From: Desulfosporosinus acidiphilus SJ4 | GTDB taxonomy: Bacteria > Bacillota > Desulfitobacteriia > Desulfitobacteriales > Desulfitobacteriaceae | DNA length: 64,000 nucleotides | NCBI RefSeq assembly: GCF_000255115.2 | Contig: NC_018068.1 | Location: 310,001-374,000 of the forward strand | Direction of reading: 5' to 3' | In this document: positions 1 through 64,000 of the stretch, in pieces | Numbering within the stretch: the stretch's first letter is position 1 | How the letters are laid out: the number at the start of each line of letters is the position of its first letter | The notes under the pieces: model-generated | The model's input: the letters and a program-made list of their open reading frames with translations, nothing else | What the model was told of the DNA's origin: nothing | The model's database searches: none | Translations under genes and position numbers: made by a program

Positions 1-798
1 TCCGCTCTGCAAAAACAAGGAATCAAAGACTTAATAAGTGCCATTACTTCGATGATCCCTGAAAACGAAGATACCTTTAAACTGGTTGGGGATTTGATCA
101 ATCCCGGTGATTTCGTTGTGTTGGTAACTCCTATTGATAAGGCGGCTCCCAAGGGGAGACTGATTCTTCCGCAGCAGCAGACAATTCGTGACATCTTGGA
201 AAGTGATGCCATGGCCATCGTCACCAAAGAATACGAACTGAGAGAGACCTTAAACGGTTTGGCTAAAAAGCCCAAGCTCGTCATTACCGATTCTCAGGTA
301 TTTTTAAAGGTAGGAGCAGATACGCCTAAGGATATCTTAATGACCTCCTTTTCCATCTTGTTTGCCCGCCAAAAAGGAGATTTAACAGAATTTATCCGAG
401 GGGCAAAGGCTATTGACCTTCTGAAGGATGGGGATAGGGTTCTGATCGCTGAAGGATGTACTCATCACAGACAATCCGATGATATCGGCAGCGTGAAGAT
501 ACCCCGCTGGATACGTCAAAGAACGGGCAAACAAATCGAATTTGAATTCTCTTCCGGAGCGACCTTTACGGAGGATGTCAAAAAATATGCCCTTATCGTT
601 CATTGCGGGGCTTGTATGATGAACAGAACCGGCATGCTCAGCCGAGTAGCCAGCGCTAAAGCTTTGGGCGTACCCATTGTCAATTATGGTATCCTGATCG
701 CTTATGTGCAGGGATTACTGACGAGAGCCTTGGAACCATTCCCCCTTGCGAAAATGGCCTTAGAAGAAGAGTATGGGGAAATGTCCGGAGTTGAATGA
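1..798 (+). CDS. hydF: [FeFe]-hydrogenase maturation GTPase HydF, C-terminal part (5' truncated by window edge)
   Basis: The frame is open from base 1, so the GTPase domain lies outside the window and about 265 residues remain. What is visible is the dimerisation region and the iron-sulfur domain. The cluster ligands follow the HydF pattern CxH...HCxxC: 'EGCTHH' around base 450 and 'HCGAC' near base 601. HydF is the scaffold on which the 2Fe subcluster of the [FeFe]-hydrogenase H-cluster is built before delivery to HydA; it works with HydE and HydG. The hydE gene follows on the same strand, which supports the call. The stop is TGA at 796-798. Confidence 0.95.
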   Translation, partial: SALQKQGIKDLISAITSMIPENEDTFKLVGDLINPGDFVVLVTPIDKAAPKGRLILPQQQTIRDILESDAMAIVTKEYELRETLNGLAKKPKLVITDSQVFLKVGADTPKDILMTSFSILFARQKGDLTEFIRGAKAIDLLKDGDRVLIAEGCTHHRQSDDIGSVKIPRWIRQRTGKQIEFEFSSGATFTEDVKKYALIVHCGACMMNRTGMLSRVASAKALGVPIVNYGILIAYVQGLLTRALEPFPLAKMALEEEYGEMSGVE

Positions 799-923
799 GT
801 AATTTTGGATTATAAAGTTCTATCATGAAGATAGTTACTTTTCAATTATTTATAAGCCGTTCTAAACAGAGCAGGTCTAGAGTTTCAAAATTACGGGCTA
901 TTCTGGTTGAAGGAAGTGACATT

Positions 924-2024
924 GTGAATAAGAAGCAGGATTTACTGGAAAAAGCCTATCAAATGAATGATTTGACTAAAGAAGAAATTATTGCTCTTCT
1001 AGAAAGTATAACCCCGGAGGATAGAGAAAACCTTTTTAGCAAGGCCTTAAAAACAAAAGAAAAATATTATGGCGATAAGGTATATTTAAGAGGCCTGATC
1101 GAGTTTTCAAATATTTGCCGGCAAGATTGTCTGTACTGCGGTATCCGGGCCTCTAATACTAAAGTGGAGCGTTACCGGTTAACTCCGCAGGATATCTTGG
1201 CTTGCTGCGATCAAGGATATGAACTAGGCTACCGTACCTTTGTACTACAGAGCGGCGAGGACCTATGGTATACAGAGGAGATCCTGACTGACTTGATTCG
1301 CCAGATTAAGAACCGGTATGACCAAGAGATTGCAGTTACCTTATCCATTGGTCAGCGGGACGCAGAAATCTATCGAAGTCTTTTTGCCTCGGGGGCCGAT
1401 CGCTTTTTAATGCGTCACGAAACGGCTTCGGAGGCATTGTATGAAAGGCTGCATCCGACCATGCGCTTTGAGGAACGTCGGGCTTGCTTGGATACGTTAA
1501 AAGAGATTGGCTACCAGGTGGGAGCCGGGTTTATGGTGGGGCTGCCAGGACAGACCTCCGCTGACTTGGCCGAAGACCTCCTATATTTAAAGAAACTTCA
1601 TCCGGACATGATTGGGATCGGCCCCTTTATTCCCCATAGCGAAACCCCATTAGGAACGGAGAAGGGTGGAACTGTGGAAGACACTTTAGTCATGGTGGCT
1701 TTGGCGCGCTTACTGATTCCCGATAGTCTTATTCCGGCCACAACGGCTTTGGGTACTCTGCATCCGTTGGGCAGGGAGATGGCCTTGCAGGCGGGAGCTA
1801 ATGTAGTGATGCCGATTATAACCCCGACTTCTGTAAGAAAAAAGTACGCACTTTATGAAAACAAGATTTGCGGGGATGATCATCCTGAGGATTGCCGCTA
1901 TTGTATTGAACGCAGAATTCAGGCAGTCGGTCAAAAAGTGGACTTGGGCAGAGGGGATAGCTGGAAGTTCATCGCAAAGGGTGATGCTATCAACGCGATT
2001 TCTGATTTGATTCTGCCAGGATAA
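924..2024 (+). CDS. hydE: [FeFe]-hydrogenase H-cluster radical SAM maturase HydE
   Basis: Radical SAM enzyme needed to make the dithiomethylamine-bridged 2Fe unit of the H-cluster. The SAM-cluster motif CxxxCxxC is seen as 'CRQDCLYCG' near residue 65, in the BioB/HydE-like arrangement. I chose GTG at 924 because AGGAAG (911-916) sits seven bases upstream and it gives 366 residues, close to the usual ~350. The frame is also open back to an ATG at 825, but that leader has no ribosome site and is unlike the family. It lies 125 bases after hydF and is probably cotranscribed with it. Extra cysteines at the C-terminus ('DCRYC') may bind a second cluster, as in some HydE proteins. Confidence 0.93.
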   Translation: MNKKQDLLEKAYQMNDLTKEEIIALLESITPEDRENLFSKALKTKEKYYGDKVYLRGLIEFSNICRQDCLYCGIRASNTKVERYRLTPQDILACCDQGYELGYRTFVLQSGEDLWYTEEILTDLIRQIKNRYDQEIAVTLSIGQRDAEIYRSLFASGADRFLMRHETASEALYERLHPTMRFEERRACLDTLKEIGYQVGAGFMVGLPGQTSADLAEDLLYLKKLHPDMIGIGPFIPHSETPLGTEKGGTVEDTLVMVALARLLIPDSLIPATTALGTLHPLGREMALQAGANVVMPIITPTSVRKKYALYENKICGDDHPEDCRYCIERRIQAVGQKVDLGRGDSWKFIAKGDAINAISDLILPG

Positions 2025-2108
2025 ATCAACTTTATCTCAGATAAGTCAATAGTCAGTTTAGCCGCAGCTTTTTGTCTGAATATATATGCCCTAATATGGT
2101 GATTAAGT

Positions 2109-2153
2109 AAAAAGGAGAGATCTCTGTACATAAACAGAAATCTCTCCTTTTTT
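2109..2153. terminator. Bidirectional-looking intrinsic terminator after hydE
   Basis: Long hairpin with arms AAAAAGGAGAGAT and ATCTCTCCTTTTT, extended inward by TCTGT/ACAGA with one mismatch and a six-base loop. Runs of A and T on both sides allow it to end hydE from the left and the histidine kinase operon from the right. Confidence 0.85.
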
Positions 2154-2217
2154 ACACTATCAGACTTCCATGCCGCTTAGCGGCATCACTAGTGAATGGA
2201 ATATTTTTTTCCAGGGC

Positions 2218-2292
2218 GGAAAGTGTAACCTTCGGTTGTATCCTGCAAGAAGGGGCTAATACGTGCGAAGCGCCGGCTATGTTTCTTTACTT
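2218..2292 (+). repeat. Dispersed intergenic repeat, family B copy
   Basis: The stretch from GAAAGTGTAACCTT through GTGCGAAG matches 28,174-28,228 closely (GAAAGTATAACCTTTGG there). It ends in TTTCTTTACTT, as other family-B copies do. The preceding bases (2157-2195) resemble 6705-6745, which share CTATCAGA and a GCCGCT..GGGGCATCACT core. It lies wholly between genes. Confidence 0.6.
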
Positions 2293-3798
2293 AACTTTTT
2301 GTGTGGTTTGATTTTCTTTGAGTGCAACCGGAAGGACAATGGAAATCCTGGTGCCTATGTCGAGTCTGCTTAACACTTCCATGTGTCCACCGTGGCGTTC
2401 GGTTATCCATTTAGCAATAGCTAACCCCAGCCCTGTTCCTCCTGTGGCCCGGGCACGGGATTCATCAGCCCTGAAGAAGCGGTCAAAGATTTTAGGAACT
2501 GCCTCAGGGGCGATGCCAATGCCCTCATCTTGGACGGTAAGCCGGGCCAAACCGTCTGCACTAGAAACTGAAAGCGTGATATGTTTACCCGTGGGAGTAT
2601 ATTTCATAGCATTATCAATTAGTATACGCATGGCTTGCTTGATAAGGCTTTTGTCAGCGTTAATAAATACCGCCGAAATTTTGGAACCATAATCGTGATT
2701 TTCGTCGATCATCCGAGTTTCCCGCAGTACTTCTTCCGCCAGAGCAGAGAGTTCAAAATGTTCTATCTGCAGAGCCATGGAGTTGTTGTCTCCTCGAGCC
2801 AAAAACAAAAGCTGTTCTACCAAGCTCTTCATATTCTCTGTTTCATCTTTGATGGCATCGATAGATTCCTGCAGCGTCTTTTCATCGTTTTTCCCCCATC
2901 GATCTAACAAATTGACATACCCTTGAATAACGGAAATCGGTGTCCTTAACTCATGGGAGGCATCGGATACAAAGCGTATTTGAGACCGATAGGAGGCGTT
3001 GATTCTGTCCAGCATTCCGTTGATGGCTGAAGCCAGGGTCTTTAATTCACTTTGCGTTTCGCCCACTGAGATTCTCGTGTCTAAACGAGTGGCATTGATA
3101 TCGTCCAATTTACCGGCGAGTACTTCTAATTGTTCAGGAGAAAAAACACCTTCAGTACTTAAGCCTCGTGCTGTTTCAGCCAATTCCTGAATCGGGCGAA
3201 GAGTTGTGCGGATTATCCTGGCACCTGTAAAAATGCTGCGCAACAGCATTAAAAATTCCAGAACTAATACTATGGCTGATATGCCGATAAAGATCTGCAG
3301 GGTTTCTTGAGGATGGAAGGAAATTAGATAAGAACGATTGCCGGCATCGATGGTCACATTATAAGTAATTCCTAAAAACCGTCCTAATCCGTTTAATCCT
3401 TTAGAATTGGGCAAGCTGATGCTCCTTAGACCGGAAACAGTTTGCTTGGAGAAGTAGGTTCGCAGAGGTTCGGGTATTGGAATCCCTTTAGATTCTCCGG
3501 TTGGCAGATTTATACTGCAATCGTTGAGGGCGAGCCACTGCTCCGCCTCCGGAGCAGGCAAACCTGATTCGGTGAGGAGTTTAGCTGCTCCTGTCACAGT
3601 TTGTTCGGCTCGAATGATCCAGCCGGCAGTTGTCAGCAGGCATAAAAACAGATCAAGGATTAAAAGGAGTCCAAGCATACGGAAGAATAATTTTATGTTG
3701 AGTTTCCAGACAATAGAAAACCGTATTCTGGAACTTAGACTTTTAGAGTCAGAGGCATTTGACGAATTTGAGGATTTGTTTAGGGGATCACTTTTCAT
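2287..3798 (-). CDS. Membrane sensor histidine kinase (HAMP-HisKA-HATPase)
   Basis: 503 residues. There are membrane segments near residues 38-62 and 167-192 bracketing an extracytoplasmic sensor loop of about 100 residues, then a HAMP linker. The H-box 'SDASHELRTPIS' carries the phosphorylated His. The N-box 'DNAMKYTPTG' and G-boxes 'DEGIGIAPE' and 'GGTGLGLAIAKW' are intact, so ATP binding and autophosphorylation should work. It overlaps the upstream response regulator by 11 bases, so translation is coupled and the two form a pair. The signal is unknown; the neighbouring DUF4342 membrane protein in the same operon may share it. Confidence 0.93.
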   Translation of the reverse strand: MKSDPLNKSSNSSNASDSKSLSSRIRFSIVWKLNIKLFFRMLGLLLILDLFLCLLTTAGWIIRAEQTVTGAAKLLTESGLPAPEAEQWLALNDCSINLPTGESKGIPIPEPLRTYFSKQTVSGLRSISLPNSKGLNGLGRFLGITYNVTIDAGNRSYLISFHPQETLQIFIGISAIVLVLEFLMLLRSIFTGARIIRTTLRPIQELAETARGLSTEGVFSPEQLEVLAGKLDDINATRLDTRISVGETQSELKTLASAINGMLDRINASYRSQIRFVSDASHELRTPISVIQGYVNLLDRWGKNDEKTLQESIDAIKDETENMKSLVEQLLFLARGDNNSMALQIEHFELSALAEEVLRETRMIDENHDYGSKISAVFINADKSLIKQAMRILIDNAMKYTPTGKHITLSVSSADGLARLTVQDEGIGIAPEAVPKIFDRFFRADESRARATGGTGLGLAIAKWITERHGGHMEVLSRLDIGTRISIVLPVALKENQTTQKVK

Positions 3799-4465
3799 CC
3801 TTAATCACATATCCCACTCCCCTTACGGTATGTATCAATTTGATATCGAACACCTCGTCAATTTTACCGCGCAGAAAACGCACGTAGACATCGACGGCGT
3901 TGGTTTCGCCTGTGAAATCGAAGCCCCAGACATTTTCGATCATCGCTTCCCGCGAAACGACAATGCCTTTATTTTTAAGCAGATAGTGCAAAAGGTCAAA
4001 TTCGCGTTTGGTCAGATCAATAGGTTTACCCATCATAGTAACCGTATGACGACCGGTGTCCAGCAATAGTCCGGAGGCAGACAACACTTCTGTATCTTCG
4101 GTCATTGTTTTCCTGAGGGCTGTACGGATTCTAGCCAGAAGCTCTTCAATGGCAAAGGGTTTGGTGATGTAATCACTCGCTCCGCTGTCAAGGCCGAAAA
4201 CCTTATCCATGACGCTGTCCCGAGCAGTCAGAAGAATGACAGGAATTGAGGAGGTGCGTCGAATTCTCCGCAGCACTTCCATACCGCTTAACTTAGGCAG
4301 CATGACATCCAACAAAACGAGGTCAAACTCGCCGGATTCGGCGAGTTCAAGCCCTGTTCTGCCATCAAAAGCTTTAGTGGTTAGATACCCTTCGTAACCA
4401 AGTTCCAGCTCGATAAAGCGAGCAATTTTTTCTTCATCCTCTATAATCAATATTTTAGAACCCAT
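3788..4465 (-). CDS. OmpR/PhoB-family response regulator
   Basis: Receiver domain with acidic pocket 'IIEDEEK', phospho-acceptor Asp in 'LVLLDVMLPKL' and the switch region 'ITKPFAIEELLAR', followed by a winged-helix DNA-binding domain ('LTKREFDLLHYLL', 'VDVYVRFLRGKID'). It is the partner of the histidine kinase it overlaps. I prefer ATG at 4465 (MGSKILIIEDEE), which gives 225 residues and the usual receiver N-terminus; an in-frame ATG at 4489 would add eight residues. It follows the DUF4342 gene by about 40 bases, so three genes probably form one operon. Confidence 0.93.
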   Translation of the reverse strand: MGSKILIIEDEEKIARFIELELGYEGYLTTKAFDGRTGLELAESGEFDLVLLDVMLPKLSGMEVLRRIRRTSSIPVILLTARDSVMDKVFGLDSGASDYITKPFAIEELLARIRTALRKTMTEDTEVLSASGLLLDTGRHTVTMMGKPIDLTKREFDLLHYLLKNKGIVVSREAMIENVWGFDFTGETNAVDVYVRFLRGKIDEVFDIKLIHTVRGVGYVIKDEK

Positions 4466-4505
4466 GAGAAAGTCCCGCCATTTCCGCATTCATTTCCGCA
4501 TTTTT

Positions 4506-5066
4506 TTAGTCGAAATCGATGGATTTTTTAAGATGTTCTGCTGCTTCCGCTGCACTTTTCATGACCTTATTCACAGTATCGCTGCCTAAATCGGATCCTT
4601 TGAAGCGATAACGCAGACCGAAGAAAAGCCCGATGATGATCAGCGGAATAGTAACCCAGAAGGCGAAGATTAACAGCAAGGCCAGAACCGTGACCGGAAA
4701 AGAGGCTTTAATTTCGTCGCCCTTAAGCACTTCAACGAAATTGGTATTGCCTTTGCGGATCATTTTAAAGCAAAATTCCCCGATTTTTTTCAGAACTGAG
4801 AAAAAGCCTTTGCCGCCGTGGCAATGATGATGATGATGGTGGTGCTTATCCCAATAATTGTCTTGAGTGTCTTCGGCATTGGGATCAATGGTCTTTTTGC
4901 TGCTGTAATAACCGTCTCCGGTAGGTGCAGTAATTTTTCCTTGCTTTTCGAGATAGATAATAGCTTCCAGTAAATCTCCATTGGCTGCATCGAGGGCGGC
5001 TTTGGCCTCTTCGTAGCTTATATTAGCCATGGTACATAGTTTTTCTACTTGCTCTAGGGTAGTCAT
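4506..5066 (-). CDS. UBA-like/DUF4342 membrane protein with native polyhistidine tract
   Basis: 186 residues. Residues 1-40 form a UBA-like helical fold ('EAKAALDAANGDLLEAI'). Residues around 125-150 form the hydrophobic segment typical of DUF4342 ('VTVLALLLIFAFWVTIPL'), with a charged tail. Between them is WDKHHHHHHHCHGG: seven consecutive His plus Cys-His, a likely metal-binding linker. A strong AAGGAGGAA precedes the ATG. It is first in the operon with the two-component system, so it may be an accessory sensor or a target. DUF4342 has no established function; metal binding is inference. Confidence 0.8.
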   Translation of the reverse strand: MTTLEQVEKLCTMANISYEEAKAALDAANGDLLEAIIYLEKQGKITAPTGDGYYSSKKTIDPNAEDTQDNYWDKHHHHHHHCHGGKGFFSVLKKIGEFCFKMIRKGNTNFVEVLKGDEIKASFPVTVLALLLIFAFWVTIPLIIIGLFFGLRYRFKGSDLGSDTVNKVMKSAAEAAEHLKKSIDFD

Positions 5067-5330
5067 TGGAAAATTCCTCCTTGTTTTCAGTTAGAATACT
5101 TTTTGGCAAAAACTTTTGGTGAAATGCCTTAGCGCTGCAACGACTATGTTTGTATTCTAACTTTAAAAACTTCAAGGACAATTTGACTTAAATTAAAATT
5201 AGATTAAAAAATAGAACTAAAATTAAAGAGGCTTAATGAGAGGAGTAAATCTATAGGAAAATCTCCTATTAAAATAGTATCAACAAAGTCCGCTTTGTCA
5301 ACTTAGTCCATGAGTGACATATAGAATTAC

Positions 5331-5397
5331 TTTTGCATATAGCCTATATAGAGGCAATGGTTTTTGTTTAAGATTAAGTTTTGCCTTTAGCCTATAT
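5331..5397 (+). repeat. Pair of 19-base direct repeats upstream of the DUF1906 gene
   Basis: TTTTGCATATAGCCTATAT (5331-5349) and TTTTGCCTTTAGCCTATAT (5379-5397) differ at two positions and start 48 bases apart. They end 31 bases before the ATG at 5428. They could be activator sites or duplicated promoter parts. The rest of 5067-5427 is AT-rich and holds no gene that I can see. Confidence 0.5.
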
Positions 5398-5427
5398 TAT
5401 TAAAGTTCAAAAAGAAAGGAAAGAAAA

Positions 5428-6255
5428 ATGAATGGAATTGATTGTGTTGCAAGGTTAGATACGACAGGGGTGCAAAACTTAAAAAAATTAGGGAACTTAG
5501 CCATTGGGCGATACTTGGGTTATACACTAGGCTGGCCAAAATCGCTTACTCCTGATGAGGTTAAAGTAGTCCATGATGCCGGATTAGCGATCTTTCTTAT
5601 TTGGGAGTCTAATCCGACCAGTGCCGGCTATTTTAGCTATGACAAGGGAGTTGCTGATGCTAAACAAGCCATTACTGAGGCCGGATTTCTCAATGTCCCC
5701 AGTGGAACAGCTATTTATTTTACCGTGGATTTCGATGCTCAAGCCGGAGATATGGCGGTTATTCAAGACTATTTCAGGGGTGTGCGGGACGGATTAAGCG
5801 GGCAATATCTTACGGGGATCTATGGGTCCTTTTCGGTGATGAAGACGATTCAGGCTGACAGGTATTTTCAAACCTATGCATGGTCTGCCGGTCAAGTAGC
5901 CCCAAACCACATTTATCAATATAATAATAATGTCTCTTTGGCAGGGATATTAGTGGATCAAGATTACGTCAATAACGATGCGGGTTTATGGAAAGGGAGT
6001 GCAGACATGGGATTAAACGTAGCGGTGTTATTGTATACGAAAGAAGATTTTTGGTCAGGTTACGATGTTGCTGTTAAGAACGGAAATTGTGCTTTATTCG
6101 TAAGACCGGATGATCACTCCGTTCCTAAGGATGCCATGAGTGCTGCACAGTTGATTGTTGTGGGAGGATCTACCACGGGGCACCCCAATGAAGTTCTCCT
6201 GTCGGGTACTGATAAATACGGTACCGCTGCGGCTGTGAAAAAATATTTAGGCTGA
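5428..6255 (+). CDS. DUF1906 (Rv2525c-like) glycoside-hydrolase-like protein
   Basis: 275 residues with no signal peptide. Residues 1-190 show the DUF1906 TIM-barrel signature: 'GIDCVARLD', 'IGRYLGYTLGWPKSLT', 'GTAIYFTVDFDA' and 'GIYGSFSVM', with 'YQYNNN' and 'DQDYVN' near the end. These are related to GH25 lysozymes and are often seen in endolysin-like or spore-associated proteins. The C-terminal ~80 residues ('LLSGTDKYGTAAAVKKYL') resemble a single cell-wall-binding-2 unit. RBS AAGGAAAG precedes the ATG. The holin-like gene downstream on the other strand hints at a cell-wall lysis role; substrate and export route are unknown. Confidence 0.8.
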   Translation: MNGIDCVARLDTTGVQNLKKLGNLAIGRYLGYTLGWPKSLTPDEVKVVHDAGLAIFLIWESNPTSAGYFSYDKGVADAKQAITEAGFLNVPSGTAIYFTVDFDAQAGDMAVIQDYFRGVRDGLSGQYLTGIYGSFSVMKTIQADRYFQTYAWSAGQVAPNHIYQYNNNVSLAGILVDQDYVNNDAGLWKGSADMGLNVAVLLYTKEDFWSGYDVAVKNGNCALFVRPDDHSVPKDAMSAAQLIVVGGSTTGHPNEVLLSGTDKYGTAAAVKKYLG

Positions 6256-6387
6256 ATAAGGTATAAAATAGGGTTTCTAATTTTTAGAAGGAAAAACTTT
6301 CTTTGCTTAATAGATATTTTACACAACCTTTATGGTGAGCTAACATTGATGACGTATTATAAGTTTAACAACACACGAGCTATCTTA

Positions 6388-6414
6388 CCCCTCGTAAATG
6401 AGGGGGCTTTTTTT
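6388..6414 (+). terminator. Intrinsic terminator after the DUF1906 gene
   Basis: CCCCTC-GTAAAT-GAGGGG followed by GCTTTTTTT, about 130 bases after the stop codon. Confidence 0.8.
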
Positions 6415-6484
6415 GAAATAATTTTCGATATCTCTTAAGTTTAACAAATTGTTTAATTAAAGTTCACAAAACTATAACAAAAGT

Positions 6485-6611
6485 GATTTATGATAAAGGT
6501 AATGAATCATTACGAGGTAATAATTCAACGGTTAGCCGCTAAGCGGTTGACATACTTACTTTTCTTCCGTCGTCCTTCCTTTACGCCCCTCCTAGTGAGG
6601 GGCATTTTTTT
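6485..6611 (+). ncRNA. Possible small RNA with its own terminator
   Basis: Between two terminators lies a stretch without a convincing ORF. A promoter-like TTGTTT-18-TATAAC (6449-6478) is followed by ~125 bases and a clear terminator, GCCCCTC-CTAGT-GAGGGGC with ATTTTTTT (6585-6611). An internal CCGCTAAGCGG hairpin lies near 6535. This arrangement suits a short untranslated RNA, but the promoter match is only fair. Further on, 6640-6925 holds a GTCAGA/TCTGAC hairpin near 6664-6702 and repeat sequence, and no gene. Confidence 0.3.
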
Positions 6612-6925
6612 GCTCGTTTCTCTATTTAATGCTTAAGCGTAATATTATTTTTAAAATGTTAATGTCAGATTGTTTTATTATTATTAACGGTCTGACGTTT
6701 TTGCACTATCAGATCTCCGTGCCGCTGAGGGGCATCACTGATGGGAAAAATAGATGGAGCGAAAATTCGTATCCATCTTTGTAATAGATAGGTATTTATC
6801 TGCTAAAGCTAAAGCTGAAGGAAATCTATGCTGAGATTTGAGCGGGGAGGGTAACTGCCGTGAGTGTTATCGAAATTAATATTTTACTGTCTGAGGAGTA
6901 GTAGTGTAGAGCGGGTATAACCAGC

Positions 6926-7177
6926 TTAACTATTAAGCAATTTGGACTTCACCCAATTTAAAACGTTGTTGGATGTGTCACAGACCCCGGCAGATCCAAA
7001 CCCAATCAACAAGCCTTGAAGAACAAGCTGCTCAAAATTGCCCTGCAGAAATAAAAAGCTGCTCATAAGCCCAAGTGGGATAGCAAGGAGATGTACTGTT
7101 TTTTGGTTCATCCCGAATTTCTCAAGGGTCTCAACAATACTGTAAATGATGACTATAAGCACGCCGATGTCTAGCAT
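6926..7177 (-). CDS. Small holin-like membrane protein
   Basis: 83 residues with an N-terminal hydrophobic helix (residues 3-15) and two further hydrophobic stretches ('VHLLAIPLGLMSSFLFL', 'QGLLIGFGSAGVCD'), ending in a short charged tail. AAGGTGAGG sits at good distance before the ATG. Size and topology fit phage-type holins found as single genes in Firmicutes. The convergent DUF1906 lysin-like gene ~670 bases away supports a lysis or secretion link, but this is inference from position. Confidence 0.55.
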   Translation of the reverse strand: MLDIGVLIVIIYSIVETLEKFGMNQKTVHLLAIPLGLMSSFLFLQGNFEQLVLQGLLIGFGSAGVCDTSNNVLNWVKSKLLNS

Positions 7178-7378
7178 AATATCCTCACCTTATTATAAAT
7201 ATCTAGACTATCATATGCCTAAGAGGATCAATGTGTGGACTACCTATTAGAAAATTGAAATGAGTGGCAGCAAATAATTATAATTAGCGCAAATTATTCG
7301 AAAGCGGGATCACTAATGACCGGCTATAGTGCCATAACTATTGCTGAATTATTTAGCGAGTAAGGAGCTTCGTTAAGG

Positions 7379-7504
7379 ATGGATTTACAGGAACTGAGGA
7401 AAATACCGCTCTTAAGAGCCCTGAACCTTTTTGATTTAAGGCCGAAGTTTGTTCGGAAAGCGGAAAAGATCAAGGAAAAAATTGATTCGCCGCTTCGTAA
7501 ATAG
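7379..7504 (+). CDS. Hypothetical 41-residue basic protein
   Basis: Short ORF starting ATGGATTTACAG, preceded by AAGGAG (7362-7367, eleven bases before the ATG). The product has a hydrophobic middle ('IPLLRALNLFDL') and a strongly basic end (KFVRKAEKIKEKIDSPLRK). No family recognised. It stands alone and ends ~80 bases before the terminator at 7582, consistent with a small transcription unit, but coding potential is unproven. Confidence 0.4.
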   Translation: MDLQELRKIPLLRALNLFDLRPKFVRKAEKIKEKIDSPLRK

Positions 7505-7581
7505 CATTAATCCAGGGGATGCACCAAAAACTTGTTGGCCTCCTCATTGAATCCCTGCTTTAGCTTGCCTAATCATTAAAT

Positions 7582-7618
7582 AAAGGCGTTATCACTCCGC
7601 TTTAGTGATAACGCCTTT
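7582..7618. terminator. Perfect 15-bp bidirectional terminator
   Basis: AAAGGCGTTATCACT and AGTGATAACGCCTTT with a 7-base loop. It can serve the small plus-strand ORF before it and the minus-strand MFS gene after it. Confidence 0.8.
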
Positions 7619-7773
7619 GGCTATTTGAACCCACTTTCGTTTTTGAGTAAAGTTTTTCACAGTTCCTGTATTCAGAAAGTATAATAAACCTTCGATTGTA
7701 TACTTTCCTCTAGTAAATTTTATATCCAATCGTGAGACCCCCACGTCTTGTAAGAGGGAGTGGTTCCCGTTCA

Positions 7774-9018
7774 CTAGACATGAACCGTTTGCTTCCTGGG
7801 AGTAAGAGTTGTCTTAGGCTGAAGATTTTTGGAAGCTACGTGGTTCAGATAAAGAGAAAGCAGGAAGGCACAAGTCACAAAACCTAGAATCAAATTTATT
7901 ACTCCACCCCAGCCTAATGTTTGCCAGAAGGTGCCGCCGACGGTTCCTCCGGTACTCGAACCGGCATAATAGAAGAAGAGATAGAGTGATGAGGCTTGGG
8001 CCTTGTCTTGAAGTGCTTGGCGACCAACCCAGCTGCTGGCAATAGAATGACTGCCGAAAAAGCCAAAGGTAAGAAGGGCAATTCCTAAGATCTTAATGAA
8101 CAGAGATGATTGCAGTGTCAGATAAGCCCCTAAAGCCATTAAAAGTAAACCAATCCAGAGCATTTTGTTCCGACCGTGTATATCTGCTTGACGGCCCATC
8201 CAAGTGGAGCTGAAGGTGCCGACGATATACAAAACGAAAATGAAGCCGACGATTGTTTGACTCAAGGAATAGGGGGGAGCCATTAATTGAAAGCCAATAT
8301 AGTTATAGAGTGTCACAAAACTTCCTAGAATAAAAAAGGCAATTCCATATAAGCAAAGAAGGCTGGGGTCTTTCAAATGATTGATCATCGATATTGTTAA
8401 GTTTTTAATTTCCAGCGGGCGGGGTTGAAAATGTTCTGAAGGAGGTAAGAGGTAGGCAAAGAGCAGACTTGCCAGAACACTTAAAACTCCAACGGTCCCG
8501 AGAGCGACCCGCCAATTGAAAAAATCCGTAAGAACTCCAATAATTATCCTGCCGCTCATGCCCCCAATGGAGACACCACTGACGTAGAGTCCCATGGCAA
8601 CTCCTAAGTCCCTGCGTTCGATCTCTTCACTGAGATAAGCCATGGCCACCGCGGGCAGACCCGCCAGAGCAATCCCTTGAAGAACGCGAAATAGAAGAAG
8701 GACATGATAATTAGGAACAAAAGCAGTTGAAATCGCCAAAACTGAAGCAGAGACCTGCGAAAAAATCATCATCGGCTTACGTCCCTTAACTTCTGACAAG
8801 GAGCCTACGAACAGCATACTAATCGCCAAGGCCAGTGTTGTTAAAGAAAGGGATAAGCTCGCAACAGCCGGCGAGATATGAAATTGGTTGGAAAATACGG
8901 GCAACAAAGGCTGTGTACTATACATAATGGCAAAGGTATTAAAACCACCGAAAAACATAGCTATTGTTGTTTTGCGGAACTTTTTTGTTCCTTTTTGGAT
9001 ATAAGACGTTTCGTTCAT
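7774..9018 (-). CDS. MFS transporter (YnfM/arabinose-efflux-like)
   Basis: 414 residues with twelve predicted membrane helices. Motif A between helices 2 and 3 appears as 'GSLSEVKGRKPMM', and a second copy in the C-half as 'GRQADIHGRNKM'. The N-terminal 'NTFAIMYSTQPLLPVFSNQF' is typical of YnfM-type drug/sugar efflux carriers. It diverges from a LysR gene 182 bases away, the common layout for a regulator that controls the neighbouring exporter. The substrate cannot be told from sequence. Confidence 0.9.
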   Translation of the reverse strand: MNETSYIQKGTKKFRKTTIAMFFGGFNTFAIMYSTQPLLPVFSNQFHISPAVASLSLSLTTLALAISMLFVGSLSEVKGRKPMMIFSQVSASVLAISTAFVPNYHVLLLFRVLQGIALAGLPAVAMAYLSEEIERRDLGVAMGLYVSGVSIGGMSGRIIIGVLTDFFNWRVALGTVGVLSVLASLLFAYLLPPSEHFQPRPLEIKNLTISMINHLKDPSLLCLYGIAFFILGSFVTLYNYIGFQLMAPPYSLSQTIVGFIFVLYIVGTFSSTWMGRQADIHGRNKMLWIGLLLMALGAYLTLQSSLFIKILGIALLTFGFFGSHSIASSWVGRQALQDKAQASSLYLFFYYAGSSTGGTVGGTFWQTLGWGGVINLILGFVTCAFLLSLYLNHVASKNLQPKTTLTPRKQTVHV

Positions 9019-9089
9019 GTGAGTTCACCCCAATAATTACTTCGGTTATATCGTACACCTTGACACCTTATAACGTCTAATTTATAATT

Positions 9090-9106
9090 TGCATAAAATC
9101 AATGCA
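9090..9106. promoter_or_regulatory. Candidate LysR operator between MFS and lysR
   Basis: TGCAT-N7-ATGCA palindrome in the divergent intergenic region, about 70 bases from the MFS start and 95 from the regulator start. A spaced palindrome with T-N11-A character is what LysR-type regulators bind. Confidence 0.5.
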
Positions 9107-9200
9107 TGTATGTAATGGAATTTAGAGCGGTCACTTCAAACACAAGAAGAAGTAATGCAAAGGCAGGAGCAGAATAAGCAGACTAGGAGAGTTAACTCAC

Positions 9201-10085
9201 ATGGAATGGACTCAATTGCAGTATTTTCAGGCGGTTGCTGAACTGCAGCATTTTACAAAAGCCTCAGAGACCTTGGCTATTTCCCAACCGGCACTAAGCC
9301 GCTCCATTGCCAGGTTGGAAGAAGAATTGGGAGTTCCTTTATTCGAGCGGCAGGGGCGTACAGTTGTCCTCAATAGTTATGGCAAGATCTTTCTCAATCG
9401 GGTGAACCGTGCCATCCAGGAAATTACGCTAGGGCAGCAGGAAATCCAGAATTTGCTAGATCCCTTCAAGGGGAGTGTTTCTTTGGGATTTATTCATTCT
9501 CAAGGATCAAATCTTGTTCCTGACTTACTGGGGACATTTCGCAAGAACTTCCCGGAGATACAATTTATGCTTTATCAAAATGTAACCCATCAAGTTTTAG
9601 ATCAATTAGAAGCAGGGGAGATTGATTTCTGCTTTTGTTCACAGCCTTTGGCTCGGGAAACTATTCATTGGATTAAGCTGTTTATCGAAGAGATTATTCT
9701 TATCGTTCCTCATGAACATCCCCTTGCCCGGCGCAGAACAGTCAAACTTGCTGACTTAGCGGAGGAGCCCTTCATTGCCTATAAAAAGGAATTATCCTTA
9801 GGCGAGATCATTGACCGGCTTTTTCAGGAAGCAGGGATTATGCCGAAGGTTACGTTTGAGGGTGAAGAAGTCGGAACCATCACGGGATTAGTAGCGGCCA
9901 AACTGGGGATAGCCCTTATTCCCAAGGTTAGAGTTCTGGAAATGAGCGGAATATCTCAAATCCATATCTCAGAGCCTAAATGTCAGCGGGTAATTGGAAT
10001 GGCCTGGATTGAGGGACGTTACCTTTCTCCGGCAGCTAAAAGGTTCAAAGAATTTGTTGCGGAGCATTTTCATTTTGAAAAGTAG
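9201..10085 (+). CDS. LysR-family transcriptional regulator
   Basis: 294 residues, the normal length. The N-terminal winged HTH is clear: 'QYFQAVAELQHFTKASETLAISQPALSRSIARLEEELGVPLFER' region, quoted here only as the pattern A-E-L-G-V-P-L-F-E-R closing the helix. The C-terminal part is the periplasmic-binding-protein-like co-inducer domain ('GSVSLGFIHSQGS', 'LGIALIPKVR'). It is similar in layout to CynR/YwbI-like regulators adjacent to YnfM-type exporters. It probably controls the divergent MFS gene and itself. Confidence 0.93.
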   Translation: MEWTQLQYFQAVAELQHFTKASETLAISQPALSRSIARLEEELGVPLFERQGRTVVLNSYGKIFLNRVNRAIQEITLGQQEIQNLLDPFKGSVSLGFIHSQGSNLVPDLLGTFRKNFPEIQFMLYQNVTHQVLDQLEAGEIDFCFCSQPLARETIHWIKLFIEEIILIVPHEHPLARRRTVKLADLAEEPFIAYKKELSLGEIIDRLFQEAGIMPKVTFEGEEVGTITGLVAAKLGIALIPKVRVLEMSGISQIHISEPKCQRVIGMAWIEGRYLSPAAKRFKEFVAEHFHFEK

Positions 10086-10206
10086 ACAAACTTTCTTAAT
10101 CTGAAATTTGAGATCCCTGAGATCAGGGACAAAGGATAGGGAAAAATTTACATATTCCTTCTCCGGGTGTATATAGCATGATATAATGGACTGGGAGGTG
10201 ACGTCT

Positions 10207-10629
10207 ATGCGAAAAGTGCCTGCGGAACTTCAATCCTGGGAGAGATTTTTCCGAACCCGAACTGAAATTGCAGCTGTTTATTTGTTCGGATCTTTTGGGA
10301 CTGAATTTGAACAACCCCAGAGCGATATAGATTTGGGAGTTGTCTTTACTCATCCGGTAACTCTTTCTGAAGAACTAGAGCTTGATGGAGCCATAAGCCT
10401 TTCTGTTGGTCATGATCGCATTGATTTGGTAAATTTGAACCGTGCACCAATCGCTCTGCAGTTTCGTGCTCTTCAAGAGGGAGTACTTGTCTACGAAGGA
10501 GACTACGTAAAACACAGTGATTTTATTGAATATGTTTTAAAGACTTATCCGGACTATGCAGTTAAATATGCTATATTCGCCCGAGATTATGGGTTGTCTC
10601 TTAAGGAGGAATATAGTCATGGTGGATAA
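10207..10629 (+). CDS. mntA: MntA-type minimal nucleotidyltransferase antitoxin
   Basis: 140 residues. Carries the MNT signature GSxG-x(n)-DxD: 'LFGSFGTEFEQPQSDIDLGV'. In HepT-MntA modules this enzyme transfers AMP units from ATP to a tyrosine of HepT and so blocks its RNase activity. I chose ATG at 10207 because GGGAGGTGA lies just upstream; the ATG at 10186 overlaps that site. It overlaps the HepT gene by 11 bases, so the two are translationally coupled with antitoxin first. Confidence 0.88.
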   Translation: MRKVPAELQSWERFFRTRTEIAAVYLFGSFGTEFEQPQSDIDLGVVFTHPVTLSEELELDGAISLSVGHDRIDLVNLNRAPIALQFRALQEGVLVYEGDYVKHSDFIEYVLKTYPDYAVKYAIFARDYGLSLKEEYSHGG

Positions 10630-11038
10630 AGATATTTTGCAGCGAAAACTTACATTTATTGATCTTAAGCTACGTAATTTAGAAACTCTGAGACTGATGG
10701 AACGCCAGGAGTTTTTAGCAAATTTTCAATTCGTTGATGCGGCCAAGTATAACCTCCAAGTTTGTATTGAGGCTTTAATAGACATTTCTAATCATGTGGT
10801 TGCCAGAGAACGTTGGGGAATTCCAGGTACATCTGTTGACGTAGTTAAGTTATTAGTAAAGCATGGGGTACTCAATAAAGATAAAGAGCTCTCTCTTGTG
10901 CAGATGGTGAAATTCCGCAATCGTATCGTTCACTTGTATCAAGAGGTTGATGATAATGAAATTTACAGGATTCTTCAAGAAAACTTAGATGATATCAGAG
11001 GGTTTATACAGGGGGTAATGGCTACCTTTATTGAATAA
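10619..11038 (+). CDS. hepT: HepT-like (HEPN, DUF86) ribonuclease toxin
   Basis: 139 residues, alpha-helical. The HEPN active-site motif RX4HXY is present as 'RNRIVHLY' near residue 100; the Arg and His are the RNase residues and the Tyr is the residue AMPylated by MntA in the characterised Shewanella pair. AAGGAGGA (10602-10609) inside the end of mntA gives the start at 10619. All catalytic parts of both proteins are intact, so the module should be active. Target RNA in this host is unknown. Confidence 0.88.
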   Translation: MVDKDILQRKLTFIDLKLRNLETLRLMERQEFLANFQFVDAAKYNLQVCIEALIDISNHVVARERWGIPGTSVDVVKLLVKHGVLNKDKELSLVQMVKFRNRIVHLYQEVDDNEIYRILQENLDDIRGFIQGVMATFIE

Positions 11039-11126
11039 ACCTCTTCTAGGATTATTGAAGTAATCGTTTTATCGGATCAAAGTACTAATTCAAGAAATAT
11101 AATTGAACTTACAACAGTACTTAAGG

Positions 11127-11176
11127 TAAATCGCCCCCCTTGGTAAGTTAGACAACTTCTCAAGGGGGGCAATTTA
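11127..11176. terminator. Long compound hairpin terminator between hepT and the methyltransferase gene
   Basis: Nested inverted repeat: GTAAAT, GCCCCCCTTG, then inner AAGTT-AGAC-AACTT, then CAAGGGGGGC, ATTTAC. It separates two convergent genes and can serve both. Confidence 0.75.
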
Positions 11177-11215
11177 CTCTTTAGCGGGTTAAAGGAAAAT
11201 CGTATTAAATATTGA

Positions 11216-12517
11216 TCATTGACCCAAAAAGGGATCGGAATCACCATTGACGATAAATGCACCATAGTGCTCTAATCGAGAAATTGAGAGCTTGGAATTT
11301 TCCGACACAACAACTCCGGCCCTGCCGGGATAATATCTTAGGAATTGTTCAATGATTTCTGGCGACTCAGCTTTAAGCACAACCGGTTTTCTAATCGTTA
11401 AGCCAAATTGACCCGCAAAATCGATAACATCAAAAAAGGTTTCTGCGATATTGCCAAAATCCAACAGTAAGTAATCAAAAGCATCGGTTCGGCACTCTCG
11501 GGCTAGGCTGGAAAAGTTCCCATCGATTAAAGAAGTCATAGCATCTTGTGACAGTCTTTTTACGGAGTGTTCCTGGTTGGGAGAAAGTACAAGATGGTTA
11601 AAGGCCGAGGCAAGAGTTGGTGTGGATTGCAAATGTATTTCTGGAATTTCAAGTCCTGTAAGCGCCTTCTTCAATTCACGAATAAATTCAGGACTGGTCC
11701 CGCAACATCCGCCAATCAACCGGACGCCGTTTTCCACGAATTCTTTAGTATAAGAACTAAATTGTTCCGGGGTTTGACGATAAATGATTTCCCCATTAAG
11801 GAGCTCAGGCATGCCGGCATTTGGTTTGACGCAAAGAGGAACGGAGGCAACGGTATACATTTTTTTGATAGGTTCGATCAAACTATCCGGACCGCCTGAA
11901 CAATTTGCCCCCACCATTGCAGCGCCAAGGGACTGACAGGCGATAGCACAAGATTCCGGAGAATTACCGAAGGTTGTCCTGCCATTAGATTCAAAGGTTG
12001 CCGAAGCAATAATCGGAAGCTTTGTCGTTTCTTTGGCAGCTAAGACAGCGGCTCTTAATTCATTTAAATCGATAAAGGTCTCAAAGTTTACAAGATCGGC
12101 ACCGGCTGCCTCGACAGCCTTTAGAGTTTCGTGAAAAACATCGTAGGCTTCTTCAAAGCTTAAATCACCGGAAGGTTCTAAAATTGTACCTGTAGGTCCC
12201 AAGGAAGCGGCAATCATGGTGTCTTCACCTGCTGCTTCACGCGCTAATTTCACACCTGCTGCCACAAGTTCGTATGTTTTGTCCCCGAGACCATGCTTGT
12301 CCAGGGTGATTTTGTTGCCGGGAAAAGTATTTGTCTGGATTATGTCTGAACCGGCTTGCCGGTATTCAACATAGAGATTTCTTACAATCTCCGGATGAGA
12401 CAAATTCCAGGCTTCGGAAGCTTCATGTCCGCTTAGACCTTTTCTTTGCAGCATAACTCCTTTAGAGCCATCATATAATAAAACGTTTTGCTGAATTGAG
12501 CTTAGAAAGTCCTTCAA
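11216..12517 (-). CDS. Homocysteine S-methyltransferase domain protein (MetH module-like) with extra C-terminal domain
   Basis: 433 residues. Residues ~1-290 are a homocysteine/betaine methyltransferase barrel: the Zn ligands are seen in 'GANCSGGPD' and 'IGGCCGTSPE', and the N-terminal 'LYDGSKGVMLQ' is typical. It moves a methyl group to homocysteine or a similar thiol, usually from a corrinoid protein or S-methyl donor. The last ~130 residues ('FDYLLLDFGNIAETFFDVID...') do not match the catalytic barrel, the cobalamin module or a complete pterin domain that I can recognise. No corrinoid protein gene is adjacent, so the donor is unknown. Confidence 0.8.
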   Translation of the reverse strand: MKDFLSSIQQNVLLYDGSKGVMLQRKGLSGHEASEAWNLSHPEIVRNLYVEYRQAGSDIIQTNTFPGNKITLDKHGLGDKTYELVAAGVKLAREAAGEDTMIAASLGPTGTILEPSGDLSFEEAYDVFHETLKAVEAAGADLVNFETFIDLNELRAAVLAAKETTKLPIIASATFESNGRTTFGNSPESCAIACQSLGAAMVGANCSGGPDSLIEPIKKMYTVASVPLCVKPNAGMPELLNGEIIYRQTPEQFSSYTKEFVENGVRLIGGCCGTSPEFIRELKKALTGLEIPEIHLQSTPTLASAFNHLVLSPNQEHSVKRLSQDAMTSLIDGNFSSLARECRTDAFDYLLLDFGNIAETFFDVIDFAGQFGLTIRKPVVLKAESPEIIEQFLRYYPGRAGVVVSENSKLSISRLEHYGAFIVNGDSDPFLGQ

Positions 12518-12625
12518 AGTTTTAAACCTCCCTTTTGGTCAAGATTATTATGCTCGGTTAATAAGCTCAATACTAAACTAAAGTTGCCTCTTTAAGCAAC
12601 TAAGAATTTAAAATTATTTATGATT

Positions 12626-12681
12626 AACTAGGCAGCCGCCTGCGCCTGAGGCTTGGTGCCAGCTAAGTTTTCTTTAGTTCA
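12626..12681 (+). repeat. Dispersed intergenic repeat, family B copy
   Basis: AACTAGGCAGCCGCCTGCGCC...AGCTAAGTTTTCTTTAGTT matches the core of the copies at 27,221-27,270 and 28,249-28,310. It lies 5' of the methyltransferase gene on its sense strand. Confidence 0.6.
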
Positions 12682-12699
12682 AGCGTTGTTGCAGTCGAA

Positions 12700-12729
12700 A
12701 CCCCCTAATACGGCAAGGTATTAGGGGGT
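12700..12729. terminator. Hairpin after the CMD-like gene
   Basis: Perfect 12-bp stem ACCCCCTAATAC/GTATTAGGGGGT with a 6-base loop. The T-run is poor, so termination strength is uncertain. Confidence 0.5.
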
Positions 12730-12772
12730 CTTAGGATGGCGGAGTGTCATTGAAGCCAAAGGATAGTGAGAT

Positions 12773-13078
12773 TTAGGAATCTTTCTTAGCAAAGGCGGCT
12801 GAGGATGTTGTCAATATAGAATTGCCAAAAGCGAAGTAGGCAATTCGCAGAGCCTCAGCAATTTCCGCATCGCTGGTACCTTGGGCCCTTAATTGATTGG
12901 CAATCGATGTCACTCCTTGACCGGCCCCGTGAGCGGCATCTAATGCGAGGGCAATCAACAGTTTAGTCTTTTGATCTAAAGCTCCCGGTGTCATGGCAGA
13001 GGCAAAAACCTTTTCGATGGCTTGAGCAAAGTCCGGATCATTGCTTTCTAAGAACTTTAAATACATAGGTAGTGACAT
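12773..13078 (-). CDS. Carboxymuconolactone decarboxylase-family protein lacking the CxxC
   Basis: 101 residues with the CMD/AhpD helical pattern 'DQKTKLLIALALDAAHGAGQGVTSIANQLRAQGTSDAEIAEALRIA' in outline (start and end given as KTKLLIALA and AEALRIAYF). Redox-active AhpD proteins have CxxCxxxH at the helix turn; here that place reads AAHGAGQG, with no cysteine in the whole protein. It is therefore unlikely to be a peroxidase reductant. Function unknown. It stands alone with a conserved start, MSLPMYLKFL. Confidence 0.75.
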   Translation of the reverse strand: MSLPMYLKFLESNDPDFAQAIEKVFASAMTPGALDQKTKLLIALALDAAHGAGQGVTSIANQLRAQGTSDAEIAEALRIAYFAFGNSILTTSSAAFAKKDS

Positions 13079-13225
13079 AGATAGGCCTCCCCGTATAATT
13101 GATTTTTTAACTAGTTTATCACAAAACTATAGGGGGTCATAATAACGATCAGACAATTTTTCTATTCCCCGAAATCAAAGAAAGAATGTTGTGAGGGAGT
13201 GGGGGTAGAGTCCATCCTTCAGCGC

Positions 13226-13323
13226 GATAGCATTTGTTATTGGCTAGGCGCCTTCGGCGAAACTGTCCACAGGAAACTTTCGTCACCGAAGCCCCGAGGT
13301 TCCGCTTTAGCTGAACGAGTTTA
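13226..13323 (+). repeat. Dispersed intergenic repeat, family A copy 1
   Basis: Begins GATAGCATTTGTTATTGGC and runs through CTTTAGCTGAACGAGTT. The first 26 bases are identical to 63,598-63,623, and the following ~70 bases stay alignable with the same spacing. It has internal inverted segments (GGCGCC, GCTTCGGTGACG/CGTCACCGAAGC type). The 3' end also matches 19,262-19,298 in reverse orientation. The rest of 13,079-13,449 contains no gene. Confidence 0.75.
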
Positions 13324-13449
13324 CTGTGTTGACATGAATTATGTATTAGCATAATTAATCGTCAATTTATTGACGGATTAGACACCGTGTACTATAATTC
13401 GCTTGGCTACCTAACGTTTGGTAGGCAATGAGTCAGGAGTGTTGCTGCA

Positions 13450-13998
13450 ATGGAAACAAAGAAAAAACTTATGGATTCCGCCTTTAAATTGTTTGCTTAT
13501 AAAGGGAACGGTTTTTCCCTTAGCGAAGTGGCAAGTGAAGTTGGAATACAAAAGGCCTCGATATATGCTCATTTTGCCAGTAAAGAAGAGCTGCTGTATG
13601 CGGTGATTGATCAAGAGATCAATCAATATTTTTTTGAAATTAATGAGCATTATAGAGATCTAAAAACTCTGTTTTCTATGACTTTGAATTATTATGACAA
13701 ATCACAAGCTAAATTGTATTTTTGGAAAAGGCTGTTACTGTTTCCGCCAAAAGCTTTTACTCAAACGTTGATCGCCAAAATACACGTTTTATCTGAGGAA
13801 CGATTCCAAATGGTCAAAGATATTATCTGTGCCTATATGAAGGAGGGGATTATTCGCAATCAAGATCCGGAAACGGTGGCTATTTCTTATATGGCCATGA
13901 TTCATGGAATCTTATCAAGCATCATTATCTATCAAGCTGAAAATGTTACGATCCATTTTGAAGACATCTGGGAAAATTTTTGGAAGGGAATTTGCTAA
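13450..13998 (+). CDS. TetR-family transcriptional regulator, likely controls the downstream Ehr operon
   Basis: 182 residues. N-terminal HTH: 'AFKLFAYKGNGFSLSEVASEVGIQKASIYAHFASKEELLYAVI' in outline (helices ending SIYAHFASKEEL). The C-terminal part is the variable ligand-binding domain. The stop codon lies only 45 bases before the first gene of the Hyf-like complex on the same strand, so it probably senses something tied to that complex's use and shares its transcript. No palindromic operator was obvious upstream. Confidence 0.9.
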   Translation: METKKKLMDSAFKLFAYKGNGFSLSEVASEVGIQKASIYAHFASKEELLYAVIDQEINQYFFEINEHYRDLKTLFSMTLNYYDKSQAKLYFWKRLLLFPPKAFTQTLIAKIHVLSEERFQMVKDIICAYMKEGIIRNQDPETVAISYMAMIHGILSSIIIYQAENVTIHFEDIWENFWKGIC

Positions 13999-14042
13999 AG
14001 TCCTAGAGGAAAATCTGCAAATTTTTGGAGGTCTAATTATTC

Positions 14043-16106
14043 ATGGAGTTATTTCTGCGTAATTTGTTAGTGACGTCCATTTCACTTTATGTCTTGGGTG
14101 CTGCTTTGGCTATCGTTAATCTCTTCAGCAAACGACAAAAAAACGGCAGTGCGGGCAATATCATCAGCATGATCATTAATGGCATCTGTATTGTTGCTTC
14201 CGGTCTTGGAGCAGCCGCATCCCTTGCTAAAATTCTATTGTTAGCGAATTCACTTAAACTTCTTAGCATACCATCTGTCATCCCGTTTATGACTCTAGAT
14301 ATGAACCTCGACAACCTGTCGGCGTTCTTTGTCTTAGCCCTATCTGTCCTGGTATTCTGTGTATCCATATATTCTATCGGCTATCTTTCACAATACAAGG
14401 GGAAAAGAAATATAGGACTATTTAATTTCTTGTATACAACGTTTATTCTCTCGATGATTTGTGTCCTGACTTCAGCCAATACAGTATTCTTCTATATATC
14501 TTGGGAAGCCATGTCTTTGCTTTCCTACTTTTTGGTGGTTTTCGAGTCAGAGAAAGAGGAAAACACAAAAGCAGGAACCCTGTACATTGTCATGACCCAC
14601 ATAGCCACAGCACTGCTCCTCATTGGGTTTATTATCATATATAGTTATACAAAGTCCTTTGCTTTAAGTGCCAACACTTTGGCTGTTCCTGGGATGGCCA
14701 AAAATATTGTGTTTGTACTCTTCTTGATCGGTTTTGGAACGAAGGCCGGTATTATACCTCTGCACATTTGGCTGCCTCACGCCCACCCTGCGGCACCCAG
14801 CAATGTTTCGGCACTAATGTCGGGCATCATGATTAAGACAGCAATTTATGGACTGGTTCGTTTTGTACTTTGTTATCTGGGCATCCAGAATACCTGGTGG
14901 GGGATTGTGATCTTAATTCTTGGCATTCTGTCTGCTGTTCTCGGCGTTGCCTATACTTCGATGGAGCATAACATTAAGCGCCTTTTGGCCTTTTGCAGTG
15001 TGGAAAATATCGGGATTATCCTGATTGGCTTAGGTGTTTCTTTTATTGCCTTTGCCCTGCATCATCAAATTGTCGGCGGGTTAGCTCTGACGGCTGCTCT
15101 TTTGCATACCTTCAACCATACGTTATTTAAAGGCGGTCTGTTTCTCGGTGCAGGAGCTATTCAATACGCAACCCATACTAAAAATATTGAAGATTTAGGC
15201 GGCCTCATTAAAACAATGCCTCTTACGGCCTTGTTTGTTCTTTGTTTTTCTCTGGCAATATCGGCCATCGTTCCTTTTAATGGTTTTGTCAGTGAATGGC
15301 TTACCTATCAGTCCCTGTTTGCCACTATTCTACCTGAACATATCGGACTGAATTTCTTAGCTGTTTTAGCTGTCGCAGCACTTGCTCTGACAGGGGCTCT
15401 AGCTGCGGCTGCCTTTGTGAAACTTTTCGGCATATCTTTTTTAGGTTCGCCCAGAACTGAGCAAGCAGCCAAAGCCCAAGATGTTCCGGCAACGATGACG
15501 ATAGGGATGGGGATACTCGCTGCCCTCTGCCTGGGCATTGGCCTTTTTCCTTTAACGATGATTAAGCTTTTGGACAAGGTCATTTTCAGTTTAGGCGGCG
15601 GTTCCATCTACGGTCAGCTGCGGGGAGGGTTTTTGCTGGCCTATTACCCCTTAACAATTTCAGTAAACAGCATATCCCCCTTTGTTTTTATCCTCGCTTT
15701 AGGTGCCATCATTCTGCTTGCACTGATCGTGATTAGAATTGTTGGCGGAAAATACAGCGAAGGTCGATATGGGACTTGGGATTGTGGTTTTGAGGCTTTG
15801 AATTCACGGATGCAATATAGTGCTACGGGCTTTTCTAAACCGATTATGATCGTCTTTAGGGCATTATTCAGACCGATTCGAAAAACTATAAGTGAAGGAG
15901 ATTCGCAGTATCATCCGGAATCGATCATGTATTCCACGACGGTTACTTCAATTTTTGAAGATTACCTTTATGAGCCTCTATATCGGGCACTTCTCAAGTT
16001 TTCCAAGAGAACAAAGTTTAGAGTTCAGACCGGCAGCATTCATAACTATCTCTTCTATATTTTTGCGCTGGTCTTGTTGTTAATGCTATATAACCGTATT
16101 GCTTAA
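14043..16106 (+). CDS. HyfB/HycC-like membrane antiporter-type subunit of an Ehr complex
   Basis: 687 residues, about 15-16 membrane helices plus a long amphipathic region at the end, related to NuoL and to Mrp antiporter subunits. Charged and polar residues of the ion channel are kept: 'YISWEAMSLLSYFLVVFESE', 'GTKAGIIPLHIWLPHAHPAAP' and 'HTFNHTLFKGGLFLGAGA'. It should form the proton or sodium translocating module. GGAGG sits 12 bases before the ATG. First structural gene of a six-gene operon whose large subunit is not a hydrogenase (see 19,429). Confidence 0.9.
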   Translation: MELFLRNLLVTSISLYVLGAALAIVNLFSKRQKNGSAGNIISMIINGICIVASGLGAAASLAKILLLANSLKLLSIPSVIPFMTLDMNLDNLSAFFVLALSVLVFCVSIYSIGYLSQYKGKRNIGLFNFLYTTFILSMICVLTSANTVFFYISWEAMSLLSYFLVVFESEKEENTKAGTLYIVMTHIATALLLIGFIIIYSYTKSFALSANTLAVPGMAKNIVFVLFLIGFGTKAGIIPLHIWLPHAHPAAPSNVSALMSGIMIKTAIYGLVRFVLCYLGIQNTWWGIVILILGILSAVLGVAYTSMEHNIKRLLAFCSVENIGIILIGLGVSFIAFALHHQIVGGLALTAALLHTFNHTLFKGGLFLGAGAIQYATHTKNIEDLGGLIKTMPLTALFVLCFSLAISAIVPFNGFVSEWLTYQSLFATILPEHIGLNFLAVLAVAALALTGALAAAAFVKLFGISFLGSPRTEQAAKAQDVPATMTIGMGILAALCLGIGLFPLTMIKLLDKVIFSLGGGSIYGQLRGGFLLAYYPLTISVNSISPFVFILALGAIILLALIVIRIVGGKYSEGRYGTWDCGFEALNSRMQYSATGFSKPIMIVFRALFRPIRKTISEGDSQYHPESIMYSTTVTSIFEDYLYEPLYRALLKFSKRTKFRVQTGSIHNYLFYIFALVLLLMLYNRIA

Positions 16107-16145
16107 GAATTACGGTTCGCCGGGAAAGAGAGGGGAGATTGCGCA

Positions 16146-17102
16146 ATGAACAGTATCGTTTACCTCTTGGTTCAATTATTGGTTATTCTACTAGCCGCGC
16201 CTTTCGTGAACGGAGTCATCAAAAAGGTTAAGGCTTTGAGCCAGAAAAGAAAAGGTGCTTCAGTTTTTCAGATGTATTTTGATTTGCACAAGCTTATTAA
16301 AAAGAAAGCTGTCGTCTCGGATGTATCTTCATGGGTTTTTAAAGTAACTCCCTATATTGTCTTTGCCACAGCTTTAGCCGCTGCTTTACTTGTTCCCGTA
16401 TCGACGAAGATTCTGCCGCCTCAAATCCCGGGTGACTTCCTTATGCTTGTTTCCATCCTGGCTCTTGGCAGATTTTTCCTGATGATTGCGGCTTTAGACA
16501 CGGCAAGTACGTTTGGCGGAATGGGGAGCAGCAGGGAGGCCCTGATTTCTTCGCTCTTTGAACCGTCTATCCTCGTTTCTATGTTTACCGTTGCCCTTAT
16601 TTCCCAATCAACATCGCTGCCTCAGATCATGGAAACAGTGCAGACCGTTGGTATCCCCTTAGCCCATCCGGTGTATATCATGGTTGGCCTGGCCTTGTTA
16701 ATTATCATCCTGGCGGAGACTTGCCGCATACCCGTTGATGATCCGGCAACCCATCTGGAATTAACCATGGTTCATGAGGCCATGATTCTGGAGTATTCCG
16801 GGAGACATTTGGCTTTGCTGGAATACGGTGCTGCGGTAAAGCAACTTGTTTTTATGACCTTGTTTGTGAACATTTTAATTCCTCAAGATCAGCTGATTGG
16901 TCTCATAGGTTTTGGCGGTCTGATCCTTTCGCTTCTTATTTATTTGCTAAAGGTCATTCTGCTGGCTTTGCTCTTGGGAATTATTGAGGTCAATACGGTA
17001 AAATTAAAGCTTTTCAGTATTCCTAATCTGGCGGCCTTATCGTTTATTCTTGCATTTTTAGGCGTTTTACAGTTTTTGATCCTGGGAGGTAAGCATGTCT
17101 AG
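16146..17102 (+). CDS. HyfC/HycD (NuoH-like) membrane subunit
   Basis: 318 residues, eight or so membrane helices. Carries the NuoH loop pattern 'ETCRIPVDDPATHLELTMVHEAMILEYSG' in outline, with the conserved Glu/Asp residues that couple electron transfer to ion pumping. It anchors the peripheral arm to the membrane arm. The next gene starts within its last codons (8-base overlap, ATG at 17,095 preceded by GGAGGTAAGC). Confidence 0.92.
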   Translation: MNSIVYLLVQLLVILLAAPFVNGVIKKVKALSQKRKGASVFQMYFDLHKLIKKKAVVSDVSSWVFKVTPYIVFATALAAALLVPVSTKILPPQIPGDFLMLVSILALGRFFLMIAALDTASTFGGMGSSREALISSLFEPSILVSMFTVALISQSTSLPQIMETVQTVGIPLAHPVYIMVGLALLIIILAETCRIPVDDPATHLELTMVHEAMILEYSGRHLALLEYGAAVKQLVFMTLFVNILIPQDQLIGLIGFGGLILSLLIYLLKVILLALLLGIIEVNTVKLKLFSIPNLAALSFILAFLGVLQFLILGGKHV

Positions 17103-17769
17103 TTTTGCAGTTAGTTCTAATCTTCTGGAAACCTTATCGGGCCTGATATTATTGTCTTCCTTTGTTCTAACGGCGAATAAAAGAATCAATTCCTATATTA
17201 AAACCTTCAGGATTCAGTCGTTCCTGATAGCACTGGCCGCCGGGATTATGGGGATCCAAAGTTTGCTGAGCGAGGGGCGTTGGGATTTTGTGGCAGTATG
17301 TTTGCTGATCTTTATCCTTAAAGTCTTATATATTCCCAACGCTTTGAGCAAAACTTACGCCAATGTCCGATACAAAGTTGAAAAAGACTTTATTTTAAAT
17401 ATTCCTATTCTAGTCTTGCTGTGCAGCGGACTTGTTGTGTTTACCTACTTCACTTTGACGGGGGTTGACGGGATAAGCCAAAATGCTCTTAACATACAGC
17501 TTGTCAACTCGGTCTCTGTGATTTGGATTGGTCTGTTGTTTATGATCAGCCGTAAAAAAGCCATCGGTCAGATCATAGGCTTTTTGGTCATTGAAAACGG
17601 TCTCTATATCACCGCTATGTTCTCAACTCAAGGCATGCCATTTATCGTTGACGTGGGGATATTTATTGACCTTCTTACGTTTGTGCTGATTATGGGTGTG
17701 ATGACGTTTCGCATCAATGAAAAGTTCGATTCCATTGATACAGATCAACTGAATAACTTGAAAGGATAA
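17095..17769 (+). CDS. HyfE-like (NuoK-related) membrane subunit
   Basis: 224 residues, about six membrane helices. The N-half is the NuoK-like part and the C-half matches HyfE: 'GFLVIENGLYITAMF' and 'DVGIFIDLLTFVLIMGVMTFRI'. The membrane glutamate in 'IENG' is the family's ion-channel residue. It overlaps the previous gene and is followed at nine bases by the next one, so they are one transcript. Confidence 0.88.
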   Translation: MSSFAVSSNLLETLSGLILLSSFVLTANKRINSYIKTFRIQSFLIALAAGIMGIQSLLSEGRWDFVAVCLLIFILKVLYIPNALSKTYANVRYKVEKDFILNIPILVLLCSGLVVFTYFTLTGVDGISQNALNIQLVNSVSVIWIGLLFMISRKKAIGQIIGFLVIENGLYITAMFSTQGMPFIVDVGIFIDLLTFVLIMGVMTFRINEKFDSIDTDQLNNLKG

Positions 17770-17778
17770 GATACGAAG

Positions 17779-19251
17779 ATGGGCATTTTACTCCTGACCG
17801 TCCCTGTCATTGCAGCCCTGTTGCTATTAATCATCAAGCAGAGCCGATTCCGGCATGCCATAAGCGTTGGAGCATCAAGTTTGCTGCTGATTTCGGCCTC
17901 AAGCTTGAATCGCGAAGTGCTGCTTCATGGCAGTGTCCAATACGCTTCCTTCGGCAGCTTCTTCTATGTTGATGCTTTAAGCATGATTGTTCTGGACATT
18001 GTCCTGATCATTAGTTTTATGGCGGCCATTGTTTCCATTGGCTATTTAGAGGAGGAAATTAAGCAAGGTAAGCTTAAAAAAGAAAGACTGGGCCTCTATT
18101 ACAGTCTGATGTATACGTTTATTTTTACCATGGTGCTTGCTTTAACCGTGAAAAATATGGGTTTGATGTGGATTGCCATTGAGGCTACAACCTTGTCTTC
18201 AGCATTTCTGGTAGGGTTTTATAATGATAAACACGCTTTGGAAGCTGCCTGGAAGTATGTGATTCTCTGCTCGGTAGGAATTGCCATTGCCTTGCTTGGC
18301 ATCATTTTGCTTCATCTCTCCTCAGCCGGTGTTTTAAACAGCAGCTCATTTTTAGATTGGACCGCTTTATATGCTAAGGCACCTTTCCTGCAAAGTTCTG
18401 TTTTGCGACTGGCCTTTATTTTTATTCTGGTTGGTTTTGGAACGAAGGCGGGTCTTGCTCCGATGCATAACTGGCTTCCTGATGCTCACAGCCAAGCCCC
18501 TTCCCCAATCAGTGCCATGCTCTCCGGGGTCCTGCTGAACACAGCCTTGTATGGAATTATTCGTGCGGCAGTTATTGTAAATCATAATCAGGGAGGCAGC
18601 AGCTTTACCGGAAGACTTCTCATGGGCATTGGAATTTTATCTATTGCCACTGCCGCCGTCTTCATTCTAACCCAAAAAGACTATAAAAGGCTCTTGGCCT
18701 ACTCGAGTATTGAACACATGGGAATTATTGTTGTTGCCATGGGTCTATACTCTCCTCTGTCCGTCTTCGGAGGGCTCATGCATATGATCAACCACTCTCT
18801 GACCAAATCGATGTTGTTTTTCTCCTCGGGTAATATTATGCAAAAATATGAAACGAAACAGATTTCCAAGCTGAAGGGAGTCTTGAAAATAATGCCTGTA
18901 ACGGGAACGGTCTTCCTGCTTGGTTTGTTTGCCATTGCCGGTACTCCGCCCTTCAGCGTCTTCGCCAGCGAGTTTAGTATTGTTGTTGCCCTATTTACTG
19001 GGCCCTATAAATGGGTTGGGGTAATCTTTGTTTTACTTTTGGCAGCCGTATTTGCCGGAATTGCCGTGACTTTACTGAAGATCTTTTACGGTGCACCAAG
19101 CGATCAGGACTTGAAGGCCGGTGAATTAAACCTTCCGGGGACCGTATGCCTGGTGATACTTTTAGTTGGGATTGCTATAAGCGGTCTTTATATGCCTGGA
19201 GATATAAAAGAACTTATTACGAGGGCGCAAGGTATCATTCTTGGAACATAA
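17779..19251 (+). CDS. HyfF-like (NuoL/NuoN-related) membrane antiporter subunit
   Basis: 490 residues, about 14 helices. 'WIAIEATTLSSAFLVGFY', 'GFGTKAGLAPMHNWLPDAHSQAP' and 'HMINHSLTKSMLFFSSGN' are the NuoN/HyfF versions of the ion-translocating helices with their Lys, Glu and His. Together with the HyfB-like protein the complex has two antiporter-type modules, as in Hyf of E. coli rather than the one of Hyc. Confidence 0.9.
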   Translation: MGILLLTVPVIAALLLLIIKQSRFRHAISVGASSLLLISASSLNREVLLHGSVQYASFGSFFYVDALSMIVLDIVLIISFMAAIVSIGYLEEEIKQGKLKKERLGLYYSLMYTFIFTMVLALTVKNMGLMWIAIEATTLSSAFLVGFYNDKHALEAAWKYVILCSVGIAIALLGIILLHLSSAGVLNSSSFLDWTALYAKAPFLQSSVLRLAFIFILVGFGTKAGLAPMHNWLPDAHSQAPSPISAMLSGVLLNTALYGIIRAAVIVNHNQGGSSFTGRLLMGIGILSIATAAVFILTQKDYKRLLAYSSIEHMGIIVVAMGLYSPLSVFGGLMHMINHSLTKSMLFFSSGNIMQKYETKQISKLKGVLKIMPVTGTVFLLGLFAIAGTPPFSVFASEFSIVVALFTGPYKWVGVIFVLLLAAVFAGIAVTLLKIFYGAPSDQDLKAGELNLPGTVCLVILLVGIAISGLYMPGDIKELITRAQGIILGT

Positions 19252-19261
19252 GCTTATGACA

Positions 19262-19323
19262 GTGAACTCGTTCAGCTAAAGCTCAACATCGGGGCTTCAG
19301 ATGGGGACTGTACCCATCTGAAG
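19262..19323. repeat. Family A repeat fragment with perfect 11-bp hairpin inside the Ehr operon
   Basis: 19,262-19,298 is the reverse complement of the 3' end of family A (GAACTCGTTCAGCTAAAGC). It runs into a perfect hairpin, CTTCAGATGGG-GACTGTA-CCCATCTGAAG (19,295-19,323). There is no T-run, so it may act as an RNA-processing or stabilising element between membrane and peripheral subunit genes. Confidence 0.6.
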
Positions 19324-19428
19324 TTTAACGAAGGACCATCCCTTACTTATAAAAGCGGGGGTTTTAAAAACTGGATAAACTCTCAAAAGAATAGCCGGTG
19401 GAATACAGAAATAGGAGGGGCACGAAGG

Positions 19429-21135
19429 GTGACGATGTTAAACTTAATAGAGAATCTTGAGGGGGAATTTTCTCTCAAGGTATTTTCAGGCCAAGAATTT
19501 TCAGAGACAGCCTTTCCGCCGAGAACGAAAAGTTCAACTAATAATTTCCGGGCCGCTTCGGAGCCCTATGAAGAAAATTTGAAAGATGCCGGTTCCAGCA
19601 ATCGTGACGATAAGTCTGCACCGAAACCAGATAATACGTATTATCTGGAAGTGCCTCTTGAAAGGATCAAAGAGATTTGCAGCTATATTCAAGAAATCGG
19701 CTATCCACTCGTCTTAATGTTTGCTAATGACGAGCAAAATTTCCAAGCGGGTTATGCTGTTAATTATGTCTTTGCGGCTCGAGAAGAAGGAATGCTCCTG
19801 GTTATTAAAACGAAAGTAGACCCCGAAACCATGGAGATTCCCTCTATCAGCAATCAGGTTCACGCTGCTTCAGGTTATGAACGGGAAATTCAGGACTTGT
19901 TCGGAATTGTGCCGGTTGGGCATCCCGACGGTAAACGATTGGTATTTCATAGCAATTGGCCCCAAGGAGCTTATCCTCTGCGCAAGGATTTTGCTGTCGG
20001 GCAAAAACCCGCATTTGCTCAGGAAAAAATCCGTTTTCAAGAAGTAGAAGGTGAAGGGGTTTTTGAGATTCCTGTTGGCCCGGTTCACGCCGGGATTATC
20101 GAACCGGGGCACTTCCGGTTCAGTGTTGCGGGTGAACCGGTCATCAACCTTGAAGCACAATTGTATTTCGTTCATAAGGGAATTGAAAAATTGGCGGAAA
20201 GTCAAAGCATTGAAAAGTGCCTGTATATTGCCGAACGGGTCTCCGGGGATGAGACCTTTGCTAATTCCTTAGCCTATTGTCAAGCGATTGAAAAAATTGC
20301 AGAGATGAAAATTCCTGTCAGAGCAGCATATACCAGAGTTCTTTTTGCCGAACTGGAGAGACTCACCAGTCACTTAGGCGACCTTGGAGGAATTTGTCTC
20401 GACACAGGGTATGGTTTTGCCAACTTTCAGTTTCAAATGATGAGAGGCTGGGCTTATTTAATTGCCGATGAACTCTGTGGTATGCGTTTTTTACGAAGTG
20501 TCAATAAATTAGGCGGAGTCCGCAAGGACTTTGTCTCCGGTAAGGAAGCTAAGCAGATTGAACTGCTGTTGAAAATTCGTACCGAACTTGAAGACACCGT
20601 GAACATTATTAAATCGAACAGCATGTTTATCGATAGGGTAGAAAATACAGGTATCCTGGAGACAAAAATAGCGGTGGATTTGAATGCTGTAGGCCCGGGA
20701 GGGAGGGCGTCAGGAATTCGCTACGATGTTCGCAAAGCATTTCCTTATGCGGCTTATGCGAACCTGGAATTTAATGTTCCTGAGCACAACAATGGTGACA
20801 TCAACTGCAGGATGAATACTAAAATTGAAGAGTGCTTTGAATCGATAAGCTTAATGATTCAGGTTCTTGAAGGGATGCCGGAGGGGAAGGTTTGCGAACC
20901 GATCGCGGAAGTTAAACCCTATCGCTTTGCCTTCGGCTTAACTGAAGCACCGCGGGGAGAAAATATTCACTGGTTAATGACAGGAGAGAATAATACTATT
21001 TACCGCTATAAAATCAGAACTCCTTCCTTCTGCAACTGGCCTGCTCTCTGCCATGCTGTTAAGGGAAATATCGTCCCGGATTTTCCCCTGATTAATAAGA
21101 GTTTTAACCTTTCCTATGCCGGAAACGATTTGTAG
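19429..21135 (+). CDS. HyfG/HycE-like large subunit (NuoC-NuoD fusion) without NiFe ligands
   Basis: 568 residues. The N-terminal ~200 form a NuoC-like 30-kDa domain ('EIQDLFGIVPVGHPDGKRL', 'YPLRKDF'); the rest is NuoD/large-subunit-like. True group 4 hydrogenases have RxCGxCxxxH and DPCxxC to hold Ni-Fe. Here these places read 'ERVSGDETFANS' (~residue 270) and 'FNLSYAGNDL' at the very end: all four cysteines and the His are replaced. So it cannot bind a NiFe centre and should not evolve H2. This is the state described for energy-converting-hydrogenase-related (Ehr) complexes. ATAGGAGGGG lies eight bases before the GTG start. Confidence 0.9.
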   Translation: MTMLNLIENLEGEFSLKVFSGQEFSETAFPPRTKSSTNNFRAASEPYEENLKDAGSSNRDDKSAPKPDNTYYLEVPLERIKEICSYIQEIGYPLVLMFANDEQNFQAGYAVNYVFAAREEGMLLVIKTKVDPETMEIPSISNQVHAASGYEREIQDLFGIVPVGHPDGKRLVFHSNWPQGAYPLRKDFAVGQKPAFAQEKIRFQEVEGEGVFEIPVGPVHAGIIEPGHFRFSVAGEPVINLEAQLYFVHKGIEKLAESQSIEKCLYIAERVSGDETFANSLAYCQAIEKIAEMKIPVRAAYTRVLFAELERLTSHLGDLGGICLDTGYGFANFQFQMMRGWAYLIADELCGMRFLRSVNKLGGVRKDFVSGKEAKQIELLLKIRTELEDTVNIIKSNSMFIDRVENTGILETKIAVDLNAVGPGGRASGIRYDVRKAFPYAAYANLEFNVPEHNNGDINCRMNTKIEECFESISLMIQVLEGMPEGKVCEPIAEVKPYRFAFGLTEAPRGENIHWLMTGENNTIYRYKIRTPSFCNWPALCHAVKGNIVPDFPLINKSFNLSYAGNDL

Positions 21136-21169
21136 AGCGGTCTGCCTTTTGGATTCGTAAATTGGCATG

Positions 21170-21292
21170 GAAGCCGGAACCGTAGGGCAAACGGGGATAG
21201 CTTGGTAATTATACGGGCGTTAGCCGGTATGTCCCAAGAAGCCCCCGCCTCTGAGCGCGAGCGAAGGTGGTGGGAGTATGTCACGACTAAGC
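21170..21292. repeat. REP-like hairpin element inside the Ehr operon
   Basis: The gap between the last two Ehr genes holds CCCCGCCTCTGAGCGCGAGCG and AAGGTGGTGGGAGTATGTCA-like sequence that folds on itself. The GGTGGGAGTA part recurs at 63,579-63,590 (CGGTGGGAGTACTTCA) beside family A copy 2. Confidence 0.45.
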
Positions 21293-21305
21293 AAGGAAGA
21301 TGGAT

Positions 21306-22106
21306 ATGTTTAATACTTTGAAAAAGATTATCAAATATCCAAGGTTGACGCAGGATTATCCAAATATAAAAGATAGTACCTCCGCTTCGTTTCTGGGTCA
21401 AACGGTGATAGACCCGGGTAAATGCACGTTCTGCGGGGAATGTGCCTTGCATTGCCCTTCTCAAGCTATTATTTTTGATAAAAGCGCCCGCGCCATTGGT
21501 ATTGATTACGCGAAGTGTATCTTTTGCGTTCTGTGCGAGGAGATATGCCCGGTGAGTGCTGTGCAAACGACCAACAATTTTGAGCTTGCCGAAAGCGATA
21601 AGGTAAAGTTAAATCCTCATGACAAGAAAACTACTATAATTAATGAAGATAATTTGCCAGATACCTCTTACGAAACTATTTGCAGGGATTTACAAGCTAA
21701 TATTAAGAAGATTTTTGGCCGAAGTCTCCAAATCAGGGAGGTCGATGCCGGGTCCTGTAATGGTTGTGACTACGAAATTAATGCCTTGAACAACCCTTTT
21801 AACGACCTGGAAAGACTCGGGATTAGTTTTGTTGCCTCTCCGCGGCATGCCGACATGTTGTTGGTAACAGGAACCGGGACTCGAAATATGCAGCAGGCTC
21901 TCATAAAAACCTATCAAGCGACGCCGGATCCCAAGCTTGTTGTCGCCGTTGGTGCCTGCGCCTGCAGCGGAGGAATATTCAGAGATACCTATGCCACAAA
22001 CAATGGCATTGATTCGTTGGTTCCCGTGGACGTCTATATTCCCGGATGTCCGCCAAGACCTCAGGCAATAATTTATGGAATCCTGAAGGCTATTGACAGA
22101 GTTTAG
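21306..22106 (+). CDS. Fused 2x[4Fe-4S] ferredoxin and NuoB/HyfI-like small subunit
   Basis: 266 residues. Residues ~35-95 hold two CxxCxxCxxxCP motifs ('CTFCGECALHCP', 'CIFCVLCEEICP'), the HyfH/HycF part. From ~residue 145 it is the NuoB/HyfI small subunit with the proximal-cluster ligands kept: 'GSCNGCDYEI', 'GACACSGG' and 'PGCPPRP'. In E. coli these are separate genes. The start at 21,306 (MFNTL) has AAGGAAG at good spacing; ATG at 21,300 is too close. Last gene of the operon. It should bring electrons from a soluble donor to the Ni-less large subunit. Confidence 0.9.
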   Translation: MFNTLKKIIKYPRLTQDYPNIKDSTSASFLGQTVIDPGKCTFCGECALHCPSQAIIFDKSARAIGIDYAKCIFCVLCEEICPVSAVQTTNNFELAESDKVKLNPHDKKTTIINEDNLPDTSYETICRDLQANIKKIFGRSLQIREVDAGSCNGCDYEINALNNPFNDLERLGISFVASPRHADMLLVTGTGTRNMQQALIKTYQATPDPKLVVAVGACACSGGIFRDTYATNNGIDSLVPVDVYIPGCPPRPQAIIYGILKAIDRV

Positions 22107-22201
22107 TGAACCAGTCCGGCTATAGCTGTACATCGGGACTTCAACGATAGTCTCCAGTGGAGAGTATCGTCAAAGCCTCCTGTAGCCAAAAAAGAATGCT
22201 T

Positions 22202-22240
22202 AAATTCCCGCACTATTGAACAGGGTGCGGGAATTTTTAT
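22202..22240 (+). terminator. Intrinsic terminator of the Ehr operon
   Basis: AAATTCCCGCAC...GTGCGGGAATTT with an 11-base loop, followed by TTAT. Upstream (22,118-22,180) is another degenerate family-A-like piece with CATCGGGACTTC and a hairpin. Confidence 0.8.
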
Positions 22241-22299
22241 GGCCTTTTAATTAGTTAACTGAAGTTTCGTGCTTTGGGTCAGCAACTTTTTGACATTTC

Positions 22300-23148
22300 T
22301 CAGAACATAGAAGGAGCATTTTGTTGAGTAGTTTTTCTTGGGATTTGATAAACGATAAAACCTATTGCCAGGCTGAAGAAGGAAAAGATTAAAGCCAATT
22401 CTGAAAGAGTGACAATATAAGCGGTATAATGAGTTATTTTCGTGATATAACCATACGTATTAATATTTAGTAAACTTCCAATGGTTGAGAGACTGAAGAG
22501 GACAAAGAAGAGGGCAATCAGTCCCTGAGCTGCTCCCTCAATGTCTGCCCAGCTTAAGGCTATATGGGACGAAACACAGATAGCGATTACGAGAAAAATC
22601 CAGAAGTTTAAGCTTAATAAATTGCTTAAGGTAAAGATGGTTCTGAATAAAAGAGCACTGCTGTTGAAAAACTCCCTAATCGAGGTTAAGTCGGCTGGCT
22701 TTGAGAGCACTTGTGTTTTTAAATATAATTCGTAGACACTAAATGATTTCGGCAAGAAAAAGTGCAGGCAGAGAAACAGAACGCCAATACCTGTGATTAG
22801 AGGTGCCATGCCAATGAAGAGATTTCCTACGGACTGATAAATACTCTTTCTATTGTAAGAGTGAGAGACATAGCCCAGGGTACCATTTGAACGATTAAGT
22901 GTCAGTAATTTTATATCGGTTATTTTATGACCAAAAATCAGACACATAAAGGCATGCCCCAGCTCGTGAACCGGAGTTCCAAGCCAAGCCGTCGCTAAAA
23001 TTCCCTTATAACCAAAGGCTTTAAAGAAATACATGTTAGACTTGCGTTCTATGAAGCCTAGTATTAATCCAATAACAAATAACGGTCCTACAAGGCTGAT
23101 TAATTCAAAGAGGCTGGTCTTAAGAGCACCCAATAATAGTTGTTCCAT
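22300..23148 (-). CDS. M50-like membrane zinc metallopeptidase homologue
   Basis: 282 residues with about six membrane helices. 'GTPVHELGHAFMCLIFGH' near residue 60 contains HExxH, the zinc site of site-2-type intramembrane proteases. The second family motif (NPDG/LDG type) is not clear; 'WADIEGAAQG' near residue 205 may stand in for it with Asp and Glu. Function may be regulated proteolysis, but it could also be a non-proteolytic relative. Single gene on the minus strand. Confidence 0.65.
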   Translation of the reverse strand: MEQLLLGALKTSLFELISLVGPLFVIGLILGFIERKSNMYFFKAFGYKGILATAWLGTPVHELGHAFMCLIFGHKITDIKLLTLNRSNGTLGYVSHSYNRKSIYQSVGNLFIGMAPLITGIGVLFLCLHFFLPKSFSVYELYLKTQVLSKPADLTSIREFFNSSALLFRTIFTLSNLLSLNFWIFLVIAICVSSHIALSWADIEGAAQGLIALFFVLFSLSTIGSLLNINTYGYITKITHYTAYIVTLSELALIFSFFSLAIGFIVYQIPRKTTQQNAPSMF

Positions 23149-23221
23149 TTTTAATTCTCTCAGTTTCGTTTTATTTGGATGTATTTTACCTTTGTTTAGG
23201 ATGTTTCAGTCCATAATTCCC

Positions 23222-24148
23222 TTAGGCAGCGCTGTTGGCTTTTTCGGTATAGTTTCTTTTTGCTTCCGGCCGTGTCGTTAGATATACACCAGAAATGACG
23301 ATGGCGGCCCCGATAAGTTTAATGAGTGTGATTGATTCTCCAAGGATAGTCACGGACTGAATAATCGTAAAGATCGGGACCAAATTAATAAAAACAGCGG
23401 TTCGGGGAGCCCCAATCCGTTGAATAGCAACCATCTGAATAAGATAACCCAAGACAGAGGCAAATACGCTCATATAAAGAATTGAGAGCCATCCCTTAAC
23501 CGACGCTGAAAATAAATAGCTCGATGGGTTCTCCCATAAAAGGAAAGGGACGGAGATGATAACGCAGATCAAGAAGGTATAAGCAGTTACCATCAGAGGG
23601 GAGAGGTGATATTGCTTCATATAACGGCGGCTAAGCAGGGAATAAACAGCGAAACAGCAAACGGCAGCCAGCATAATGAGGTCCCCTTTATTAAAACGAA
23701 ATTGGGAAATAAGCTGAAGATCACCATTGGTAATAACAAGGAAAACGCCGCTAAACGATAAAATAAAGCCAAATGTCCTCGTAGGAGTCAATTTTTCGCC
23801 AAAGAACAATACTGCCAGAAGTGCAGTAACCATAGGATTCATAGCCCCGATAAGCGAGGAATTAATGGCCGTGGTATATTTTAAGGAAGTAAAGAATAAT
23901 GAGTGATAGCAAAATGTTCCGATAAAGCCGAGAACAATAAGGGGGACCCATTGTTTACCGCGGGGGATAAGGTTACCCGGTTCTCGGAAATACAGTATTC
24001 CGAAAATAAATGGCAGAGCGAAGAGGAAGCGAAAGAAAGTAAGGGCAAAAGGAGGAAATGCTCCTACTGCAATTTTACCGGTAATAAAAGCGCCGGACCA
24101 AAATATAGACGTCATGACCATTAAAAGGTGAATCTTTTTATCGGACAA
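23222..24148 (-). CDS. EamA/DMT-family transporter
   Basis: 308 residues, ten membrane helices in two EamA repeats: 'SIFWSGAFITGKIAVGAFPP' opening the first, and 'GDLIMLAAVCCFAVYSLLSRR' opening the second. These carriers export or exchange metabolites such as amino acids or nucleosides; the substrate cannot be assigned. Single gene, convergent with nothing close. Confidence 0.9.
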   Translation of the reverse strand: MSDKKIHLLMVMTSIFWSGAFITGKIAVGAFPPFALTFFRFLFALPFIFGILYFREPGNLIPRGKQWVPLIVLGFIGTFCYHSLFFTSLKYTTAINSSLIGAMNPMVTALLAVLFFGEKLTPTRTFGFILSFSGVFLVITNGDLQLISQFRFNKGDLIMLAAVCCFAVYSLLSRRYMKQYHLSPLMVTAYTFLICVIISVPFLLWENPSSYLFSASVKGWLSILYMSVFASVLGYLIQMVAIQRIGAPRTAVFINLVPIFTIIQSVTILGESITLIKLIGAAIVISGVYLTTRPEAKRNYTEKANSAA

Positions 24149-24265
24149 TTCCAGCTCGCTCCTCTCCAGAGATATTCATTCGCTAGACATATCAAACCAA
24201 TTATAGACGAAATCCCAAAATTATCAAAGAAATTTAGATCAGAGAATGTTCATAGTATCCTTAAT

Positions 24266-24328
24266 CTAAGCTTTAAATGCTGCTGCGTTTTTCATTAAAT
24301 AATAGACCATTTCCAGATCAAAATTCAT
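24266..24328 (-). CDS. Possible 20-residue peptide
   Basis: ATG at 24,328 gives MNFDLEMVYYLMKNAAAFKA and stop. It is amphipathic and compact, but no convincing ribosome site precedes it. The 24,149-24,444 gap has nothing else that I can identify. Low confidence. Confidence 0.2.
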   Translation of the reverse strand: MNFDLEMVYYLMKNAAAFKA

Positions 24329-24444
24329 AAATTCTTATTCAATCTGAGGCCGAGAATTAAAAGTTTAGGCTGCCGTTTGCCAACTTGTAAATTAATTTTT
24401 TAAGAGTATAATGCTACTCATTAAATAGAGTAATTTAGTAGGAG

Positions 24445-25110
24445 ATGATTATGACCTTGAACGTAATTGCTATTAATGGAAGTCCGAGGAAAACTTGGAA
24501 TACTGCTACGCTGTTGCAAAGAGCTCTGGAGGGTGCTGAATCTGTCGGAGCTCAAACGGAAATTATACATTTAGCTGACTTGAATTTTAAAGGATGCATT
24601 AGCTGCTTCGCTTGTAAGCGGAAAGGTTCTTTGAATGCCGGACATTGTGCCGTACGGGATGATTTAACCAATGTTTTGGAGAAAGTCTTAGTGGCCGACG
24701 TCCTCCTCATTGGTTCACCTATCTATTTTGGAAATGTTACCGCCGGGGTACGGGGTTTTCTGGAACGGTTGTTATTTTCTAACCTATCCTATAATGAACG
24801 CCATGAATCTGTTTTTCAAGGCAAGCTATCATCGGGTTTCATATATACTATGAATGTTCCGGAGGATTTTTTGAAACACGTTAACTACGAAGAAAATGTG
24901 TTTCAGAATTATAAAAACATGCTGCAGCGGCTGGGAGGGCCCTCCGAATTTGTAATTTCCACGGATACCTACCAATTTGACGATTACTCCAAATATGAGG
25001 CATCCATGTTTGATGTAAACCACAAGGCTAAAGTGAAAGCCGAGCGATTTCCGATCGATTGTCAGAAGGCCTTTGATATGGGAGCTAAATTAGCGAGCAG
25101 CTCAATCTAA
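24445..25110 (+). CDS. Flavodoxin-like NADPH-dependent FMN reductase / iron-sulfur flavoprotein type
   Basis: 221 residues. FMN phosphate loop 'AINGSPRKTWNTATLL' at the N-terminus. 'GCISCFACKRKGSLNAGHC' near residue 50 matches the CxxC-rich loop of iron-sulfur flavoproteins, and 'GSPIYFGNVTAGVRGFLERL' is the NADPH_dep_red signature. It likely shuttles electrons in the cytoplasm. A decayed C-terminal copy of a close paralogue lies at 41,367-41,601. Confidence 0.88.
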   Translation: MIMTLNVIAINGSPRKTWNTATLLQRALEGAESVGAQTEIIHLADLNFKGCISCFACKRKGSLNAGHCAVRDDLTNVLEKVLVADVLLIGSPIYFGNVTAGVRGFLERLLFSNLSYNERHESVFQGKLSSGFIYTMNVPEDFLKHVNYEENVFQNYKNMLQRLGGPSEFVISTDTYQFDDYSKYEASMFDVNHKAKVKAERFPIDCQKAFDMGAKLASSSI

Positions 25111-25315
25111 AAAATCTAGTCTGTAAAACATATAAAACTTGAAAAACAAATGGGGCACCGATATGGTGTACCCATTTGTTTTAATGAAAACTTGCAAATA
25201 AAGGAAGGGAACTAAAGAATATCTGGCGAAAATGAATAAATGACACTCGGCCGTCGTTGGTCATTGACGGCTATGCCAAGGAAGGGTGTTTACACAAGAA
25301 GCAAGGGGAAGCAAA

Positions 25316-25705
25316 ATGACAGATTGCATGTTTTGTACGTTTTCGGAAAAAGACATTTTAGCCCAGAACGAACTAGCCTGTGCTATTTTCGATAAGTTTC
25401 CGGTCAATGAAGGGCATGTTCTGATAGTTCCCAAAAGGCATAGTGCAAGTCTTTTTGAATTGACTGAGGATGAAGTGATAGGCATCTGGGAGCTGGCTGA
25501 GGAAGTGAAAGAAATTTTGGAGGATCGCTTCCATCCCGATGGCTATAATATTGGTGTTAATGTCGGGGCAGCCGCCGGGCAGACCATTTTTCACATGCAT
25601 GTTCATGTGATACCCCGCTATAACGGAGACGTTTCGGACCCTCGCGGCGGGATTCGGAAAATTAAAAAGAGTTTAGTACCCTATGTTATGGAAGGGGAAG
25701 AGTAA
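25316..25705 (+). CDS. HIT-family nucleotide hydrolase/transferase
   Basis: 129 residues. 'CMFCTF' at the start is the CxxC zinc site of HinT-like proteins, and the catalytic triad is 'FHMHVHVIPRY' (HxHxHxx). It hydrolyses or transfers nucleoside phosphoramidates or dinucleotides. ATG at 25,316 is preceded by AAGGGGAA; the upstream in-frame ATG has no site. Confidence 0.93.
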   Translation: MTDCMFCTFSEKDILAQNELACAIFDKFPVNEGHVLIVPKRHSASLFELTEDEVIGIWELAEEVKEILEDRFHPDGYNIGVNVGAAAGQTIFHMHVHVIPRYNGDVSDPRGGIRKIKKSLVPYVMEGEE

Positions 25706-25807
25706 ACCAGCCTTGGTCAGCGACACTTTAATATCCGTCTGAGTTATGGGACAATTGCAGATATACACAATAAGCAAGAAGTAATAAACAAGAAAGGTTA
25801 ATGTGTT

Positions 25808-26725
25808 ATGGAGATAAAAAAGGTATCAATTATTGGTTTGGGAGCCTTAGGGATTTTATTTGCTCATCATTTGAGCGAGAGAATGCCCAAAGGAGATTTG
25901 CGAATTATCGCTGATGAAGAAAGAATCCGAAGATATAAACGTGACGGCGTTTATTGTAATGGTCAACGCTGTGAATTTAATTATCTGAACCCGGAAGATA
26001 AAGAAGACCCAGCAGATCTGCTTATTTTTGCAGTAAAGTACAATGGACTAAATAAGGCTATCCAGGCTGCCAAGAATCAAGTAGGGGAGCAGACAATCAT
26101 TTTATCGGCGCTCAACGGGATTACCAGTGAAAGGATTATTGGGCAGACCTATGGCATGGATAAGATTCTTTACTGTGTAGCCCAGGGCATGGATGCTGTT
26201 AAAGAAGGGAACCGATTAACCTATGAGCATATGGGAATGCTGGTCTTTGGGGAACAAGAACCGGGGGTTATTTCCCAGCGAGTCAAACGAGTTGCTCAAT
26301 TTCTTGAAAGTATGGCCGTACCTTTTGAAGCAGTAACGGATATGAACCGGCGTATGTGGGGCAAATTTATGCTCAATGTGGGCGTGAACCAAACAGTTGC
26401 GGTTTATGAGAACAATTACGGTGGGATTCAAAAAGAAGGCTCAGCGAGAGAAACAATGATTGCCGCTATGAGGGAAGTCATGGTTCTTTCCGAAAAGGAA
26501 GGTATTTATTTGACGGAGACGGATTTAACCTATTGGCTGAATCTCTTAGATACATTAAATCCAAAAGGCAAACCTTCTATGCGTCAGGACATGGAAGCCC
26601 GGCGTTTCAGCGAGGTGGAGTTATTTTCAGGGGCAGTTTTGGAGTTGGGAAAAAAATACGGTGTAGCGACACCAGTTAATCAAGAACTATATCGGCGGAT
26701 AAAAGAGATTGAAGCTCAATATTGA
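25808..26725 (+). CDS. panE: 2-dehydropantoate 2-reductase family (PanE/ApbA)
   Basis: 305 residues. N-terminal Rossmann fold with 'IIGLGALGILFAHHL' for NADPH, the KPR motif 'LIFAVKYNGL', catalytic Lys in 'RRMWGKFMLNVGVNQ' and the C-terminal helical domain ('SMRQDMEARRFSEVELFSGAVL'). Reduces ketopantoate to pantoate in coenzyme A synthesis. Many clostridia carry several paralogues used for other 2-ketoacids, so the gene symbol is probable, not certain. Confidence 0.88.
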   Translation: MEIKKVSIIGLGALGILFAHHLSERMPKGDLRIIADEERIRRYKRDGVYCNGQRCEFNYLNPEDKEDPADLLIFAVKYNGLNKAIQAAKNQVGEQTIILSALNGITSERIIGQTYGMDKILYCVAQGMDAVKEGNRLTYEHMGMLVFGEQEPGVISQRVKRVAQFLESMAVPFEAVTDMNRRMWGKFMLNVGVNQTVAVYENNYGGIQKEGSARETMIAAMREVMVLSEKEGIYLTETDLTYWLNLLDTLNPKGKPSMRQDMEARRFSEVELFSGAVLELGKKYGVATPVNQELYRRIKEIEAQY

Positions 26726-26825
26726 TTAAAAAAATGTGTGAGTATACTGCTCTCAAGGCTGCCCGTAGATTTTCAGAAAGTCACTGGCATAGTGAACGTA
26801 TAAGGCAGAATTTCAGAAAAGACGA

Positions 26826-26868
26826 AAGCGTTCTCATTCCATTTTATTGTGAAAGGAGAACGCTTCTT
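26826..26868. terminator. Terminator between convergent genes
   Basis: AAGCGTTCTC...GAGAACGCTT, 10-bp stem with a 20-base loop, followed by CTTGATT. Confidence 0.65.
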
Positions 26869-26897
26869 GATTGTTGATATCCTAAGGAATTTGGAAT

Positions 26898-27170
26898 CTA
26901 CAGATTAACTACGTCAGTTCGAAGCGAGTTTTGGCAGTTTCGCTGAATAATATGGTTCACTACTTTGGCAATGGTGGCCGGTGAATTAGTCAGCTTGACA
27001 ACTCTGAACTCCCTGGAGCTTTCTCCGTATAAATCTCCTAGAATATCAAGGGCTGTTCCTTTTATTGCACTGAATTTTACATTATCGCTGGTACCGCACA
27101 GTTCAGGTACCCAAAGTCGATCAATTTCAAGAGATAGCTGAGATAGTTCTTTACAGGAATGCAGAATCAT
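26898..27170 (-). CDS. Hypothetical 90-residue protein
   Basis: Not recognised. Strong AAGGAGG site six bases before the ATG shows it is translated. It is soluble, with a Cys near each end region (HSCKEL, ELCGTSDN, QRNCQNS), and a basic C-terminal half. No domain or neighbour suggests a function; it is a single gene on the minus strand with a family-B repeat upstream. Confidence 0.65.
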   Translation of the reverse strand: MILHSCKELSQLSLEIDRLWVPELCGTSDNVKFSAIKGTALDILGDLYGESSREFRVVKLTNSPATIAKVVNHIIQRNCQNSLRTDVVNL

Positions 27171-27207
27171 ATAATCCTCCTTATTATAATCAATGTATTA
27201 GAGTGTC

Positions 27208-27270
27208 CTCGTCCTCTAGCATAAGTGCAACTAGGCAACCGCCTGCACCAGCTGAGTTTTCTTTACTTCA
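27208..27270 (+). repeat. Dispersed intergenic repeat, family B copy
   Basis: TCCTCTAGCATAAGTGCAACT AGGCAACCGCCTGC then GTTTTCTTTACTTC: same order and spacing as 28,239-28,312. The remaining bases to 27,538 are AT-rich with a TATAAT at 27,500 and no gene. Confidence 0.65.
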
Positions 27271-27538
27271 TTTTATCGAAATAATGTTAATTCTAAAGAT
27301 ATTTGCTGTAAAATATTTGTAAAAGAATTAAGTCACACACGATCCTAAGATATGTATCGAGATACCTTCTCGTGATTATTTTCTTCAGGAACATCAAAAT
27401 ATTTCGCAGGATTTGTTAGGAGCATGTTTTTGAACCCTCCCAACTCTGGTCATATTATCAGGGTTAGTTATCTAGCTCTGCCGCATTAAGATATTCATGA
27501 TATAATGGATAGCTGAGAACGATTTAGGAGGCTTATGA

Positions 27539-28066
27539 ATGGATAATAATGACATACTCATTAGAATAAGGTATGCACTGAACATAAGAAATACCGAAAT
27601 GGTTGAGATATTTAAGCTTGGTGGCCTTGAACTAACCGAAGAAATGGTTAGAAAGCTGCTTATTAAATCAAAGAACCCTTACCGTCAGAATGATAAGGTT
27701 GACGATCAGGGCGCAACAGAAGATATGGAAGAAAGAATAACATGCAAGAACAGCATGTTAGAGTCATTTTTAAATGGTTTGATAACTTATAAAAGAGGGA
27801 AGCAAGATGCCAAACCTGAGTCATCTGAAAAACCGGTATTAAAGAACAATGAAAACCCTAATAATATGTTGCTTAAGAAATTGAAAATAGCGTTGTCCCT
27901 GACAAGCGACGATATAATAAATATTCTCGCGGAAACAGGGGTCAATGTTACGAAAGGTGAAATAAGCGCTCTGTTAAGAAGCGAAGGGCATAAGAATTAT
28001 AAAGAGTGCGGTGATAAATACGCTCGAAATTTCTTAAAAGGATTAACTAATAAATATAGAGGGTAG
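27539..28066 (+). CDS. DUF1456 (YehS-like) protein
   Basis: 175 residues made of two DUF1456 repeats, 'LIRIRYALNIRNTEMVEIF' and 'LKKLKIALSLTSDDIINIL', each followed by a short helix pair ending in FLNGL or FLKGL. AGGAGG lies seven bases before the ATG. The family is widespread and may bind nucleic acid, but no activity is established. Confidence 0.85.
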   Translation: MDNNDILIRIRYALNIRNTEMVEIFKLGGLELTEEMVRKLLIKSKNPYRQNDKVDDQGATEDMEERITCKNSMLESFLNGLITYKRGKQDAKPESSEKPVLKNNENPNNMLLKKLKIALSLTSDDIINILAETGVNVTKGEISALLRSEGHKNYKECGDKYARNFLKGLTNKYRG

Positions 28067-28173
28067 ATTAGCAGCGAGTTCCCCGAAAAACAATGAGAAA
28101 TTACCATGGAGGGCTTTGAGTCTTGTGTGGTGCATGGCAGGGTGGGCACCGAAGGTGGCCTTTTCTAGTACTA

Positions 28174-28312
28174 TCAGAAAGTATAACCTTTGGTTGTATA
28201 CTGCAAGAAGAGCTAATTCGTGCGAAGACAGTGTCTTCGTCTTCAAGCATAAGTGCAACTAACCTGCCGCTTTCGCCGGAGGCTTAGCGTCCGCTAAGTT
28301 TTCTTTACTTGA
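28174..28312 (+). repeat. Dispersed intergenic repeat, family B, longest copy
   Basis: Joins both halves seen separately elsewhere: GAAAGTATAACCTTTGG ... GTGCGAAG (as at 2218) and CATAAGTGCAACTAACCTGC ... GCTAAGTTTTCTTTACTT (as at 12,626 and 27,208). The following 28,313-28,600 has no credible gene; a GGCCAGAT/ATCTGGTCC hairpin with TTTTC lies at 28,443-28,485. Confidence 0.65.
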
Positions 28313-28605
28313 CAGCGCTAGGCGTGGGTAGTTGAGATGGCCAAAGGTCTTTCTTTGAGAGAAATAGGGAGCGAAAAAGTGAGTTACGGGTTTGAGAGAG
28401 CGATTGTCTTTTTATAGTGACAGAGTGTGTGAGGGAACATATGGCCAGATTGTCATTCCATTGGACGATCTGGTCCTTTTCATTTTTTTGGATTATTTTA
28501 CGGAACGTAGAAGAAGTGAATACCTTCGCGGCAAGGGGCAAAAGTTACGCGCTTATCATCGGTGCTACTCCTATATTAAAGACTAAGTCAAATTTGTATA
28601 TGTAA

Positions 28606-28654
28606 TTGACATTAATTATTCAACTAAAATATAATTAGCATAACAATAATTGTT
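28606..28654 (+). promoter_or_regulatory. Promoter and MarR-type operator of the marR-MFS operon
   Basis: TTGACA (28,606) -18 bases- TATAAT (28,630), followed by the palindrome AACAAT-A-ATTGTT (28,642-28,654) at the expected start of transcription. This is a good layout for autorepression. Confidence 0.65.
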
Positions 28655-28681
28655 TGGACAAGTAAATGGGAGGGCATATTA

Positions 28682-29122
28682 ATGTCTTATGATGAATCTA
28701 TCGGCCAACTGACAAATCAAACTAATAAATTAATAATGCGTTATTTAAACTCAAAACTTGAATTACATGATATTACTCTTGAGCAGTGGATTGTATTATT
28801 GAAACTATCACAGAAAGATAAAATCACACAGAAGCAGTTAGCAGTAAACGTCGATAAGGATCAACCTACTTTGGCAAGGATATTGGATATCTTAGAAAGG
28901 AAAAAACTTGTTGAAAGAAAACCTAATGAAAAGGATAGAAGGGCATTTTGTGTACAAATAACTGAGAAGGGAATAAACCTAAAGAAACAAGTAACACCTC
29001 TTCTTGAAAATATGTTTGAGACAATAGTCGCGGGAATCTCAGATGAGGAAATAGAAATTTATAAACGTGTTCTCTTAAAAATTAACGGAAATATAACTAT
29101 TCAGGAGAAGGTGGAGAAATAA
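28682..29122 (+). CDS. MarR-family transcriptional regulator
   Basis: 146 residues with the MarR winged helix ('TLEQWIVLLKLSQKDKITQ', 'VDKDQPTLARILDILERK', 'RRAFCVQITEKG'). GGGAGGGC precedes the ATG. It abuts the MFS gene with no spacer, so it is probably the local autorepressor of a drug efflux operon. This pair is clearly more AT-rich than the surrounding genes, which suggests transfer. Confidence 0.92.
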   Translation: MSYDESIGQLTNQTNKLIMRYLNSKLELHDITLEQWIVLLKLSQKDKITQKQLAVNVDKDQPTLARILDILERKKLVERKPNEKDRRAFCVQITEKGINLKKQVTPLLENMFETIVAGISDEEIEIYKRVLLKINGNITIQEKVEK

Positions 29123-30340
29123 TTGAAAAGATTAAATTTGAATTCTTCGAATAGACTTTGGACGAAGAGTTATATACTTATTTTAATTATAAATTTATTT
29201 GTTTATATAGCTTTTTATTTATTGGTACCGACTTTACCTGCATTTGCAAAACAGATCGGTGGGAGTAATATTCAAGCAAGTCTTGTTGTCAGCGGATTCT
29301 CTATATCTTCACTTATATGTAGGGCAGTTACGGGACACGTAGCCGATAAAATTGATAGGAAGCCACTTTTATTAATTGGTCTTTTAATTTTAGCTTTATG
29401 CACTCTTTCTTATATGTTCCTTCCAATATCAGCAGTTATAGTAGTACGTATTCTTCAAGGCGTGGGTTGGGGGATGTCATCTACAGCTATTGCTGCCGTA
29501 GTTTCGGAAATGGTTCCCAGTAAACTTAGAGGTGAGGGAATGGGATATTACTCACTATCTATGATAATTTCGATGTCTTTAGCGCCAATTATAGCAATTA
29601 TAGTTATGAATAGATATAAGTTCAATGTTGTAGCTGCGGTTTCAATAATTTTCGTTGGTATAGCGATACTATTGTTACAATTAGTGGTAATTCCTCAAAA
29701 TAAGGCACAAAGGTTAGGTGCTAAAAAAGAAAAAATCATTGTATTAAGAGATTTAATCGAAAAGAGAGCGTTGTTCCCGTCGTTTCTTTGTTTTTTATTA
29801 GTAATTCCTTTGTGTGGAATTATGAGCTATATAATGTTATTTGGTCGAGAAATAAAGCTATTCAATATATGGGTATATTTTATTGGACACGTTTCAATGA
29901 TTTTAGTGACAAGATCTTTTGTGGGAAAGTTATTTGATAAGAAAGGTCATGCCGTAGTAATTATACCTGGAGCAATATCAATGATCATTGGACTTATGAT
30001 ACTCTCCTACGTACATTCGGTTGCTTCTCTGGTCATTGCTTCACTATTTTATGGATTTGGATATGGTGCGGTTCAGCCATCATTACAGGCTTGGGCGGTA
30101 AGTAGGTCACCTGCCGAACGTATAGGTGCAGCCAATGGAACATTCCTATCGTCTATGGACTTAAGCTTTACAATTGGTTCAATAATATTAAGCCTAATTG
30201 CAGATATTAAGAGTTATGCTATAATGTATCGATTTTCTGACATCTTTATGGTTATTTTCATGTTGGTATACGGTTTTGTACTATTGAAGGAAAAGAAAAG
30301 TAATATCTGTAACGAAGACTTACTTGAAAATGTAAGCTAA
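29123..30340 (+). CDS. MFS efflux transporter
   Basis: 405 residues, twelve helices, motif A 'GHVADKIDRKPLLLIG'. Starts at TTG directly after the TAA of marR, with GGTGGAG upstream, so translation is coupled. 'GAVQPSLQAWAVSRSPAERIGAANG' in outline (PSLQAWAV, ERIGAANGTF) is typical of YfkF/YwoG-like drug exporters. Its last 21 bases overlap the opposite-strand sdpI-like gene. AT-rich like its regulator. Confidence 0.9.
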   Translation: MKRLNLNSSNRLWTKSYILILIINLFVYIAFYLLVPTLPAFAKQIGGSNIQASLVVSGFSISSLICRAVTGHVADKIDRKPLLLIGLLILALCTLSYMFLPISAVIVVRILQGVGWGMSSTAIAAVVSEMVPSKLRGEGMGYYSLSMIISMSLAPIIAIIVMNRYKFNVVAAVSIIFVGIAILLLQLVVIPQNKAQRLGAKKEKIIVLRDLIEKRALFPSFLCFLLVIPLCGIMSYIMLFGREIKLFNIWVYFIGHVSMILVTRSFVGKLFDKKGHAVVIIPGAISMIIGLMILSYVHSVASLVIASLFYGFGYGAVQPSLQAWAVSRSPAERIGAANGTFLSSMDLSFTIGSIILSLIADIKSYAIMYRFSDIFMVIFMLVYGFVLLKEKKSNICNEDLLENVS

Positions 30341-30913
30341 ATCATAAATAAGATAGTCCTCAGACGAACCATCTCCGAGGGGATAGACTTCAAGTTCCGG
30401 AGTACCGGCGTGCTCAAAATCTATCCCAATGCCCAACAAAGGTTGATTGGGATCTACGGAACAAATTTTGGCGACGATTCCATTCTCTTTACATTCACTC
30501 CAAAATTGGGGGATACGGGGTAACATATTGGCTATAAGCATAAACATAATGCCAATTACGGTTGGAACTAATCGCATCGATGCGATGTTTAAGGCATGAC
30601 CGATCACAGTTAGATACACCAAGCTAATACATACGACAATGACGCCGCCGATATATCGATAGGTTGGCCAAAAGGTTTCGTAGTTCTTTTTCTTTGGGTC
30701 AATTCTCCACAGTACGTGCCATAAGAGAATGATGAAGAGCATGATTGCCGGTTCATACAAAACAATTAGTAAACGCGGGGTCATTCGGTTCGCTTTGCCA
30801 ATAACCTGTGCAGGGAGATGAGAGTAAGCTATAAGTCCAAGTATTATTGCTAAAACCCATGTAAGCCAACCCCACCAAGGCATTGCTTTATTCGTTTTCA
30901 TCATTATTTCCAC
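30320..30913 (-). CDS. SdpI-like membrane protein fused to the tail of a GyrI-like effector-binding domain
   Basis: 197 residues. Residues 1-130 have four membrane helices and an SdpI/DUF1648 look, ending 'LIANMLPRIPQ' where SdpI proteins read 'GNYLPKI.PN'. The usual 'GIRTPWTL' tail is absent. Instead, residues ~132-197 resemble the end of AraC/GyrI effector-binding domains: 'LGIGIDFEH', 'ELEVYPLGDGSSEDY'. This looks like an accidental chimera made by a deletion. It overlaps the arsR-type gene upstream (26 bases), the usual sdpR-sdpI arrangement. Confidence 0.7.
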   Translation of the reverse strand: MEIMMKTNKAMPWWGWLTWVLAIILGLIAYSHLPAQVIGKANRMTPRLLIVLYEPAIMLFIILLWHVLWRIDPKKKNYETFWPTYRYIGGVIVVCISLVYLTVIGHALNIASMRLVPTVIGIMFMLIANMLPRIPQFWSECKENGIVAKICSVDPNQPLLGIGIDFEHAGTPELEVYPLGDGSSEDYLIYDLAYIFK

Positions 30914-31169
30914 CTCCGAAGTGTTCTAGAAGCCATCCAAGCCATTCTTGCAAAATCGTTGCGTTAAGTCTGTAAATAATAAAGTTTCCTTCCTTCTGAT
31001 CGATAATTAAATTTGCATTTTTGAGCACATTCAAATGACGACTAATTGTGGGCTGAGCATACGGAAATTGGTTTGCAATGTCACCGGCCGTTTTTGGTCC
31101 TTCCTTCAAGAGTTCGATGATTTTTCTCCGTGTTGAGTCGGACATGGCCTTAAAGATGCCCTCATTCAT
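30888..31169 (-). CDS. ArsR/SdpR-family autorepressor
   Basis: 93 residues, one winged HTH: 'MSDSTRRKIIELLKEGPKTAG', 'YAQPTISRHLNVLKNANL', 'GNFIIYRLN'. There are no metal-binding cysteines. In Bacillus SdpR represses sdpRI until SdpI senses the SdpC toxin; the same gene pair is present here, although the SdpI-like partner is chimeric. Confidence 0.88.
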   Translation of the reverse strand: MNEGIFKAMSDSTRRKIIELLKEGPKTAGDIANQFPYAQPTISRHLNVLKNANLIIDQKEGNFIIYRLNATILQEWLGWLLEHFGGGNNDENE

Positions 31170-31472
31170 TTGATTTCACCTGCCAATAAAACGTTTCCTA
31201 AATGTAGTTTGAGTATATAGCTAAATAGCTAATAAGTAAATAACAATACATAAGTAAAATAAAGGTAATTAATTAGGAAATGGTTTTAACTTTCCTTTAT
31301 CATGGTGTCTAAAGAGGTAAATGCCATAGCTTTGAATGGATCTGTTTTTGCGATTCTGGTTCTTGATAATATTTTCCGGGTTTGGATTGATTAGAAGGTA
31401 AACTATAGGAGAAATAGAATAGGATACAGATGGTAAATCTTTTTTCGGGGAACAAGGGGGGAGTGATTTTCT

Positions 31473-31937
31473 ATGAGAAATAAACAAAGATTATTCTGGC
31501 AAATGGGTATCGCATTAATTCTTGTCATTTTGGGATTAGGTCTGTACGTCGGCTTTAATTTTCCGCCAAAATTTGATGACAAGGTAGTATCAGTATCTCT
31601 AATGAAACAAGAATTAACTCCGGACGGGATCAATTACACTTTGAAGGTGGAAAACAATAGCAGTTATACATTAAAGGATAACACTCTTTATTTCACAGCA
31701 AGGAGATATATGATGCCAGTGAAAGCTAAAGCTACTCAGGGTAACAATACAAACATTAAACCAGGAGGAACTGTGACTTTCATGGTATACGTACCTAAAA
31801 AACAATTCCAAGACTTACAGTCATCACAAACCATTACATCTGTGGTTATGTTAAAAGGGTATGTAAGTTGGTGGTTTTGGAAAGTTCCGTTTAACAAAGG
31901 TGGCGGAATAGATATAAATCATCCTACATTAGCTTAG
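31473..31937 (+). CDS. Hypothetical membrane-anchored extracytoplasmic protein
   Basis: 154 residues. One membrane anchor at residues 9-28 ('GIALILVILGLGLYVGF') followed by a beta-rich domain of about 120 residues with a DUF4352-like feel ('YTLKVENNSSYTLKDNTLYF', 'NIKPGGTVTFMVYVPKKQF'). GGGGGGAG precedes the ATG. No specific family recognised. Single gene with a terminator after it. Confidence 0.65.
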   Translation: MRNKQRLFWQMGIALILVILGLGLYVGFNFPPKFDDKVVSVSLMKQELTPDGINYTLKVENNSSYTLKDNTLYFTARRYMMPVKAKATQGNNTNIKPGGTVTFMVYVPKKQFQDLQSSQTITSVVMLKGYVSWWFWKVPFNKGGGIDINHPTLA

Positions 31938-31960
31938 TTTAAAAAATATTAAGCAACGGT

Positions 31961-31999
31961 ACAGCCCCTAATACCGAAAATGGCATTAGGGGCTGTTTC
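31961..31999. terminator. Terminator after 31,937
   Basis: ACAGCCCCTAATACC/GGCATTAGGGGCTGT with one mismatch and a 6-base loop, followed by TTTCACC. The same AGCCCCTAATAC core is seen at 12,700. Confidence 0.65.
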
Positions 32000-32010
32000 A
32001 CCAGATAATC

Positions 32011-32091
32011 CTACCAATACCAAGGGCGGCAATAACATGGATAACAACATCTGCAGCCAAAGATTCTGTTACCCCAACACCAAGGATACAT
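32011..32091 (-). CDS. Candidate 26-residue Cys/Trp/Tyr-rich peptide
   Basis: AAAGGAG (32,101-32,107, minus strand) sits nine bases before an ATG that opens MYPWCWGNRIFGC then RCCYPCYCRPWYW and a TAG. Six Cys, five Trp and four Tyr in 26 residues is unlike random translation and recalls small spore-coat or exosporium peptides. A terminator follows in the same direction (31,996-31,961). No family identified. Confidence 0.35.
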   Translation of the reverse strand: MYPWCWGNRIFGCRCCYPCYCRPWYW

Positions 32092-32331
32092 AACCGCCAT
32101 CTCCTTTCATCTGAGATGACAGAAGATAAGATATCCTAGAATAATTTACGTAATACGTCCGAGCATTGTGACAAAAATTAATGATTAATCCGCTTTTTGA
32201 TGTGCCATCATACTAAAGGATTTTAGCGAAATATGTCGAATTCATTGACTATAAAAAATTGTAAGATCACATGAAATCGTTGTGAACTGAAGCAGGGTTA
32301 TCCCTTTTAACATACTTTGAGGGGGGGTTCA

Positions 32332-34578
32332 ATGAAAAAAATAGTCAGCCGTCCTTCTTTTGCTGGTATTTTTATGATGGTTTCTCTCATAATAAGTCTC
32401 GGAATTATTGTTTACACGATCTATCTCAATGAAAGAATAGAATCTGTTCTCTTACATGTTTTTACGATTTGTATCATGGTCATTAACCTAGGACTTATCT
32501 TCTTATATTTTTGGAAACGTCAACACGAAGTCTGCAGACGAAAGAAAGATCAAGATGAACTGGAGCAACAGCAGGCTATTAATCGCCATTGCGAGTACTT
32601 AGCTAAGTATGCGAACGATATTATACTCCTTCTTAATGAAGATCTTAGAATTGTTTATGCTAACGAACGAGCGGTTTTAACCTATGGTTATGAATTAGAT
32701 GAGTTATATCAACTTGATAGTATCGTTGATTTGCGGCCCCCAGAACAGAGAGAGGAAATTAAGCATTTAATACAAGACGAGGGTGCCGATGGAGTCGTCT
32801 ATAATACGATTCATCAGCGTAAGGATAGATCTACATTTCCCATTGAAGTAAGTTTAAGGTCGATTGTTGTTGAAGGGAAAAAATACTATCAGGCAATCAA
32901 TAGGGATGTTACGGAGAGAAAAAAGGTTGAAAATGCTTTAAAAGAACAGCTGCATTTTCTTCAGAAGTTGATTAACACCATTCCAAACCCAATATTTTAC
33001 AAGGGCTCGAATGGCTTATATCGGGGATGCAATACTGCGTTTGAGGAATATCTCGGGCTGCCCAAAGATGAAATAGTGGGCAAGTCTGTCTATGATTTAT
33101 CTCCCAAAGAACTAGCCGACAAATACGCTGAAATGGACTCGGTGTTATTTAACAAACCGGAGGTGCAAACCTATGAATCTTCCGTAGTGTATGCCGATGG
33201 AACATGGCATGACGTTATCTTTAATAAAGCCAGTTACTTAAATTCTGAAGGTGTTATCGCCGGATTAGTTGGGGTTATCATCGACATTACTGAACGGAAA
33301 CAAATGGAGGAACGGCTGCAATACTTAGCAACCCATGACTCGTTAACCAATATCCCCAACAGGTACTATCTTGAAGAAAACTTGAAACGAGTAGTGGTAA
33401 AGGCAAAGCGAGGCATTTATAGTTTTTTGCTTTTTATTGACTTAGATAATTTCAAGTTAGTCAACGATACCTTGGGACACCAAGCAGGGGATAATCTACT
33501 CATAACCTTGGTGAATATCTTAAAGTCGCACCTTACCGAAGAGGATTTTCTGGCGCGGCTCGGCGGGGACGAATTTGTCGTTTTGCTGGAGGGAGCGTCG
33601 GTTGACAGGGGTACCAAGGTTGCGGAAACGTTGAGGCGTGCCATTGATGAAAACAATTTTGGCCCTCTTTCTCATGATCTATCTTGCAACTTAACGGTCA
33701 GCATCGGTGTCGCCAAGATTGACGGCAGCTTAGACTATCAAAAGATCCTTTCCTTAGCTGATACCGCACTTTATTCGGCTAAGGATAAAGGCCGCAATCA
33801 AGTTATTTTCATAGACTCCACTTCCAAAATGAGTACACTTCTTACTCAGACAAGTGAAATTGCCACCCTTTTGGTAAAGGCACTTAAGGAAAATATGTTT
33901 GTCCTCTATTACCAGCCCGTTTTTACGATGGATGGGAGTATTAGCCATTATGAGGCCTTAATTCGCATTCATTGTCAGGGCCAATTAATTTCCCCGAATG
34001 ATTTTATTCCGGTTGCCGAGCGCTTTGGTTTAATGCCGCAAATTGATCAATGGGTTGTTAAGGCGGCCCTTGAGACCTTACAACAATACCCTCAGATTAA
34101 AATTTTTGTAAATATCTCCGGAATGAGTTTAGAAGATGCTGACTTCCTGGAATACATCGAAACCAGTATCCGCGAGAGTGGTGTCAGCCCTTCTCGAATT
34201 GGCTTTGAGATCACTGAAACCAGTGCGGTAAAAGACTTTATTCGAGCGGAACATTGGATAGAATGGCTTAAACGATTAGGATGTCAGTTTGCCCTCGATG
34301 ATTTCGGCATGGGATTTTCATCCTTTACTTACCTTCGTATGCTTCCGGTCGATTACCTGAAGATTGACGGTTCGTTTGTCCGCAATATGGACAAAGACCC
34401 GACGCAGCGAGCCTTGATCGTAGCCATTAACGATGTCGCCCATACTCTGGGGAAGAAGACCGTCGCAGAGTTTGTAGAAAACAAGGAGATTTTCGAAGCT
34501 TTAAAAAGTCTTAACGTTGACCTGGTACAAGGATATTACTTAGGTAGACCGGCTTCCTTACCCCAGGATATTGAATGA
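32332..34578 (+). CDS. PAS-PAS-GGDEF-EAL cyclic di-GMP protein
   Basis: 748 residues. Two N-terminal membrane helices (~9-32 and 39-62) without a large sensor loop, two PAS domains (~85-200, 205-325), GGDEF (~335-500) and EAL (~515-745). The cyclase signature is intact ('ARLGGDEF'). The phosphodiesterase residues are all visible: 'EALIRI', 'NIS', 'EITET', 'LDDFGMG', 'LKIDGSF' and 'AEFVE'. So it could both make and degrade cyclic di-GMP, with PAS input deciding. ATG at 32,332 follows GAGGGGGGG; an in-frame TTG at 32,317 overlaps that site. Confidence 0.93.
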   Translation: MKKIVSRPSFAGIFMMVSLIISLGIIVYTIYLNERIESVLLHVFTICIMVINLGLIFLYFWKRQHEVCRRKKDQDELEQQQAINRHCEYLAKYANDIILLLNEDLRIVYANERAVLTYGYELDELYQLDSIVDLRPPEQREEIKHLIQDEGADGVVYNTIHQRKDRSTFPIEVSLRSIVVEGKKYYQAINRDVTERKKVENALKEQLHFLQKLINTIPNPIFYKGSNGLYRGCNTAFEEYLGLPKDEIVGKSVYDLSPKELADKYAEMDSVLFNKPEVQTYESSVVYADGTWHDVIFNKASYLNSEGVIAGLVGVIIDITERKQMEERLQYLATHDSLTNIPNRYYLEENLKRVVVKAKRGIYSFLLFIDLDNFKLVNDTLGHQAGDNLLITLVNILKSHLTEEDFLARLGGDEFVVLLEGASVDRGTKVAETLRRAIDENNFGPLSHDLSCNLTVSIGVAKIDGSLDYQKILSLADTALYSAKDKGRNQVIFIDSTSKMSTLLTQTSEIATLLVKALKENMFVLYYQPVFTMDGSISHYEALIRIHCQGQLISPNDFIPVAERFGLMPQIDQWVVKAALETLQQYPQIKIFVNISGMSLEDADFLEYIETSIRESGVSPSRIGFEITETSAVKDFIRAEHWIEWLKRLGCQFALDDFGMGFSSFTYLRMLPVDYLKIDGSFVRNMDKDPTQRALIVAINDVAHTLGKKTVAEFVENKEIFEALKSLNVDLVQGYYLGRPASLPQDIE

Positions 34579-34648
34579 CAGCTCGGCACGAGGATAATTT
34601 ATTAATGGTGATTTTTTGAATCTAAAATTGCGGTCATGTGTTTCGCTT

Positions 34649-34698
34649 TTTTGCTAAAAGTTAGTTTAACCTAGATTTTATCGATGCTTTTAGCAAAA
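34649..34698. terminator. 12-bp inverted repeat after the GGDEF-EAL gene
   Basis: TTTTGCTAAAAG and CTTTTAGCAAAA separated by 26 bases. Possibly a terminator, but it lacks a clean T-run. Confidence 0.35.
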
Positions 34699-34746
34699 GA
34701 GAAGCAGTTTATTAAGATTGTGCTGAGATATAGGGATTATTTTCAA

Positions 34747-34804
34747 TTGACAAAATGGATGTTTTGGCCTACAATGCCGATATACCCTTGTGGGGTATAT
34801 CGGC
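34747..34804 (+). promoter_or_regulatory. SigmaA promoter with CstR/CsoR-like operator for the rhodanese gene
   Basis: TTGACA (34,747) -17 bases- TACAAT (34,770-34,775). Immediately after it comes a perfect 12-bp inverted repeat GCCGATATACCC-TTGTG-GGGTATATCGGC (34,776-34,804). Its core TACCC-N5-GGGTA is the site type bound by CsoR/CstR-family repressors, which include persulfide sensors that control rhodanese genes. The same core is in the promoter at 63,780. Confidence 0.75.
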
Positions 34805-34840
34805 ATCATCATTAAAATTATGAAAAGAAAGGGATAGAGC

Positions 34841-35239
34841 ATGAACCAGACAATAACTATATCCATGATAGTTGGAGTAATAATAATCTGGCTGTACGGC
34901 AAGTACGCAGACAAAGACGTCAATAAATTACGGATCGATCCCTCCGAAGCTAAAAAGCGACTGGATACTGAAAAGGATATCATTCTTCTGGATGTCAGGA
35001 CCGAAAAGGAATATGTTGAGAACCACATTCCTCGAAGTACTTTGATTCCCTTGAACGTGCTGGCCAGAGAGGCCGGCCAAAAACTTCCAAACAAGCAAGC
35101 TGCTATTTTTGTCTATTGCAGGAGTGGCAATCGAAGCAAAGCTGCAGTAAAGATGTTATTAAAGCTTGGGTATTCTAATCTTTACAATTTGGGCGGCATA
35201 ATACGCTGGCCCTATAAGACTGTATCCGGTAAGAAGTAG
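34841..35239 (+). CDS. Membrane-anchored single-domain rhodanese
   Basis: 132 residues. One N-terminal membrane helix (residues 4-20), then a rhodanese domain: 'DIILLDVRTEKEYVENHIP' and the active-site loop 'VYCRSGNRSKAA' with the catalytic Cys. It carries sulfane sulfur as a cysteine persulfide. The operator just upstream implies induction by reactive sulfur species, via a repressor not in this window. Confidence 0.9.
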   Translation: MNQTITISMIVGVIIIWLYGKYADKDVNKLRIDPSEAKKRLDTEKDIILLDVRTEKEYVENHIPRSTLIPLNVLAREAGQKLPNKQAAIFVYCRSGNRSKAAVKMLLKLGYSNLYNLGGIIRWPYKTVSGKK

Positions 35240-35415
35240 AACAAGTGCCTTATCTGGCAGCAGACCGCAGCCTCCTGCCAAACGCAGTGCGGCATCAGGC
35301 AGGAGAAAACGGTAAATGGCGAGGATGCGGCGTACCTCGTCGTTCTTTAGGGGAGGACGCTTCTCGAACAAGGCTGCGCAGCTCCAGAGCCATGTCAATA
35401 CGATCCTTCATGGTC
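35237..35415 (-). pseudogene. Remnant of a biotin synthase (BioB)-type radical SAM gene
   Basis: Minus strand. One frame reads 'MKDRIDMALELRSL' (about 35,412-35,370), the BioB block that normally continues G-V-x-S-x-P-I-N. After a frame change comes 'EKRPPLKNDEVRRILAIY' and 'LLPDAALRLAGGCGLLPDK', the BioB C-terminal block. The SAM-cluster part and the middle are gone. The adjoining 35,620-35,730 also holds a short open fragment ('RKQPSTRERIEDILEKS'), origin unknown. Confidence 0.6.
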
Positions 35416-35800
35416 AGCATTTCTTGTGCAGAAGCAAACGACCACTTCGGCTTTCTCAGTACCTTGGCATCGCTCGATATCCCGAGTTTCATTCCGGGGT
35501 CGAGTGTCCAGATCCGAGAACTCTTGGGATGGCGTTAAACGGCTAACAAAGGAGCGAGCGGCCCGGATCATTATCCTGCAGCTGCCCGCTCCTCTTCCCC
35601 TTAATATTCAGTTAGGTCTTGGTCACAGACTTCTCTAAGATATCTTCAATGCGTTCCCGAGTAGAGGGTTGCTTCCGACTAATAAATGCCTGACTTGCAT
35701 GAATTGATCGTAAGGAACAAATCAGCCGCCTCGCTTATGAGGCGGCCTGAACCCTGGAATAGTCAGGGATGAGTTTCATCTTTTTGTCTGGAAGATTATG

Positions 35801-35937
35801 CTATAATAGTTATAGAAATAACCGCCCCTGCCAAGGATTGCGGTTATTTCTTGTAACCTCTAATTCGGGCTAACCGTTCGGTTAGACAATCTGCCGGGCT
35901 GGCGTGCTTGCTACACGTCAGTCCTTATTAATATTAT
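35801..35937 (+). ncRNA. Candidate small structured RNA (possible type I antitoxin-like)
   Basis: Extended -10 TGCTATAAT (35,799-35,807) is followed by three hairpins: AAATAACCGC/GCGGTTATTT (35,816-35,849), CTAACC-GTTC-GGTTAG (35,870-35,885), and CTGGCGTG/CACGTCAG followed by TCCTTATTAATATT (35,899-35,935). From memory, similar sequence accompanies small 'holin-like toxin' genes in Firmicutes, where it is the antisense RNA. I see no intact toxin ORF opposite it. Confidence 0.35.
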
Positions 35938-36124
35938 ATCCATAGATTGTAAACTATGCACCCAGCTCACCCGTTTTCCGCTTCGATTTTGGCTCTCACC
36001 TCAATTGTAAAAGTTATTTCCACCCCTACCACGCTTTGAGATGGAAGTTAGTCTTACAAATATAAGGTTGAATTTTAGTTCTGCAAATTATTATACTTTT
36101 ATCTTGGCTCGATCTCTTACTAAA

Positions 36125-36283
36125 ATGGTGGAGATGGGCCTACCTGAGGAAAAAGGCAGCCGATGGACCGTCGGGATTTTTACTGTTTTACTGGGGGCCA
36201 TAACCTTAGCCATCTTATATGTCTTTTGGAAATGCAAATGGAAAATTAAACAACTACCTTCATTCGAGAAGGTGGTTTATTGA
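36125..36283 (+). CDS. Possible small single-helix membrane protein
   Basis: 52 residues from ATG at 36,125: charged start (MVEMGLPEEKGSR), one membrane helix ('WTVGIFTVLLGAITLAILYVF'), basic tail. The hydrophobic pattern looks real, but no good ribosome site is visible; the frame is open back to 36,041. Unknown function. Confidence 0.3.
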   Translation: MVEMGLPEEKGSRWTVGIFTVLLGAITLAILYVFWKCKWKIKQLPSFEKVVY

Positions 36284-36385
36284 AGTTTTTGTATGCTGCG
36301 GCAAGGATCTCGGAAACACTGGGATTAGATTGGGCAGCAAAAAGCTTATTCATATCATAACCGATTTGTCATTTCTCTCAATTAT

Positions 36386-36452
36386 AAGGTACCTTTAAAA
36401 AAACGTTGACAAAATACTAAGGTACCTGTAGAATCCAATCATAAGGTACCTT
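36386..36452 (+). promoter_or_regulatory. Promoter with three AAGGTACCTT operators upstream of marR
   Basis: Palindromes AAGGTACCTT at 36,386-36,395 and 36,443-36,452, and AAGGTACCTG at 36,419-36,428. TTGACA (36,406) -17- TAGAAT (36,429) places the middle site in the spacer of the promoter. RBS GAAGGAGGGG and the MarR start follow. Strong sign of autorepression. Confidence 0.75.
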
Positions 36453-36486
36453 ACAAAACACGAAGTCAATAGAAGGAGGGGAATAA

Positions 36487-37065
36487 ATGGTGGAAAATAA
36501 CTTTGACTTGATTATGCAACTGACGCGGGTTGAATGGCTCCTGCACAGGTACCATCAACAAAACCACATGCATTTTGGTCCAATGGGAGATCCCCGCAGA
36601 GGGCAGGGCAGAGTTTTAGCGATTCTTAAGCTGCAGCCGGAAATTAGCCAAAAAGATTTATCCTACCTGCTGGACATGAGACCGCAGTCCTTAGGAGAAC
36701 TTCTTTCAAAGCTGGAGAAAAACGGCTACATTACTCGCGAACCATCGGAAACCGACCGCCGGGTTATGAATATTAAGCTTACAAAAGAAGGACTTAAAGC
36801 AACCGAATCAACCGAGCAGGAATTCAGCTTTGACAAATTATTTAAATGTCTGAGTGAAGAAGAACAAAAGACCATGAGCGGCTTTCTTGACCGTATTATT
36901 AAAACACTTGAAACTCAACTTGGGGATGAAGAATCGGAATTTAATTTCGACCCACGCTTACGCGGAGGAAATCCCTTTGATCGACCTTTTCAATTTGGTC
37001 CTCGGCCCGGAATGGGATATGGACGACGCCCTGGCTCATACCCGGATAAACCTGAAGAAAAATAA
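36487..37065 (+). CDS. MarR-family regulator with Gly/Pro/Arg-rich tail
   Basis: 192 residues. The winged helix is standard ('GRVLAILKLQPEISQKDLSYLL', 'RPQSLGELLSKLEKNGYI', 'DRRVMNIKLTKEG'). The last ~40 residues ('FDPRLRGGNPF', 'GPRPGMGYGRRPGSYP') are low complexity and disordered-looking, unusual for MarR. The gene is followed by a terminator and then a MATE exporter. It probably represses both through the AAGGTACCTT sites. Confidence 0.9.
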   Translation: MVENNFDLIMQLTRVEWLLHRYHQQNHMHFGPMGDPRRGQGRVLAILKLQPEISQKDLSYLLDMRPQSLGELLSKLEKNGYITREPSETDRRVMNIKLTKEGLKATESTEQEFSFDKLFKCLSEEEQKTMSGFLDRIIKTLETQLGDEESEFNFDPRLRGGNPFDRPFQFGPRPGMGYGRRPGSYPDKPEEK

Positions 37066-37087
37066 TCAGTAGTACAGCAGCGATCTG

Positions 37088-37128
37088 AAGGCACTGCGGC
37101 AACCTCTGGAACAGTGCCTTTATTTTTT
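37088..37128 (+). terminator. Terminator/attenuator between marR and MATE
   Basis: AAGGCACTG...CAGTGCCTT with a 15-base loop, followed by TATTTTTTT. Its place inside the probable operon suggests reduced read-through into the transporter. Confidence 0.75.
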
Positions 37129-37170
37129 TGCGCCAATTTTGAGGTTTACTAGGCAAAGGAGGATTTTGAT

Positions 37171-38538
37171 ATGGAAAACATGGGAAAAACGGATCAAGCA
37201 TCACTCTACTATCTGGAAAAGGCACCCGTTTCCAAAGCAATTATGCACATGGTTATTCCTATGATACTGAGCTTTATTGTTACCATTATCTACAATATTA
37301 CGGATGCCTTTTTTATTGGAAAACTTGAAAACACAGCGATGATGGCCTCAGTGACTCTGGCCTTGGCATTTTCATGCATCTTAATGGCCCTGGGCCACCT
37401 GTTCGGAGTGGGCGCGGGAACTTATGTATCAAGAATTTTAGGTGAAGAAAATCCAGAAATGGCCAAAAGAGTTTGTTCCATAAACTTTTGGTCATCAATA
37501 ATCACTGGGATTATCTTTATGGCATTGTGTCTGCCGTTGCTATCGCCCCTCTTGCAGCTTTTGGGAGCAAAGGGTGATACCTTGCTCTACACAAGAAATT
37601 ATATTCTGGTGTTTGTGATTGGCTCTCCGTTTGTTATTGCTAATCTTTCGCTGGAGGAAATGGTCCGAGCGGAGGGGGCATCCACTGCCTCGATGATTGG
37701 CTTGATATCCGGTGTCGTCATTAATATCATACTCGACCCCATTTTCATCTTTCTTCTTCATCTGGATATTACGGGGGCCGCCCTTGCTTCTGTGCTTGGT
37801 AATGTAGTCTCTGTAGTATGGTTCATCTATTATCTGCAGCGAAAAAGTACCGTTCAGAGTGTATCAATTAAGGATTTTAAGCCAAGTAAAGAGATCTATA
37901 AAACTATTATTAAGGTTGGGATTTCAGCATTTTTGCTGGATGGTTTTATGGTAATTACCACCTTGCTTTTTAATCATTATTCCATCCTCTATGGCAATAG
38001 TGTTGTTGCCGGGTTAGGTATTTCTCAAAGAGTTATTCAAATTATTGACTTTGTGGGAATGGGTTTTTCATTGGGAGCCGTACCGCTGATTGCCTATTCT
38101 TATTCAGCAAAGAATCAGGAGCGACTAAGGCAAATTATCAAAACAACCCTATTCTACATGATGGGTATTACTTTGGGGTTGTCAGTCATCCTGTTCGGAC
38201 TCAGGTCACAAGTCATTGGCATCTTTAGTATTGATCCTGAGGTTATAGCTGTCGGCCAAAAAATTCTTATTGCCCAGCTTTGCTCCACCGTATTTGCCGG
38301 CCTATCTGCATTTTTTACAGGTATCTTTCAAGCGTTTGGCACAGGTGTACAATCCACTGTTATATCCTCTCTGAGGGGTATTGTATTTATTCCCATTTTG
38401 ATTTTCGGAAATTTGTTCTTTGCTGTCAATGGCGTTATTTGGGCTAATACAAATTCAGAAGGACTCACCTGTTTAGTAGGACTTATCCTGTTTCTGGGAA
38501 CCTGGAGAAAAATTAATCCCGCGTACCATAAAGCATAG
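37171..38538 (+). CDS. MATE-family multidrug efflux transporter
   Basis: 455 residues, twelve helices in two MATE repeats; 'IVTIIYNITDAFFIGKLENT' and 'GHLFGVGAGTYVSRILGEEN' mark the first, 'FVGMGFSLGAVPLIAYSYSAKN' the second. Exchanges cations for drugs or metabolites. AAAGGAGG precedes the ATG. Likely controlled by the MarR gene upstream. Confidence 0.93.
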   Translation: MENMGKTDQASLYYLEKAPVSKAIMHMVIPMILSFIVTIIYNITDAFFIGKLENTAMMASVTLALAFSCILMALGHLFGVGAGTYVSRILGEENPEMAKRVCSINFWSSIITGIIFMALCLPLLSPLLQLLGAKGDTLLYTRNYILVFVIGSPFVIANLSLEEMVRAEGASTASMIGLISGVVINIILDPIFIFLLHLDITGAALASVLGNVVSVVWFIYYLQRKSTVQSVSIKDFKPSKEIYKTIIKVGISAFLLDGFMVITTLLFNHYSILYGNSVVAGLGISQRVIQIIDFVGMGFSLGAVPLIAYSYSAKNQERLRQIIKTTLFYMMGITLGLSVILFGLRSQVIGIFSIDPEVIAVGQKILIAQLCSTVFAGLSAFFTGIFQAFGTGVQSTVISSLRGIVFIPILIFGNLFFAVNGVIWANTNSEGLTCLVGLILFLGTWRKINPAYHKA

Positions 38539-39065
38539 TCTACAATGTCACCCTTACAGAATTTTTTGCCGAGGAATGTCCGCAACTTGAGCCTGAATTT
38601 CGCCGTTTGGTGGATACAGCCAAAGAGGCCATTGTCGACGACTATGTAAGAGGCCTTTCCAAAGAATTTACCCAGCAGGCCTTGGTCGCACTGCCAGACT
38701 TCCCCGATACAAGATCGCGTCTGCTCAATACATTGGACAAGGTATATAAAGAAGTAGAAATTAACCCGGAGCTTATAGGGATTAGCTTAGGCTATCGTTT
38801 CAAAAACATGTCTCAGGGAGCAGGATACGAAAGCGGCGGTACTCAAAGCCTTCTTGCCGAGATTATTAAGTTAGGTCAGGAGGCAGGTGAAATCAGGCAA
38901 GATATCTCGGCTAACCTGTTGGTCAAACAATTAGACTTTCTGCGTGGCTTTATTGTCATGGAGTGGTTGAATGATTCATCAAAGATAGAACTGCGTAAAG
39001 AGATCGCTAATATGGTCGATCTATTCTTAGAGGGGGCCAATTTCAGAGGAGGGTCCAAGATATAA
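38536..39065 (+). pseudogene. Headless TetR-family regulator (C-terminal domain only)
   Basis: The frame is open from the end of the MATE gene and reads YNVTLTEFFAEECPQLEPEF then 'VDTAKEAIVDDYVRGLSKEF' and on to 'LRGFIVMEWLNDSSKIELRK'. This is a TetR ligand-binding domain with no HTH before it. The only starts are TTG/GTG codons inside. I take it as a fragment left by deletion against the MATE gene. A 22-codon ORF (39,064-39,132) with GGAGGG upstream follows and may also be debris. Confidence 0.65.
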
Positions 39066-39179
39066 TGCGTGTGATTAAAGAGGGCCGGAAAGTGGATGTC
39101 GATGGGGATGAAGGTAAACTATTTCTACATTGACGAACAAATAACCAAACTTTAGTTCAACTCGATAGGCCAAACACCG

Positions 39180-40415
39180 TTAATCCACATTTCCCATAAG
39201 CATATTCGTAAGATCCTTAACAAACTTCCCTTGTTCGTCACAGATCTTCACTCTGACCCTATCCTTATCTAAGGTAAAATATAGGATATAGTTGCTTCTG
39301 GAACCATCTTTAACTGAAGGACCCGTGGGATTAGGGATATTTTTTCTGGCAATACTAATTGGCCCAAAGAGATTCTCATTTTCGAGGATGACTTTGGGTT
39401 TTTGTTCATAGTTACAGATAATCAGCTTGCCCCTGTGGCTCTCATCATAACTGGTATAGGCTAAGGTATAATCTTCATTGAAGGTTGTTGAGGACATAGC
39501 AGGCAGCGCACCGAGAGGATCTGTGTTGAATGGAATCGTATCTAATTTCAGTAGATTAGGGTCATCCGATGTATTTCTTCGCACCATAAAAATATCCAAG
39601 GTTTGATCAGCAGAGGTCTTAGAAGGGTCATCGCTAAACTTCATACCGATAAAGCCGTAACCATCCTCGATAGCTTGGGCCTGAACAACCTTGCTGATCA
39701 GCGGTGCATTATTGAAGGTTAAGGGCAGACCGGTAAAATCCATGGAGTAGAGGTCAATCCCGTTTCCGGTAAGTGAGGTATAGGTCAGAGTACGGTCCAG
39801 GGTGTTGGCATTGACTATTTGATAAGGTTTTCGTAAGAAGGTCAGATCCTGGTTGGGTTGGTTATCTGTATTAAAAAAGGGAAAGGTCAGTTGCTCAAAA
39901 TTCTTTACATACAACAAATGATCATTAACTTTCGAGTAATAGAGATTGCCTTTGAAATCCATACTATTGGCTTCGTTAAAACCATTAATCGGTATGAGTT
40001 CCTGGTCGGCATGCAAATTCTGCTTATCATCCCTGGTAAGCCTTGTTTTAACAATTCCTTCATTATAAGCGGTAATTATACTATTATTAGAGAACAAAAT
40101 CACATTGTCCAGGTAAGGGTGCGTCGGAAATTCCGCGAGGAGTGTACTCTTACCGTTTGTAACATCCAAATAGAATAAATTAGAATAGCGACGATTATCC
40201 TTGAGATGGGTCGCTAAAACTAAGACAGCATTGTCAGCTAAGATAAAATTATTCAGCCAAACCATGGTTTTAATTTGGCCGAACTTTGGGGACGTAAATT
40301 TCAGAAAAGGTTCCCGAAGGTTGGGTTTAGGAAGTGCTGTATAGGCAGAAATTTGAGTGATAACTGCAGCTATTAAGACTGCAAGTGTCAATAAGAACAT
40401 CAAGTATTTCTTCAT
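39180..40415 (-). CDS. Membrane-anchored beta-propeller-like hypothetical protein
   Basis: 411 residues from ATG at 40,415 (MKKYLMFLL). N-terminal signal anchor of ~20 residues, then about 380 extracytoplasmic residues with repeated strand-turn patterns ('NLFYLDVTNGKSTLLAEF', 'DYTLAYTSYDESHRGKLIICNYEQ', 'YILYFTLDKDRVRVKICDEQGKFV') that look like TolB/WD-type blades. GGAGGGG lies 13 bases before this ATG. An alternative ATG at 40,439 overlaps the RBS. Family not recognised. Diverges from the next gene. Confidence 0.65.
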   Translation of the reverse strand: MKKYLMFLLTLAVLIAAVITQISAYTALPKPNLREPFLKFTSPKFGQIKTMVWLNNFILADNAVLVLATHLKDNRRYSNLFYLDVTNGKSTLLAEFPTHPYLDNVILFSNNSIITAYNEGIVKTRLTRDDKQNLHADQELIPINGFNEANSMDFKGNLYYSKVNDHLLYVKNFEQLTFPFFNTDNQPNQDLTFLRKPYQIVNANTLDRTLTYTSLTGNGIDLYSMDFTGLPLTFNNAPLISKVVQAQAIEDGYGFIGMKFSDDPSKTSADQTLDIFMVRRNTSDDPNLLKLDTIPFNTDPLGALPAMSSTTFNEDYTLAYTSYDESHRGKLIICNYEQKPKVILENENLFGPISIARKNIPNPTGPSVKDGSRSNYILYFTLDKDRVRVKICDEQGKFVKDLTNMLMGNVD

Positions 40416-40496
40416 CCGATAGCCAAAACTCCCCTCCATAATATGGTATAATAATTAATTATATCACAAATTAGGAAACTTAAAGGAGCAGAGTCC

Positions 40497-41327
40497 ATGG
40501 CTGTTACTGAGATATTGTACGAACAGTTTAAAGCGATTCATAAGGTTCTTTGGATTATTTTGCTGCCCGTCATTTTAGATATTGGAGAACTTAGTCTTTT
40601 TGAAAAGATTTTCAAGAGTGAGTACGTGCCTGTCGCCAAACTATTCAATTTAAAGCTGGGGTTTATATCAGCCCCGCCCAGTATTAGATATTTCCTGGAA
40701 GATTTCCCCTCACTGATCTTTCAATATAATTATTCAAGCGCTTTTCGAGGAGTGATCAATCAAATCAACTTGACCAACCTGTTACTCCTTCTAGCGGTTC
40801 TTTTGGTCACAAGTTTTTTGGACAGTGGTTATTTAGCCGTTATCAGCCAGGCGGGGCATAAAAAGGTGACCTTCAAAGACTTTCTCAGAGATGGTAATAA
40901 ATTATGGTTTAAGTTTTTTATCCTTAGCCTCTTAGGGGTTATCCCCATTCTCTTGATCTTAATAAAAAGGGAATTAAGTTATGGTTATTTTGGTTTAGTA
41001 TTTCTTCCTTTGCTTTACGTTAAGTACTCAATCGTAGTAGATGATGTAAGTCTCATCGATAATTTCAAACTTGGAATTAGGTTCTTTTTTGAAAACCTGA
41101 GGTTAACCATCAAGATGGCCTTTTCCTTTGGCATTTCCTTTTCGCTCGTGGGAATAGGTATTTACCCTTTGGCAAGCATGGGGTTCAAAGGTATTGTCCT
41201 GGGGGCCATTATCACTGCCTATTTTGGAGCAGTTATTAATAAAGCTGTGCTGGAGATCTATCGAGAGGTATCCGAAAAGCGAAGAACGAAACTAAAGGAA
41301 ATCAGCGCTGAAGTGATTAATCTGTAG
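40497..41327 (+). CDS. Polytopic membrane protein of unknown function
   Basis: 276 residues, about six helices with amphipathic parts between them ('LWIILLPVILDIGELSLF', 'LLLAVLLVTSFLDSGYLAVI', 'WFKFFILSLLGVIPILLIL'). It resembles DUF975/glycerophosphoryl-type membrane proteins loosely. AAAGGAGC precedes the ATG. It diverges from the propeller protein with ~60-80 bases between, so the two may be co-regulated. Confidence 0.6.
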   Translation: MAVTEILYEQFKAIHKVLWIILLPVILDIGELSLFEKIFKSEYVPVAKLFNLKLGFISAPPSIRYFLEDFPSLIFQYNYSSAFRGVINQINLTNLLLLLAVLLVTSFLDSGYLAVISQAGHKKVTFKDFLRDGNKLWFKFFILSLLGVIPILLILIKRELSYGYFGLVFLPLLYVKYSIVVDDVSLIDNFKLGIRFFFENLRLTIKMAFSFGISFSLVGIGIYPLASMGFKGIVLGAIITAYFGAVINKAVLEIYREVSEKRRTKLKEISAEVINL

Positions 41328-41366
41328 AATTTCCTTCTGTAGCTGCGCAGAAGCTGGAGCTTCCCA

Positions 41367-41601
41367 TGCTGTATTTAATCATAATAAGAACTTGCTGCAA
41401 TTACTTAATGGAACTTCAGAACTTATAACAGCAGCAGATACCTATCAGTTCGATGATTACTTCAAGTATGAAGCTTCAATGTTTGACGTAAAACATAAAG
41501 CTGAAGTGAAAGAGAAACAATTCCCGATGGACTGCCAGAAAGCCTTAGAAATGGGTGGAAGATTGGTAAAGGCTATGCGAGAAACCCCCTTAGGAAATTA
41601 A
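41367..41601 (+). pseudogene. C-terminal fragment of a flavodoxin-like reductase paralogous to 24,445
   Basis: 'NKNLLQLLNGTSELITAADTYQFDDY' in outline, then 'KYEASMFDVKHKAEVK' and 'FPMDCQKALEMGGRL'. It aligns with residues ~155-220 of the intact protein at 24,445 ('TDTYQFDDYSKYEASMFDV', 'FPIDCQKAFDMGAKL'). The FMN-binding part is missing. A terminator (AAACCCCCTT/AAGGGGGTTT, 41,582-41,618) still follows. Confidence 0.8.
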
Positions 41602-41620
41602 TTTTCCCAAGGGGGTTTGA
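41582..41620. terminator. Bidirectional terminator
   Basis: AAACCCCCTT, then GAAAA/TTTTC inner pairing, then AAGGGGGTTT. It sits between the pseudogene and the convergent DUF362 gene. Confidence 0.75.
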
Positions 41621-41625
41621 AAAAT

Positions 41626-42666
41626 TTACTTTAATTCGATCGCTTTTTGCGGGCAAAGCTCTTGGCAGCAATAGCATGTAATGCACTTTTCCGGAGCCAC
41701 AGACGGGTATTCATCCATGGTTAAAGCACCATTGGGGCAATGTTCTACACAGGTAGCACAAAGAGTGCATAATTCATGATTGATCTTTGGCCTGAGCGCG
41801 GTCACAGATTCCATAATGGCACCGCCCGGCGGCCCGGATTGCGGAAGCTTGAAACCAGGTATAACTTCAAGCTTCCCATGAACCGTGATTTTGGAAAGGT
41901 CATTAAGACCATATCCCTTGGCCGCTGCTATTTGAATGCTGCGAGGCTGTTCGGAGAAACCCATCATATAGGCTGCGACAGTGTCTACAGCGACCGGGTC
42001 TGTACCGGCTAAGACTTTCCCAAGATTAACCAAATCTTTAGATGCAGGACCGTTACCTTCCATAGCTAAAACACCATCTACAATAATCAGATCGGGAACT
42101 TTCAGGGCAAATACTTCGACTAAGGCTTCGGCGAAGTTGAAGGGATTGCCCGCTTTTTTATGGGTTTGAGCCTTAAGGGCCCCGGCTAAGAGCCCGAAGT
42201 TATTTTTAATTGCGCAAGATATGCCTGTAAGACCGTGGGTCTTAAATTTCGGGATACTAATATAGATATCGGCGTCAATAATTGCCCGAGATACTAGGGC
42301 CGATTCTATATAGGGAGAATTAATACTCATCTGAACAGTTTCTGCACTTATGTTGCGATAATATGTACCGGCCGCATCCATTAAGCCCGTGTCTTGAAAG
42401 GCCTTCTCATTCATGCCATAGGAGAACACGCCCGGATTATCACCGACGATCAGAGAGGCGGGGTTTCGTTTGACGACTTCCTGGATTACGGCTTTTAGAA
42501 CTGCCGGGTGGGTAGTTATACCCTCTTCCGGAGCAGCGCTGCGCAGCACGTTCGGTTTAATCACTACTTTTTTTCCTTCTATATCTAAAGGAAACTGTTG
42601 AAATACTTTGGCGATGGCCTCATGACAAGTTTCATAGCTTGTATCCATGATTTCTACGATGCTCAT
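41626..42666 (-). CDS. DUF362 iron-sulfur protein
   Basis: 346 residues. Residues 1-280 are the DUF362 domain ('VVIKPNVLRSAAPEEGITTHP', 'ISIPKFKTHGLTGISCAIKN', 'AGTDPVAVDTVAAYMMG'). Residues ~290-345 hold two [4Fe-4S] motifs, 'CTLCATCVEHCP' and 'CITCYCCQELCP'. Likely a cytoplasmic electron carrier or redox enzyme; the reaction of DUF362 proteins is not established. Common in Desulfosporosinus-type anaerobes. Confidence 0.9.
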   Translation of the reverse strand: MSIVEIMDTSYETCHEAIAKVFQQFPLDIEGKKVVIKPNVLRSAAPEEGITTHPAVLKAVIQEVVKRNPASLIVGDNPGVFSYGMNEKAFQDTGLMDAAGTYYRNISAETVQMSINSPYIESALVSRAIIDADIYISIPKFKTHGLTGISCAIKNNFGLLAGALKAQTHKKAGNPFNFAEALVEVFALKVPDLIIVDGVLAMEGNGPASKDLVNLGKVLAGTDPVAVDTVAAYMMGFSEQPRSIQIAAAKGYGLNDLSKITVHGKLEVIPGFKLPQSGPPGGAIMESVTALRPKINHELCTLCATCVEHCPNGALTMDEYPSVAPEKCITCYCCQELCPQKAIELK

Positions 42667-42966
42667 AATCTCAACTCCTTTAACGAAAAGGCTTATTTAC
42701 ACTATAGCCTTTGTCTTCTAATATTTTAGATCTTATTTTCTGAAATATAAAGGGCCGCTTGTTATTATTGAAAATGACAATAAGAACTATAAAAATTACA
42801 GCTTGAAAGGGCGTCAATCGGTATTTAAGACTGAATGGCGCCCCTTTAGATAGTTTTTGAAATATTTGGTGATTGATGGAAGGAAAAGCAGGAGGTTCGG
42901 CGAAAAAGAAAGGTATACGTCAAACGTTGTCCATAAGGCCTGATAACAGGCTAGGGGGAGTCTTCG

Positions 42967-43050
42967 GTGCATCTTTATGATGAACAGAAAAAATTAGTCC
43001 AAACACGCCCAGGCACTCAGTCCTTGATAAAAGGAGTTGCCGGGTCATGA
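42967..43050 (+). pseudogene. N-terminal stub of a UvrD/Rep-like helicase
   Basis: GTG preceded by GGGGGAG opens VHLYDEQKKLVQTRPGTQ, SLIKGVAGS and then TGA. This is the start of a superfamily 1 helicase, stopping within the Walker A (GVAGSGKTT expected). Only 27 codons remain. Nothing after it in 43,050-43,185 restores the frame. Confidence 0.5.
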
Positions 43051-43207
43051 ATGATCAAGAACTAAAACAAGTTGATATATGCTGATGGAGTATGAATCAG
43101 TAATCCCGGAGGTAAAGGGGGAAAAGAGGGTGGCTGATCGCTCTTTTTTATTTTTATAAAGACCGTAAGACAAAATCACTTGAGGATTGAATTAACGCTA
43201 AGGATTG

Positions 43208-43375
43208 GACAGCCAAAGCGTTGAAGAACTGGCAGATTTAGTGGAAGTGGTCTACGCCATCCTGGATTATAAAGGGGTTTCTCGGTAGGAATTCGAGGGA
43301 ATCAGACAGCAAAAGGTCGAGGAGAGAGGCGCTTTCCGGGATAAGCTCCTGATGAAAGAAGTTATCGACGGTTAA
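43208..43375 (+). pseudogene. Remnant of a MazG-like phosphoribosyl-ATP pyrophosphohydrolase-type protein
   Basis: Frame reads SQSVEELADLVEVVYAIL then DYKGVSR, an in-frame TAG (43,286), then 'EFEGIRQQKVEERGAF' and 'RDKLLMKEVIDG', TAA. This is the C-terminal half of the small MazG-like house-cleaning proteins often found next to helicases in islands. The start and metal-binding first half are absent. Confidence 0.65.
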
Positions 43376-43389
43376 GGGGTTGAAGCAAA

Positions 43390-45648
43390 TTGACAGAAAG
43401 GATCAAGCGTAAGGGAAGCCTGGGCAGTATTGCTGAAGATCTCTTTGTCGAGTTGTTCTGTGATACCTTTGGTCCGGATCAAGCAGAGTATCTATTTCTT
43501 CAGTATCCGGTCACCGATATTTATGGACATAGACGCTCCATTGATTTTGCCCTGGAAAGCGCAGACTTAAAAATAGCCATAGAGATTGATGGTGAAACCT
43601 ATCATAATCCCCATAAGGTTTCTTCTAATAAATATTATGATGACCTTACCAAGCAAAACAGCCTGATCTATCAAAACTGGAAGATTTACCGCTGGGTATA
43701 CAACCAACTGAAGCATCAACCCGAGAAGGTCAAGGACGAGCTGCGGATTTTTGTCGGGGAAATCCCCTCCTTTAGGATGCTGGAAGATTATCTGCCTAAG
43801 CAAAAGGGCAAGGTCATTGAACTGCGCGAGCATCAACAAGCTGCTTTAGACAGCCTGCAGACCATGCGTGATCAAGGGGAGAGCATCGCTCTGCTCTATC
43901 ATGCTACCGGAACCGGGAAAACTGTAACCGCAGTTAGTGATGCCAAACGACTGGGGAAAAGAACCCTGTTTTTGGCTCATACCAAAGAACTAATAACCCA
44001 GGCTAAAGGCACGTTTGAAGAACTTTGGGATCAGGCGGAGACCGGTCTCTATGTTGCAGAAGAAAAGGCTAAAGATGCATATGTTGTTTGCAGCAGCATT
44101 CAGAGTGTTGCCAGAAATCTAGAACGGTTTAAACCGGATGACTTCGGCTATATCATCGTCGATGAATGTCATCACGGAACGGCAGATACTTATAGGAAGG
44201 TTTTGAGTTACTTCAAACCTGAATTCACTCTGGGGCTAACCGCTACCCCGGATCGAGCGGATGGAGAGAGTATCCTTGAAGATTTTAAGAATGTGGCCCA
44301 TAAACTAGATTTGCAGCAAGCCGTGGAATTAGGGGAACTTGTTCCTATCCGGTGTATCCGGGTTAAGACTAATGTGGATCTTTCTACGGTGAGAATCAAT
44401 GGGATTAAATATTACGCCCAGGATTTAGAAAGCAAGCTCTTCGTGCCGGGGAGAAATAAGCTTATAGCTGAAACCTATCTGAATTATGTTAGGGATAAGA
44501 AAACCGTAGTATTTTGTGCTTCCGTACATCATGCTCAGGAGATTTCTGCATTGTTTAAGCAACAGGGAATTAGTTGTGAGGCTGTTTCCGGGTCTATGAA
44601 GTCAGCGGAAAGGTCACGGATTTTAGACCTGTACGAAAATGGGGATATCCAAGTCTTATGTGCCTGTGACCTTTTAAACGAGGGATGGGATAGTCCGAAA
44701 ACAGAAGTTTTGTTCATGGCCAGGCCGACGCTCTCCAAGACACTTTATGTTCAGCAACTGGGCAGAGGGATGCGCAAGTGCTCGGGTAAGGACTACCTGA
44801 TGGTCTTTGATTTTATTGATAATGCCAGCTTGTTTAACATGCCCTACTCTCTGCACAGGATGTTTAACCTGAGGGAATATAGGGCGGGAGAGTACGTTGT
44901 TGCTTCCCAGAAACAGTTTGAGCTGGACAGAGATTTAATCGCCAGAGGAGAAAAACCGGCCGTTTTTCTGGATTTCCCGGTGAATGCCGCGGATTATGAA
45001 CTGATTGATCTCTTTAACTGGCAGGATGAAGTGAAAGGGATGATATCTCAGCTGGAGTTCGTGAGGATGGTCGATGTGCAAACAGAAACCATTGAACGGT
45101 ACCTGCGTGAAGGAAAGATAACCCCCGATTTAGAGGTACCCTTCGGGGATAAAAGGAGCTTTAAGTATTTTAATGAAGCAACCGTGGAGAGCTATGCTAA
45201 ACAGTACGGCTGGGAGCTGATCAATCCTGCCAATATGAAAGATAAGTTTATGGACATGGTCAGGACGATGGATATGAGTTTTTCCTATAAACCGGTATTG
45301 CTCAAAGCCATGCTTGAGCATGTGGACGAAAACGGAAGAGTTAGGGTCGAGGACATCGTTAATTACTTCACGGATTTTTATAAGGCTAGAAAAGAGGGCG
45401 GGCTGGTGGTAGAGAAGAAATCCAGTTTGTATTGCAAAGAAGGATATATGAGAAAGGATGTTGAGAGAAACATCTTTAGCAATCCGTTTAAGCGGTTTGA
45501 GGATATGCGATTTATGAGCCGGTGTCGGAATATTGAGTATGTGGAGTTTAATCGGCATGTTTGGAGGAAGTTGTCGTGGGAGGAGAAGGAGTGGATTGTT
45601 AGGCGGTGTGACGAGAGGTTGGAGGTGTATTATAGGAAGTGGGTTTAG
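43390..45648 (+). CDS. Restriction-endonuclease-fold nuclease fused to SF2 helicase
   Basis: 752 residues from TTG at 43,390. Residues ~1-125 form a DUF559/Vsr-like nuclease domain ('RSIDFALESADLKIAIEIDG': D...ExD pattern, then TYHN). Residues ~145-500 are the SF2 helicase core: Q-motif region, Walker A 'HATGTGKTV' (~172), 'VDECHHG' (~258), 'GLTATPDRADG', and 'QQLGRGMRK' (~455). The last ~230 residues are an unassigned domain seen with HNH-like or EcoRII-like helicases ('YFTDFYKARKEGG'). It probably cuts and unwinds DNA. No methyltransferase is nearby, so it is not a normal restriction system; phage defence is inference. Confidence 0.8.
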   Translation: MTERIKRKGSLGSIAEDLFVELFCDTFGPDQAEYLFLQYPVTDIYGHRRSIDFALESADLKIAIEIDGETYHNPHKVSSNKYYDDLTKQNSLIYQNWKIYRWVYNQLKHQPEKVKDELRIFVGEIPSFRMLEDYLPKQKGKVIELREHQQAALDSLQTMRDQGESIALLYHATGTGKTVTAVSDAKRLGKRTLFLAHTKELITQAKGTFEELWDQAETGLYVAEEKAKDAYVVCSSIQSVARNLERFKPDDFGYIIVDECHHGTADTYRKVLSYFKPEFTLGLTATPDRADGESILEDFKNVAHKLDLQQAVELGELVPIRCIRVKTNVDLSTVRINGIKYYAQDLESKLFVPGRNKLIAETYLNYVRDKKTVVFCASVHHAQEISALFKQQGISCEAVSGSMKSAERSRILDLYENGDIQVLCACDLLNEGWDSPKTEVLFMARPTLSKTLYVQQLGRGMRKCSGKDYLMVFDFIDNASLFNMPYSLHRMFNLREYRAGEYVVASQKQFELDRDLIARGEKPAVFLDFPVNAADYELIDLFNWQDEVKGMISQLEFVRMVDVQTETIERYLREGKITPDLEVPFGDKRSFKYFNEATVESYAKQYGWELINPANMKDKFMDMVRTMDMSFSYKPVLLKAMLEHVDENGRVRVEDIVNYFTDFYKARKEGGLVVEKKSSLYCKEGYMRKDVERNIFSNPFKRFEDMRFMSRCRNIEYVEFNRHVWRKLSWEEKEWIVRRCDERLEVYYRKWV

Positions 45649-45757
45649 TGCTTAGATAAGAGTTCTTTTAGCCATGCTTTTGAAGAAGTTTAGGGAAACG
45701 AAGAAGACTATGGGCTTTGAATACGCTTAGAGAGGGAAAGTGGGGGGAGATGATCAA

Positions 45758-46510
45758 ATGATAAAGGCTTTCTTGGAGCTATGGTATTTTTGGCTTTTAG
45801 TTCTAGTTGTTTTTGTTTATCGCTTATATAAGGCCAAAATCAAAGGGATCATTGGTGAGAAAACAATATCGGCGTTTCTAACAAGGTTAGATCCAACAAA
45901 ATATAAGGTTATAAATGATCTAATGTTGAGAGTTGATGGGAAGACGTCCCAGATAGATCATGTAGTCGTGTCAAATTACGGGATTTTTGTAATCGAGACA
46001 AAGAATTATAAGGGCTGGATTTTGGGAGATGAGCACGGGGAGTCTTGGACACAGGTAATTTACAAGCGGAAGGAAAAGTTCTTTAATCCGATAAGACAAA
46101 ACTATGGTCATATTCAGGCTCTAAAACAGAATTTACAAGAATATAAAGAGTTGAATTACGTGCCGATCATTGTCTTTTCGATTAATGCAGATTTAAAGGT
46201 TAAGACAAATACTAAGGTTATATATTCGGTAAAATTGCTTAATACGATTAGAGAGTTTACAGCCGAAACCATTACTGAGCAGCAAAAGGAAGAGATATAT
46301 TCAAGACTATTAGCACTAAATGTAAGAGATAAGGAAGCCAGAACTCAGCATGTCGAGGAAATACATAAGAAAAAAGCTGAAGAGGCGAACCTAGTAAGTG
46401 CAAATAGTTGTCCTAAGTGTGGTGGGGAGTTAATCATGAGAAAGGGCAAATATGGAGATTTCATAGGGTGTAAAAATTATCCGAAGTGTAGGTTTACTAT
46501 TACTAGTTAG
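45758..46510 (+). CDS. Membrane NERD-domain nuclease-like protein with C4 zinc ribbon
   Basis: 250 residues. One N-terminal membrane helix ('WLLVLVVFVYRLY'), a NERD domain ('GKTSQIDHVVVSNYGIFVIE' then TKNYKG: the D...ExK nuclease triad), a charged linker, and a topoisomerase-type zinc finger at the end ('CPKCGGELIMRKGKYGDFIG' then CKNYPKC). It likely processes DNA at the membrane. The start ATG at 45,758 follows GGGGGGAG. It comes 110 bases after the nuclease-helicase on the same strand. Confidence 0.85.
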   Translation: MIKAFLELWYFWLLVLVVFVYRLYKAKIKGIIGEKTISAFLTRLDPTKYKVINDLMLRVDGKTSQIDHVVVSNYGIFVIETKNYKGWILGDEHGESWTQVIYKRKEKFFNPIRQNYGHIQALKQNLQEYKELNYVPIIVFSINADLKVKTNTKVIYSVKLLNTIREFTAETITEQQKEEIYSRLLALNVRDKEARTQHVEEIHKKKAEEANLVSANSCPKCGGELIMRKGKYGDFIGCKNYPKCRFTITS

Positions 46511-46757
46511 GCAATTAATCTTGATTTTGGAAAGTGGAGTCATCAAGTAAAAGTGTTGATAATGTCTATAATGCGAATGTGAAGATTACAGTAAATCGAC
46601 GAAAACAAGAGTAAAATGAACTTATACATTTAAGTAAAAACACGCTTTCAGCCTGCAAACAAGTAGAAATCCAAAAACACCTAAATGTCACTCACGGTCA
46701 AATATGGTCCAAATTGAAGAATTTACTTTTTAATAAGTATGCGTAATGTCTTTTATA

Positions 46758-47292
46758 GGACGCAGAAGGATATTTATTCCAATAAGGCGAAAATGTTAGA
46801 CGATAAAAGACATTTATGAGGATTAGTTAACGAAGTTTGCAAAGCTGAGGTGGAGCTAGAAAATGGACCATAAAGAAGGTAAAGCTAATTTAGAAAAACT
46901 ACAATTTATTTTTCATAGGATAATTTCTGGCATAATTTATTGGATACTATCAAGTTTCTTCATTGCATATCAACAATTTGTAGTAAAAAATTTTAAGAAT
47001 CTTCTTACTGTACTATTAGTTTATTTAGTGCCATTTATGTTTTTCTTGTGGTTTATTAAAATTAGTATGAAAAGAAATCAGTGGAAGCCTTTTGTAAAAC
47101 ATTCAGATGTAATTGGATTAATTAGTATTCTGATTGGATTTGCAATTCCTTTTTTATTATTTCTTAATGTAAAGGTAGTACAGTTATTTCCCTAGGTTAG
47201 CAATAGTCCCTCATTTAATTTAGATATAGAGGCCGTTCATTACATAACGCTCTTTATCGGACGCAGAAGGATATTTATTCCAATAAGGCGAA
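46758..47292 (+). repeat. Two identical 34-base intergenic repeats flanking a small ORF
   Basis: GGACGCAGAAGGATATTT and ATTCCAATAAGGCGAA, together 34 bases, are identical at 46,758-46,791 and 47,259-47,292. A third, shorter copy (TTTATCGGACGCA) is at 48,059-48,071. Each precedes a small ORF. The 46,511-46,862 gap has nothing else recognisable. Confidence 0.8.
46863..47195 (+). CDS. Small membrane protein, unknown
   Basis: 110 residues, three hydrophobic helices ('IISGIIYWILSSFFIAY', 'NLLTVLLVYLVPFMFFLWF', 'VIGLISILIGFAIPFLLFL') with a charged start. GAGGTGGAG is upstream. AT-rich. First of a run of small orphan genes separated by repeat-bearing spacers. Confidence 0.55.
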   Translation: MDHKEGKANLEKLQFIFHRIISGIIYWILSSFFIAYQQFVVKNFKNLLTVLLVYLVPFMFFLWFIKISMKRNQWKPFVKHSDVIGLISILIGFAIPFLLFLNVKVVQLFP

Positions 47293-47416
47293 GACATATA
47301 GAGTTAAATATTACGAACCTAATTCGGTAATATCTCTTGATTTCGAGATTACACGAACCTAGTCAATAAGGTGTTATGCGCCATTTGGGCCAAATAAAAA
47401 ACCGGGGGAGAGTAGA

Positions 47417-47953
47417 GTGAATAAACGCGAGATCGCTAGGCTGGCTTGCAAGATTCTTGGTATCTATGTGATCATTCAAGGAATTGACATTATTGCAGAT
47501 GTGCTAACTACTTCAATCATAACCCCAAACCGAATTGGGCTTGAAAATTTGATCGCTATTATTGTCCCTTACATATTTCCTATTATCTTTGGAGTTTTGC
47601 TTTGGGTTCTTTCAGGCAGGCTATCTTCGACTATGGTTGAAGTAGGGGGTTTTACTAACGATGGTTCTAGTATAAAGGCCAATGATATACAGAGAATAGT
47701 ATTTTCGGCTATAGGGCTACTTTTGATAGGAAATTCTTTACCTAAAATTGTAACGAATCTGACGAGCATGCTTACGACGCCACCTGGGGTTCCAAACATG
47801 ATAGCAAGATTACTACCTGGTATAGTAGGGTCATTAATTCAAATTATCTTTGGGATTGGAGTTTTTTTAGGATCAAAGGGGTTGGTGAACCTATTGAATA
47901 TGTTTAAATACGCAGGATTAGAGAGAGATGAAGAGTCCTATAAAAAAGATTGA
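47417..47953 (+). CDS. Four-helix membrane protein, unknown
   Basis: 178 residues from GTG at 47,417, preceded by GGGGGAG. Hydrophobic segments at ~10-30, 44-66, 94-112 and 128-155, with a soluble loop 'STMVEVGGFTNDGSSIKAND' between the second and third. No family recognised. Terminator-like hairpin after it (48,017-48,045). Confidence 0.6.
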   Translation: MNKREIARLACKILGIYVIIQGIDIIADVLTTSIITPNRIGLENLIAIIVPYIFPIIFGVLLWVLSGRLSSTMVEVGGFTNDGSSIKANDIQRIVFSAIGLLLIGNSLPKIVTNLTSMLTTPPGVPNMIARLLPGIVGSLIQIIFGIGVFLGSKGLVNLLNMFKYAGLERDEESYKKD

Positions 47954-48016
47954 TAATGTCAACTTTGCCAACGGCGCATAAAGGGCTCGTTTGTATGTGC
48001 TTATGTATAGAATTCG

Positions 48017-48050
48017 AGAGCTGCCACAAGGTATATGGCAGCTCTTTACG
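48017..48050 (+). terminator. Intrinsic terminator
   Basis: AGAGCTGCCA/TGGCAGCTCT with a 9-base loop, followed by TTACG. Weak T-run. Confidence 0.5.
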
Positions 48051-48145
48051 TAATCTGTTTTATCGGACGCAACTTAAAAAAAGAGGTAATTCTTTATTGT
48101 TGGATAATAACTTTGTCATTGTACTGAAAGGAGATGCCTTCATTG

Positions 48146-48409
48146 ATGAGAAAAAAACAAGCATACATTATTTTTCTAATAGTGTTAATTGTCGGATTTG
48201 TATTGACATTAAATAGTATTTGGTTAGGCCAAGAGCATGCTAATAGTATCGTACAACAACAGGGTGGTAGCATCGATACCAATACATACGTGGTCTATCT
48301 CCAAGAATCGATAAGAATCTTTAATGGATTAGGAATTATATTAATACTAATTGGAGGCTTAGGAGAGGTACTTCTTTTTACCCGTGGAGATAAATTCGAT
48401 AAACAATAG
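48146..48409 (+). CDS. Two-helix small membrane protein
   Basis: 87 residues. Helix 1 'AYIIFLIVLIVGFVLTLNSI', a ~35-residue outside loop, helix 2 'GLGIILILIGGLGEVLLF'. AAGGAG at 48,128-48,133 is 12 bases before this ATG and nine before an in-frame TTG at 48,143, so either may be the start. Unknown function. Confidence 0.5.
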   Translation: MRKKQAYIIFLIVLIVGFVLTLNSIWLGQEHANSIVQQQGGSIDTNTYVVYLQESIRIFNGLGIILILIGGLGEVLLFTRGDKFDKQ

Positions 48410-48465
48410 AAATCAGCAATACGCGGGTGCTATTGTCATAACCAACGTTTATACGCCATTGACCG

Positions 48466-48678
48466 ATGCAAGTGTTTTTTTGGAGACTTTATAAGTTCTT
48501 CACATTCAAGAAAGTTGGGAAGGTTTACATGTACTTTTTGACCGTTATAGTAGTGTTAATTGTTCTATTTATCTACTTCTTACTCTATCGACCTTGGCAG
48601 TTGAGGTGGGGAGCGACAGATGATGAAGTAAACCGTTATGTTCAAAGGTGGCCTAAAGTAAAAATAATAGACGGCTAA
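48466..48678 (+). pseudogene. Truncated N-terminus of a membrane protein with RPW-LRWGAT motif
   Basis: One membrane helix ('MYFLTVIVVLIVLFIYFLLY') then 'RPWQLRWGATDDEVNRYV' and an early stop. In longer proteins that I recall, this motif is followed by a ~130-residue START/SRPBCC-like domain, missing here. So I call it a broken gene, though a short functional product cannot be excluded. GGGAAGG precedes an internal ATG at 48,529. Confidence 0.4.
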
Positions 48679-48766
48679 AATGTTCAATAATCAATAGACC
48701 AGTGCGCTGCCGGTACTGGCGGGGATTGGATACATTTTTCGCACAATTGACAAATACTTTTATGGG

Positions 48767-49252
48767 ATGTGTGATTATTTGAGTAGATTTACATTTATAG
48801 CCTCTGACTGTGAATTACCAGAAATTGATTTGTCCGGTATTATAAGACGAACCGTTAAGGATTTAAAGGAGATGAATCCTAAACCTAAATCTTTTTGGGA
48901 TCTTGATAAACTTCCGGATGATTGTAAAACATTATTTATTCCGGATGGTGCGGATACTACTGGATTGCAAATATCAATATGTACCAAACCTCCTAATGGG
49001 ATAGAAGAATATATCAAAAAGAAATATATTTATTGGCTTGGTGGTAAGTTTAACTTAAGGTGCAAAAGGCAATTCCAAGAATATCTTCAAGATAATTTCC
49101 TTAAAGGTGTTTATATTGAGCTCTGGTCTCTTTGGTTGGGGATTAACAAAATGGATGAAATATTAAAAAAGAATTGTGATTTTTCGGAAATTCAAAGTTT
49201 TGATTTTGAAATACTTTGGAATACAGCTTGTTGTATAACCATCATTACATAG
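48767..49252 (+). CDS. Hypothetical 161-residue soluble protein
   Basis: No family recognised. The sequence is acidic at the start ('DCELPEIDLSGIIRRTVKDL') with a middle 'FIPDGADTTGLQISICTKPP' and a Cys-rich, hydrophobic end. No strong ribosome site. It lies in the run of small AT-rich island genes and is followed by a strong hairpin at 49,260. May be an immunity-type protein by context only. Confidence 0.5.
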   Translation: MCDYLSRFTFIASDCELPEIDLSGIIRRTVKDLKEMNPKPKSFWDLDKLPDDCKTLFIPDGADTTGLQISICTKPPNGIEEYIKKKYIYWLGGKFNLRCKRQFQEYLQDNFLKGVYIELWSLWLGINKMDEILKKNCDFSEIQSFDFEILWNTACCITIIT

Positions 49253-49259
49253 ATTAACT

Positions 49260-49289
49260 GTCCCCTCGTACCTATTTGGGCGAGGGGAC
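49260..49289. terminator. Hairpin after 49,252
   Basis: GTCCCCTCG...CGAGGGGAC, 9-bp stem with a 12-base loop, then TTAACG. Confidence 0.55.
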
Positions 49290-49392
49290 TTAACGTAACC
49301 TTCATTATAGGACTCAAAACTATGAATTTAACAATGAACGAAAGTAGAAAAGTGCGAAATAGGAAATTTTTATTAACGGAGGATACATAACT

Positions 49393-49923
49393 ATGATATA
49401 CCTTGTCCGTCAAGGTCAAACCGATTGGAACTTATTCAAGAAGTTCAATGGCTGCACAGATACCGAGTTGAACCAAACAGGAATAGAACAGGCAAAACTG
49501 CAAGCTAAAAATTTGAGTAGTGTTAGTTTTGATACGTGTTTTTGCAGTCCCCAAAAACGAGCACGCCAAACCTGCGAAATTATCTACAAAGGAGCGATTG
49601 TGCTTGATGAAAGGCTCGCCGAAATAAACTGTGGTGAATTTGAGGGTACAGAGGAAACTGCGGATGCGATGAAATTGTTTTGGCAAGCAATCAGCAGCGG
49701 CGACATGGGCACGGAAAGCTTCAAAGAATTTACAAAAAGGAACTGCGATTTTTGTGATATGATTATGGAAGAACACAAGGAGAAAAACATCTTAATCGTT
49801 ACTCACGCTGCAAACGCGAGAATAATAAACTATTATTTCAATGGCAAGCCCAAGGACTATGATTTCGGTAAAGCAGTTGCTGAAAACGGTGGGTTGCTTA
49901 CATTGGATAATTCAAAAATTTAA
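49393..49923 (+). CDS. Histidine-phosphatase-fold protein with RHG changed to RQG
   Basis: 176 residues of the phosphoglycerate-mutase/GpmB fold: 'MIYLVRQGQTDWNLFKKFNG', 'ELNQTGIEQAKLQA', 'CSPQKRARQTCEI', 'AEINCGEFEGTEE' and 'IVTHAANARIINYYFNG'. In active enzymes the first motif is RHG, whose His forms the phosphoenzyme; here the codon is CAA (Gln). The second His is kept. So it is probably not a phosphatase and may bind phosphorylated ligands. GGAGG is 11 bases before the ATG. Confidence 0.85.
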   Translation: MIYLVRQGQTDWNLFKKFNGCTDTELNQTGIEQAKLQAKNLSSVSFDTCFCSPQKRARQTCEIIYKGAIVLDERLAEINCGEFEGTEETADAMKLFWQAISSGDMGTESFKEFTKRNCDFCDMIMEEHKEKNILIVTHAANARIINYYFNGKPKDYDFGKAVAENGGLLTLDNSKI

Positions 49924-50091
49924 ATTACGAGTTGCTCAGCACGGATAAGGCAAAAGCGGAAAAATAAACGCTCCGAAATATTTATTATCTGAAAATAAGC
50001 ATAATTTCAAGTTCAATTGACCATACCTAACTTCGGGTAAGGCTAATAATGGAAACTTTAAAAATTATAGGTCTGAAGCAGCGAGGTAGGA

Positions 50092-50451
50092 TTACTGGAA
50101 GTTTCCTTGTTTGGTTGTATTAGGTATGCCGATAAATGGAGTAATATCAAAACCTGAAATACTTAAAATCAATTCTTTTAAAGCAAGTGTCAATAACATC
50201 AATACCAACATAAACCCTACATATTTTAATGACCGAAAAGTAATTTCAACTACAGGTAATTTTTTTGAACCATAGTAAAATGCGGTCCCAATTAATAGTG
50301 CACCTGAAATGCCAAATATTCTGGTTGGAAAAAGATATTGCCAACTAGGAATCCCATAAAGAATAATGGGTATAAAATATGCGATTAAATATCCAATAAG
50401 GTAAAATTTCCATCTTTCCTTGAAAATCGATTTATATTTCTCGGCCTTCAT
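50092..50451 (-). CDS. Small membrane protein, unknown
   Basis: 119 residues, three to four helices ('FYLIGYLIAYFIPIILY', 'IFGISGALLIGTAFYY', 'YVGFMLVLMLLTLALKELIL'). GGAGGATGGAG precedes the ATG. It is the only minus-strand gene in this part of the island. No family recognised. Confidence 0.55.
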   Translation of the reverse strand: MKAEKYKSIFKERWKFYLIGYLIAYFIPIILYGIPSWQYLFPTRIFGISGALLIGTAFYYGSKKLPVVEITFRSLKYVGFMLVLMLLTLALKELILSISGFDITPFIGIPNTTKQGNFQ

Positions 50452-50685
50452 TACTCCATCCTCCGTTCTTTCCTAAATTTAATATACTTCACAACATCGT
50501 TCCAGTCATTAGGAATATGAAATGTAAAGGGGGCAGTTTTCGCTGAAGCTAATAAAACAATAACTATTGCTTAATCTCGCCCCCATTTATTCCTATTGGT
50601 AAATCAATCGGTACCGTCCCATCTCTAATAAAGCATAGGGCGGCATCATTAGGATAATGTCAAGTAGCTTATTTTGAGGTGAAAT

Positions 50686-50940
50686 ATGGATTTACAAAGT
50701 ATGGTAAAGAGTATTTATAATAAAGATGACCTTGTTAGGTTTATCCGCGAGTTAAGAGTCGATTTAATAAGCAATTCTATCACCTGGGAAAACCCAACCC
50801 TTGAGAGATATCTTGAAGCAATGCAAGCTTGGTTAAATGACATAGATGGTTGGGAGAAAAACTTAAATATTGATATTTCTAAATTTACTCCTTGGCAATT
50901 GATTGCACACATTTTACTTGCTTCAAAAATGTATGAGTAG
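50686..50940 (+). CDS. DUF7660-like small protein
   Basis: 84 residues: 'NKDDLVRFIRELRVDLI', 'TWENPTLERYLEAMQAWLND', 'WQLIAHILLASKMYE'. The W-E-N-x-T-L-x-x-[FY]-L-E-A-M-x-A-W-L core matches the DUF7660 family as I remember it; such proteins are often found among toxin-immunity and small accessory genes. TTGAGGTG precedes the ATG. Confidence 0.65.
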   Translation: MDLQSMVKSIYNKDDLVRFIRELRVDLISNSITWENPTLERYLEAMQAWLNDIDGWEKNLNIDISKFTPWQLIAHILLASKMYE

Positions 50941-51036
50941 CGACTATTAAATAACTAGTGTATTTTTTATTTGAGCAACAAAAACCATACAACATACCGG
51001 TTTAGTCTACTTGGGAATCTCTAGGAGGAATAGAAA

Positions 51037-51498
51037 ATGGGACTAACATTAGAGTTCTTGTTAGGAAACGATAAATTAATTAGAAAAGCATCAAAGAATT
51101 TAGATTTTGATCTATTTGATCAGCCAGGTTGTATCATAAAAAAAGCCGATTTTTCTCTTCATCTTGCCCCTAAGGATCTGAACTCTTTGTCAATTTCTGC
51201 CTCGAAGTTTAATAATTTAAATCCGATAACCTTAAGAGAGTATTTGGTGCTGATTGTTAACGAGAGAGATTATGGGTTATTTCAAGTAGCTAACAACTGG
51301 ATTAACTATTTTTTAAAAGTTCCAGCAGACAATTTGGAGCATCTTGCCAAGGAGTGGTTCAATCAGATGATGAAGGAGCATCCAAATGAAAAAATCGAAT
51401 TGACAGCAGAAGGAATTGAAGCGTTAAAAGACTTATATATCCTCTGCGAATTTGCAGTAAATGAGAAAAAATCAGTATTTCATTTTTGGTGTTTATAA
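51037..51498 (+). CDS. Hypothetical 153-residue protein, immunity-like by context
   Basis: Soluble, alpha-rich, no recognised family: 'MGLTLEFLLGNDKLIRKASK', 'LREYLVLIVNERDYGLFQVA', 'IELTAEGIEALKDLYILCEF'. TAGGAGGAA precedes the ATG. It follows the DUF7660-like gene. Immunity function is only a guess from gene size and neighbourhood. Confidence 0.5.
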   Translation: MGLTLEFLLGNDKLIRKASKNLDFDLFDQPGCIIKKADFSLHLAPKDLNSLSISASKFNNLNPITLREYLVLIVNERDYGLFQVANNWINYFLKVPADNLEHLAKEWFNQMMKEHPNEKIELTAEGIEALKDLYILCEFAVNEKKSVFHFWCL

Positions 51499-51715
51499 AA
51501 CCATACTATTTGCCGTTATGTCTCCGCATATGTACTTAATAAATTGAATTTCATAAATCATATACCGATAAGGTTAATAATTAGAAGTCCCGATAAACCT
51601 AGATAAAAGCGCAAAAAGTAGGATGTCACTAAACCATCGCGCCAGAGGTATAGTGCCATCCATATACTTAGCTCTTAAGGAATTAACTAATACAGTCCCT
51701 TGTTAGAGGTGAATC

Positions 51716-54700
51716 ATGTCAGAAATCATCTATGGCCTATACGAGCAAATCATTAACGGAATCATCAACGATAACCTGAATAAAGTGGATCAGCAACTTG
51801 TCATTAAAGATACTCAGCCTCTTGATTCGGCTGAGTCTTCTAAGATTCTGGCAGATTACATAACGAAAATTCTACGCGAGATTTTTGATTATATCGAAGA
51901 TGGGGATGCTGTCGTCAGAGACCGCGTTAATTTATGTAATGGTATTTTGCAGTTCATAGCCGAGTGTATTCAGAAGGGAAGCTTTAGTTTTAAGAAGGAT
52001 CAGGAGACCTTAAAACGAGTTGAGAGTTTCCTAATTAGTCAGGATGCCCAGATCTTATTAGCCTTGGTAGACAAGAAAGCAAGCAGTCCAAAAGCTTTAC
52101 CCGCCTCTGAAAGGATCGTGAGACCAGAGACTTCTATCTCAGAGAACTCCCTCTTTACTGGCGCGGTCCATGAGCCAAGCATGATATCCGAACTAAAAAA
52201 GGAAATCTTAAGCAGTGACAGAATTGATTTTCTGGTTTCCTTTATCAAGTGGAGCGGCTTGCGGTTAATCATTAATGAGCTGACCCAGTTTACAATGGGC
52301 GGCGGCAAACTGCGGGTTATCACCACCTCCTATCTGGGAGCCACGGATTTTAAAGCCGTGGAACAGCTTAGTAAACTGACTAATACTGAAATACATATCT
52401 CCTATGATACTGAACGGACTCGCCTTCACGCTAAAACCTATGTCTTTTGGAGGGATACAGGCTTCAGCACTGTTTATATCGGATCGTCGAATATCTCTGA
52501 GTCTGCGATGACCAGCGGATTGGAATGGAATATTAAGTTATCTCAATTTGACTCAGGGGATATTCTGGAGAAAATCCGGGCCACCTTTGAAGGGTATTGG
52601 AACAATCCTGAGTTTACGCCTTTTATTGCAGGAATTGATTCCGAGCGTTTAAGAAAAGCTTTGAAGTCTGAGCGAAGAAACAGTCAAGATGAAGCGAATG
52701 ACTTAGCGTTTCACTTTGATCTGAAACCTTACTATTATCAGCAAGAAATTCTGGACAAATTGAAGGCTGAGCGGGAAGTGCATCACTCATTCAAAAACCT
52801 GGTCGTTGCGGCCACGGGGACGGGTAAGACAGTCATAGCTGCTTTTGATTACCGGGACTTTTGCAGAGCAAACCCCAATAGACCCAACAGACTGCTCTTT
52901 GTCGCCCACCGAAAGGAAATATTAAGTCAGAGTTTATCTTGCTTTCGAGGGATACTCAAGGATCTCAACTTTGGCTCCATAATGGTGGGTGGTCTAAAGC
53001 CGGATAGCTTTGATTATTTATTTGTTACCATCCAATCCTTTAATTCGAAGGATTTAACTGAGGTCACTTCGCCTGACTTCTATGATTATATTGTGATTGA
53101 CGAATTCCATCACGCCGCTGCCCCATCCTACCAAGAACTTTTAGAGTATTATAAGCCTAAGGTACTACTCGGACTGACGGCAACCCCTGAAAGAGCGGAC
53201 GGACGAAGCATCTATTCCTATTTTGAGGGCAGAGTAGCTGCCGAAATCCGGTTATGGGAAGCTATTGAACGGAAATTGCTCAGTCCCTTTCATTATTTTG
53301 GGGTGACGGATAATGTTGACCTTCGCCAGGTACAATGGGTTTCCGGCAATTACGATGAGCGGGAGCTGGAAAACCTCTATGTTTTCGAAAAGGCCGTCGC
53401 TGAAAAGCGAGTTGGGTATATTATAAACGCCCTGGAACGATATTGTCTGGATCGTTCCGAAATCTTCGGAATTGGTTTTTGTTTAAGTAAAAAGCATGCT
53501 GAATTTATGGCTCAGGTTTTTAACAAAGCGGGGATTCTTTCAGAATTTCTAGTCGCGGAATCGGAGAGCGTTGTGAGGGATAGCGTGAAGCGGCGCCTGG
53601 TAACGAAGGAAATCACCTTTGTTTTTGTTGTGGATATCTATAATGAAGGAATTGATATTCCTGAAGTGAATACCGTTCTTTTTCTGCGACCAACGGAAAG
53701 CTTGACCGTCTTCTTGCAGCAGTTAGGGCGGGGGCTAAGGCTCTGCGAAGGGAAAGAAGCACTGACGGTCTTGGATTTTGTCGGACAAGCACATCAGAAG
53801 TATTCATTTGAAGACCGTTTTAAAGCGCTGTTATCTAGGTCACGAAAAACCATTGAGCAGGAGATTAAGACGGGTTTTGCCAATGTACCTAGAGGCTGTT
53901 CCATCCAATTGGAAAAACAAGCCCAGAACTATATTCTAGAGAACATTCGAGATGCGATTAATACGAAGCGTAATATAATCAGCAAGCTATATGATCTTAT
54001 AGAAACTAAACAGGAGCTAAAGGTAAGGGAGTTTTTCGAGGGTTATCATGTAACACCCACTGATGTCTATAGCAAAAGGGTAACGGTTGTGGGCCTTGCA
54101 GCTCAAGCTGGTTTACTCAAGGGTTATCAGGTAGATACAGAGAGAGAAAGAGTGCTGGCTTCAGCGTTGGGGAGATTATCTTTGCTGAATTCCAGGCGCT
54201 GGATTAAGTTTATGCAGAAGATCCTGCCACAAATTCTTTTAGGTAAAGGTTCTTTATTGCCTTCATTGACCGCGGTAGAACGGACAATGCTAACCATGCT
54301 TCACTATACCTTGTGGGGCAAGGGGCTGAGTGATCTGGGAAATAGGTTTGTTTGTATAGAAGAGGCGATCTATTGGGTCATTAATGATCAGCTACTATAC
54401 CAAGAACTATTAGATTTGCTGGACTATCAGTTCGGCAATATTAATTTTGTCGATAAGCCATTGGTTGGATTTGAGGATGAATACCCAGTGGACTTATATT
54501 GTGCTTATACCTTTGATCAGATTTTGGTGGCTCTGGGAAAACATACGGAACAAAAGAGGAGCTCATTTCGAGAAGGAGTTCTCTACCTAGCTGAGAAGAA
54601 ACTAGATGTGTTTTTCGTTACCTTGAACAAGGCGGAAAAGGATTATTCTCCATCAACCATGTATCAAGATTATTCCATCAATGAAGAGCTATTTCATTGG

Positions 54701-54946
54701 CAGTCCCAAAGTCGAACAACGGTGGAATCCCTGACAGGGCAGAGGTATCTTAACCAAGGAACTAGTGGTGGGAATGTGTTATTTTTTGTGAGGGAGTATA
54801 AGAAAGAGGGAGTGTTTGCTTCTCCCTTTACTTGTCTGGGCTTTGCCGATTTTCAAAGTCACTATGGTTCAGCACCCATAAGTATTGTCTGGAAGATGAA
54901 GGAGCCGCTGCCGGGGTTTGTGATGAAGAAGACGGTTAAAGTTTAA
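51716..54946 (+). CDS. PLD nuclease - SF2 helicase - DUF3427 protein
   Basis: 1,076 residues. An N-terminal ~150-residue helical part is followed by a PLD-type nuclease domain with HxK...GSxN ('HAKTYVFWRDTG', 'YIGSSNISESAM', ~238-265). The SF2 helicase core has Walker A 'AATGTGKTV' (~365), 'IDEFHHA' (~462), 'GLTATPERADG' and 'QQLGRGLRLCEGK' (~668). The C-terminal ~300 residues match DUF3427. The architecture is known in stand-alone proteins often found in defence-rich islands, but no mechanism is settled to my knowledge. Catalytic motifs are intact. Confidence 0.88.
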   Translation: MSEIIYGLYEQIINGIINDNLNKVDQQLVIKDTQPLDSAESSKILADYITKILREIFDYIEDGDAVVRDRVNLCNGILQFIAECIQKGSFSFKKDQETLKRVESFLISQDAQILLALVDKKASSPKALPASERIVRPETSISENSLFTGAVHEPSMISELKKEILSSDRIDFLVSFIKWSGLRLIINELTQFTMGGGKLRVITTSYLGATDFKAVEQLSKLTNTEIHISYDTERTRLHAKTYVFWRDTGFSTVYIGSSNISESAMTSGLEWNIKLSQFDSGDILEKIRATFEGYWNNPEFTPFIAGIDSERLRKALKSERRNSQDEANDLAFHFDLKPYYYQQEILDKLKAEREVHHSFKNLVVAATGTGKTVIAAFDYRDFCRANPNRPNRLLFVAHRKEILSQSLSCFRGILKDLNFGSIMVGGLKPDSFDYLFVTIQSFNSKDLTEVTSPDFYDYIVIDEFHHAAAPSYQELLEYYKPKVLLGLTATPERADGRSIYSYFEGRVAAEIRLWEAIERKLLSPFHYFGVTDNVDLRQVQWVSGNYDERELENLYVFEKAVAEKRVGYIINALERYCLDRSEIFGIGFCLSKKHAEFMAQVFNKAGILSEFLVAESESVVRDSVKRRLVTKEITFVFVVDIYNEGIDIPEVNTVLFLRPTESLTVFLQQLGRGLRLCEGKEALTVLDFVGQAHQKYSFEDRFKALLSRSRKTIEQEIKTGFANVPRGCSIQLEKQAQNYILENIRDAINTKRNIISKLYDLIETKQELKVREFFEGYHVTPTDVYSKRVTVVGLAAQAGLLKGYQVDTERERVLASALGRLSLLNSRRWIKFMQKILPQILLGKGSLLPSLTAVERTMLTMLHYTLWGKGLSDLGNRFVCIEEAIYWVINDQLLYQELLDLLDYQFGNINFVDKPLVGFEDEYPVDLYCAYTFDQILVALGKHTEQKRSSFREGVLYLAEKKLDVFFVTLNKAEKDYSPSTMYQDYSINEELFHWQSQSRTTVESLTGQRYLNQGTSGGNVLFFVREYKKEGVFASPFTCLGFADFQSHYGSAPISIVWKMKEPLPGFVMKKTVKV

Positions 54947-55045
54947 ATTTCTGCAGTTAAGGCGCAAGGATTGCCATTGTAGTGAAGAAGTTAAATAGTT
55001 ATAGCTCTCATCTAATCCCAGGTGGGGGCTATTTAACACTACCAA

Positions 55046-55219
55046 TTATTCTTGCTTTCCTGGGCGGTCTGAATCCTGGCCTGTCTTCAGAAGAACAAAT
55101 TCGCTGTCTTTACTATTTAAATACATTTCTTCAGTTTGGCGCTGTGTCTGCTGAATTTCTTCAATGATATCTGTCATTTTGTTGAAGAGTATACTATACA
55201 TTTCTTTATAATTTACCAA
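55046..55219 (-). CDS. Small 57-residue coiled protein diverging from an XRE gene
   Basis: Minus strand, TTG start at 55,219 with GAGGTGAAG just upstream. Reads MVNYKEMYSILFNKMTDI then 'IEEIQQTQRQTEEMYLNS' and a polar tail. The 'YKEMYxILFNxxTDxIE' start is one I recall from many short hypothetical proteins in Clostridia and phages. It shares the intergenic operators with the XRE regulator, so it is probably under its control. Confidence 0.65.
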   Translation of the reverse strand: MVNYKEMYSILFNKMTDIIEEIQQTQRQTEEMYLNSKDSEFVLLKTGQDSDRPGKQE

Positions 55220-55257
55220 TGTTCTTCACCTCAAATAGTGGTTTACACTCACTATTT

Positions 55258-55299
55258 TATGCGTTTTTCGCATAATAATCAATATGCAATTATCGCATA
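55258..55299. promoter_or_regulatory. Two palindromic operators between the XRE gene and the small divergent gene
   Basis: TATGCG-TTTTT-CGCATA (55,258-55,274) and TATGC-AATTATC-GCATA (55,283-55,299), both 17 bases long and 25 bases apart centre to centre. This is classical phage-repressor-like spacing for a Cro/CI-type protein. Confidence 0.7.
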
Positions 55300-55326
55300 C
55301 TATAAAATAGTGTTGGGGTGAGTATC

Positions 55327-55539
55327 ATGTACCAACGATTGCGTGATTTACGAGAGGACAAGGATTTGACTCAGCAAGAGCTTGCGACCTTGCTGAAGGT
55401 AAGCCAAACAACCTATTCCAGATATGAAAGCGGTGGCCTGGATATTCCTAGTTCCTCGCTTATTAAACTTGCTGAATTCTATAAAACCAGTATCGACTAT
55501 CTGGTGGGACTGACTAATAACAAAAAACCCTATCGTTAA
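55327..55539 (+). CDS. XRE-family HTH regulator
   Basis: 70 residues: 'LRDLREDKDLTQQELATLLK', 'VSQTTYSRYESGGLDIPSSS', 'LIKLAEFYKTSIDYLVGLT'. Single-domain Cro/CI-type repressor. ATG at 55,327 follows GGGGTG; the upstream in-frame GTG is part of that ribosome site. It likely binds the two TATGCG operators just before it. Confidence 0.93.
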   Translation: MYQRLRDLREDKDLTQQELATLLKVSQTTYSRYESGGLDIPSSSLIKLAEFYKTSIDYLVGLTNNKKPYR

Positions 55540-55633
55540 TGTTCAGAGGATCATAGCTGAAAATTAAAAGTATGATAGGATGCACTGTATATCTCGGCAC
55601 TTAGTTTGTCTTGCCACAAGTTAAGCGAGAAGT

Positions 55634-55660
55634 GGCGGCCACGCGGCCGCCTTTCTTATT
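55634..55660 (+). terminator. GC-rich hairpin between XRE and DUF2922 genes
   Basis: GGCGGCC-ACGC-GGCCGCC followed by TTTCTTATTT. Terminates the plus-strand XRE transcript and lies at the end of the minus-strand DUF2922 remnant. Confidence 0.7.
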
Positions 55661-55668
55661 TGCTTCAC

Positions 55669-55905
55669 CTATGCTTGCGGCGGGTCGTATAAGTCGTTGG
55701 TCGTGGTTCCAACAATCTTAATATCCCGCTTTCCAATCAGCTCGCCGCTGGGCGTAAGAAATACATTCTTACGAATGATCGTGTCCATAACGGCTTCGGC
55801 CTGTGCCTTATCCACGTCTTCCCTCGGATCGGGGATGGTGATGGCAAACGTTTTGCCGCCGGCAGTTGTAAACGAGTTAAAATCCAGCGGCCCCTCTGAT
55901 GTTAT
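55669..55905 (-). pseudogene. 5'-truncated DUF2922 gene
   Basis: Minus strand frame: LDFNSFTTAGGKTFAITIP, DPREDVDKAQAEAVMDTI, IRKNVFLTPSGELIGKRD, then 'IKIVGTTTNDLYDPPQA' and TAG. This is almost a whole DUF2922 domain, but no start codon precedes it; a TAA lies in frame just upstream and the first ~10 residues are missing. The break near 55,905 joins unrelated sequence. DUF2922 normally pairs with a DUF1659 gene, which is absent. Confidence 0.75.
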
Positions 55906-56057
55906 TTGTTATGCATTTCGTAAGAAATTGCAGTCGTTGCAGGCAGGGTTTAGCAGAAAGAAGCAGAATTATGTATGAGTTACTGAGCTGAAAATCGTAA
56001 AAGACAATTTTCTGAATGGCATGCTCAAAGAATGGAAGGATATAGGAGGAAAGTTCA

Positions 56058-56669
56058 ATGAGAGCCGTGTGTATAGACTTTGAAACTGCGAACGAATTTA
56101 TTGGCAGCGCCTGCTCGGTCGGGATTGCAGTTTTAGAAGAAGGACAGGTCGTTGATACTCACTATTGGCTTATAAAACCACATCGTCGGTATCGTTACTT
56201 TGACCCTTTGAATGTCTCAATCCATGGAATTAAAGCGCAAGATGTGAAGGATGCTCCGGAATTCGATCTCATTTATGGGCAGATTAGTCCTCTCTTTGAG
56301 AATGCCTATGTTATTGCTCACAACGCTTCCTTTGACATGTCGGTGTTGCGTCATGTTTTGGACTTATACGAAATTCCATATCCTGAAGTAGACTATTTAT
56401 GTACTTATAAAACGGCACTTAAGACGTGGAGCGGCTTAGATAACTATAGACTTGATACGGTTTGCAAATTTCTTAACCATGATTTTACCCATCATAACGC
56501 CTTAGAAGATGCCATTGCCTGCGGCAATGTTCTATTATCAGCCTTATCTGCCAGGGGAGTGACCACCATAAAAGAACTTGCGGCGCTTGTGGGAATGAGG
56601 CTTGGTAAATTATATACAGGAGGATATAACCCGTGCAGCATAGCGAAGCGAACATCTAAAAAAGCTTAG
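56058..56669 (+). CDS. DEDDh 3'-5' exonuclease (DnaQ-like)
   Basis: 203 residues. Exo I 'CIDFETAN', Exo II 'IAHNASFDMSVL' and Exo III 'HHNALEDAIACG' supply the four acidic ligands and the general-base His. It resembles DNA polymerase III epsilon-type stand-alone exonucleases. AGGAGGAAAG precedes the ATG. The C-terminal ~40 residues are basic and have no known domain. The next gene follows at 48 bases and may be in the same operon. Confidence 0.92.
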   Translation: MRAVCIDFETANEFIGSACSVGIAVLEEGQVVDTHYWLIKPHRRYRYFDPLNVSIHGIKAQDVKDAPEFDLIYGQISPLFENAYVIAHNASFDMSVLRHVLDLYEIPYPEVDYLCTYKTALKTWSGLDNYRLDTVCKFLNHDFTHHNALEDAIACGNVLLSALSARGVTTIKELAALVGMRLGKLYTGGYNPCSIAKRTSKKA

Positions 56670-56717
56670 AATCTTGTCTGATAGATATAGTAAGTTCTTG
56701 AACTTAGGAGGGAAAAA

Positions 56718-57812
56718 ATGCAAATATGCTGTACCAAAAAACTAAATGACGAGATGGGGATAGTGCCTGGGAAAGGAATTGAAGAAAACGATTTATTTTG
56801 TTGGAGCGTGCATTTAATCACGGTGAAGCGCAGAAAGACACTTGTCGCAGTCAATGACAGCAATCGCTATGGATTTGTTCTGCATGGTTTGAAAGCTAAC
56901 GATTTCAAACACATCAATGAGTTACTTATCCAAGGAATTAGAAATTGCTTGAGAGACGAGAAAATAAAGAGCGAAATCATCGAAAGGTATTTGAAAGCAG
57001 CCGGAGAGTTAGTTTTTTCTAAGACCAGAGGTGCTAAATATGTTGCTCGCCTCAATAGAGCCTGTGAAAGGGTAAACATATTCGATGATTGCTTAGAAAC
57101 AAAGGAACTTTATCAGACGAAGGTTGCCAAAAGGATGAATCATGAACTCATCAAAGTCACCCAGGAAGCGGATTATACATACCCGCATGCCCTTTTATAC
57201 AGAGATTTCAAGCTTTTTGCCGGGGAAGAAATCGTTCAGTGTGAGGCTGTCGATATCATGGTCAAGCTGAATTTAGATCGCCATACAGCCTGGAGACGGT
57301 TTATTACTCCTGTAGATATTACGTTCAAACAGCTTCATATGATACTACAAGCAGTATTCGGTTGGAAAAGTTATCATATGTATGATTTTGATATTTTGGA
57401 CGAGGCAAATAAGTGCATTTTAAAGGTGATAAGTGAATTTGAAGAAGTTTTTGAACCAAGCCCGGACTGCCCAATACGTTTAGATTCAGAGGTTAACTTC
57501 TCGGAATATGCCAACCAGCGTTATAAGATAACGTATTGCTATGATTACGGCGATAACTGGGAGCACGAAATCACCATTCGGGGGACAAATGCTGAGTATA
57601 ATAAAACCTATCCGGTTTGCTTAATGGGGGAAGGGAATGCACCTCCGGAAGATGTGGGGGGCATTCCGGGATACGTGGAATTTTTAAAAATTATGGCAGA
57701 CCCGAACCATGTTGACTATAGAACGATGCAGAAGTGGGCTCAGAGCCAATGGTATAGAAACTTTGATATGGAATTAATCAATAATAGGTTAGAAACTATC
57801 TTGCGTTTATAG
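56718..57812 (+). CDS. DUF6933 - plasmid pRiA4b ORF-3 family fusion
   Basis: 364 residues. Residues ~1-150 are DUF6933-like ('MQICCTKKLNDEMGI', 'LFCWSVHLITVKRRKTLVAV', 'FVLHGLKANDFKHI'). Residues ~190-360 are the pRiA4b ORF-3 domain ('WRRFITPVDITFKQLHMILQ', 'YCYDYGDNWEHEI', 'APPEDVGGIPGYVEFLKIM'). The pRiA4b domain is linked to some mobile elements; its activity is unknown. Downstream terminator at 57,854, then the IS. Confidence 0.85.
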   Translation: MQICCTKKLNDEMGIVPGKGIEENDLFCWSVHLITVKRRKTLVAVNDSNRYGFVLHGLKANDFKHINELLIQGIRNCLRDEKIKSEIIERYLKAAGELVFSKTRGAKYVARLNRACERVNIFDDCLETKELYQTKVAKRMNHELIKVTQEADYTYPHALLYRDFKLFAGEEIVQCEAVDIMVKLNLDRHTAWRRFITPVDITFKQLHMILQAVFGWKSYHMYDFDILDEANKCILKVISEFEEVFEPSPDCPIRLDSEVNFSEYANQRYKITYCYDYGDNWEHEITIRGTNAEYNKTYPVCLMGEGNAPPEDVGGIPGYVEFLKIMADPNHVDYRTMQKWAQSQWYRNFDMELINNRLETILRL

Positions 57813-57853
57813 TGATATTAATAGCAACTAATATTAAGCATAAAAAATGAAGC

Positions 57854-57885
57854 AACGCGAGACAACGTTTGTCTCGCGTTAGCCT
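57854..57885 (+). terminator. Strong terminator after the pRiA4b-like gene
   Basis: AACGCGAGACAA-CGT-TTGTCTCGCGTT perfect 12-bp stem followed by AGCCTTTTTG. Confidence 0.85.
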
Positions 57886-57987
57886 TTTTGCAGATTTAGC
57901 TGGCTTGGGATGAAATCAAGGAATAATGCGGAAAATGTAGAAATGATGATTATTATAAGTTTTTATTTCTAGATATTAGATAAGTTA

Positions 57988-59622
57988 GGGATTACTGAAC
58001 AGTCCCCATATTTTTAGTTTCTAGGCAACAAACAAAATCTCCCAACTCGAAAAAAGGCGTTTCCCAAAAAAGGTACAAAAGATCCCGGAGGCGCTTCCCC
58101 AGGTTCATGATGATGAACTGTAAGCCAATGACCGTCTCACTCGTTTCTTTGAGACGTACCATTATTCGACCTAGTCCATAACGACGTTTTCCTTCACCGA
58201 ATTTCGCCTCGACTGCATTTCTTAGGCCTGCCTCTTGTTTCTCTAGCCGCCTTTGTTCTAAATGCTCTTTTTTATCCTTCGAGGGTCGACCTAGTTTGGG
58301 CCCGTTAAGCCGAATGCCATGTAACTTGCAGTACTGCAGGTTGTCTCGGTTCCGATATATTTTATCGGCAATCACGGATTCAGGATAGTTTCCATGGCGC
58401 TCCTTATAGGTTTCTACCGAATCAATCAGGGTGGTGCCCTCATTAAAGGCTTCCCAACTCAACTTCTCGATCCAAGCAAATCCGTTGACGATACTTATGG
58501 CAACTTTCGCTCCAAATTCTGTGGCTGCTGTTTTTTTACCCCTCACAATCGGGCGAACATGCGGTTGGCTAATGCTCACGATACGCTCTTCTATAGTGTG
58601 GACTCGTTTGTCATACATGGTTTTTTGCTGTTCAAAGAGTGTTTGTATGGTTTCTAAGTCTTTTTGCTGCCGTTTACTGAGTCCTTCTGGGTACTTGGCT
58701 GATAGTTTCAAGACGATCTGAAGGTCTCTTGTAACGAAGCTCAGCTGTTTCCGAATGGCCTTGCGGATTTCACGACTTCTGGGTTTCCGATTCTTTTCTA
58801 ACTTCAGATAGAGTTTACGTGCCTTTTGTCGATAGGTTCTTGGCTTGAGCTCTTTCCCTATTTGATTCTCATGCAAGGTGTCCACCATGGCCTCTAACTT
58901 TTCCCGTGCGTCATTTAGTAGAGAAAAATCCGTGGGATATTTCACATCGGCCGGGGTGCATGTGGCATCCAAAATGAGTTTTCCGTGGTTTTGTTGGGGT
59001 GGTTGCTCACTGCTTGCTTGATCTTCACGACGATTGTCGTCTGTACAACCTGAACTTGGTGGGGGAGTGTTTTGATCTTTATGATCTTCAGTTTCCGTCT
59101 TTGTTTCTCCCTTACATAAGGCTTCGTTCAGTTCAGCAATTACCTTAGCGTCGAGGCGTTTCCGAAAATGGACCATACTCGATGAATCGAACGGTGGAGT
59201 GGTTTGAAATTCCTCCAGCCCGATGAAGTATTGCAAATAGGGGTTTTCCATGATTTGTTGGACGGTTTCTTCGTCGGAAAATCCACACTTTTCTTTGATG
59301 ATGAGGGCACCCAATGCGACACGAACTGGTTTCGCAACATTTCCAGTATGCTTTGGGAAATGAGAAGCATATCGCTCTTCAACAACGTTCCAGGGAATCA
59401 AATCGGCCATCTTGACCCAACGGTTATTCGCATCAAGTTTGCCGCCTGCAAAAAATCTGAAGTCTTCGAGTAAGCTAATTTGACCTGTAGGTTTTCGGTA
59501 CATTTTCGTCCCCCATCTGCAAGGTTTTTCGACCATATTCATCCTTTATCTTGCTTTATTATACCACGAAAATGGCCTTAGTTCCTACTCCCATGCAGGT
59601 TTCGAGGTTATTCAGTAATCCC
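57988..59622 (-). mobile_element. Complete insertion sequence, IS1182/IS5-like, 1,635 bp
   Basis: Terminal inverted repeats GGGATTACTGAA (57,988-57,999) and TTCAGTAATCCC (59,611-59,622). Direct repeats TAAGTTA at 57,981-57,987 and 59,623-59,629 fit a 7-bp target duplication, so insertion is recent or well preserved. It carries one full-length transposase on the minus strand. Confidence 0.88.
57992..59542 (-). CDS. DDE transposase (IS1182-like, DUF772 N-terminus)
   Basis: 516 residues. N-terminal DUF772 part 'VRVALGALIIKEKCGFSDEE' and 'MENPYLQYFIGLEEF'. The catalytic acids are visible as 'LILDATCTPADVKYP' (D), 'SVIADKIYRNRDN' (D) and 'NAVEAKFGEGKRRYG' (E). A polar insert with 'DHKDQNTPPPSSGCTDD' interrupts the first part, as usual for IS1182. 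The first ATG at 59,542 is used; ATG at 59,503 (MYRKPTGQ) is an alternative with the common family start. Confidence 0.9.
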   Translation of the reverse strand: MNMVEKPCRWGTKMYRKPTGQISLLEDFRFFAGGKLDANNRWVKMADLIPWNVVEERYASHFPKHTGNVAKPVRVALGALIIKEKCGFSDEETVQQIMENPYLQYFIGLEEFQTTPPFDSSSMVHFRKRLDAKVIAELNEALCKGETKTETEDHKDQNTPPPSSGCTDDNRREDQASSEQPPQQNHGKLILDATCTPADVKYPTDFSLLNDAREKLEAMVDTLHENQIGKELKPRTYRQKARKLYLKLEKNRKPRSREIRKAIRKQLSFVTRDLQIVLKLSAKYPEGLSKRQQKDLETIQTLFEQQKTMYDKRVHTIEERIVSISQPHVRPIVRGKKTAATEFGAKVAISIVNGFAWIEKLSWEAFNEGTTLIDSVETYKERHGNYPESVIADKIYRNRDNLQYCKLHGIRLNGPKLGRPSKDKKEHLEQRRLEKQEAGLRNAVEAKFGEGKRRYGLGRIMVRLKETSETVIGLQFIIMNLGKRLRDLLYLFWETPFFELGDFVCCLETKNMGTVQ

Positions 59623-59899
59623 TAAGTTAATTATGGAAGGACGTATTATGTATCTCAAATGAATTCGAAAATAGAATGTTACTAAAAACCAAGCAAGTTA
59701 ATAGCAATTTTGCTTTGGTTTTCACCCACAATAATACGTTTTGTGGATTAAAGATGTTTCAAGTTTTAAACGGGAACAGCAACAAACATAAAAAATAACT
59801 ATTTGACAAATACACAATTTAAATATTACAAAGCTTGAGTATTGTGTTATTCTATACCTAAGAACAAATCAACCAGGATGGATTACGGGGGGATTTCAA

Positions 59900-60061
59900 A
59901 TGCTATCAGGAATTTTGGGTATTATTGTAATGATTGCTATTTATGGAGTTGTTTTCATAGATTATAGGCAGCAGCGCGCATTGAAAACTAGAGATGTAAA
60001 CTATACGTCGTTAAATAGAAACAGAGGATTACATTTAGTAAGCCCACTGCCTAAGAGGTGA
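59900..60061 (+). CDS. 53-residue membrane peptide
   Basis: ATG at 59,900 preceded by GGGGGG seven bases away. One helix ('SGILGIIVMIAIYGVVFI') then a basic tail 'DYRQQRALKTRDVNYTSLNR' and more. A terminator follows at 60,098, so it forms a single-gene transcript. Upstream 59,630-59,880 is AT-rich with no other gene. Function unknown. Confidence 0.6.
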   Translation: MLSGILGIIVMIAIYGVVFIDYRQQRALKTRDVNYTSLNRNRGLHLVSPLPKR

Positions 60062-60097
60062 GGACTGTGAATTTGGCTAAAATTTTTAGATATACTT

Positions 60098-60136
60098 AAG
60101 CTAATGGTTTGAAAAGACACCATTAGCTTTTTATTT
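60098..60136 (+). terminator. Terminator of the 53-residue peptide gene
   Basis: AAGCTAATGGT/ACCATTAGCTT stem with a 10-base loop, then TTTATTTTTT. Confidence 0.85.
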
Positions 60137-60187
60137 TTTATGCATTTTACTTATGAGGAGCAGATAAGATCAATGGGGTTAGGAAAA

Positions 60188-60231
60188 TTTTTAAGCCGGA
60201 ATGTTCTTAACGAAACATTCCGGCTTAAAAA
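60188..60231. terminator. Perfect 18-bp hairpin
   Basis: TTTTTAAGCCGGAATGTT and AACATTCCGGCTTAAAAA with an 8-base loop. Looks like a bidirectional terminator, although no second gene is close; it insulates the TetR gene. Nothing else is seen up to 60,367. Confidence 0.7.
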
Positions 60232-60367
60232 TAAAACTACTTGTTTAAAAAATCTTTAAACCAAGTATTGATTGAGTGATAGGTTACTGCCTCATAGGAT
60301 TGGACGAAATACGTTCATTGGCAAAGAACTATTTACAATTAATATGACCGGTTATATAATTAAGAGC

Positions 60368-60973
60368 ATGGCTAGAAAAAAATGTGCAGATTTAGAACAA
60401 ACGAAAAGAAAGCTATTAGAAACCGGTTTATCTCTTTTGGAGCAAAAAGGCTTTAATGCCACTGGTATTCAAGAAATCGCCACCATTGCAGGTATACCTA
60501 AAGGCTCATTCTATAATTATTTTGCCAGCAAGGAAGAGTTCGGCGTAGAAATTATTCGTTTTTATACCGAAACACATATTGAGCAATGGAAAACTTTGTT
60601 GGAGGCAGAAGACCATGGCGATGCTTATTTGGCGTTAAGTACAGTTTTTGTACAACTCGCTGCAGCATATGAATCTGCTGATCCCAAGAAGGGGTGTTTG
60701 CTAGGTAACTTAGCAGGTGAGATTAGTGAAGCCAGTGAAGAATGTCGCGTGGCGTTAGATATTGCTGTCGGTGAATTCAAAGAGATATTAGCGCAACGTT
60801 TACTAAGTGGCCAGAAGAGTGGTAAAGTTAGGATCGATTTGTCGGCAGAATGTTTAGCTGATTTGTTCTGGGATGCTTGGCAAGGCAGTCTGTTACGAAT
60901 GAAGATCGAAAAATCAACGAAACCAGTGAAAAATACAATTGAGACATTATTTGAAAAGATACTAATACCGTAA
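60368..60973 (+). CDS. TetR-family regulator
   Basis: 201 residues from MARKKCADLEQT. HTH 'GFNATGIQEIATIAGIPKGS' and 'FYNYFASKEEFGVEII'; C-terminal domain of the TetR_C_16/YxaF type ('CLLGNLAGEISEASEECRVA'). The frame is open to an ATG at 60,272, but the extra residues are not family-like. It lies 150 bases before the nitroreductase gene and probably controls it through the palindrome at 61,031. Confidence 0.9.
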   Translation: MARKKCADLEQTKRKLLETGLSLLEQKGFNATGIQEIATIAGIPKGSFYNYFASKEEFGVEIIRFYTETHIEQWKTLLEAEDHGDAYLALSTVFVQLAAAYESADPKKGCLLGNLAGEISEASEECRVALDIAVGEFKEILAQRLLSGQKSGKVRIDLSAECLADLFWDAWQGSLLRMKIEKSTKPVKNTIETLFEKILIP

Positions 60974-61030
60974 ACGTCATTTATACTATTAGCAATATAT
61001 AGCCCTTGCTAAAGTATTTTTTTAAATCAT

Positions 61031-61055
61031 ACTTAAACGAATGGTCATTTTAAGT
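61031..61055. promoter_or_regulatory. Candidate TetR operator upstream of the nitroreductase gene
   Basis: ACTTAAACGAATGGTCATTTTAAGT is 25 bases: ACTTAAA..AATG-GT-CATT..TTAAGT, with a two-base slip in the left arm. AATGGTCATT-type cores are common for TetR regulators. About 70 bases before the ATG at 61,123. Confidence 0.5.
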
Positions 61056-61122
61056 AAAGTATTCACTGGTGTATGAAAAATTTGCAGAAGACTAGAAAAA
61101 GTGGAAAGTAGGAGTGATAACT

Positions 61123-61938
61123 ATGGAGCTGATTCAAGTTAACCTAGAGAAATGTATCCATTGTGGACTTTGTGCAGAAGTCTGCCCCTCAGGATGTATC
61201 ATTATGGAGAATCAAGAACCGCAGGCCACAGAGCGGAATTGTATTGCCTGTGGACACTGTGTGGCTGTCTGTCCTGTGGCGGCAATGGACAATGTGAAGG
61301 CGCCGCTTGCCAAACAGTTGCCGCTGGAAAAGGTGCCTGTCCTTGACGCGGACACGGCAGCTCGCTTTCTTCGTTCCCGGCGATCTATTCGTCGCTACAA
61401 ACAAAATCCTGTAACGCGGGAAAAAATAATGCAGCTCCTTGATATCGCGCGATTGGCTCCAACCGGAGGTAACACTCAAGGTGTTGAGTATCTCGTCATT
61501 GATAACCCAGAAACACTCCGCCAAATAACGGCGGCCACAGTTGATTGGATGGAAGAGCAAGTAAATAGTGGTTCTGCCTGGGCACAGTATTATGCTGGAG
61601 TCGTGGACACCTATCGCAAAACCGGTCAAGATGTTATTTTACGAAACGCTCCCTGTCTGATCGTGGCCATAACTTCAAAGAACTTTCAACCTCGTGGACG
61701 TGATAATACACATTTCTCCCTCGCTTACGCAGAACTCTATGCGCCGGCTATTGAATTGGGAACATGTTGGGCGGGATTCTTTGAAGGGTGCGCCTCTGCC
61801 AAGTATAAACCATTATTAGATATTTTGAAGCTGCCGGAAAACAGGGTTGTCACCGGTGGATTGTTAGTAGGGTTCCCAAAGTATACTTATAAACGATTAG
61901 TGGACAGAAATCCGTTGCAAGTGTCGTGGCGGGACTAA
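61123..61938 (+). CDS. Ferredoxin-nitroreductase fusion protein
   Basis: 271 residues. N-terminal pair of [4Fe-4S] motifs 'CIHCGLCAEVCP' and 'CIACGHCVAVCP', then a nitroreductase domain ('RSRRSIRRYKQNPVTREKI', 'ARLAPTGGNTQGVEYLVI', 'ELGTCWAGFFEGCA'). FMN-dependent reduction of a nitro, quinone or flavin-like substrate with electrons passed through the clusters. ATG at 61,123 follows TAGGAG; the GTG at 61,114 is in the ribosome site. Confidence 0.92.
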   Translation: MELIQVNLEKCIHCGLCAEVCPSGCIIMENQEPQATERNCIACGHCVAVCPVAAMDNVKAPLAKQLPLEKVPVLDADTAARFLRSRRSIRRYKQNPVTREKIMQLLDIARLAPTGGNTQGVEYLVIDNPETLRQITAATVDWMEEQVNSGSAWAQYYAGVVDTYRKTGQDVILRNAPCLIVAITSKNFQPRGRDNTHFSLAYAELYAPAIELGTCWAGFFEGCASAKYKPLLDILKLPENRVVTGGLLVGFPKYTYKRLVDRNPLQVSWRD

Positions 61939-61972
61939 AGGTGAAGGATTTTCAGACCTATTTTTGAGATAT

Positions 61973-62015
61973 AGCCGAAAGCCCGGGATTGAAAAGGTGG
62001 GCTTTCGGCTACTTT
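61973..62015. terminator. Terminator between nitroreductase and DUF169 genes
   Basis: AGCCGAAAGCCC/GGGCTTTCGGCT perfect 12-bp stem, 14-base loop, followed by ACTTTTATTT. Confidence 0.85.
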
Positions 62016-62074
62016 TATTTAGGGTTTGGCATATATTTCCTCTAAGTCTTTGGTTGACAAAGGTTCGATCCTAT

Positions 62075-62794
62075 TTATTCAATTCGTGACGCTATGCCGA
62101 GCCATGTTTCTTTGGTTAAAAAACTCTCTTCTACTTGCCCTTCTAACTCCAAAAATCGTTTAAAGGGAATACTGAACGAAAGAATATCTTTGTTGATATA
62201 TTTTCTTGCCGAAGGGTCGGTTAGTCCTATAACACACTTGGGTTCTTTCTCCTCAGCTTGGGCCAGAGGATATAGTACAGATTGATGACAACCGGCACCA
62301 AATTCGATTTTAACATTGTCTTGGGTAGGTTTATCGTAATTGGCGAACTGTACCAGAGCGGAAAGCTGGTCGGCATTTACCAGGAAGATAATGACTTCCG
62401 GCGTTTCGTCCTGAGCTAATTCAGCCAAAGGCTTAAAAATAAGATAAGGTTTTGCCTCAACGTCCGGCAATCCGGTGGCAAATTTTGCGGCCAGTTCAGG
62501 ATTTTTCTTATAGAATTCTCCTTCTTTGCCTCCTACGCCGCCCGTTGAGAGGAAATATTCAATAAAACCTAATTGAAACCGTTGAAAACCTAAGCCGACT
62601 TTCCCGCCACTACATGTTGTGGTTTTGTTATCAAATGCGGCAACACGACCTTTGGCTGCGGCATTTAACATAGAGATTGTGCAGCCCCATTTCCCTTCCT
62701 TAAACTGCAAGGCTCCCTCAGGTTTAGAGTCTGAACGAAATACGGCAACAGGTTGATACTTAAGTTTAATAGCATCGGCGATCTTACTTTTCAT
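62075..62794 (-). CDS. DUF169 protein
   Basis: 239 residues: '[17 protein letters not shown]', '[20 protein letters not shown]', '[14 protein letters not shown]', '[14 protein letters not shown]', '[12 protein letters not shown]'. The conserved Cys residues (CTISM, TTCSGG, AGCHQS) may bind a cofactor. DUF169 proteins are common in methanogens and sulfate reducers; function unknown. AAGGAGGAG precedes the ATG. A MarR gene lies upstream on the same strand and shares its operator. Confidence 0.88.
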
Positions 62795-62968
62795 ACTAAC
62801 TCCTCCTTATTCATATTTCAGTTATTAATCCAGCAGGTCATAGAAATCAGGTTATTCCTTGCAAAGCTAAAACAACTACCGATTGTCATGCAACCATTAT
62901 TTAACTGAACCGGCTTCGTTATTAGTTCCTCCTTTCCTATTTCCCTTAAAACTATTACCAAAGCCAAT

Positions 62969-63002
62969 TATCATTATGGTTGTCACAACAACTATAATGA
63001 TA
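62969..63002. promoter_or_regulatory. 34-bp near-perfect palindrome upstream of the DUF169 gene
   Basis: TATCATTAT-G-GTTGT-CACA-ACAAC-T-ATAATGATA: one mismatched pair around a 4-base centre. The inner GTTGTCACAACAACT matches the site at 63,450-63,465 in front of the MarR gene. Probably the MarR operator for DUF169. Confidence 0.65.
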
Positions 63003-63010
63003 AATAATAA

Positions 63011-63436
63011 CTAATCGAGATTATCATAGATTTGATTTAATAGTCTTATCAATTCTGCAGCTTTTTGTTTTTCTATTCCCATGGTAGCTTCCTCCAGTAA
63101 TTGCATAGCTTTAGGAATTAATTCCTCTCTTAATGCCCATCCGTTATTTGTCAAGAAGACCTGATAAGCTCTTTTATCAACAGGATGAGGCTTACGGACA
63201 ATTAAATCTTTCATTTGTAACTTTTCAAGAATGCGATTAGTATTTGGTTTATCTTTAAAGATGATATCTGCCAACTCTTTAGGGGTAAGACCTTCTTGTG
63301 CCCATAAACAGTTAAGGACAGACCATTGTTCCGGCGTAACATTATAGTCATTAAATCGTTGAAATAACTTATTTTTAAGTTTTGTATTTGTCTTATTTAG
63401 GATAAACCCCAATGAATCCTCTAATTTAAATTCCAT
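63011..63436 (-). CDS. MarR-family regulator
   Basis: 141 residues: 'YNVTPEQWSVLNCLWAQEGL', 'FKDKPNTNRILEKLQMKDLI', 'PVDKRAYQVFLTNNG'. Starts at ATG 63,436 with TGAGGTGATAG upstream. Probably represses itself and the DUF169 gene. Confidence 0.92.
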   Translation of the reverse strand: MEFKLEDSLGFILNKTNTKLKNKLFQRFNDYNVTPEQWSVLNCLWAQEGLTPKELADIIFKDKPNTNRILEKLQMKDLIVRKPHPVDKRAYQVFLTNNGWALREELIPKAMQLLEEATMGIEKQKAAELIRLLNQIYDNLD

Positions 63437-63449
63437 CTGCTATCACCTC

Positions 63450-63465
63450 AGTTGTTATGACAACT
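63450..63465. promoter_or_regulatory. MarR operator in front of the marR gene
   Basis: AGTTGT-TATG-ACAACT, a 16-base palindrome, 14 bases before the ATG and overlapping a minus-strand TATAAT region. Shares GTTGT..ACAACT with 62,978-62,993. Confidence 0.65.
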
Positions 63466-63597
63466 ATATTATATACGCGTCGCAATTTTCAGTCAATACA
63501 TAAGTCAGTCTCTCCATTTATTCTCTAGTCGAGGGACTCCTACTTCTATCAGTGGGAGTGGTCCGCGTTTACTGCTTCGGTGGGAGTACTTCAGTGT

Positions 63598-63694
63598 GAT
63601 AGCATTTGTTATTGGCTAGGCGCTTTCGGTGAAACTGTCCACGGGACACTTACGTCACCAAAGCTCTGATGTTCAGCTTTAGCTAAACGAGTTC
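63598..63694 (+). repeat. Dispersed intergenic repeat, family A copy 2
   Basis: GATAGCATTTGTTATTGGC identical to 13,226 onward for 26 bases, then GAAACTGTCCACGGGACACTT and CTTTAGCTAAACGAGTTCAC in register with copy 1. Upstream TGCTTCGGTGGGAGTACTTCA is the REP-like part also seen at 21,260. There is no gene in 63,470-63,900. Confidence 0.75.
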
Positions 63695-63779
63695 ACAGGA
63701 AATTGGTGACGAATCAGGCAATGCTGTCTCTGTTAATAAGGTAAGTTTTGCCGGCGATTACTTTGTTATTTATTTCCCA

Positions 63780-63808
63780 TTGACCCCATTACCCTGGCGG
63801 GGTATAAT
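63780..63808 (+). promoter_or_regulatory. Promoter with TACCC-N5-GGGTA operator for the CoA-disulfide-reductase-like gene
   Basis: TTGACC (63,780) -17- TATAAT (63,803). The spacer contains TACCC-TGGCG-GGGTA (63,790-63,804), overlapping the -10. Same core as at 34,783-34,797 in front of the rhodanese gene. Confidence 0.7.
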
Positions 63809-63919
63809 ATAACTGTTTCAAGTTCTTATTATCACAAGTACATCCACAAAAATTGCAAACGGCTAAAAGTTTGCTTTTAAAAGTTCAAACTAAAAATTAG
63901 TATGATTTGGGAGGAATTC

Positions 63920-64000
63920 ATGATGAAAAAGGTCCTGATCGTTGGTGGAGTAGCTGGGGGAGCCTCTGCTGCTGCACGTTTAAGAAGACTTGATGAAAAA
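63920..64000 (+). CDS. FAD-dependent pyridine nucleotide-disulfide oxidoreductase (CoA-disulfide reductase type), 3' cut by window edge
   Basis: 27 residues visible: MMKKVLIVGGVAGGASAAAR then LRRLDEK. The GGVAGG-AxAAR dinucleotide fold is typical of CoA-disulfide/persulfide reductases and NADH oxidases, many with a C-terminal rhodanese domain. GGGAGGAA precedes the ATG. The operator shared with the rhodanese gene supports a sulfur role. Confidence 0.75.
   Translation, partial: MMKKVLIVGGVAGGASAAARLRRLDEK

Follow-up and report, generated by a model that had tools for sequence, protein, structure and literature searches.

A TetR-associated, Ehr-like complex of Desulfosporosinus acidiphilus SJ4 with a conserved pocket in place of the NiFe site

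Ehr complexes, known from Geobacter, Sulfobacillus, and Margulisbacteria, combine a group-4-like large subunit devoid of NiFe ligands with HyfB/NuoL-, HyfE-, and NuoH-like subunits, according to passages of PMC4378227, PMC7894505, and PMC6349859. The MBS of Pyrococcus has lost two NiFe cysteines and works without the other two, and it lacks both the equivalent of MbhL E21 and the proton pathway, according to sections of PMC7684303. Furthermore, a complex I-type system without NiFe ligands and with probable ferredoxin feeding is described in part of PMC11238625.

Gene content, regulation, and neighbourhood of the locus

The window, a 64,000-nucleotide stretch of the D. acidiphilus SJ4 genome (NC_018068.1), contained at positions 14043-22106 six intact ORFs in a single direction, located 3' of a tetR gene and encoding a Hyf-like complex (EhrA-D, EhrL, and EhrS; Table 1). 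Pfam and NCBIfam assigned these as HyfB-like, NuoH-like, HyfE-like, HyfF-like, NuoC plus NuoD-like, and a ferredoxin fused to a NuoB-like small subunit, respectively, the NCBIfam hydrogenase-4 matches scoring under the cut-offs of those families (for EhrA, 648 bits against subunit B, cut-off 667; for EhrD, 484 bits against subunit F, cut-off 610). With six intact subunit genes and fitting family matches, the first-pass annotation of the operon as encoding a whole formate-hydrogenlyase-like complex with two antiporter modules was borne out. The start codon of ehrL was GTG, ATG at 19435 being possible as well. The gaps between ehrD and ehrL and between ehrL and ehrS were both short in the loci L036 and L040, and the inserts that fill them in the window lie outside the conserved operon. 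An Rfam scan of positions 12000-24500 returned nothing at the gathering score.

Table 1. Features of the tetR-ehr locus (positions within the window)
Feature	Position	Strand	Evidence
Promoter-like site TTGACG-17-TATAAT, 5' of tetR	13370..13398	+	11/12 consensus matches
Putative TetR operator, 18-bp palindrome CTACCTAACGTTTGGTAG	13407..13424	.	1 mismatch vs CTACCTAACGTTAGGTAG; same spot in tetR-bearing loci
tetR, probable dedicated regulator (182 aa)	13450..13998	+	PF00440, E 3e-11; adjoins ehrA in 10 loci
ehrA, HyfB-like antiporter-type subunit, 687 aa	14043..16106	+	PF00361, E 1e-52
ehrB, HyfC/NuoH-like membrane anchor, 318 aa	16146..17102	+	PF00146, E 1.5e-36
ehrC, HyfE-like membrane subunit, 224 aa	17095..17769	+	NCBIfam hydrogenase 4 membrane subunit, 88 bits, under cut-off 136
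ehrD, HyfF-like antiporter-type subunit, 490 aa	17779..19251	+	PF00361, E 9e-54
Non-coding insert, ehrD/ehrL gap, member of a dispersed repeat family	19252..19428	.	42 matches in own genome, among them the query and a palindromic self-match
ehrL, fused 30-kDa + 49-kDa/large subunit, 568 aa	19429..21135	+	Pfam; HycE-like; NiFe Cys replaced
Non-coding insert, ehrL/ehrS gap	21136..21299	.	a single other match in genome, partial (51 bases)
ehrS, 2x[4Fe-4S] ferredoxin domain fused to NuoB/HycG-like small subunit, 268 aa	21300..22106	+	PF01058 and Fer4 families

The tetR gene was seen next to ehrA in 10 of the 20 operon-bearing genomes, and in all 10 of these loci an 18-bp palindrome occurred at the same place 5' of tetR, with 0-1 mismatch in nine and three mismatches in L039, where chance expectation is 0.02 per window at three mismatches. 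The palindrome was the sole such site of the genome, downstream of the tetR promoter, in nine of the 20 genomes; in the SJ4 genome, it was the only site at two mismatches or fewer. The promoter-like site ranked first among the 18 that the scan picked up, a number at chance level (shuffles averaged 17.8 sites), so that its assignment relies on its position before the operator. A single palindrome per genome behind the tetR promoter suggests that TetR probably controls the tetR-ehr operon alone. Of the earlier proposal that the adjacent TetR may report the substrate, the part that ties the regulator to the complex was supported by its place beside the operon in 10 genomes and by its one apparent operator. 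TetR had no match in PADLOC, and for its best PDB match, Lmo2088, no ligand is named there.

Besides tetR, no neighbour gene was common to genera across the clade, the family scan covering ten plus nine proteins, which suits a soluble carrier as the donor. The Dehalobacter-like loci shared a GerA spore-germination operon, a carbon-nitrogen hydrolase, an EamA transporter, a PadR regulator, and an alpha/beta hydrolase (as in L065). The three Desulfosporosinus loci shared genes for a homocysteine S-methyltransferase, carboxymuconolactone-decarboxylase-like, M50B-like, and FMN-reductase/flavodoxin-like proteins, and an EamA transporter (in the window, what we take to be this transporter lies at 23222-24148), as is to be expected of genus mates. 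An ODP/flavodoxin-type protein adjoined ehrS in L140. In L142, a frame of 198 aa at the edge of the contig gave only a Fis-type HTH in Pfam, although its first part presumably resembles a molybdopterin oxidoreductase. No positive link with the Wood-Ljungdahl pathway emerged, as CdhC/AcsB was found in 9/20 Ehr genomes versus 33/40 hand-picked class mates without Ehr, a comparison confounded by kinship. A role as replacement of Rnf was rejected, as RnfC over the cut-off occurred in 6/20 Ehr genomes and is hence not exclusive.

Loss of the NiFe ligands and retained parts of the complex

Motif 1 of EhrL (residues 269-280) read ERVSGDETFANS and motif 2 (560-565) read NLSYAG, with S272, E275, S562, and G565 at the positions of the four cysteines that ligate NiFe in group-4 hydrogenases (0/4 kept). 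Judged from these motifs, no NiFe site is possible in EhrL, in agreement with the first-pass annotation. The same four replacements occurred in 15/15 rows of the EhrL tree clade, from independent assemblies, which excludes sequencing error at both motifs and rules out a pseudogene. Also, the other circumstance that might have overturned this claim, a separate large subunit with intact CxxC motifs, was not encountered: an EhrL search of the own genome returned, at E <= 1e-10, EhrL itself and one NuoD, and none of the three places with PF00374 hydrogenase matches (five matches, three being pieces of one frame) was among them.

The nearest solved relative of EhrL was HycE (7z0s, E 6e-91); an AlphaFold model from an 8-row alignment was set aside (mean pLDDT 47.7). 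EhrL had 134 invariant positions out of 568 in 21 rows, compared with 130 in 32 four-Cys kin; these 21 rows, six of which (L090-L095) are absent from every tree, were picked by the motif itself, so that the motif was not counted as evidence in this set. Identical in 21/21 rows were the beta1-2 loop glutamate (E225, aligned with MbhL E21), the buried relay (H315, R426, and E468), D274, N279, and N560, and the canopy arginine R509 was identical in 20/21. Fourteen differences between EhrL and the four-Cys kin were fixed, six of them at the four Cys positions, at N560 (canopy Asp position), and at L568 (C-terminal Arg position); of these six, only N560 and L568 are independent, because the groups had been set by the Cys positions. 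EhrL has Asn at the canopy Asp position, which PMC9474812 calls strictly conserved. EhrL (N279) and NuoD (N93) alike have Asn where HycE has the NiFe-site His, H248. As read from the sequences, the change in EhrL is no decay, the same set being present throughout the clade and the tail being nearly frozen, and the retention of the proton-delivery residues suggests a proton-coupled reaction.

In trees confined to sequences of Bacillota and E. coli, the EhrL clade fell inside the group-4 hydrogenases and apart from complex I, one clade with NuoD being rejected (AU p = 0.006; a quick tree with long branches and with groups named after the first tree). A single origin of the two-Cys and zero-Cys clades gave AU p = 0.44, and both have Ser in place of the first and the third cysteine ligand. 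The odd, very long branches of L053 and L063 were in the first tree and were omitted from the AU-test tree; in addition, L043 was left out as a fragment (its motif agrees), same-genome duplicates were dropped, and L096 (CCFC) was kept out of the four-Cys group. The Bacillota relatives displayed CGxC/CYxC (32 rows) or SGIC/LSYAC (7 rows), compared with SGDE/LSYAG in EhrL, to which the four-Cys relatives were 35-43% and the two-Cys relatives 43-44% identical over the alignment. All have the GPxHAGIIEPGHF and NKSF/Y motifs in common with EhrL, and the gene order was the same in the five four-Cys/two-Cys loci read (L072, L073, L075, L076, and L141); in L076, no small-subunit frame adjoined the large subunit.

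The small subunit had been said to keep its cluster ligands, and EhrS indeed contained eight ferredoxin-domain cysteines (42, 45, 48, 52, 73, 76, 79, and 83) and, by alignment, all four ligands of the proximal cluster (C153, C156, C220, and C250); both Cys patterns were kept in the clade loci read. At the HycC (9) and HycD E-channel (8) residues named in PMC9474812, identity amounted to 7/9 in EhrA, 6/9 in EhrD, and 5/8 in EhrB. HycC H291 and C430 were altered in EhrA and EhrD, and K239 also in EhrD; HycD E199, E201, and Y102 corresponded to A201, H203, and S103 of EhrB. These sequences are consistent with EhrA, EhrB, and EhrD as an ion-transport route.

Possible function and alternatives

Since its NiFe site was exchanged for a strictly conserved pocket, the complex, equipped with its own repressor, almost certainly acts on a substrate other than hydrogen, as far as sequences can tell. 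With all Hyf-like subunits encoded, the NiFe ligands replaced by a fixed set, and the Fe-S ligands, the relay, and most antiporter residues kept, it may, on balance, well be a stand-alone, TetR-controlled ion pump of the complex I superfamily and of the Ehr kind, fed by ferredoxin and reducing a small acceptor that is neither H+ nor obligately quinone. In this reading, ferredoxin is the proposed donor, on the strength of the EhrS domain and of relatives; this donor, ion pumping, and the direction of electron flow are consistent with the data. Electrons from reduced ferredoxin would enter EhrS at its ferredoxin domain and pass on to the proximal cluster, next to what was once the NiFe pocket of EhrL. 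There, the acceptor would be reduced with protons arriving via E225, and this reduction would drive ion transport through EhrB, EhrA, and EhrD. TetR would repress tetR-ehr via one palindrome near the transcription start and would come off in response to a substrate-linked signal. More tentatively, the NiFe pocket could have been repurposed here separately from MBS and complex I, within the complex I superfamily, to give a proton-coupled, ion-pumping ferredoxin:X oxidoreductase, X being no proton, quinone, or polysulfide, with a signal molecule that would be read by the one-operon TetR; if so, the shared Ser would offer a visible series from four to two to zero cysteines in living Bacillota.

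A ferredoxin:menaquinone oxidoreductase, in which the quinone site of complex I was re-invented independently in the old NiFe pocket, is rather unlikely, although passages of PMC6349859 propose quinones as the acceptor of a putative FDH-Ehr complex. As in complex I, all four cysteines are lost and the HycE H248 position is Asn, but the His and Tyr that hold the quinone headgroup in the 49-kDa subunit (H38 and Y87) are replaced by I224 and G273. An MqnA/D-family match was found in the window genome (one marker) and two genus mates, and MenD over the cut-off in four genomes of one genus (g11, probably Dehalobacter), whereas neither marker passed the cut-off in 12 of the 20 operon-bearing genomes, 10 of these being at least 90% complete; among the 12, G063 shares its genus with MenD-positive genomes and may just have the gene missing. 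A UbiA-family prenyltransferase in 17/20 genomes makes a quinone-like lipid possible, against no such match in 3/20, and the EhrL pocket was identical in genomes with and without markers. The lack of H38/Y87 equivalents and the 12 marker-less genomes thus make quinone doubtful as the general acceptor.

An MBS-like reaction, in which the proximal cluster reduces sulfane sulfur or polysulfide, would suit the host genus, Desulfosporosinus being sulfate reducers, and the H38/Y87 pair is missing in MBS and EhrL alike. This reading is unlikely, as EhrL keeps E225 and the relay that MBS is reported to be without in the sections of PMC7684303 cited above, notwithstanding that MBS too works with its NiFe cysteines lost or dispensable. 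The argument is a moderate one, because MbsL, too, has an acidic loop residue according to PMC9474812 and the two sources, in the parts concerned, differ on this point. In addition, the operon is present in a probable Dehalobacter restrictus, a species described in part of PMC3910700 as growing solely by H2-dependent dechlorination. A complex with a dead redox part, acting as a mere cation/proton antiporter, would explain complete antiporter subunits next to vanished active-site ligands, but is most improbable given the Cys patterns retained in EhrS of the clade loci read and an EhrL as constrained as its four-Cys kin. Finally, an ion gradient might drive ferredoxin reduction by a reduced substrate, since complexes of this type are reversible in principle and nothing in the sequence sets the direction. 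Passages of PMC3910700 discuss reverse electron flow via six-subunit complexes for dechlorinators, yet a study cited there found it unlikely in Dehalococcoides, and we regard this mode as quite improbable here.

A published 'energy-conserving Ni/Fe hydrogenase' of D. restrictus is, by its position, probably this complex, in which case this Hyc-type enzyme cannot be a hydrogenase; the probable mis-naming touches models of dechlorination electron flow. The fixed pocket signature (SGDE...N and NLSYxGNDL) separates such complexes from hydrogenases in annotation. Ehr complexes have so far been listed as of unknown function, and the present clade offers handles for assigning one, namely a repressor with one apparent operator, the ligand of which is open to screening, and close four-Cys and two-Cys kin for comparison.

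Comparison with known systems

The formate hydrogenlyase (Hyc) and Hyf of E. coli share their core subunits and the majority of the pumping residues with the window complex, whereas EhrL is without NiFe ligands and without a C-terminal tail past the motif, has Asn in place of the canopy Asp529, and is encoded in an operon without formate dehydrogenase gene. The complex I-type system described in part of PMC11238625 shares the absence of NiFe ligands and probable ferredoxin feeding; the window complex differs in its separate clade and in having no His/Tyr quinone pair, and the window genome encodes its own NuoD alongside Ehr. In both MBS and the window complex, the NiFe site is abolished, the Fe-S wire and antiporters are kept, and the H38/Y87 pair is absent, but MBS retains two of the four cysteines and EhrL none. 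EhrL keeps E225, H315, R426, and E468; for MBS, PMC7684303 reports the loss of the E21 equivalent and of the proton path, and PMC9474812 an acidic loop residue. The MBS type is further marked by a proximal cluster with three Cys ligands and by polysulfide reductase activity, and the EhrS sequence has all four of the small-subunit Cys. The complex fits the Ehr description, as the first-pass annotation had proposed: a group-4-type large subunit without RxCGxCxxxH and DPCxxC is encoded alongside HyfB/NuoL-, HyfE-, and NuoH-like membrane subunits. Likened by published descriptions, the window complex differs from other Ehr in its six genes, the ferredoxin fused to the small subunit, the C/D-fused large subunit, the absence of a recognised fdh or nuoEF gene among the neighbours scanned for families, and a TetR of its own, present in half of the genomes or more. 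Judged by its encoded subunits, the complex is therefore Ehr-like in make-up and extends a class already known.

Large-subunit motif and operon composition

The Hyf-like complex of the window is real, conserved and regulated, and its identity as a NiFe hydrogenase is ruled out. The closest solved relative of its large subunit, EhrL, is HycE of the Escherichia coli formate hydrogenlyase, and EhrL S272, E275, S562 and G565 align with HycE C241, C244, C531 and C534. Similarly, EhrL N279 aligns with H248, N560 with the canopy residue Asp529, and L568, the final EhrL residue, with Arg537. The tree-clade rows all carried the four Cys replacements (SGDE/LSYAG; 15/15), and a phylum search added six motif-bearing rows. 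The resulting 21 rows represent 20 genomes plus a named metagenome locus, L038. These 20 genomes came from overlapping searches (14 among 100 relatives, 12 among 398 genomes of the phylum and 13 among 82 of the class); the operon was present in 3 of 29 Desulfosporosinus genomes. EhrL sequences with the motif were 46 to 85% identical to that of the window. Of its 568 positions, 134 were invariant in the 21 motif-bearing rows versus 130 in 32 relatives with the full ligand set (four-Cys kin), indicating that these rows are as constrained as the relatives; at the C-terminus, 18 of the last 24 residues were invariant (21 rows).

The gene names ehrA-D, ehrL and ehrS were assigned in the present analysis after Ehr usage. 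They encode HyfB-like EhrA, NuoH/HyfC-like EhrB, HyfE-like EhrC, HyfF-like EhrD, EhrL (a 30-kDa/49-kDa fusion) and EhrS, in which a two-cluster ferredoxin domain is joined to a NuoB/HycG-like small subunit. This gene order was identical in every clade locus not cut by a contig end.

Coordinates of the operon and of features in or related to it
Sequence	Position	Feature	Remark
Window	14043-22106	ehr operon	Six genes, single direction; tetR gene 44 bases upstream
Window	19252-19428	Insert inside operon	Dispersed repeat member, 42 genome matches including self-matches; 11-bp inverted repeat (read by eye)
Window	21136-21299	Second insert in operon	Nearly unique in genome; 3' part resembles an IS200/IS605-type right end
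L142 (homologous locus)	1-594	Frame past ehrS at contig edge	Pfam match to Fis-type HTH only; first part molybdopterin-oxidoreductase-like (read by eye)
L135 (homologous locus)	16578-16595	Operator-like site upstream of ehrA	3 mismatches; no tetR neighbour found
G046 (genome), C1	1574127-1575632	Ehr

The tetR gene and its putative operator

Ten loci, from 10 genomes, carry a homologous tetR gene immediately before ehrA. No such homologue occurred near the operon in seven loci with upstream DNA (L041 and L135-L140), and L038, L042, L069 and L070 had too little upstream sequence to judge. In the window, an 18-bp palindrome lies about 9 bases past the -10 box, and it occupies the corresponding place in the other tetR loci, starting 43-47 bases before tetR where measured. 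Its consensus, CTACCTAACGTTAGGTAG, was matched with 0-1 mismatch in nine loci and with 3 in L039. A whole-genome scan of the 20 genomes (at most two mismatches) retrieved it once in each of nine, always before tetR, and not in the other 11; the backward control gave a match in one genome. Given this single genomic site and a chance expectation in the window of 0.02 at 3 mismatches, TetR very probably controls the ehr operon alone, via this putative operator.

Retained residues and the electron acceptor

EhrS retains eight ferredoxin Cys as well as C153, C156, C220 and C250. A Cys-pattern scan matched 25 of 28 loci (clade and kin). At three two-Cys loci (L072, L073 and L075), the leading part of the pattern fell on the ferredoxin, leaving their small-subunit CxxC unread. 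On reading by eye, L068 and L069 showed the fused form and the four-Cys relative L077 no ferredoxin part. Of the nine HycC and eight HycD residues named in PMC9474812, seven of the nine are identical in EhrA, six of the nine in EhrD and five of the eight in EhrB. In EhrL, all 21 rows share E225, H315, R426 and E468, and 20 share R509. By inference from sequence, the complex would carry out ferredoxin-driven pumping.

A role as a general quinone reductase is doubtful, because EhrL has I224/G273 in place of the quinone His/Tyr pair and 12 of the 20 operon-bearing genomes, 10 of them at least 90% complete, lacked both MqnA/D and MenD above cut-off. MqnA/D was above it in four (weakly in G351) and MenD in four, and 15 further genomes had weaker MenD matches only, as other thiamine-diphosphate enzymes would yield. 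In the window's own genome a quinone may still serve, since UbiA-family proteins occur in 17 of the 20 genomes and this one has MqnA/D. Sulfur reduction of the MBS type is disfavoured, as EhrL E225 aligns with MbhL E21, whose equivalent is, with the proton path, absent in MBS according to PMC7684303; yet PMC9474812 assigns MbsL one acidic residue on the E225/E21 loop. The acceptor is probably not a quinone.

Relatives and origin

The complex represents a variant, in Bacillota, of the already known Ehr complexes. In a tree built without the motif columns and with complex I NuoD as outgroup, the clade (support 100/99 for 14 rows, 96/86 with L019) was placed inside the group-4 hydrogenases, NuoD standing apart. 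Grouping the clade with NuoD was rejected (AU p = 0.006, in a quick tree with long branches present). L053 and L063 have odd large subunits, which read SCSE and ASNS at the ligand positions and sit on very long branches.

In the genome taken as Dehalobacter restrictus PER-K23 (G046), Ehr lies near 1.574 Mb, and at 1.662 Mb there is a relative of 33% identity in which C and D are not fused. The published locus numbers, if evenly spaced, would correspond to about 1.587 and 1.665 Mb. Matched by position, not by locus tag, the Hyc-type 'hydrogenase' of this species is probably an Ehr without NiFe ligands. For Dehalobacter CF, PMC4751268 describes a formate hydrogenlyase of seven genes, a set that may correspond to tetR plus the six ehr genes. 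Among the literature hits listed, no publication dealt with the clade, its motif or its TetR; many subscription papers fell outside this search.

Adjoining the zero-Cys clade is a two-Cys clade (SGIC/LSYAC) of seven rows (L023, L024, L025, L028, L029, L074 and L075) from genomes of the window's own genus, Desulfosporosinus, with the same kind of complex; by its motifs, this second hydrogenase-like complex also lacks a full NiFe site. Both clades have Ser at the first and third ligand positions, and their joint origin was neither rejected nor shown (AU p = 0.44). The pattern parallels the stepwise loss from MBH through MBS to complex I set out in PMC7684303.

Follow-up and report, generated by a model that had tools for sequence, protein, structure and literature searches.

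A predicted CsoR-type operator shared by thioredoxin and sulfur-transfer promoters in Desulfosporosinus

Introduction

The type-2 operators of CsoR repressors follow the consensus ATATACCCCTNAGGGGTATAT, or TAC-N9-GTA (PMC3902906), and are known from the copper efflux genes of Streptomyces lividans (csoR/copZA) and Staphylococcus aureus (copA/copX) (PMC3902906, PMC5947656). Other members of the CsoR family govern sulfur genes. CstR acts on the cst operon of S. aureus (PMC5480029), and in Enterococcus faecalis it controls CoA-persulfide reductase and rhodaneses in a cst-like operon (CoAPR, RhdA, RhdB) (PMC9405070). YrkD of Bacillus licheniformis, which is CstR-like (~50% to S. aureus CstR), is released by sulfane sulfur and serves one gene cluster with SQR-PDO (PMC9918477). 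TTHA1953 of Thermus thermophilus targets Sox genes through the operator TACNNTACNNNNGTANNGTA (PMC10318464). From outside the family, RexT of Nostoc is a thiol-based repressor of a thioredoxin gene that belongs to the ArsR family and senses H2O2 (PMC8960804).

The locus described here shares features with each of these systems. Like the copper type-2 operators, its palindrome has a TAC-N9-GTA dyad flanking G/C tracts, a centre of ~5 nt and a position in the promoter, but its predicted targets are thioredoxin and sulfur-transfer genes instead of copper efflux genes. As in the CstR regulons, a CsoR-family repressor would be paired with CoA-persulfide reductase and rhodanese targets; unlike them, the predicted regulon is scattered and has trxA and trxB as its core, no site was found at an SQR, persulfide dioxygenase or TauE gene, and the likely regulator has a copper-type histidine. 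The combination of a CsoR-family repressor with DsrE/TusA-type sulfur genes recalls YrkD, the scattering of sulfur genes over the genome recalls TTHA1953, and the thiol-based control of thioredoxin recalls RexT. The form of the operator and the kind of regulator are already known; we came across no account, in the open-access literature searched, of a CsoR-family repressor with thioredoxin and thioredoxin reductase as core targets.

Results

Two palindromes in sulfur-linked promoters

We analyzed a 64-kb stretch of DNA, hereafter the window, to which coordinates refer unless a genome coordinate (G000:C3) is given. The sequence-only reading had placed the palindrome TACCC-TGGCG-GGGTA between TTGACC and TATAAT in one promoter, and a sister copy in a rhodanese promoter 29 kb away; both are present, at 63790-63804 and 34783-34797 respectively.

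63780..63785, plus strand: -35 element TTGACC (together with the -10 element, 11 of 12 consensus bases)
63790..63804, plus strand: predicted CsoR-type operator TACCC-TGGCG-GGGTA (TACCCTGGCGGGGTA) in the promoter of the CoA-disulfide reductase (CoADR) fusion gene
63803..63808, plus strand: -10 element TATAAT, which the operator partly covers
63920..64000, plus strand: start of the CoADR–rhodanese–TusA–DsrE2 gene (GGGAGGAATTC-ATG and domains), which continues beyond the window (complete in L013)
34747..34752, plus strand: -35 element TTGACA of the rhodanese promoter, read from sequence
34770..34775, plus strand: -10 element TACAAT of the rhodanese promoter, read from sequence
34775..34805, plus strand: predicted rhodanese operator, a perfect inverted repeat with 13-bp arms, TGCCGATATACCC-ttgtg-GGGTATATCGGCA
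34783-34797, plus strand: core of the rhodanese operator, TACCC-TTGTG-GGGTA
34841..35239, plus strand: membrane-anchored rhodanese gene, 132 aa (PF00581)

In the CoADR promoter, TTGACC and TATAAT are separated by a 17-nt spacer, which the palindrome fills before running two bases into the -10 element. The rhodanese promoter reads TTGACA-17-TACAAT, and its palindrome begins on the last base of the -10 element. Both sites, TAC-CCTGGCGGG-GTA at CoADR and TAC-CCTTGTGGG-GTA at rhodanese, have 9 bp between the half-sites with G/C tracts inside, and they overlap or abut the promoter of the gene concerned, as type-2 operators do. We regard the palindrome as very probably a site bound by a CsoR-family repressor.

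The gene behind the first palindrome had been labeled CoA-disulfide-reductase-like, rightly so, since the full gene encodes an 821-823 aa protein in which CoA-disulfide reductase is fused to rhodanese, TusA and DsrE2. The CoADR flavoprotein domain with the FANCGLPYY cysteine and the C-terminal rhodanese domain place the product among the persulfide reductases of the CoAPR / CDR-Rhd type, beyond whose pattern it carries the TusA and DsrE2 domains. Its match to TIGR03385 (E-value 7.8e-159, 529 bits) lies below the equivalog cut-off of 578.8 bits, and its nearest named relatives are from Desulfosporosinus (95% to D. acididurans). Close by in the window (63011-63496 and ~62970-63000), a divergent MarR gene is served by a separate TTGACT-17-TATAAT promoter; TTGT...ACAA repeats, close to where the gene begins and ahead of the neighboring minus-strand gene, may be MarR operators.

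Location and conservation, not number, distinguish the motif

The genome (4.99 Mb) contains 8 exact TACCC-N5-GGGTA sites, compared with 9 for a reversed control pattern, and the window contains 3 matches at <=1 mismatch against 1.05 expected, with 3 reached in 7 of 100 shuffles. By count the motif is therefore not enriched genome-wide and not significant in the window alone, and we discarded enrichment as proof of it. Random density was also what the sequence-only reading had named as evidence against the motif; the raw count bears this out, so that the case is carried by location and conservation, both of which support function. A single motif site of the 8 falls within an ORF, compared with 7 of 9 control sites (one-sided Fisher p ~0.012, computed by hand). 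That site, C3:1470962, falls in a group II intron ORF and was taken as chance; it is the one exception to a tighter form, TACCC-N4-GGGGTA, common to the other 7. The exact site at G000:C3:2090931-2090945 (L005/L048) is non-coding and lies beside phage-like genes, with no clear target. At one mismatch, the genome list consists mostly of rRNA repeats and coding sites; only the promoter of a second CoADR paralog stood out.

The promoters with exact sites belong to a CsoR-family regulator with trxA, trxB, the rhodanese, the CoADR fusion, an operon of FmdB-type zinc ribbon, ferredoxin and DUF302 genes, and a DUF1638 gene.

G000:C3:3611205-3611483, minus strand: trxA-linked CsoR-family regulator, 93 aa (PF02583), in an apparent operon with trxA
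G000:C3:1705268-1705924: DUF1638 gene (L289; orthologs L290-L296), with the operator inside its promoter

These sites at csoR-trxA, trxB, rhodanese, the CoADR fusion and other redox or sulfur genes support the earlier proposal of a small sulfur regulon sharing one operator, with a different membership from that expected. A scan with TACCC-N5-GGGTA had been predicted to hit DsrE, TauE, persulfide dioxygenase or the regulator itself: a CsoR-family regulator was recovered, DsrE appeared, with TusA, as a domain within the CoADR fusion, and no TauE, SQR or persulfide dioxygenase gene was found as a target in the genome scan. The thioredoxin targets had not been foreseen.

It is these thioredoxin genes that are the best conserved targets. 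The csoR-trxA site, TACCCCCTTAGGGTA, is invariant in all 21 Desulfosporosinus genomes, and in all 7 sister-family genomes the corresponding position carries TACCC-N5/6-GGGTA. Both arms of the trxB site are exact in 14/14 genus genomes, with a variable spacer. The DUF1638 orthologs retain an exact site in 7 of 8 cases, mostly between the -35 and -10 elements as at CoADR; for the zinc ribbon–ferredoxin–DUF302 operon the site persists in 5 of the 6 close orthologs; the rhodanese core is exact in 4 of 9. The tighter form TACCC-N4-GGGGTA occurs four times in genome G014, always in predicted promoters (trxB, rhodanese, the DUF302 operon and csoR), twice in G007 (csoR and trxB), and five times in G011, at csoR, trxB and three more sites in promoter position. 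The extra G011 sites (L314, L317, L323) precede a ferredoxin gene, a 77-aa gene and a gene for a Tat-exported Fe-S-like protein. Among the points against the regulon are the exact sites in the intron ORF and beside phage-like genes, and the G013 genome: in its 94%-complete assembly, which keeps the trxB, DUF302 and DUF1638 sites, no close homolog of the regulator was found. On the strength of conservation at trxB, csoR-trxA, DUF1638 and other targets we reject chance as the origin of the motif, and by place and conservation, not by count, TACCC-N5-GGGTA looks functional.

The CoADR site is the least conserved and least secure member of the regulon because of drift in its left arm: orthologs with 85-89% identity have lost this arm (TAACC, TGGCC) and retain the G-tract and GTATAAT. 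Retention of TTGACCCC and GGGGTATAAT but not of both arms in orthologous promoters, together with the background density of the motif, would fit a reading of the CoADR copy as an unused chance palindrome arising from a G/C-rich promoter spacer, with the motif a true operator elsewhere. We think this improbable, given that the site is exact in two of the three nearest species (L160, L161) and has one mismatch in the third (L162), that the second CoADR paralog also bears a near-exact site (one mismatch, kept in three genomes), and that the DUF1638 promoters share the layout.

Placement of the sites also bears on whether they work in DNA or RNA. At CoADR and DUF1638 they are set between the -35 and -10 elements; in the promoters of csoR-trxA, trxB, rhodanese and the DUF302 operon they follow closely behind the -10 element. 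The rhodanese copy, whose 13-bp arms would sit right where the transcript begins, could suggest that the palindromes are RNA hairpins, serving as attenuators or transcript ends and not as repressor sites. This has next to no probability: no T-run follows the palindromes, and at trxB only the TACCC/GGGTA letters are kept amid diverging flanks (mean pairwise identity 38% over the 14 genus genomes). The attenuator reading in particular is rejected because the CoADR and DUF1638 sites lie upstream of the transcription start and so are not in the RNA.

The trxA-linked regulator among four CsoR-family proteins

The genome encodes four CsoR-family proteins. The one linked to trxA has its operator between its own -10 element and ribosome-binding site, and it belongs to the family by a PF02583 match above cut-off and the conserved helix-2 cysteine. 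Of solved structures it is closest to CsoRs, and its nearest relatives in the PDB and in the tree are copper CsoRs. It holds the C-H-C ligands of Cu(I) (C38, H63 and C67, in the pattern Y-C...H-x3-C). In CstR the copper-ligand histidine is replaced; this protein keeps H63-S-R-G-C67, and because of the retained copper-type histidine we do not file it as a CstR.

Could the same operator and regulator then answer to Cu(I), forming a second copper regulon whose thioredoxin and sulfur-transfer enzymes mend copper-damaged thiols? The ligands and the copper CsoR relatives speak for it, and we allow it a minor share of the probability. Against it, no copper efflux or transport gene is found among the exact sites, so the control of copper efflux that marks a copper-sensing CsoR is absent from this set. 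Two other paralogs (L010 and L011) adjoin copper ATPases and were dismissed as carriers of the motif, no TACCC-GGGTA site being present there; one of them has a different promoter element. In L010 (~1330-1350), the promoter of the copper-ATPase csoR bears ATA-GGGGGG-TAT in place of the thioredoxin-regulon operator. Moreover, a response to sulfane sulfur is reported for a Streptomyces CsoR with the same residues, that of S. coelicolor (as cited in PMC9918477).

The fourth paralog is CstR-like.

G000:C3:3423187-3423429, minus strand: L012, CstR-like CsoR paralog

L012 clusters with S. pneumoniae CstR (support 0.84) and its gene lies ~16 kb from the DUF302 operon, which leaves a small chance that L012 binds these sites, alone or along with the trxA-linked regulator. 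We disfavor it as the binder: no TACCC-GGGTA site stands in front of its gene, whereas the site of the trxA-linked paralog is invariant. The tree groups the trxA-linked regulator with trxA-linked homologs from across the phylum, although it is small and several of its branches are weakly supported. In a phylum sample of 25 evaluated csoR homolog loci, a thioredoxin gene lies within ~1.5 kb downstream in 13, and an operator with <=1 mismatch is present at 14.

A different regulator gene at CoADR fusions outside Desulfosporosinus

In Clostridia and Paenibacillus, 51 of 80 CoADR fusion loci (L058-L129) have an ArsR-type gene with conserved cysteines directly upstream, as called by sequence pattern, not by family search. 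The fusions of Clostridium, Paenibacillus and others have this ArsR-type gene instead of a convincing TACCC-GGGTA site; among the Desulfosporosinus loci examined, the ArsR-type gene occurs at none. Because it is absent here and common outside the genus, the comparison suggests a switch of regulator at the CoADR fusion in Desulfosporosinus.

Discussion

Taken together, we consider it probable that an autoregulated CsoR-family repressor, a paralog of the copper CsoRs and CstR and most likely the trxA-linked protein, controls thioredoxin and sulfur-transfer genes via a type-2 operator. What speaks for its binding is the conserved site at its own gene. The bound repressor would cover the CoADR promoter between the -35 and -10 elements and block transcription, and at the csoR-trxA, trxB, rhodanese and ferredoxin-DUF302 promoters it would cover the transcription start region. 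Modification of the C38/C67 pair, most likely by persulfide or polysulfide (sulfane sulfur), would make it leave the DNA. Its departure would allow synthesis of thioredoxin, thioredoxin reductase, rhodanese and the CoADR–Rhd–TusA–DsrE2 enzyme, which may reduce sulfane sulfur or hand it on and replenish the thiol pool.

The absence of copper genes from the exact sites leads us to favor persulfide or thiol stress as the inducer. Persulfide is most likely; since the regulator keeps the copper-type Y-C...H-x3-C and not the CstR pattern, Cu(I) is possible, as is disulfide stress. Copper-type residues do not settle the matter, in view of the sulfane sulfur response of S. coelicolor CsoR and the induction of the B. 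subtilis CsoR regulon by allicin and diallyl tetrasulfane (PMC6943732). Transcripts of trxA (of which trxA is unstated) were high both with and without oxygen in metagenome-assembled genomes of Desulfosporosinus (PMC11451228), and oxygen is accordingly not favored.

There may be an even chance of a wider significance: that a distinct, phylum-wide, thioredoxin-adjacent lineage of CsoR-family repressors acts as the principal thiol/persulfide switch in many anaerobic Firmicutes, and that in Desulfosporosinus it captured trxB, rhodanese, the CoADR fusions and two families of unknown function, DUF1638 and DUF302, taking the place of the ArsR-type regulator found ahead of the CoADR fusion elsewhere in the Firmicutes. 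The regulon itself, if true, would give a first functional lead for DUF1638 and the DUF302-ferredoxin operon, and an explicit sulfur-thiol regulon for sulfate reducers, which live in high sulfide.
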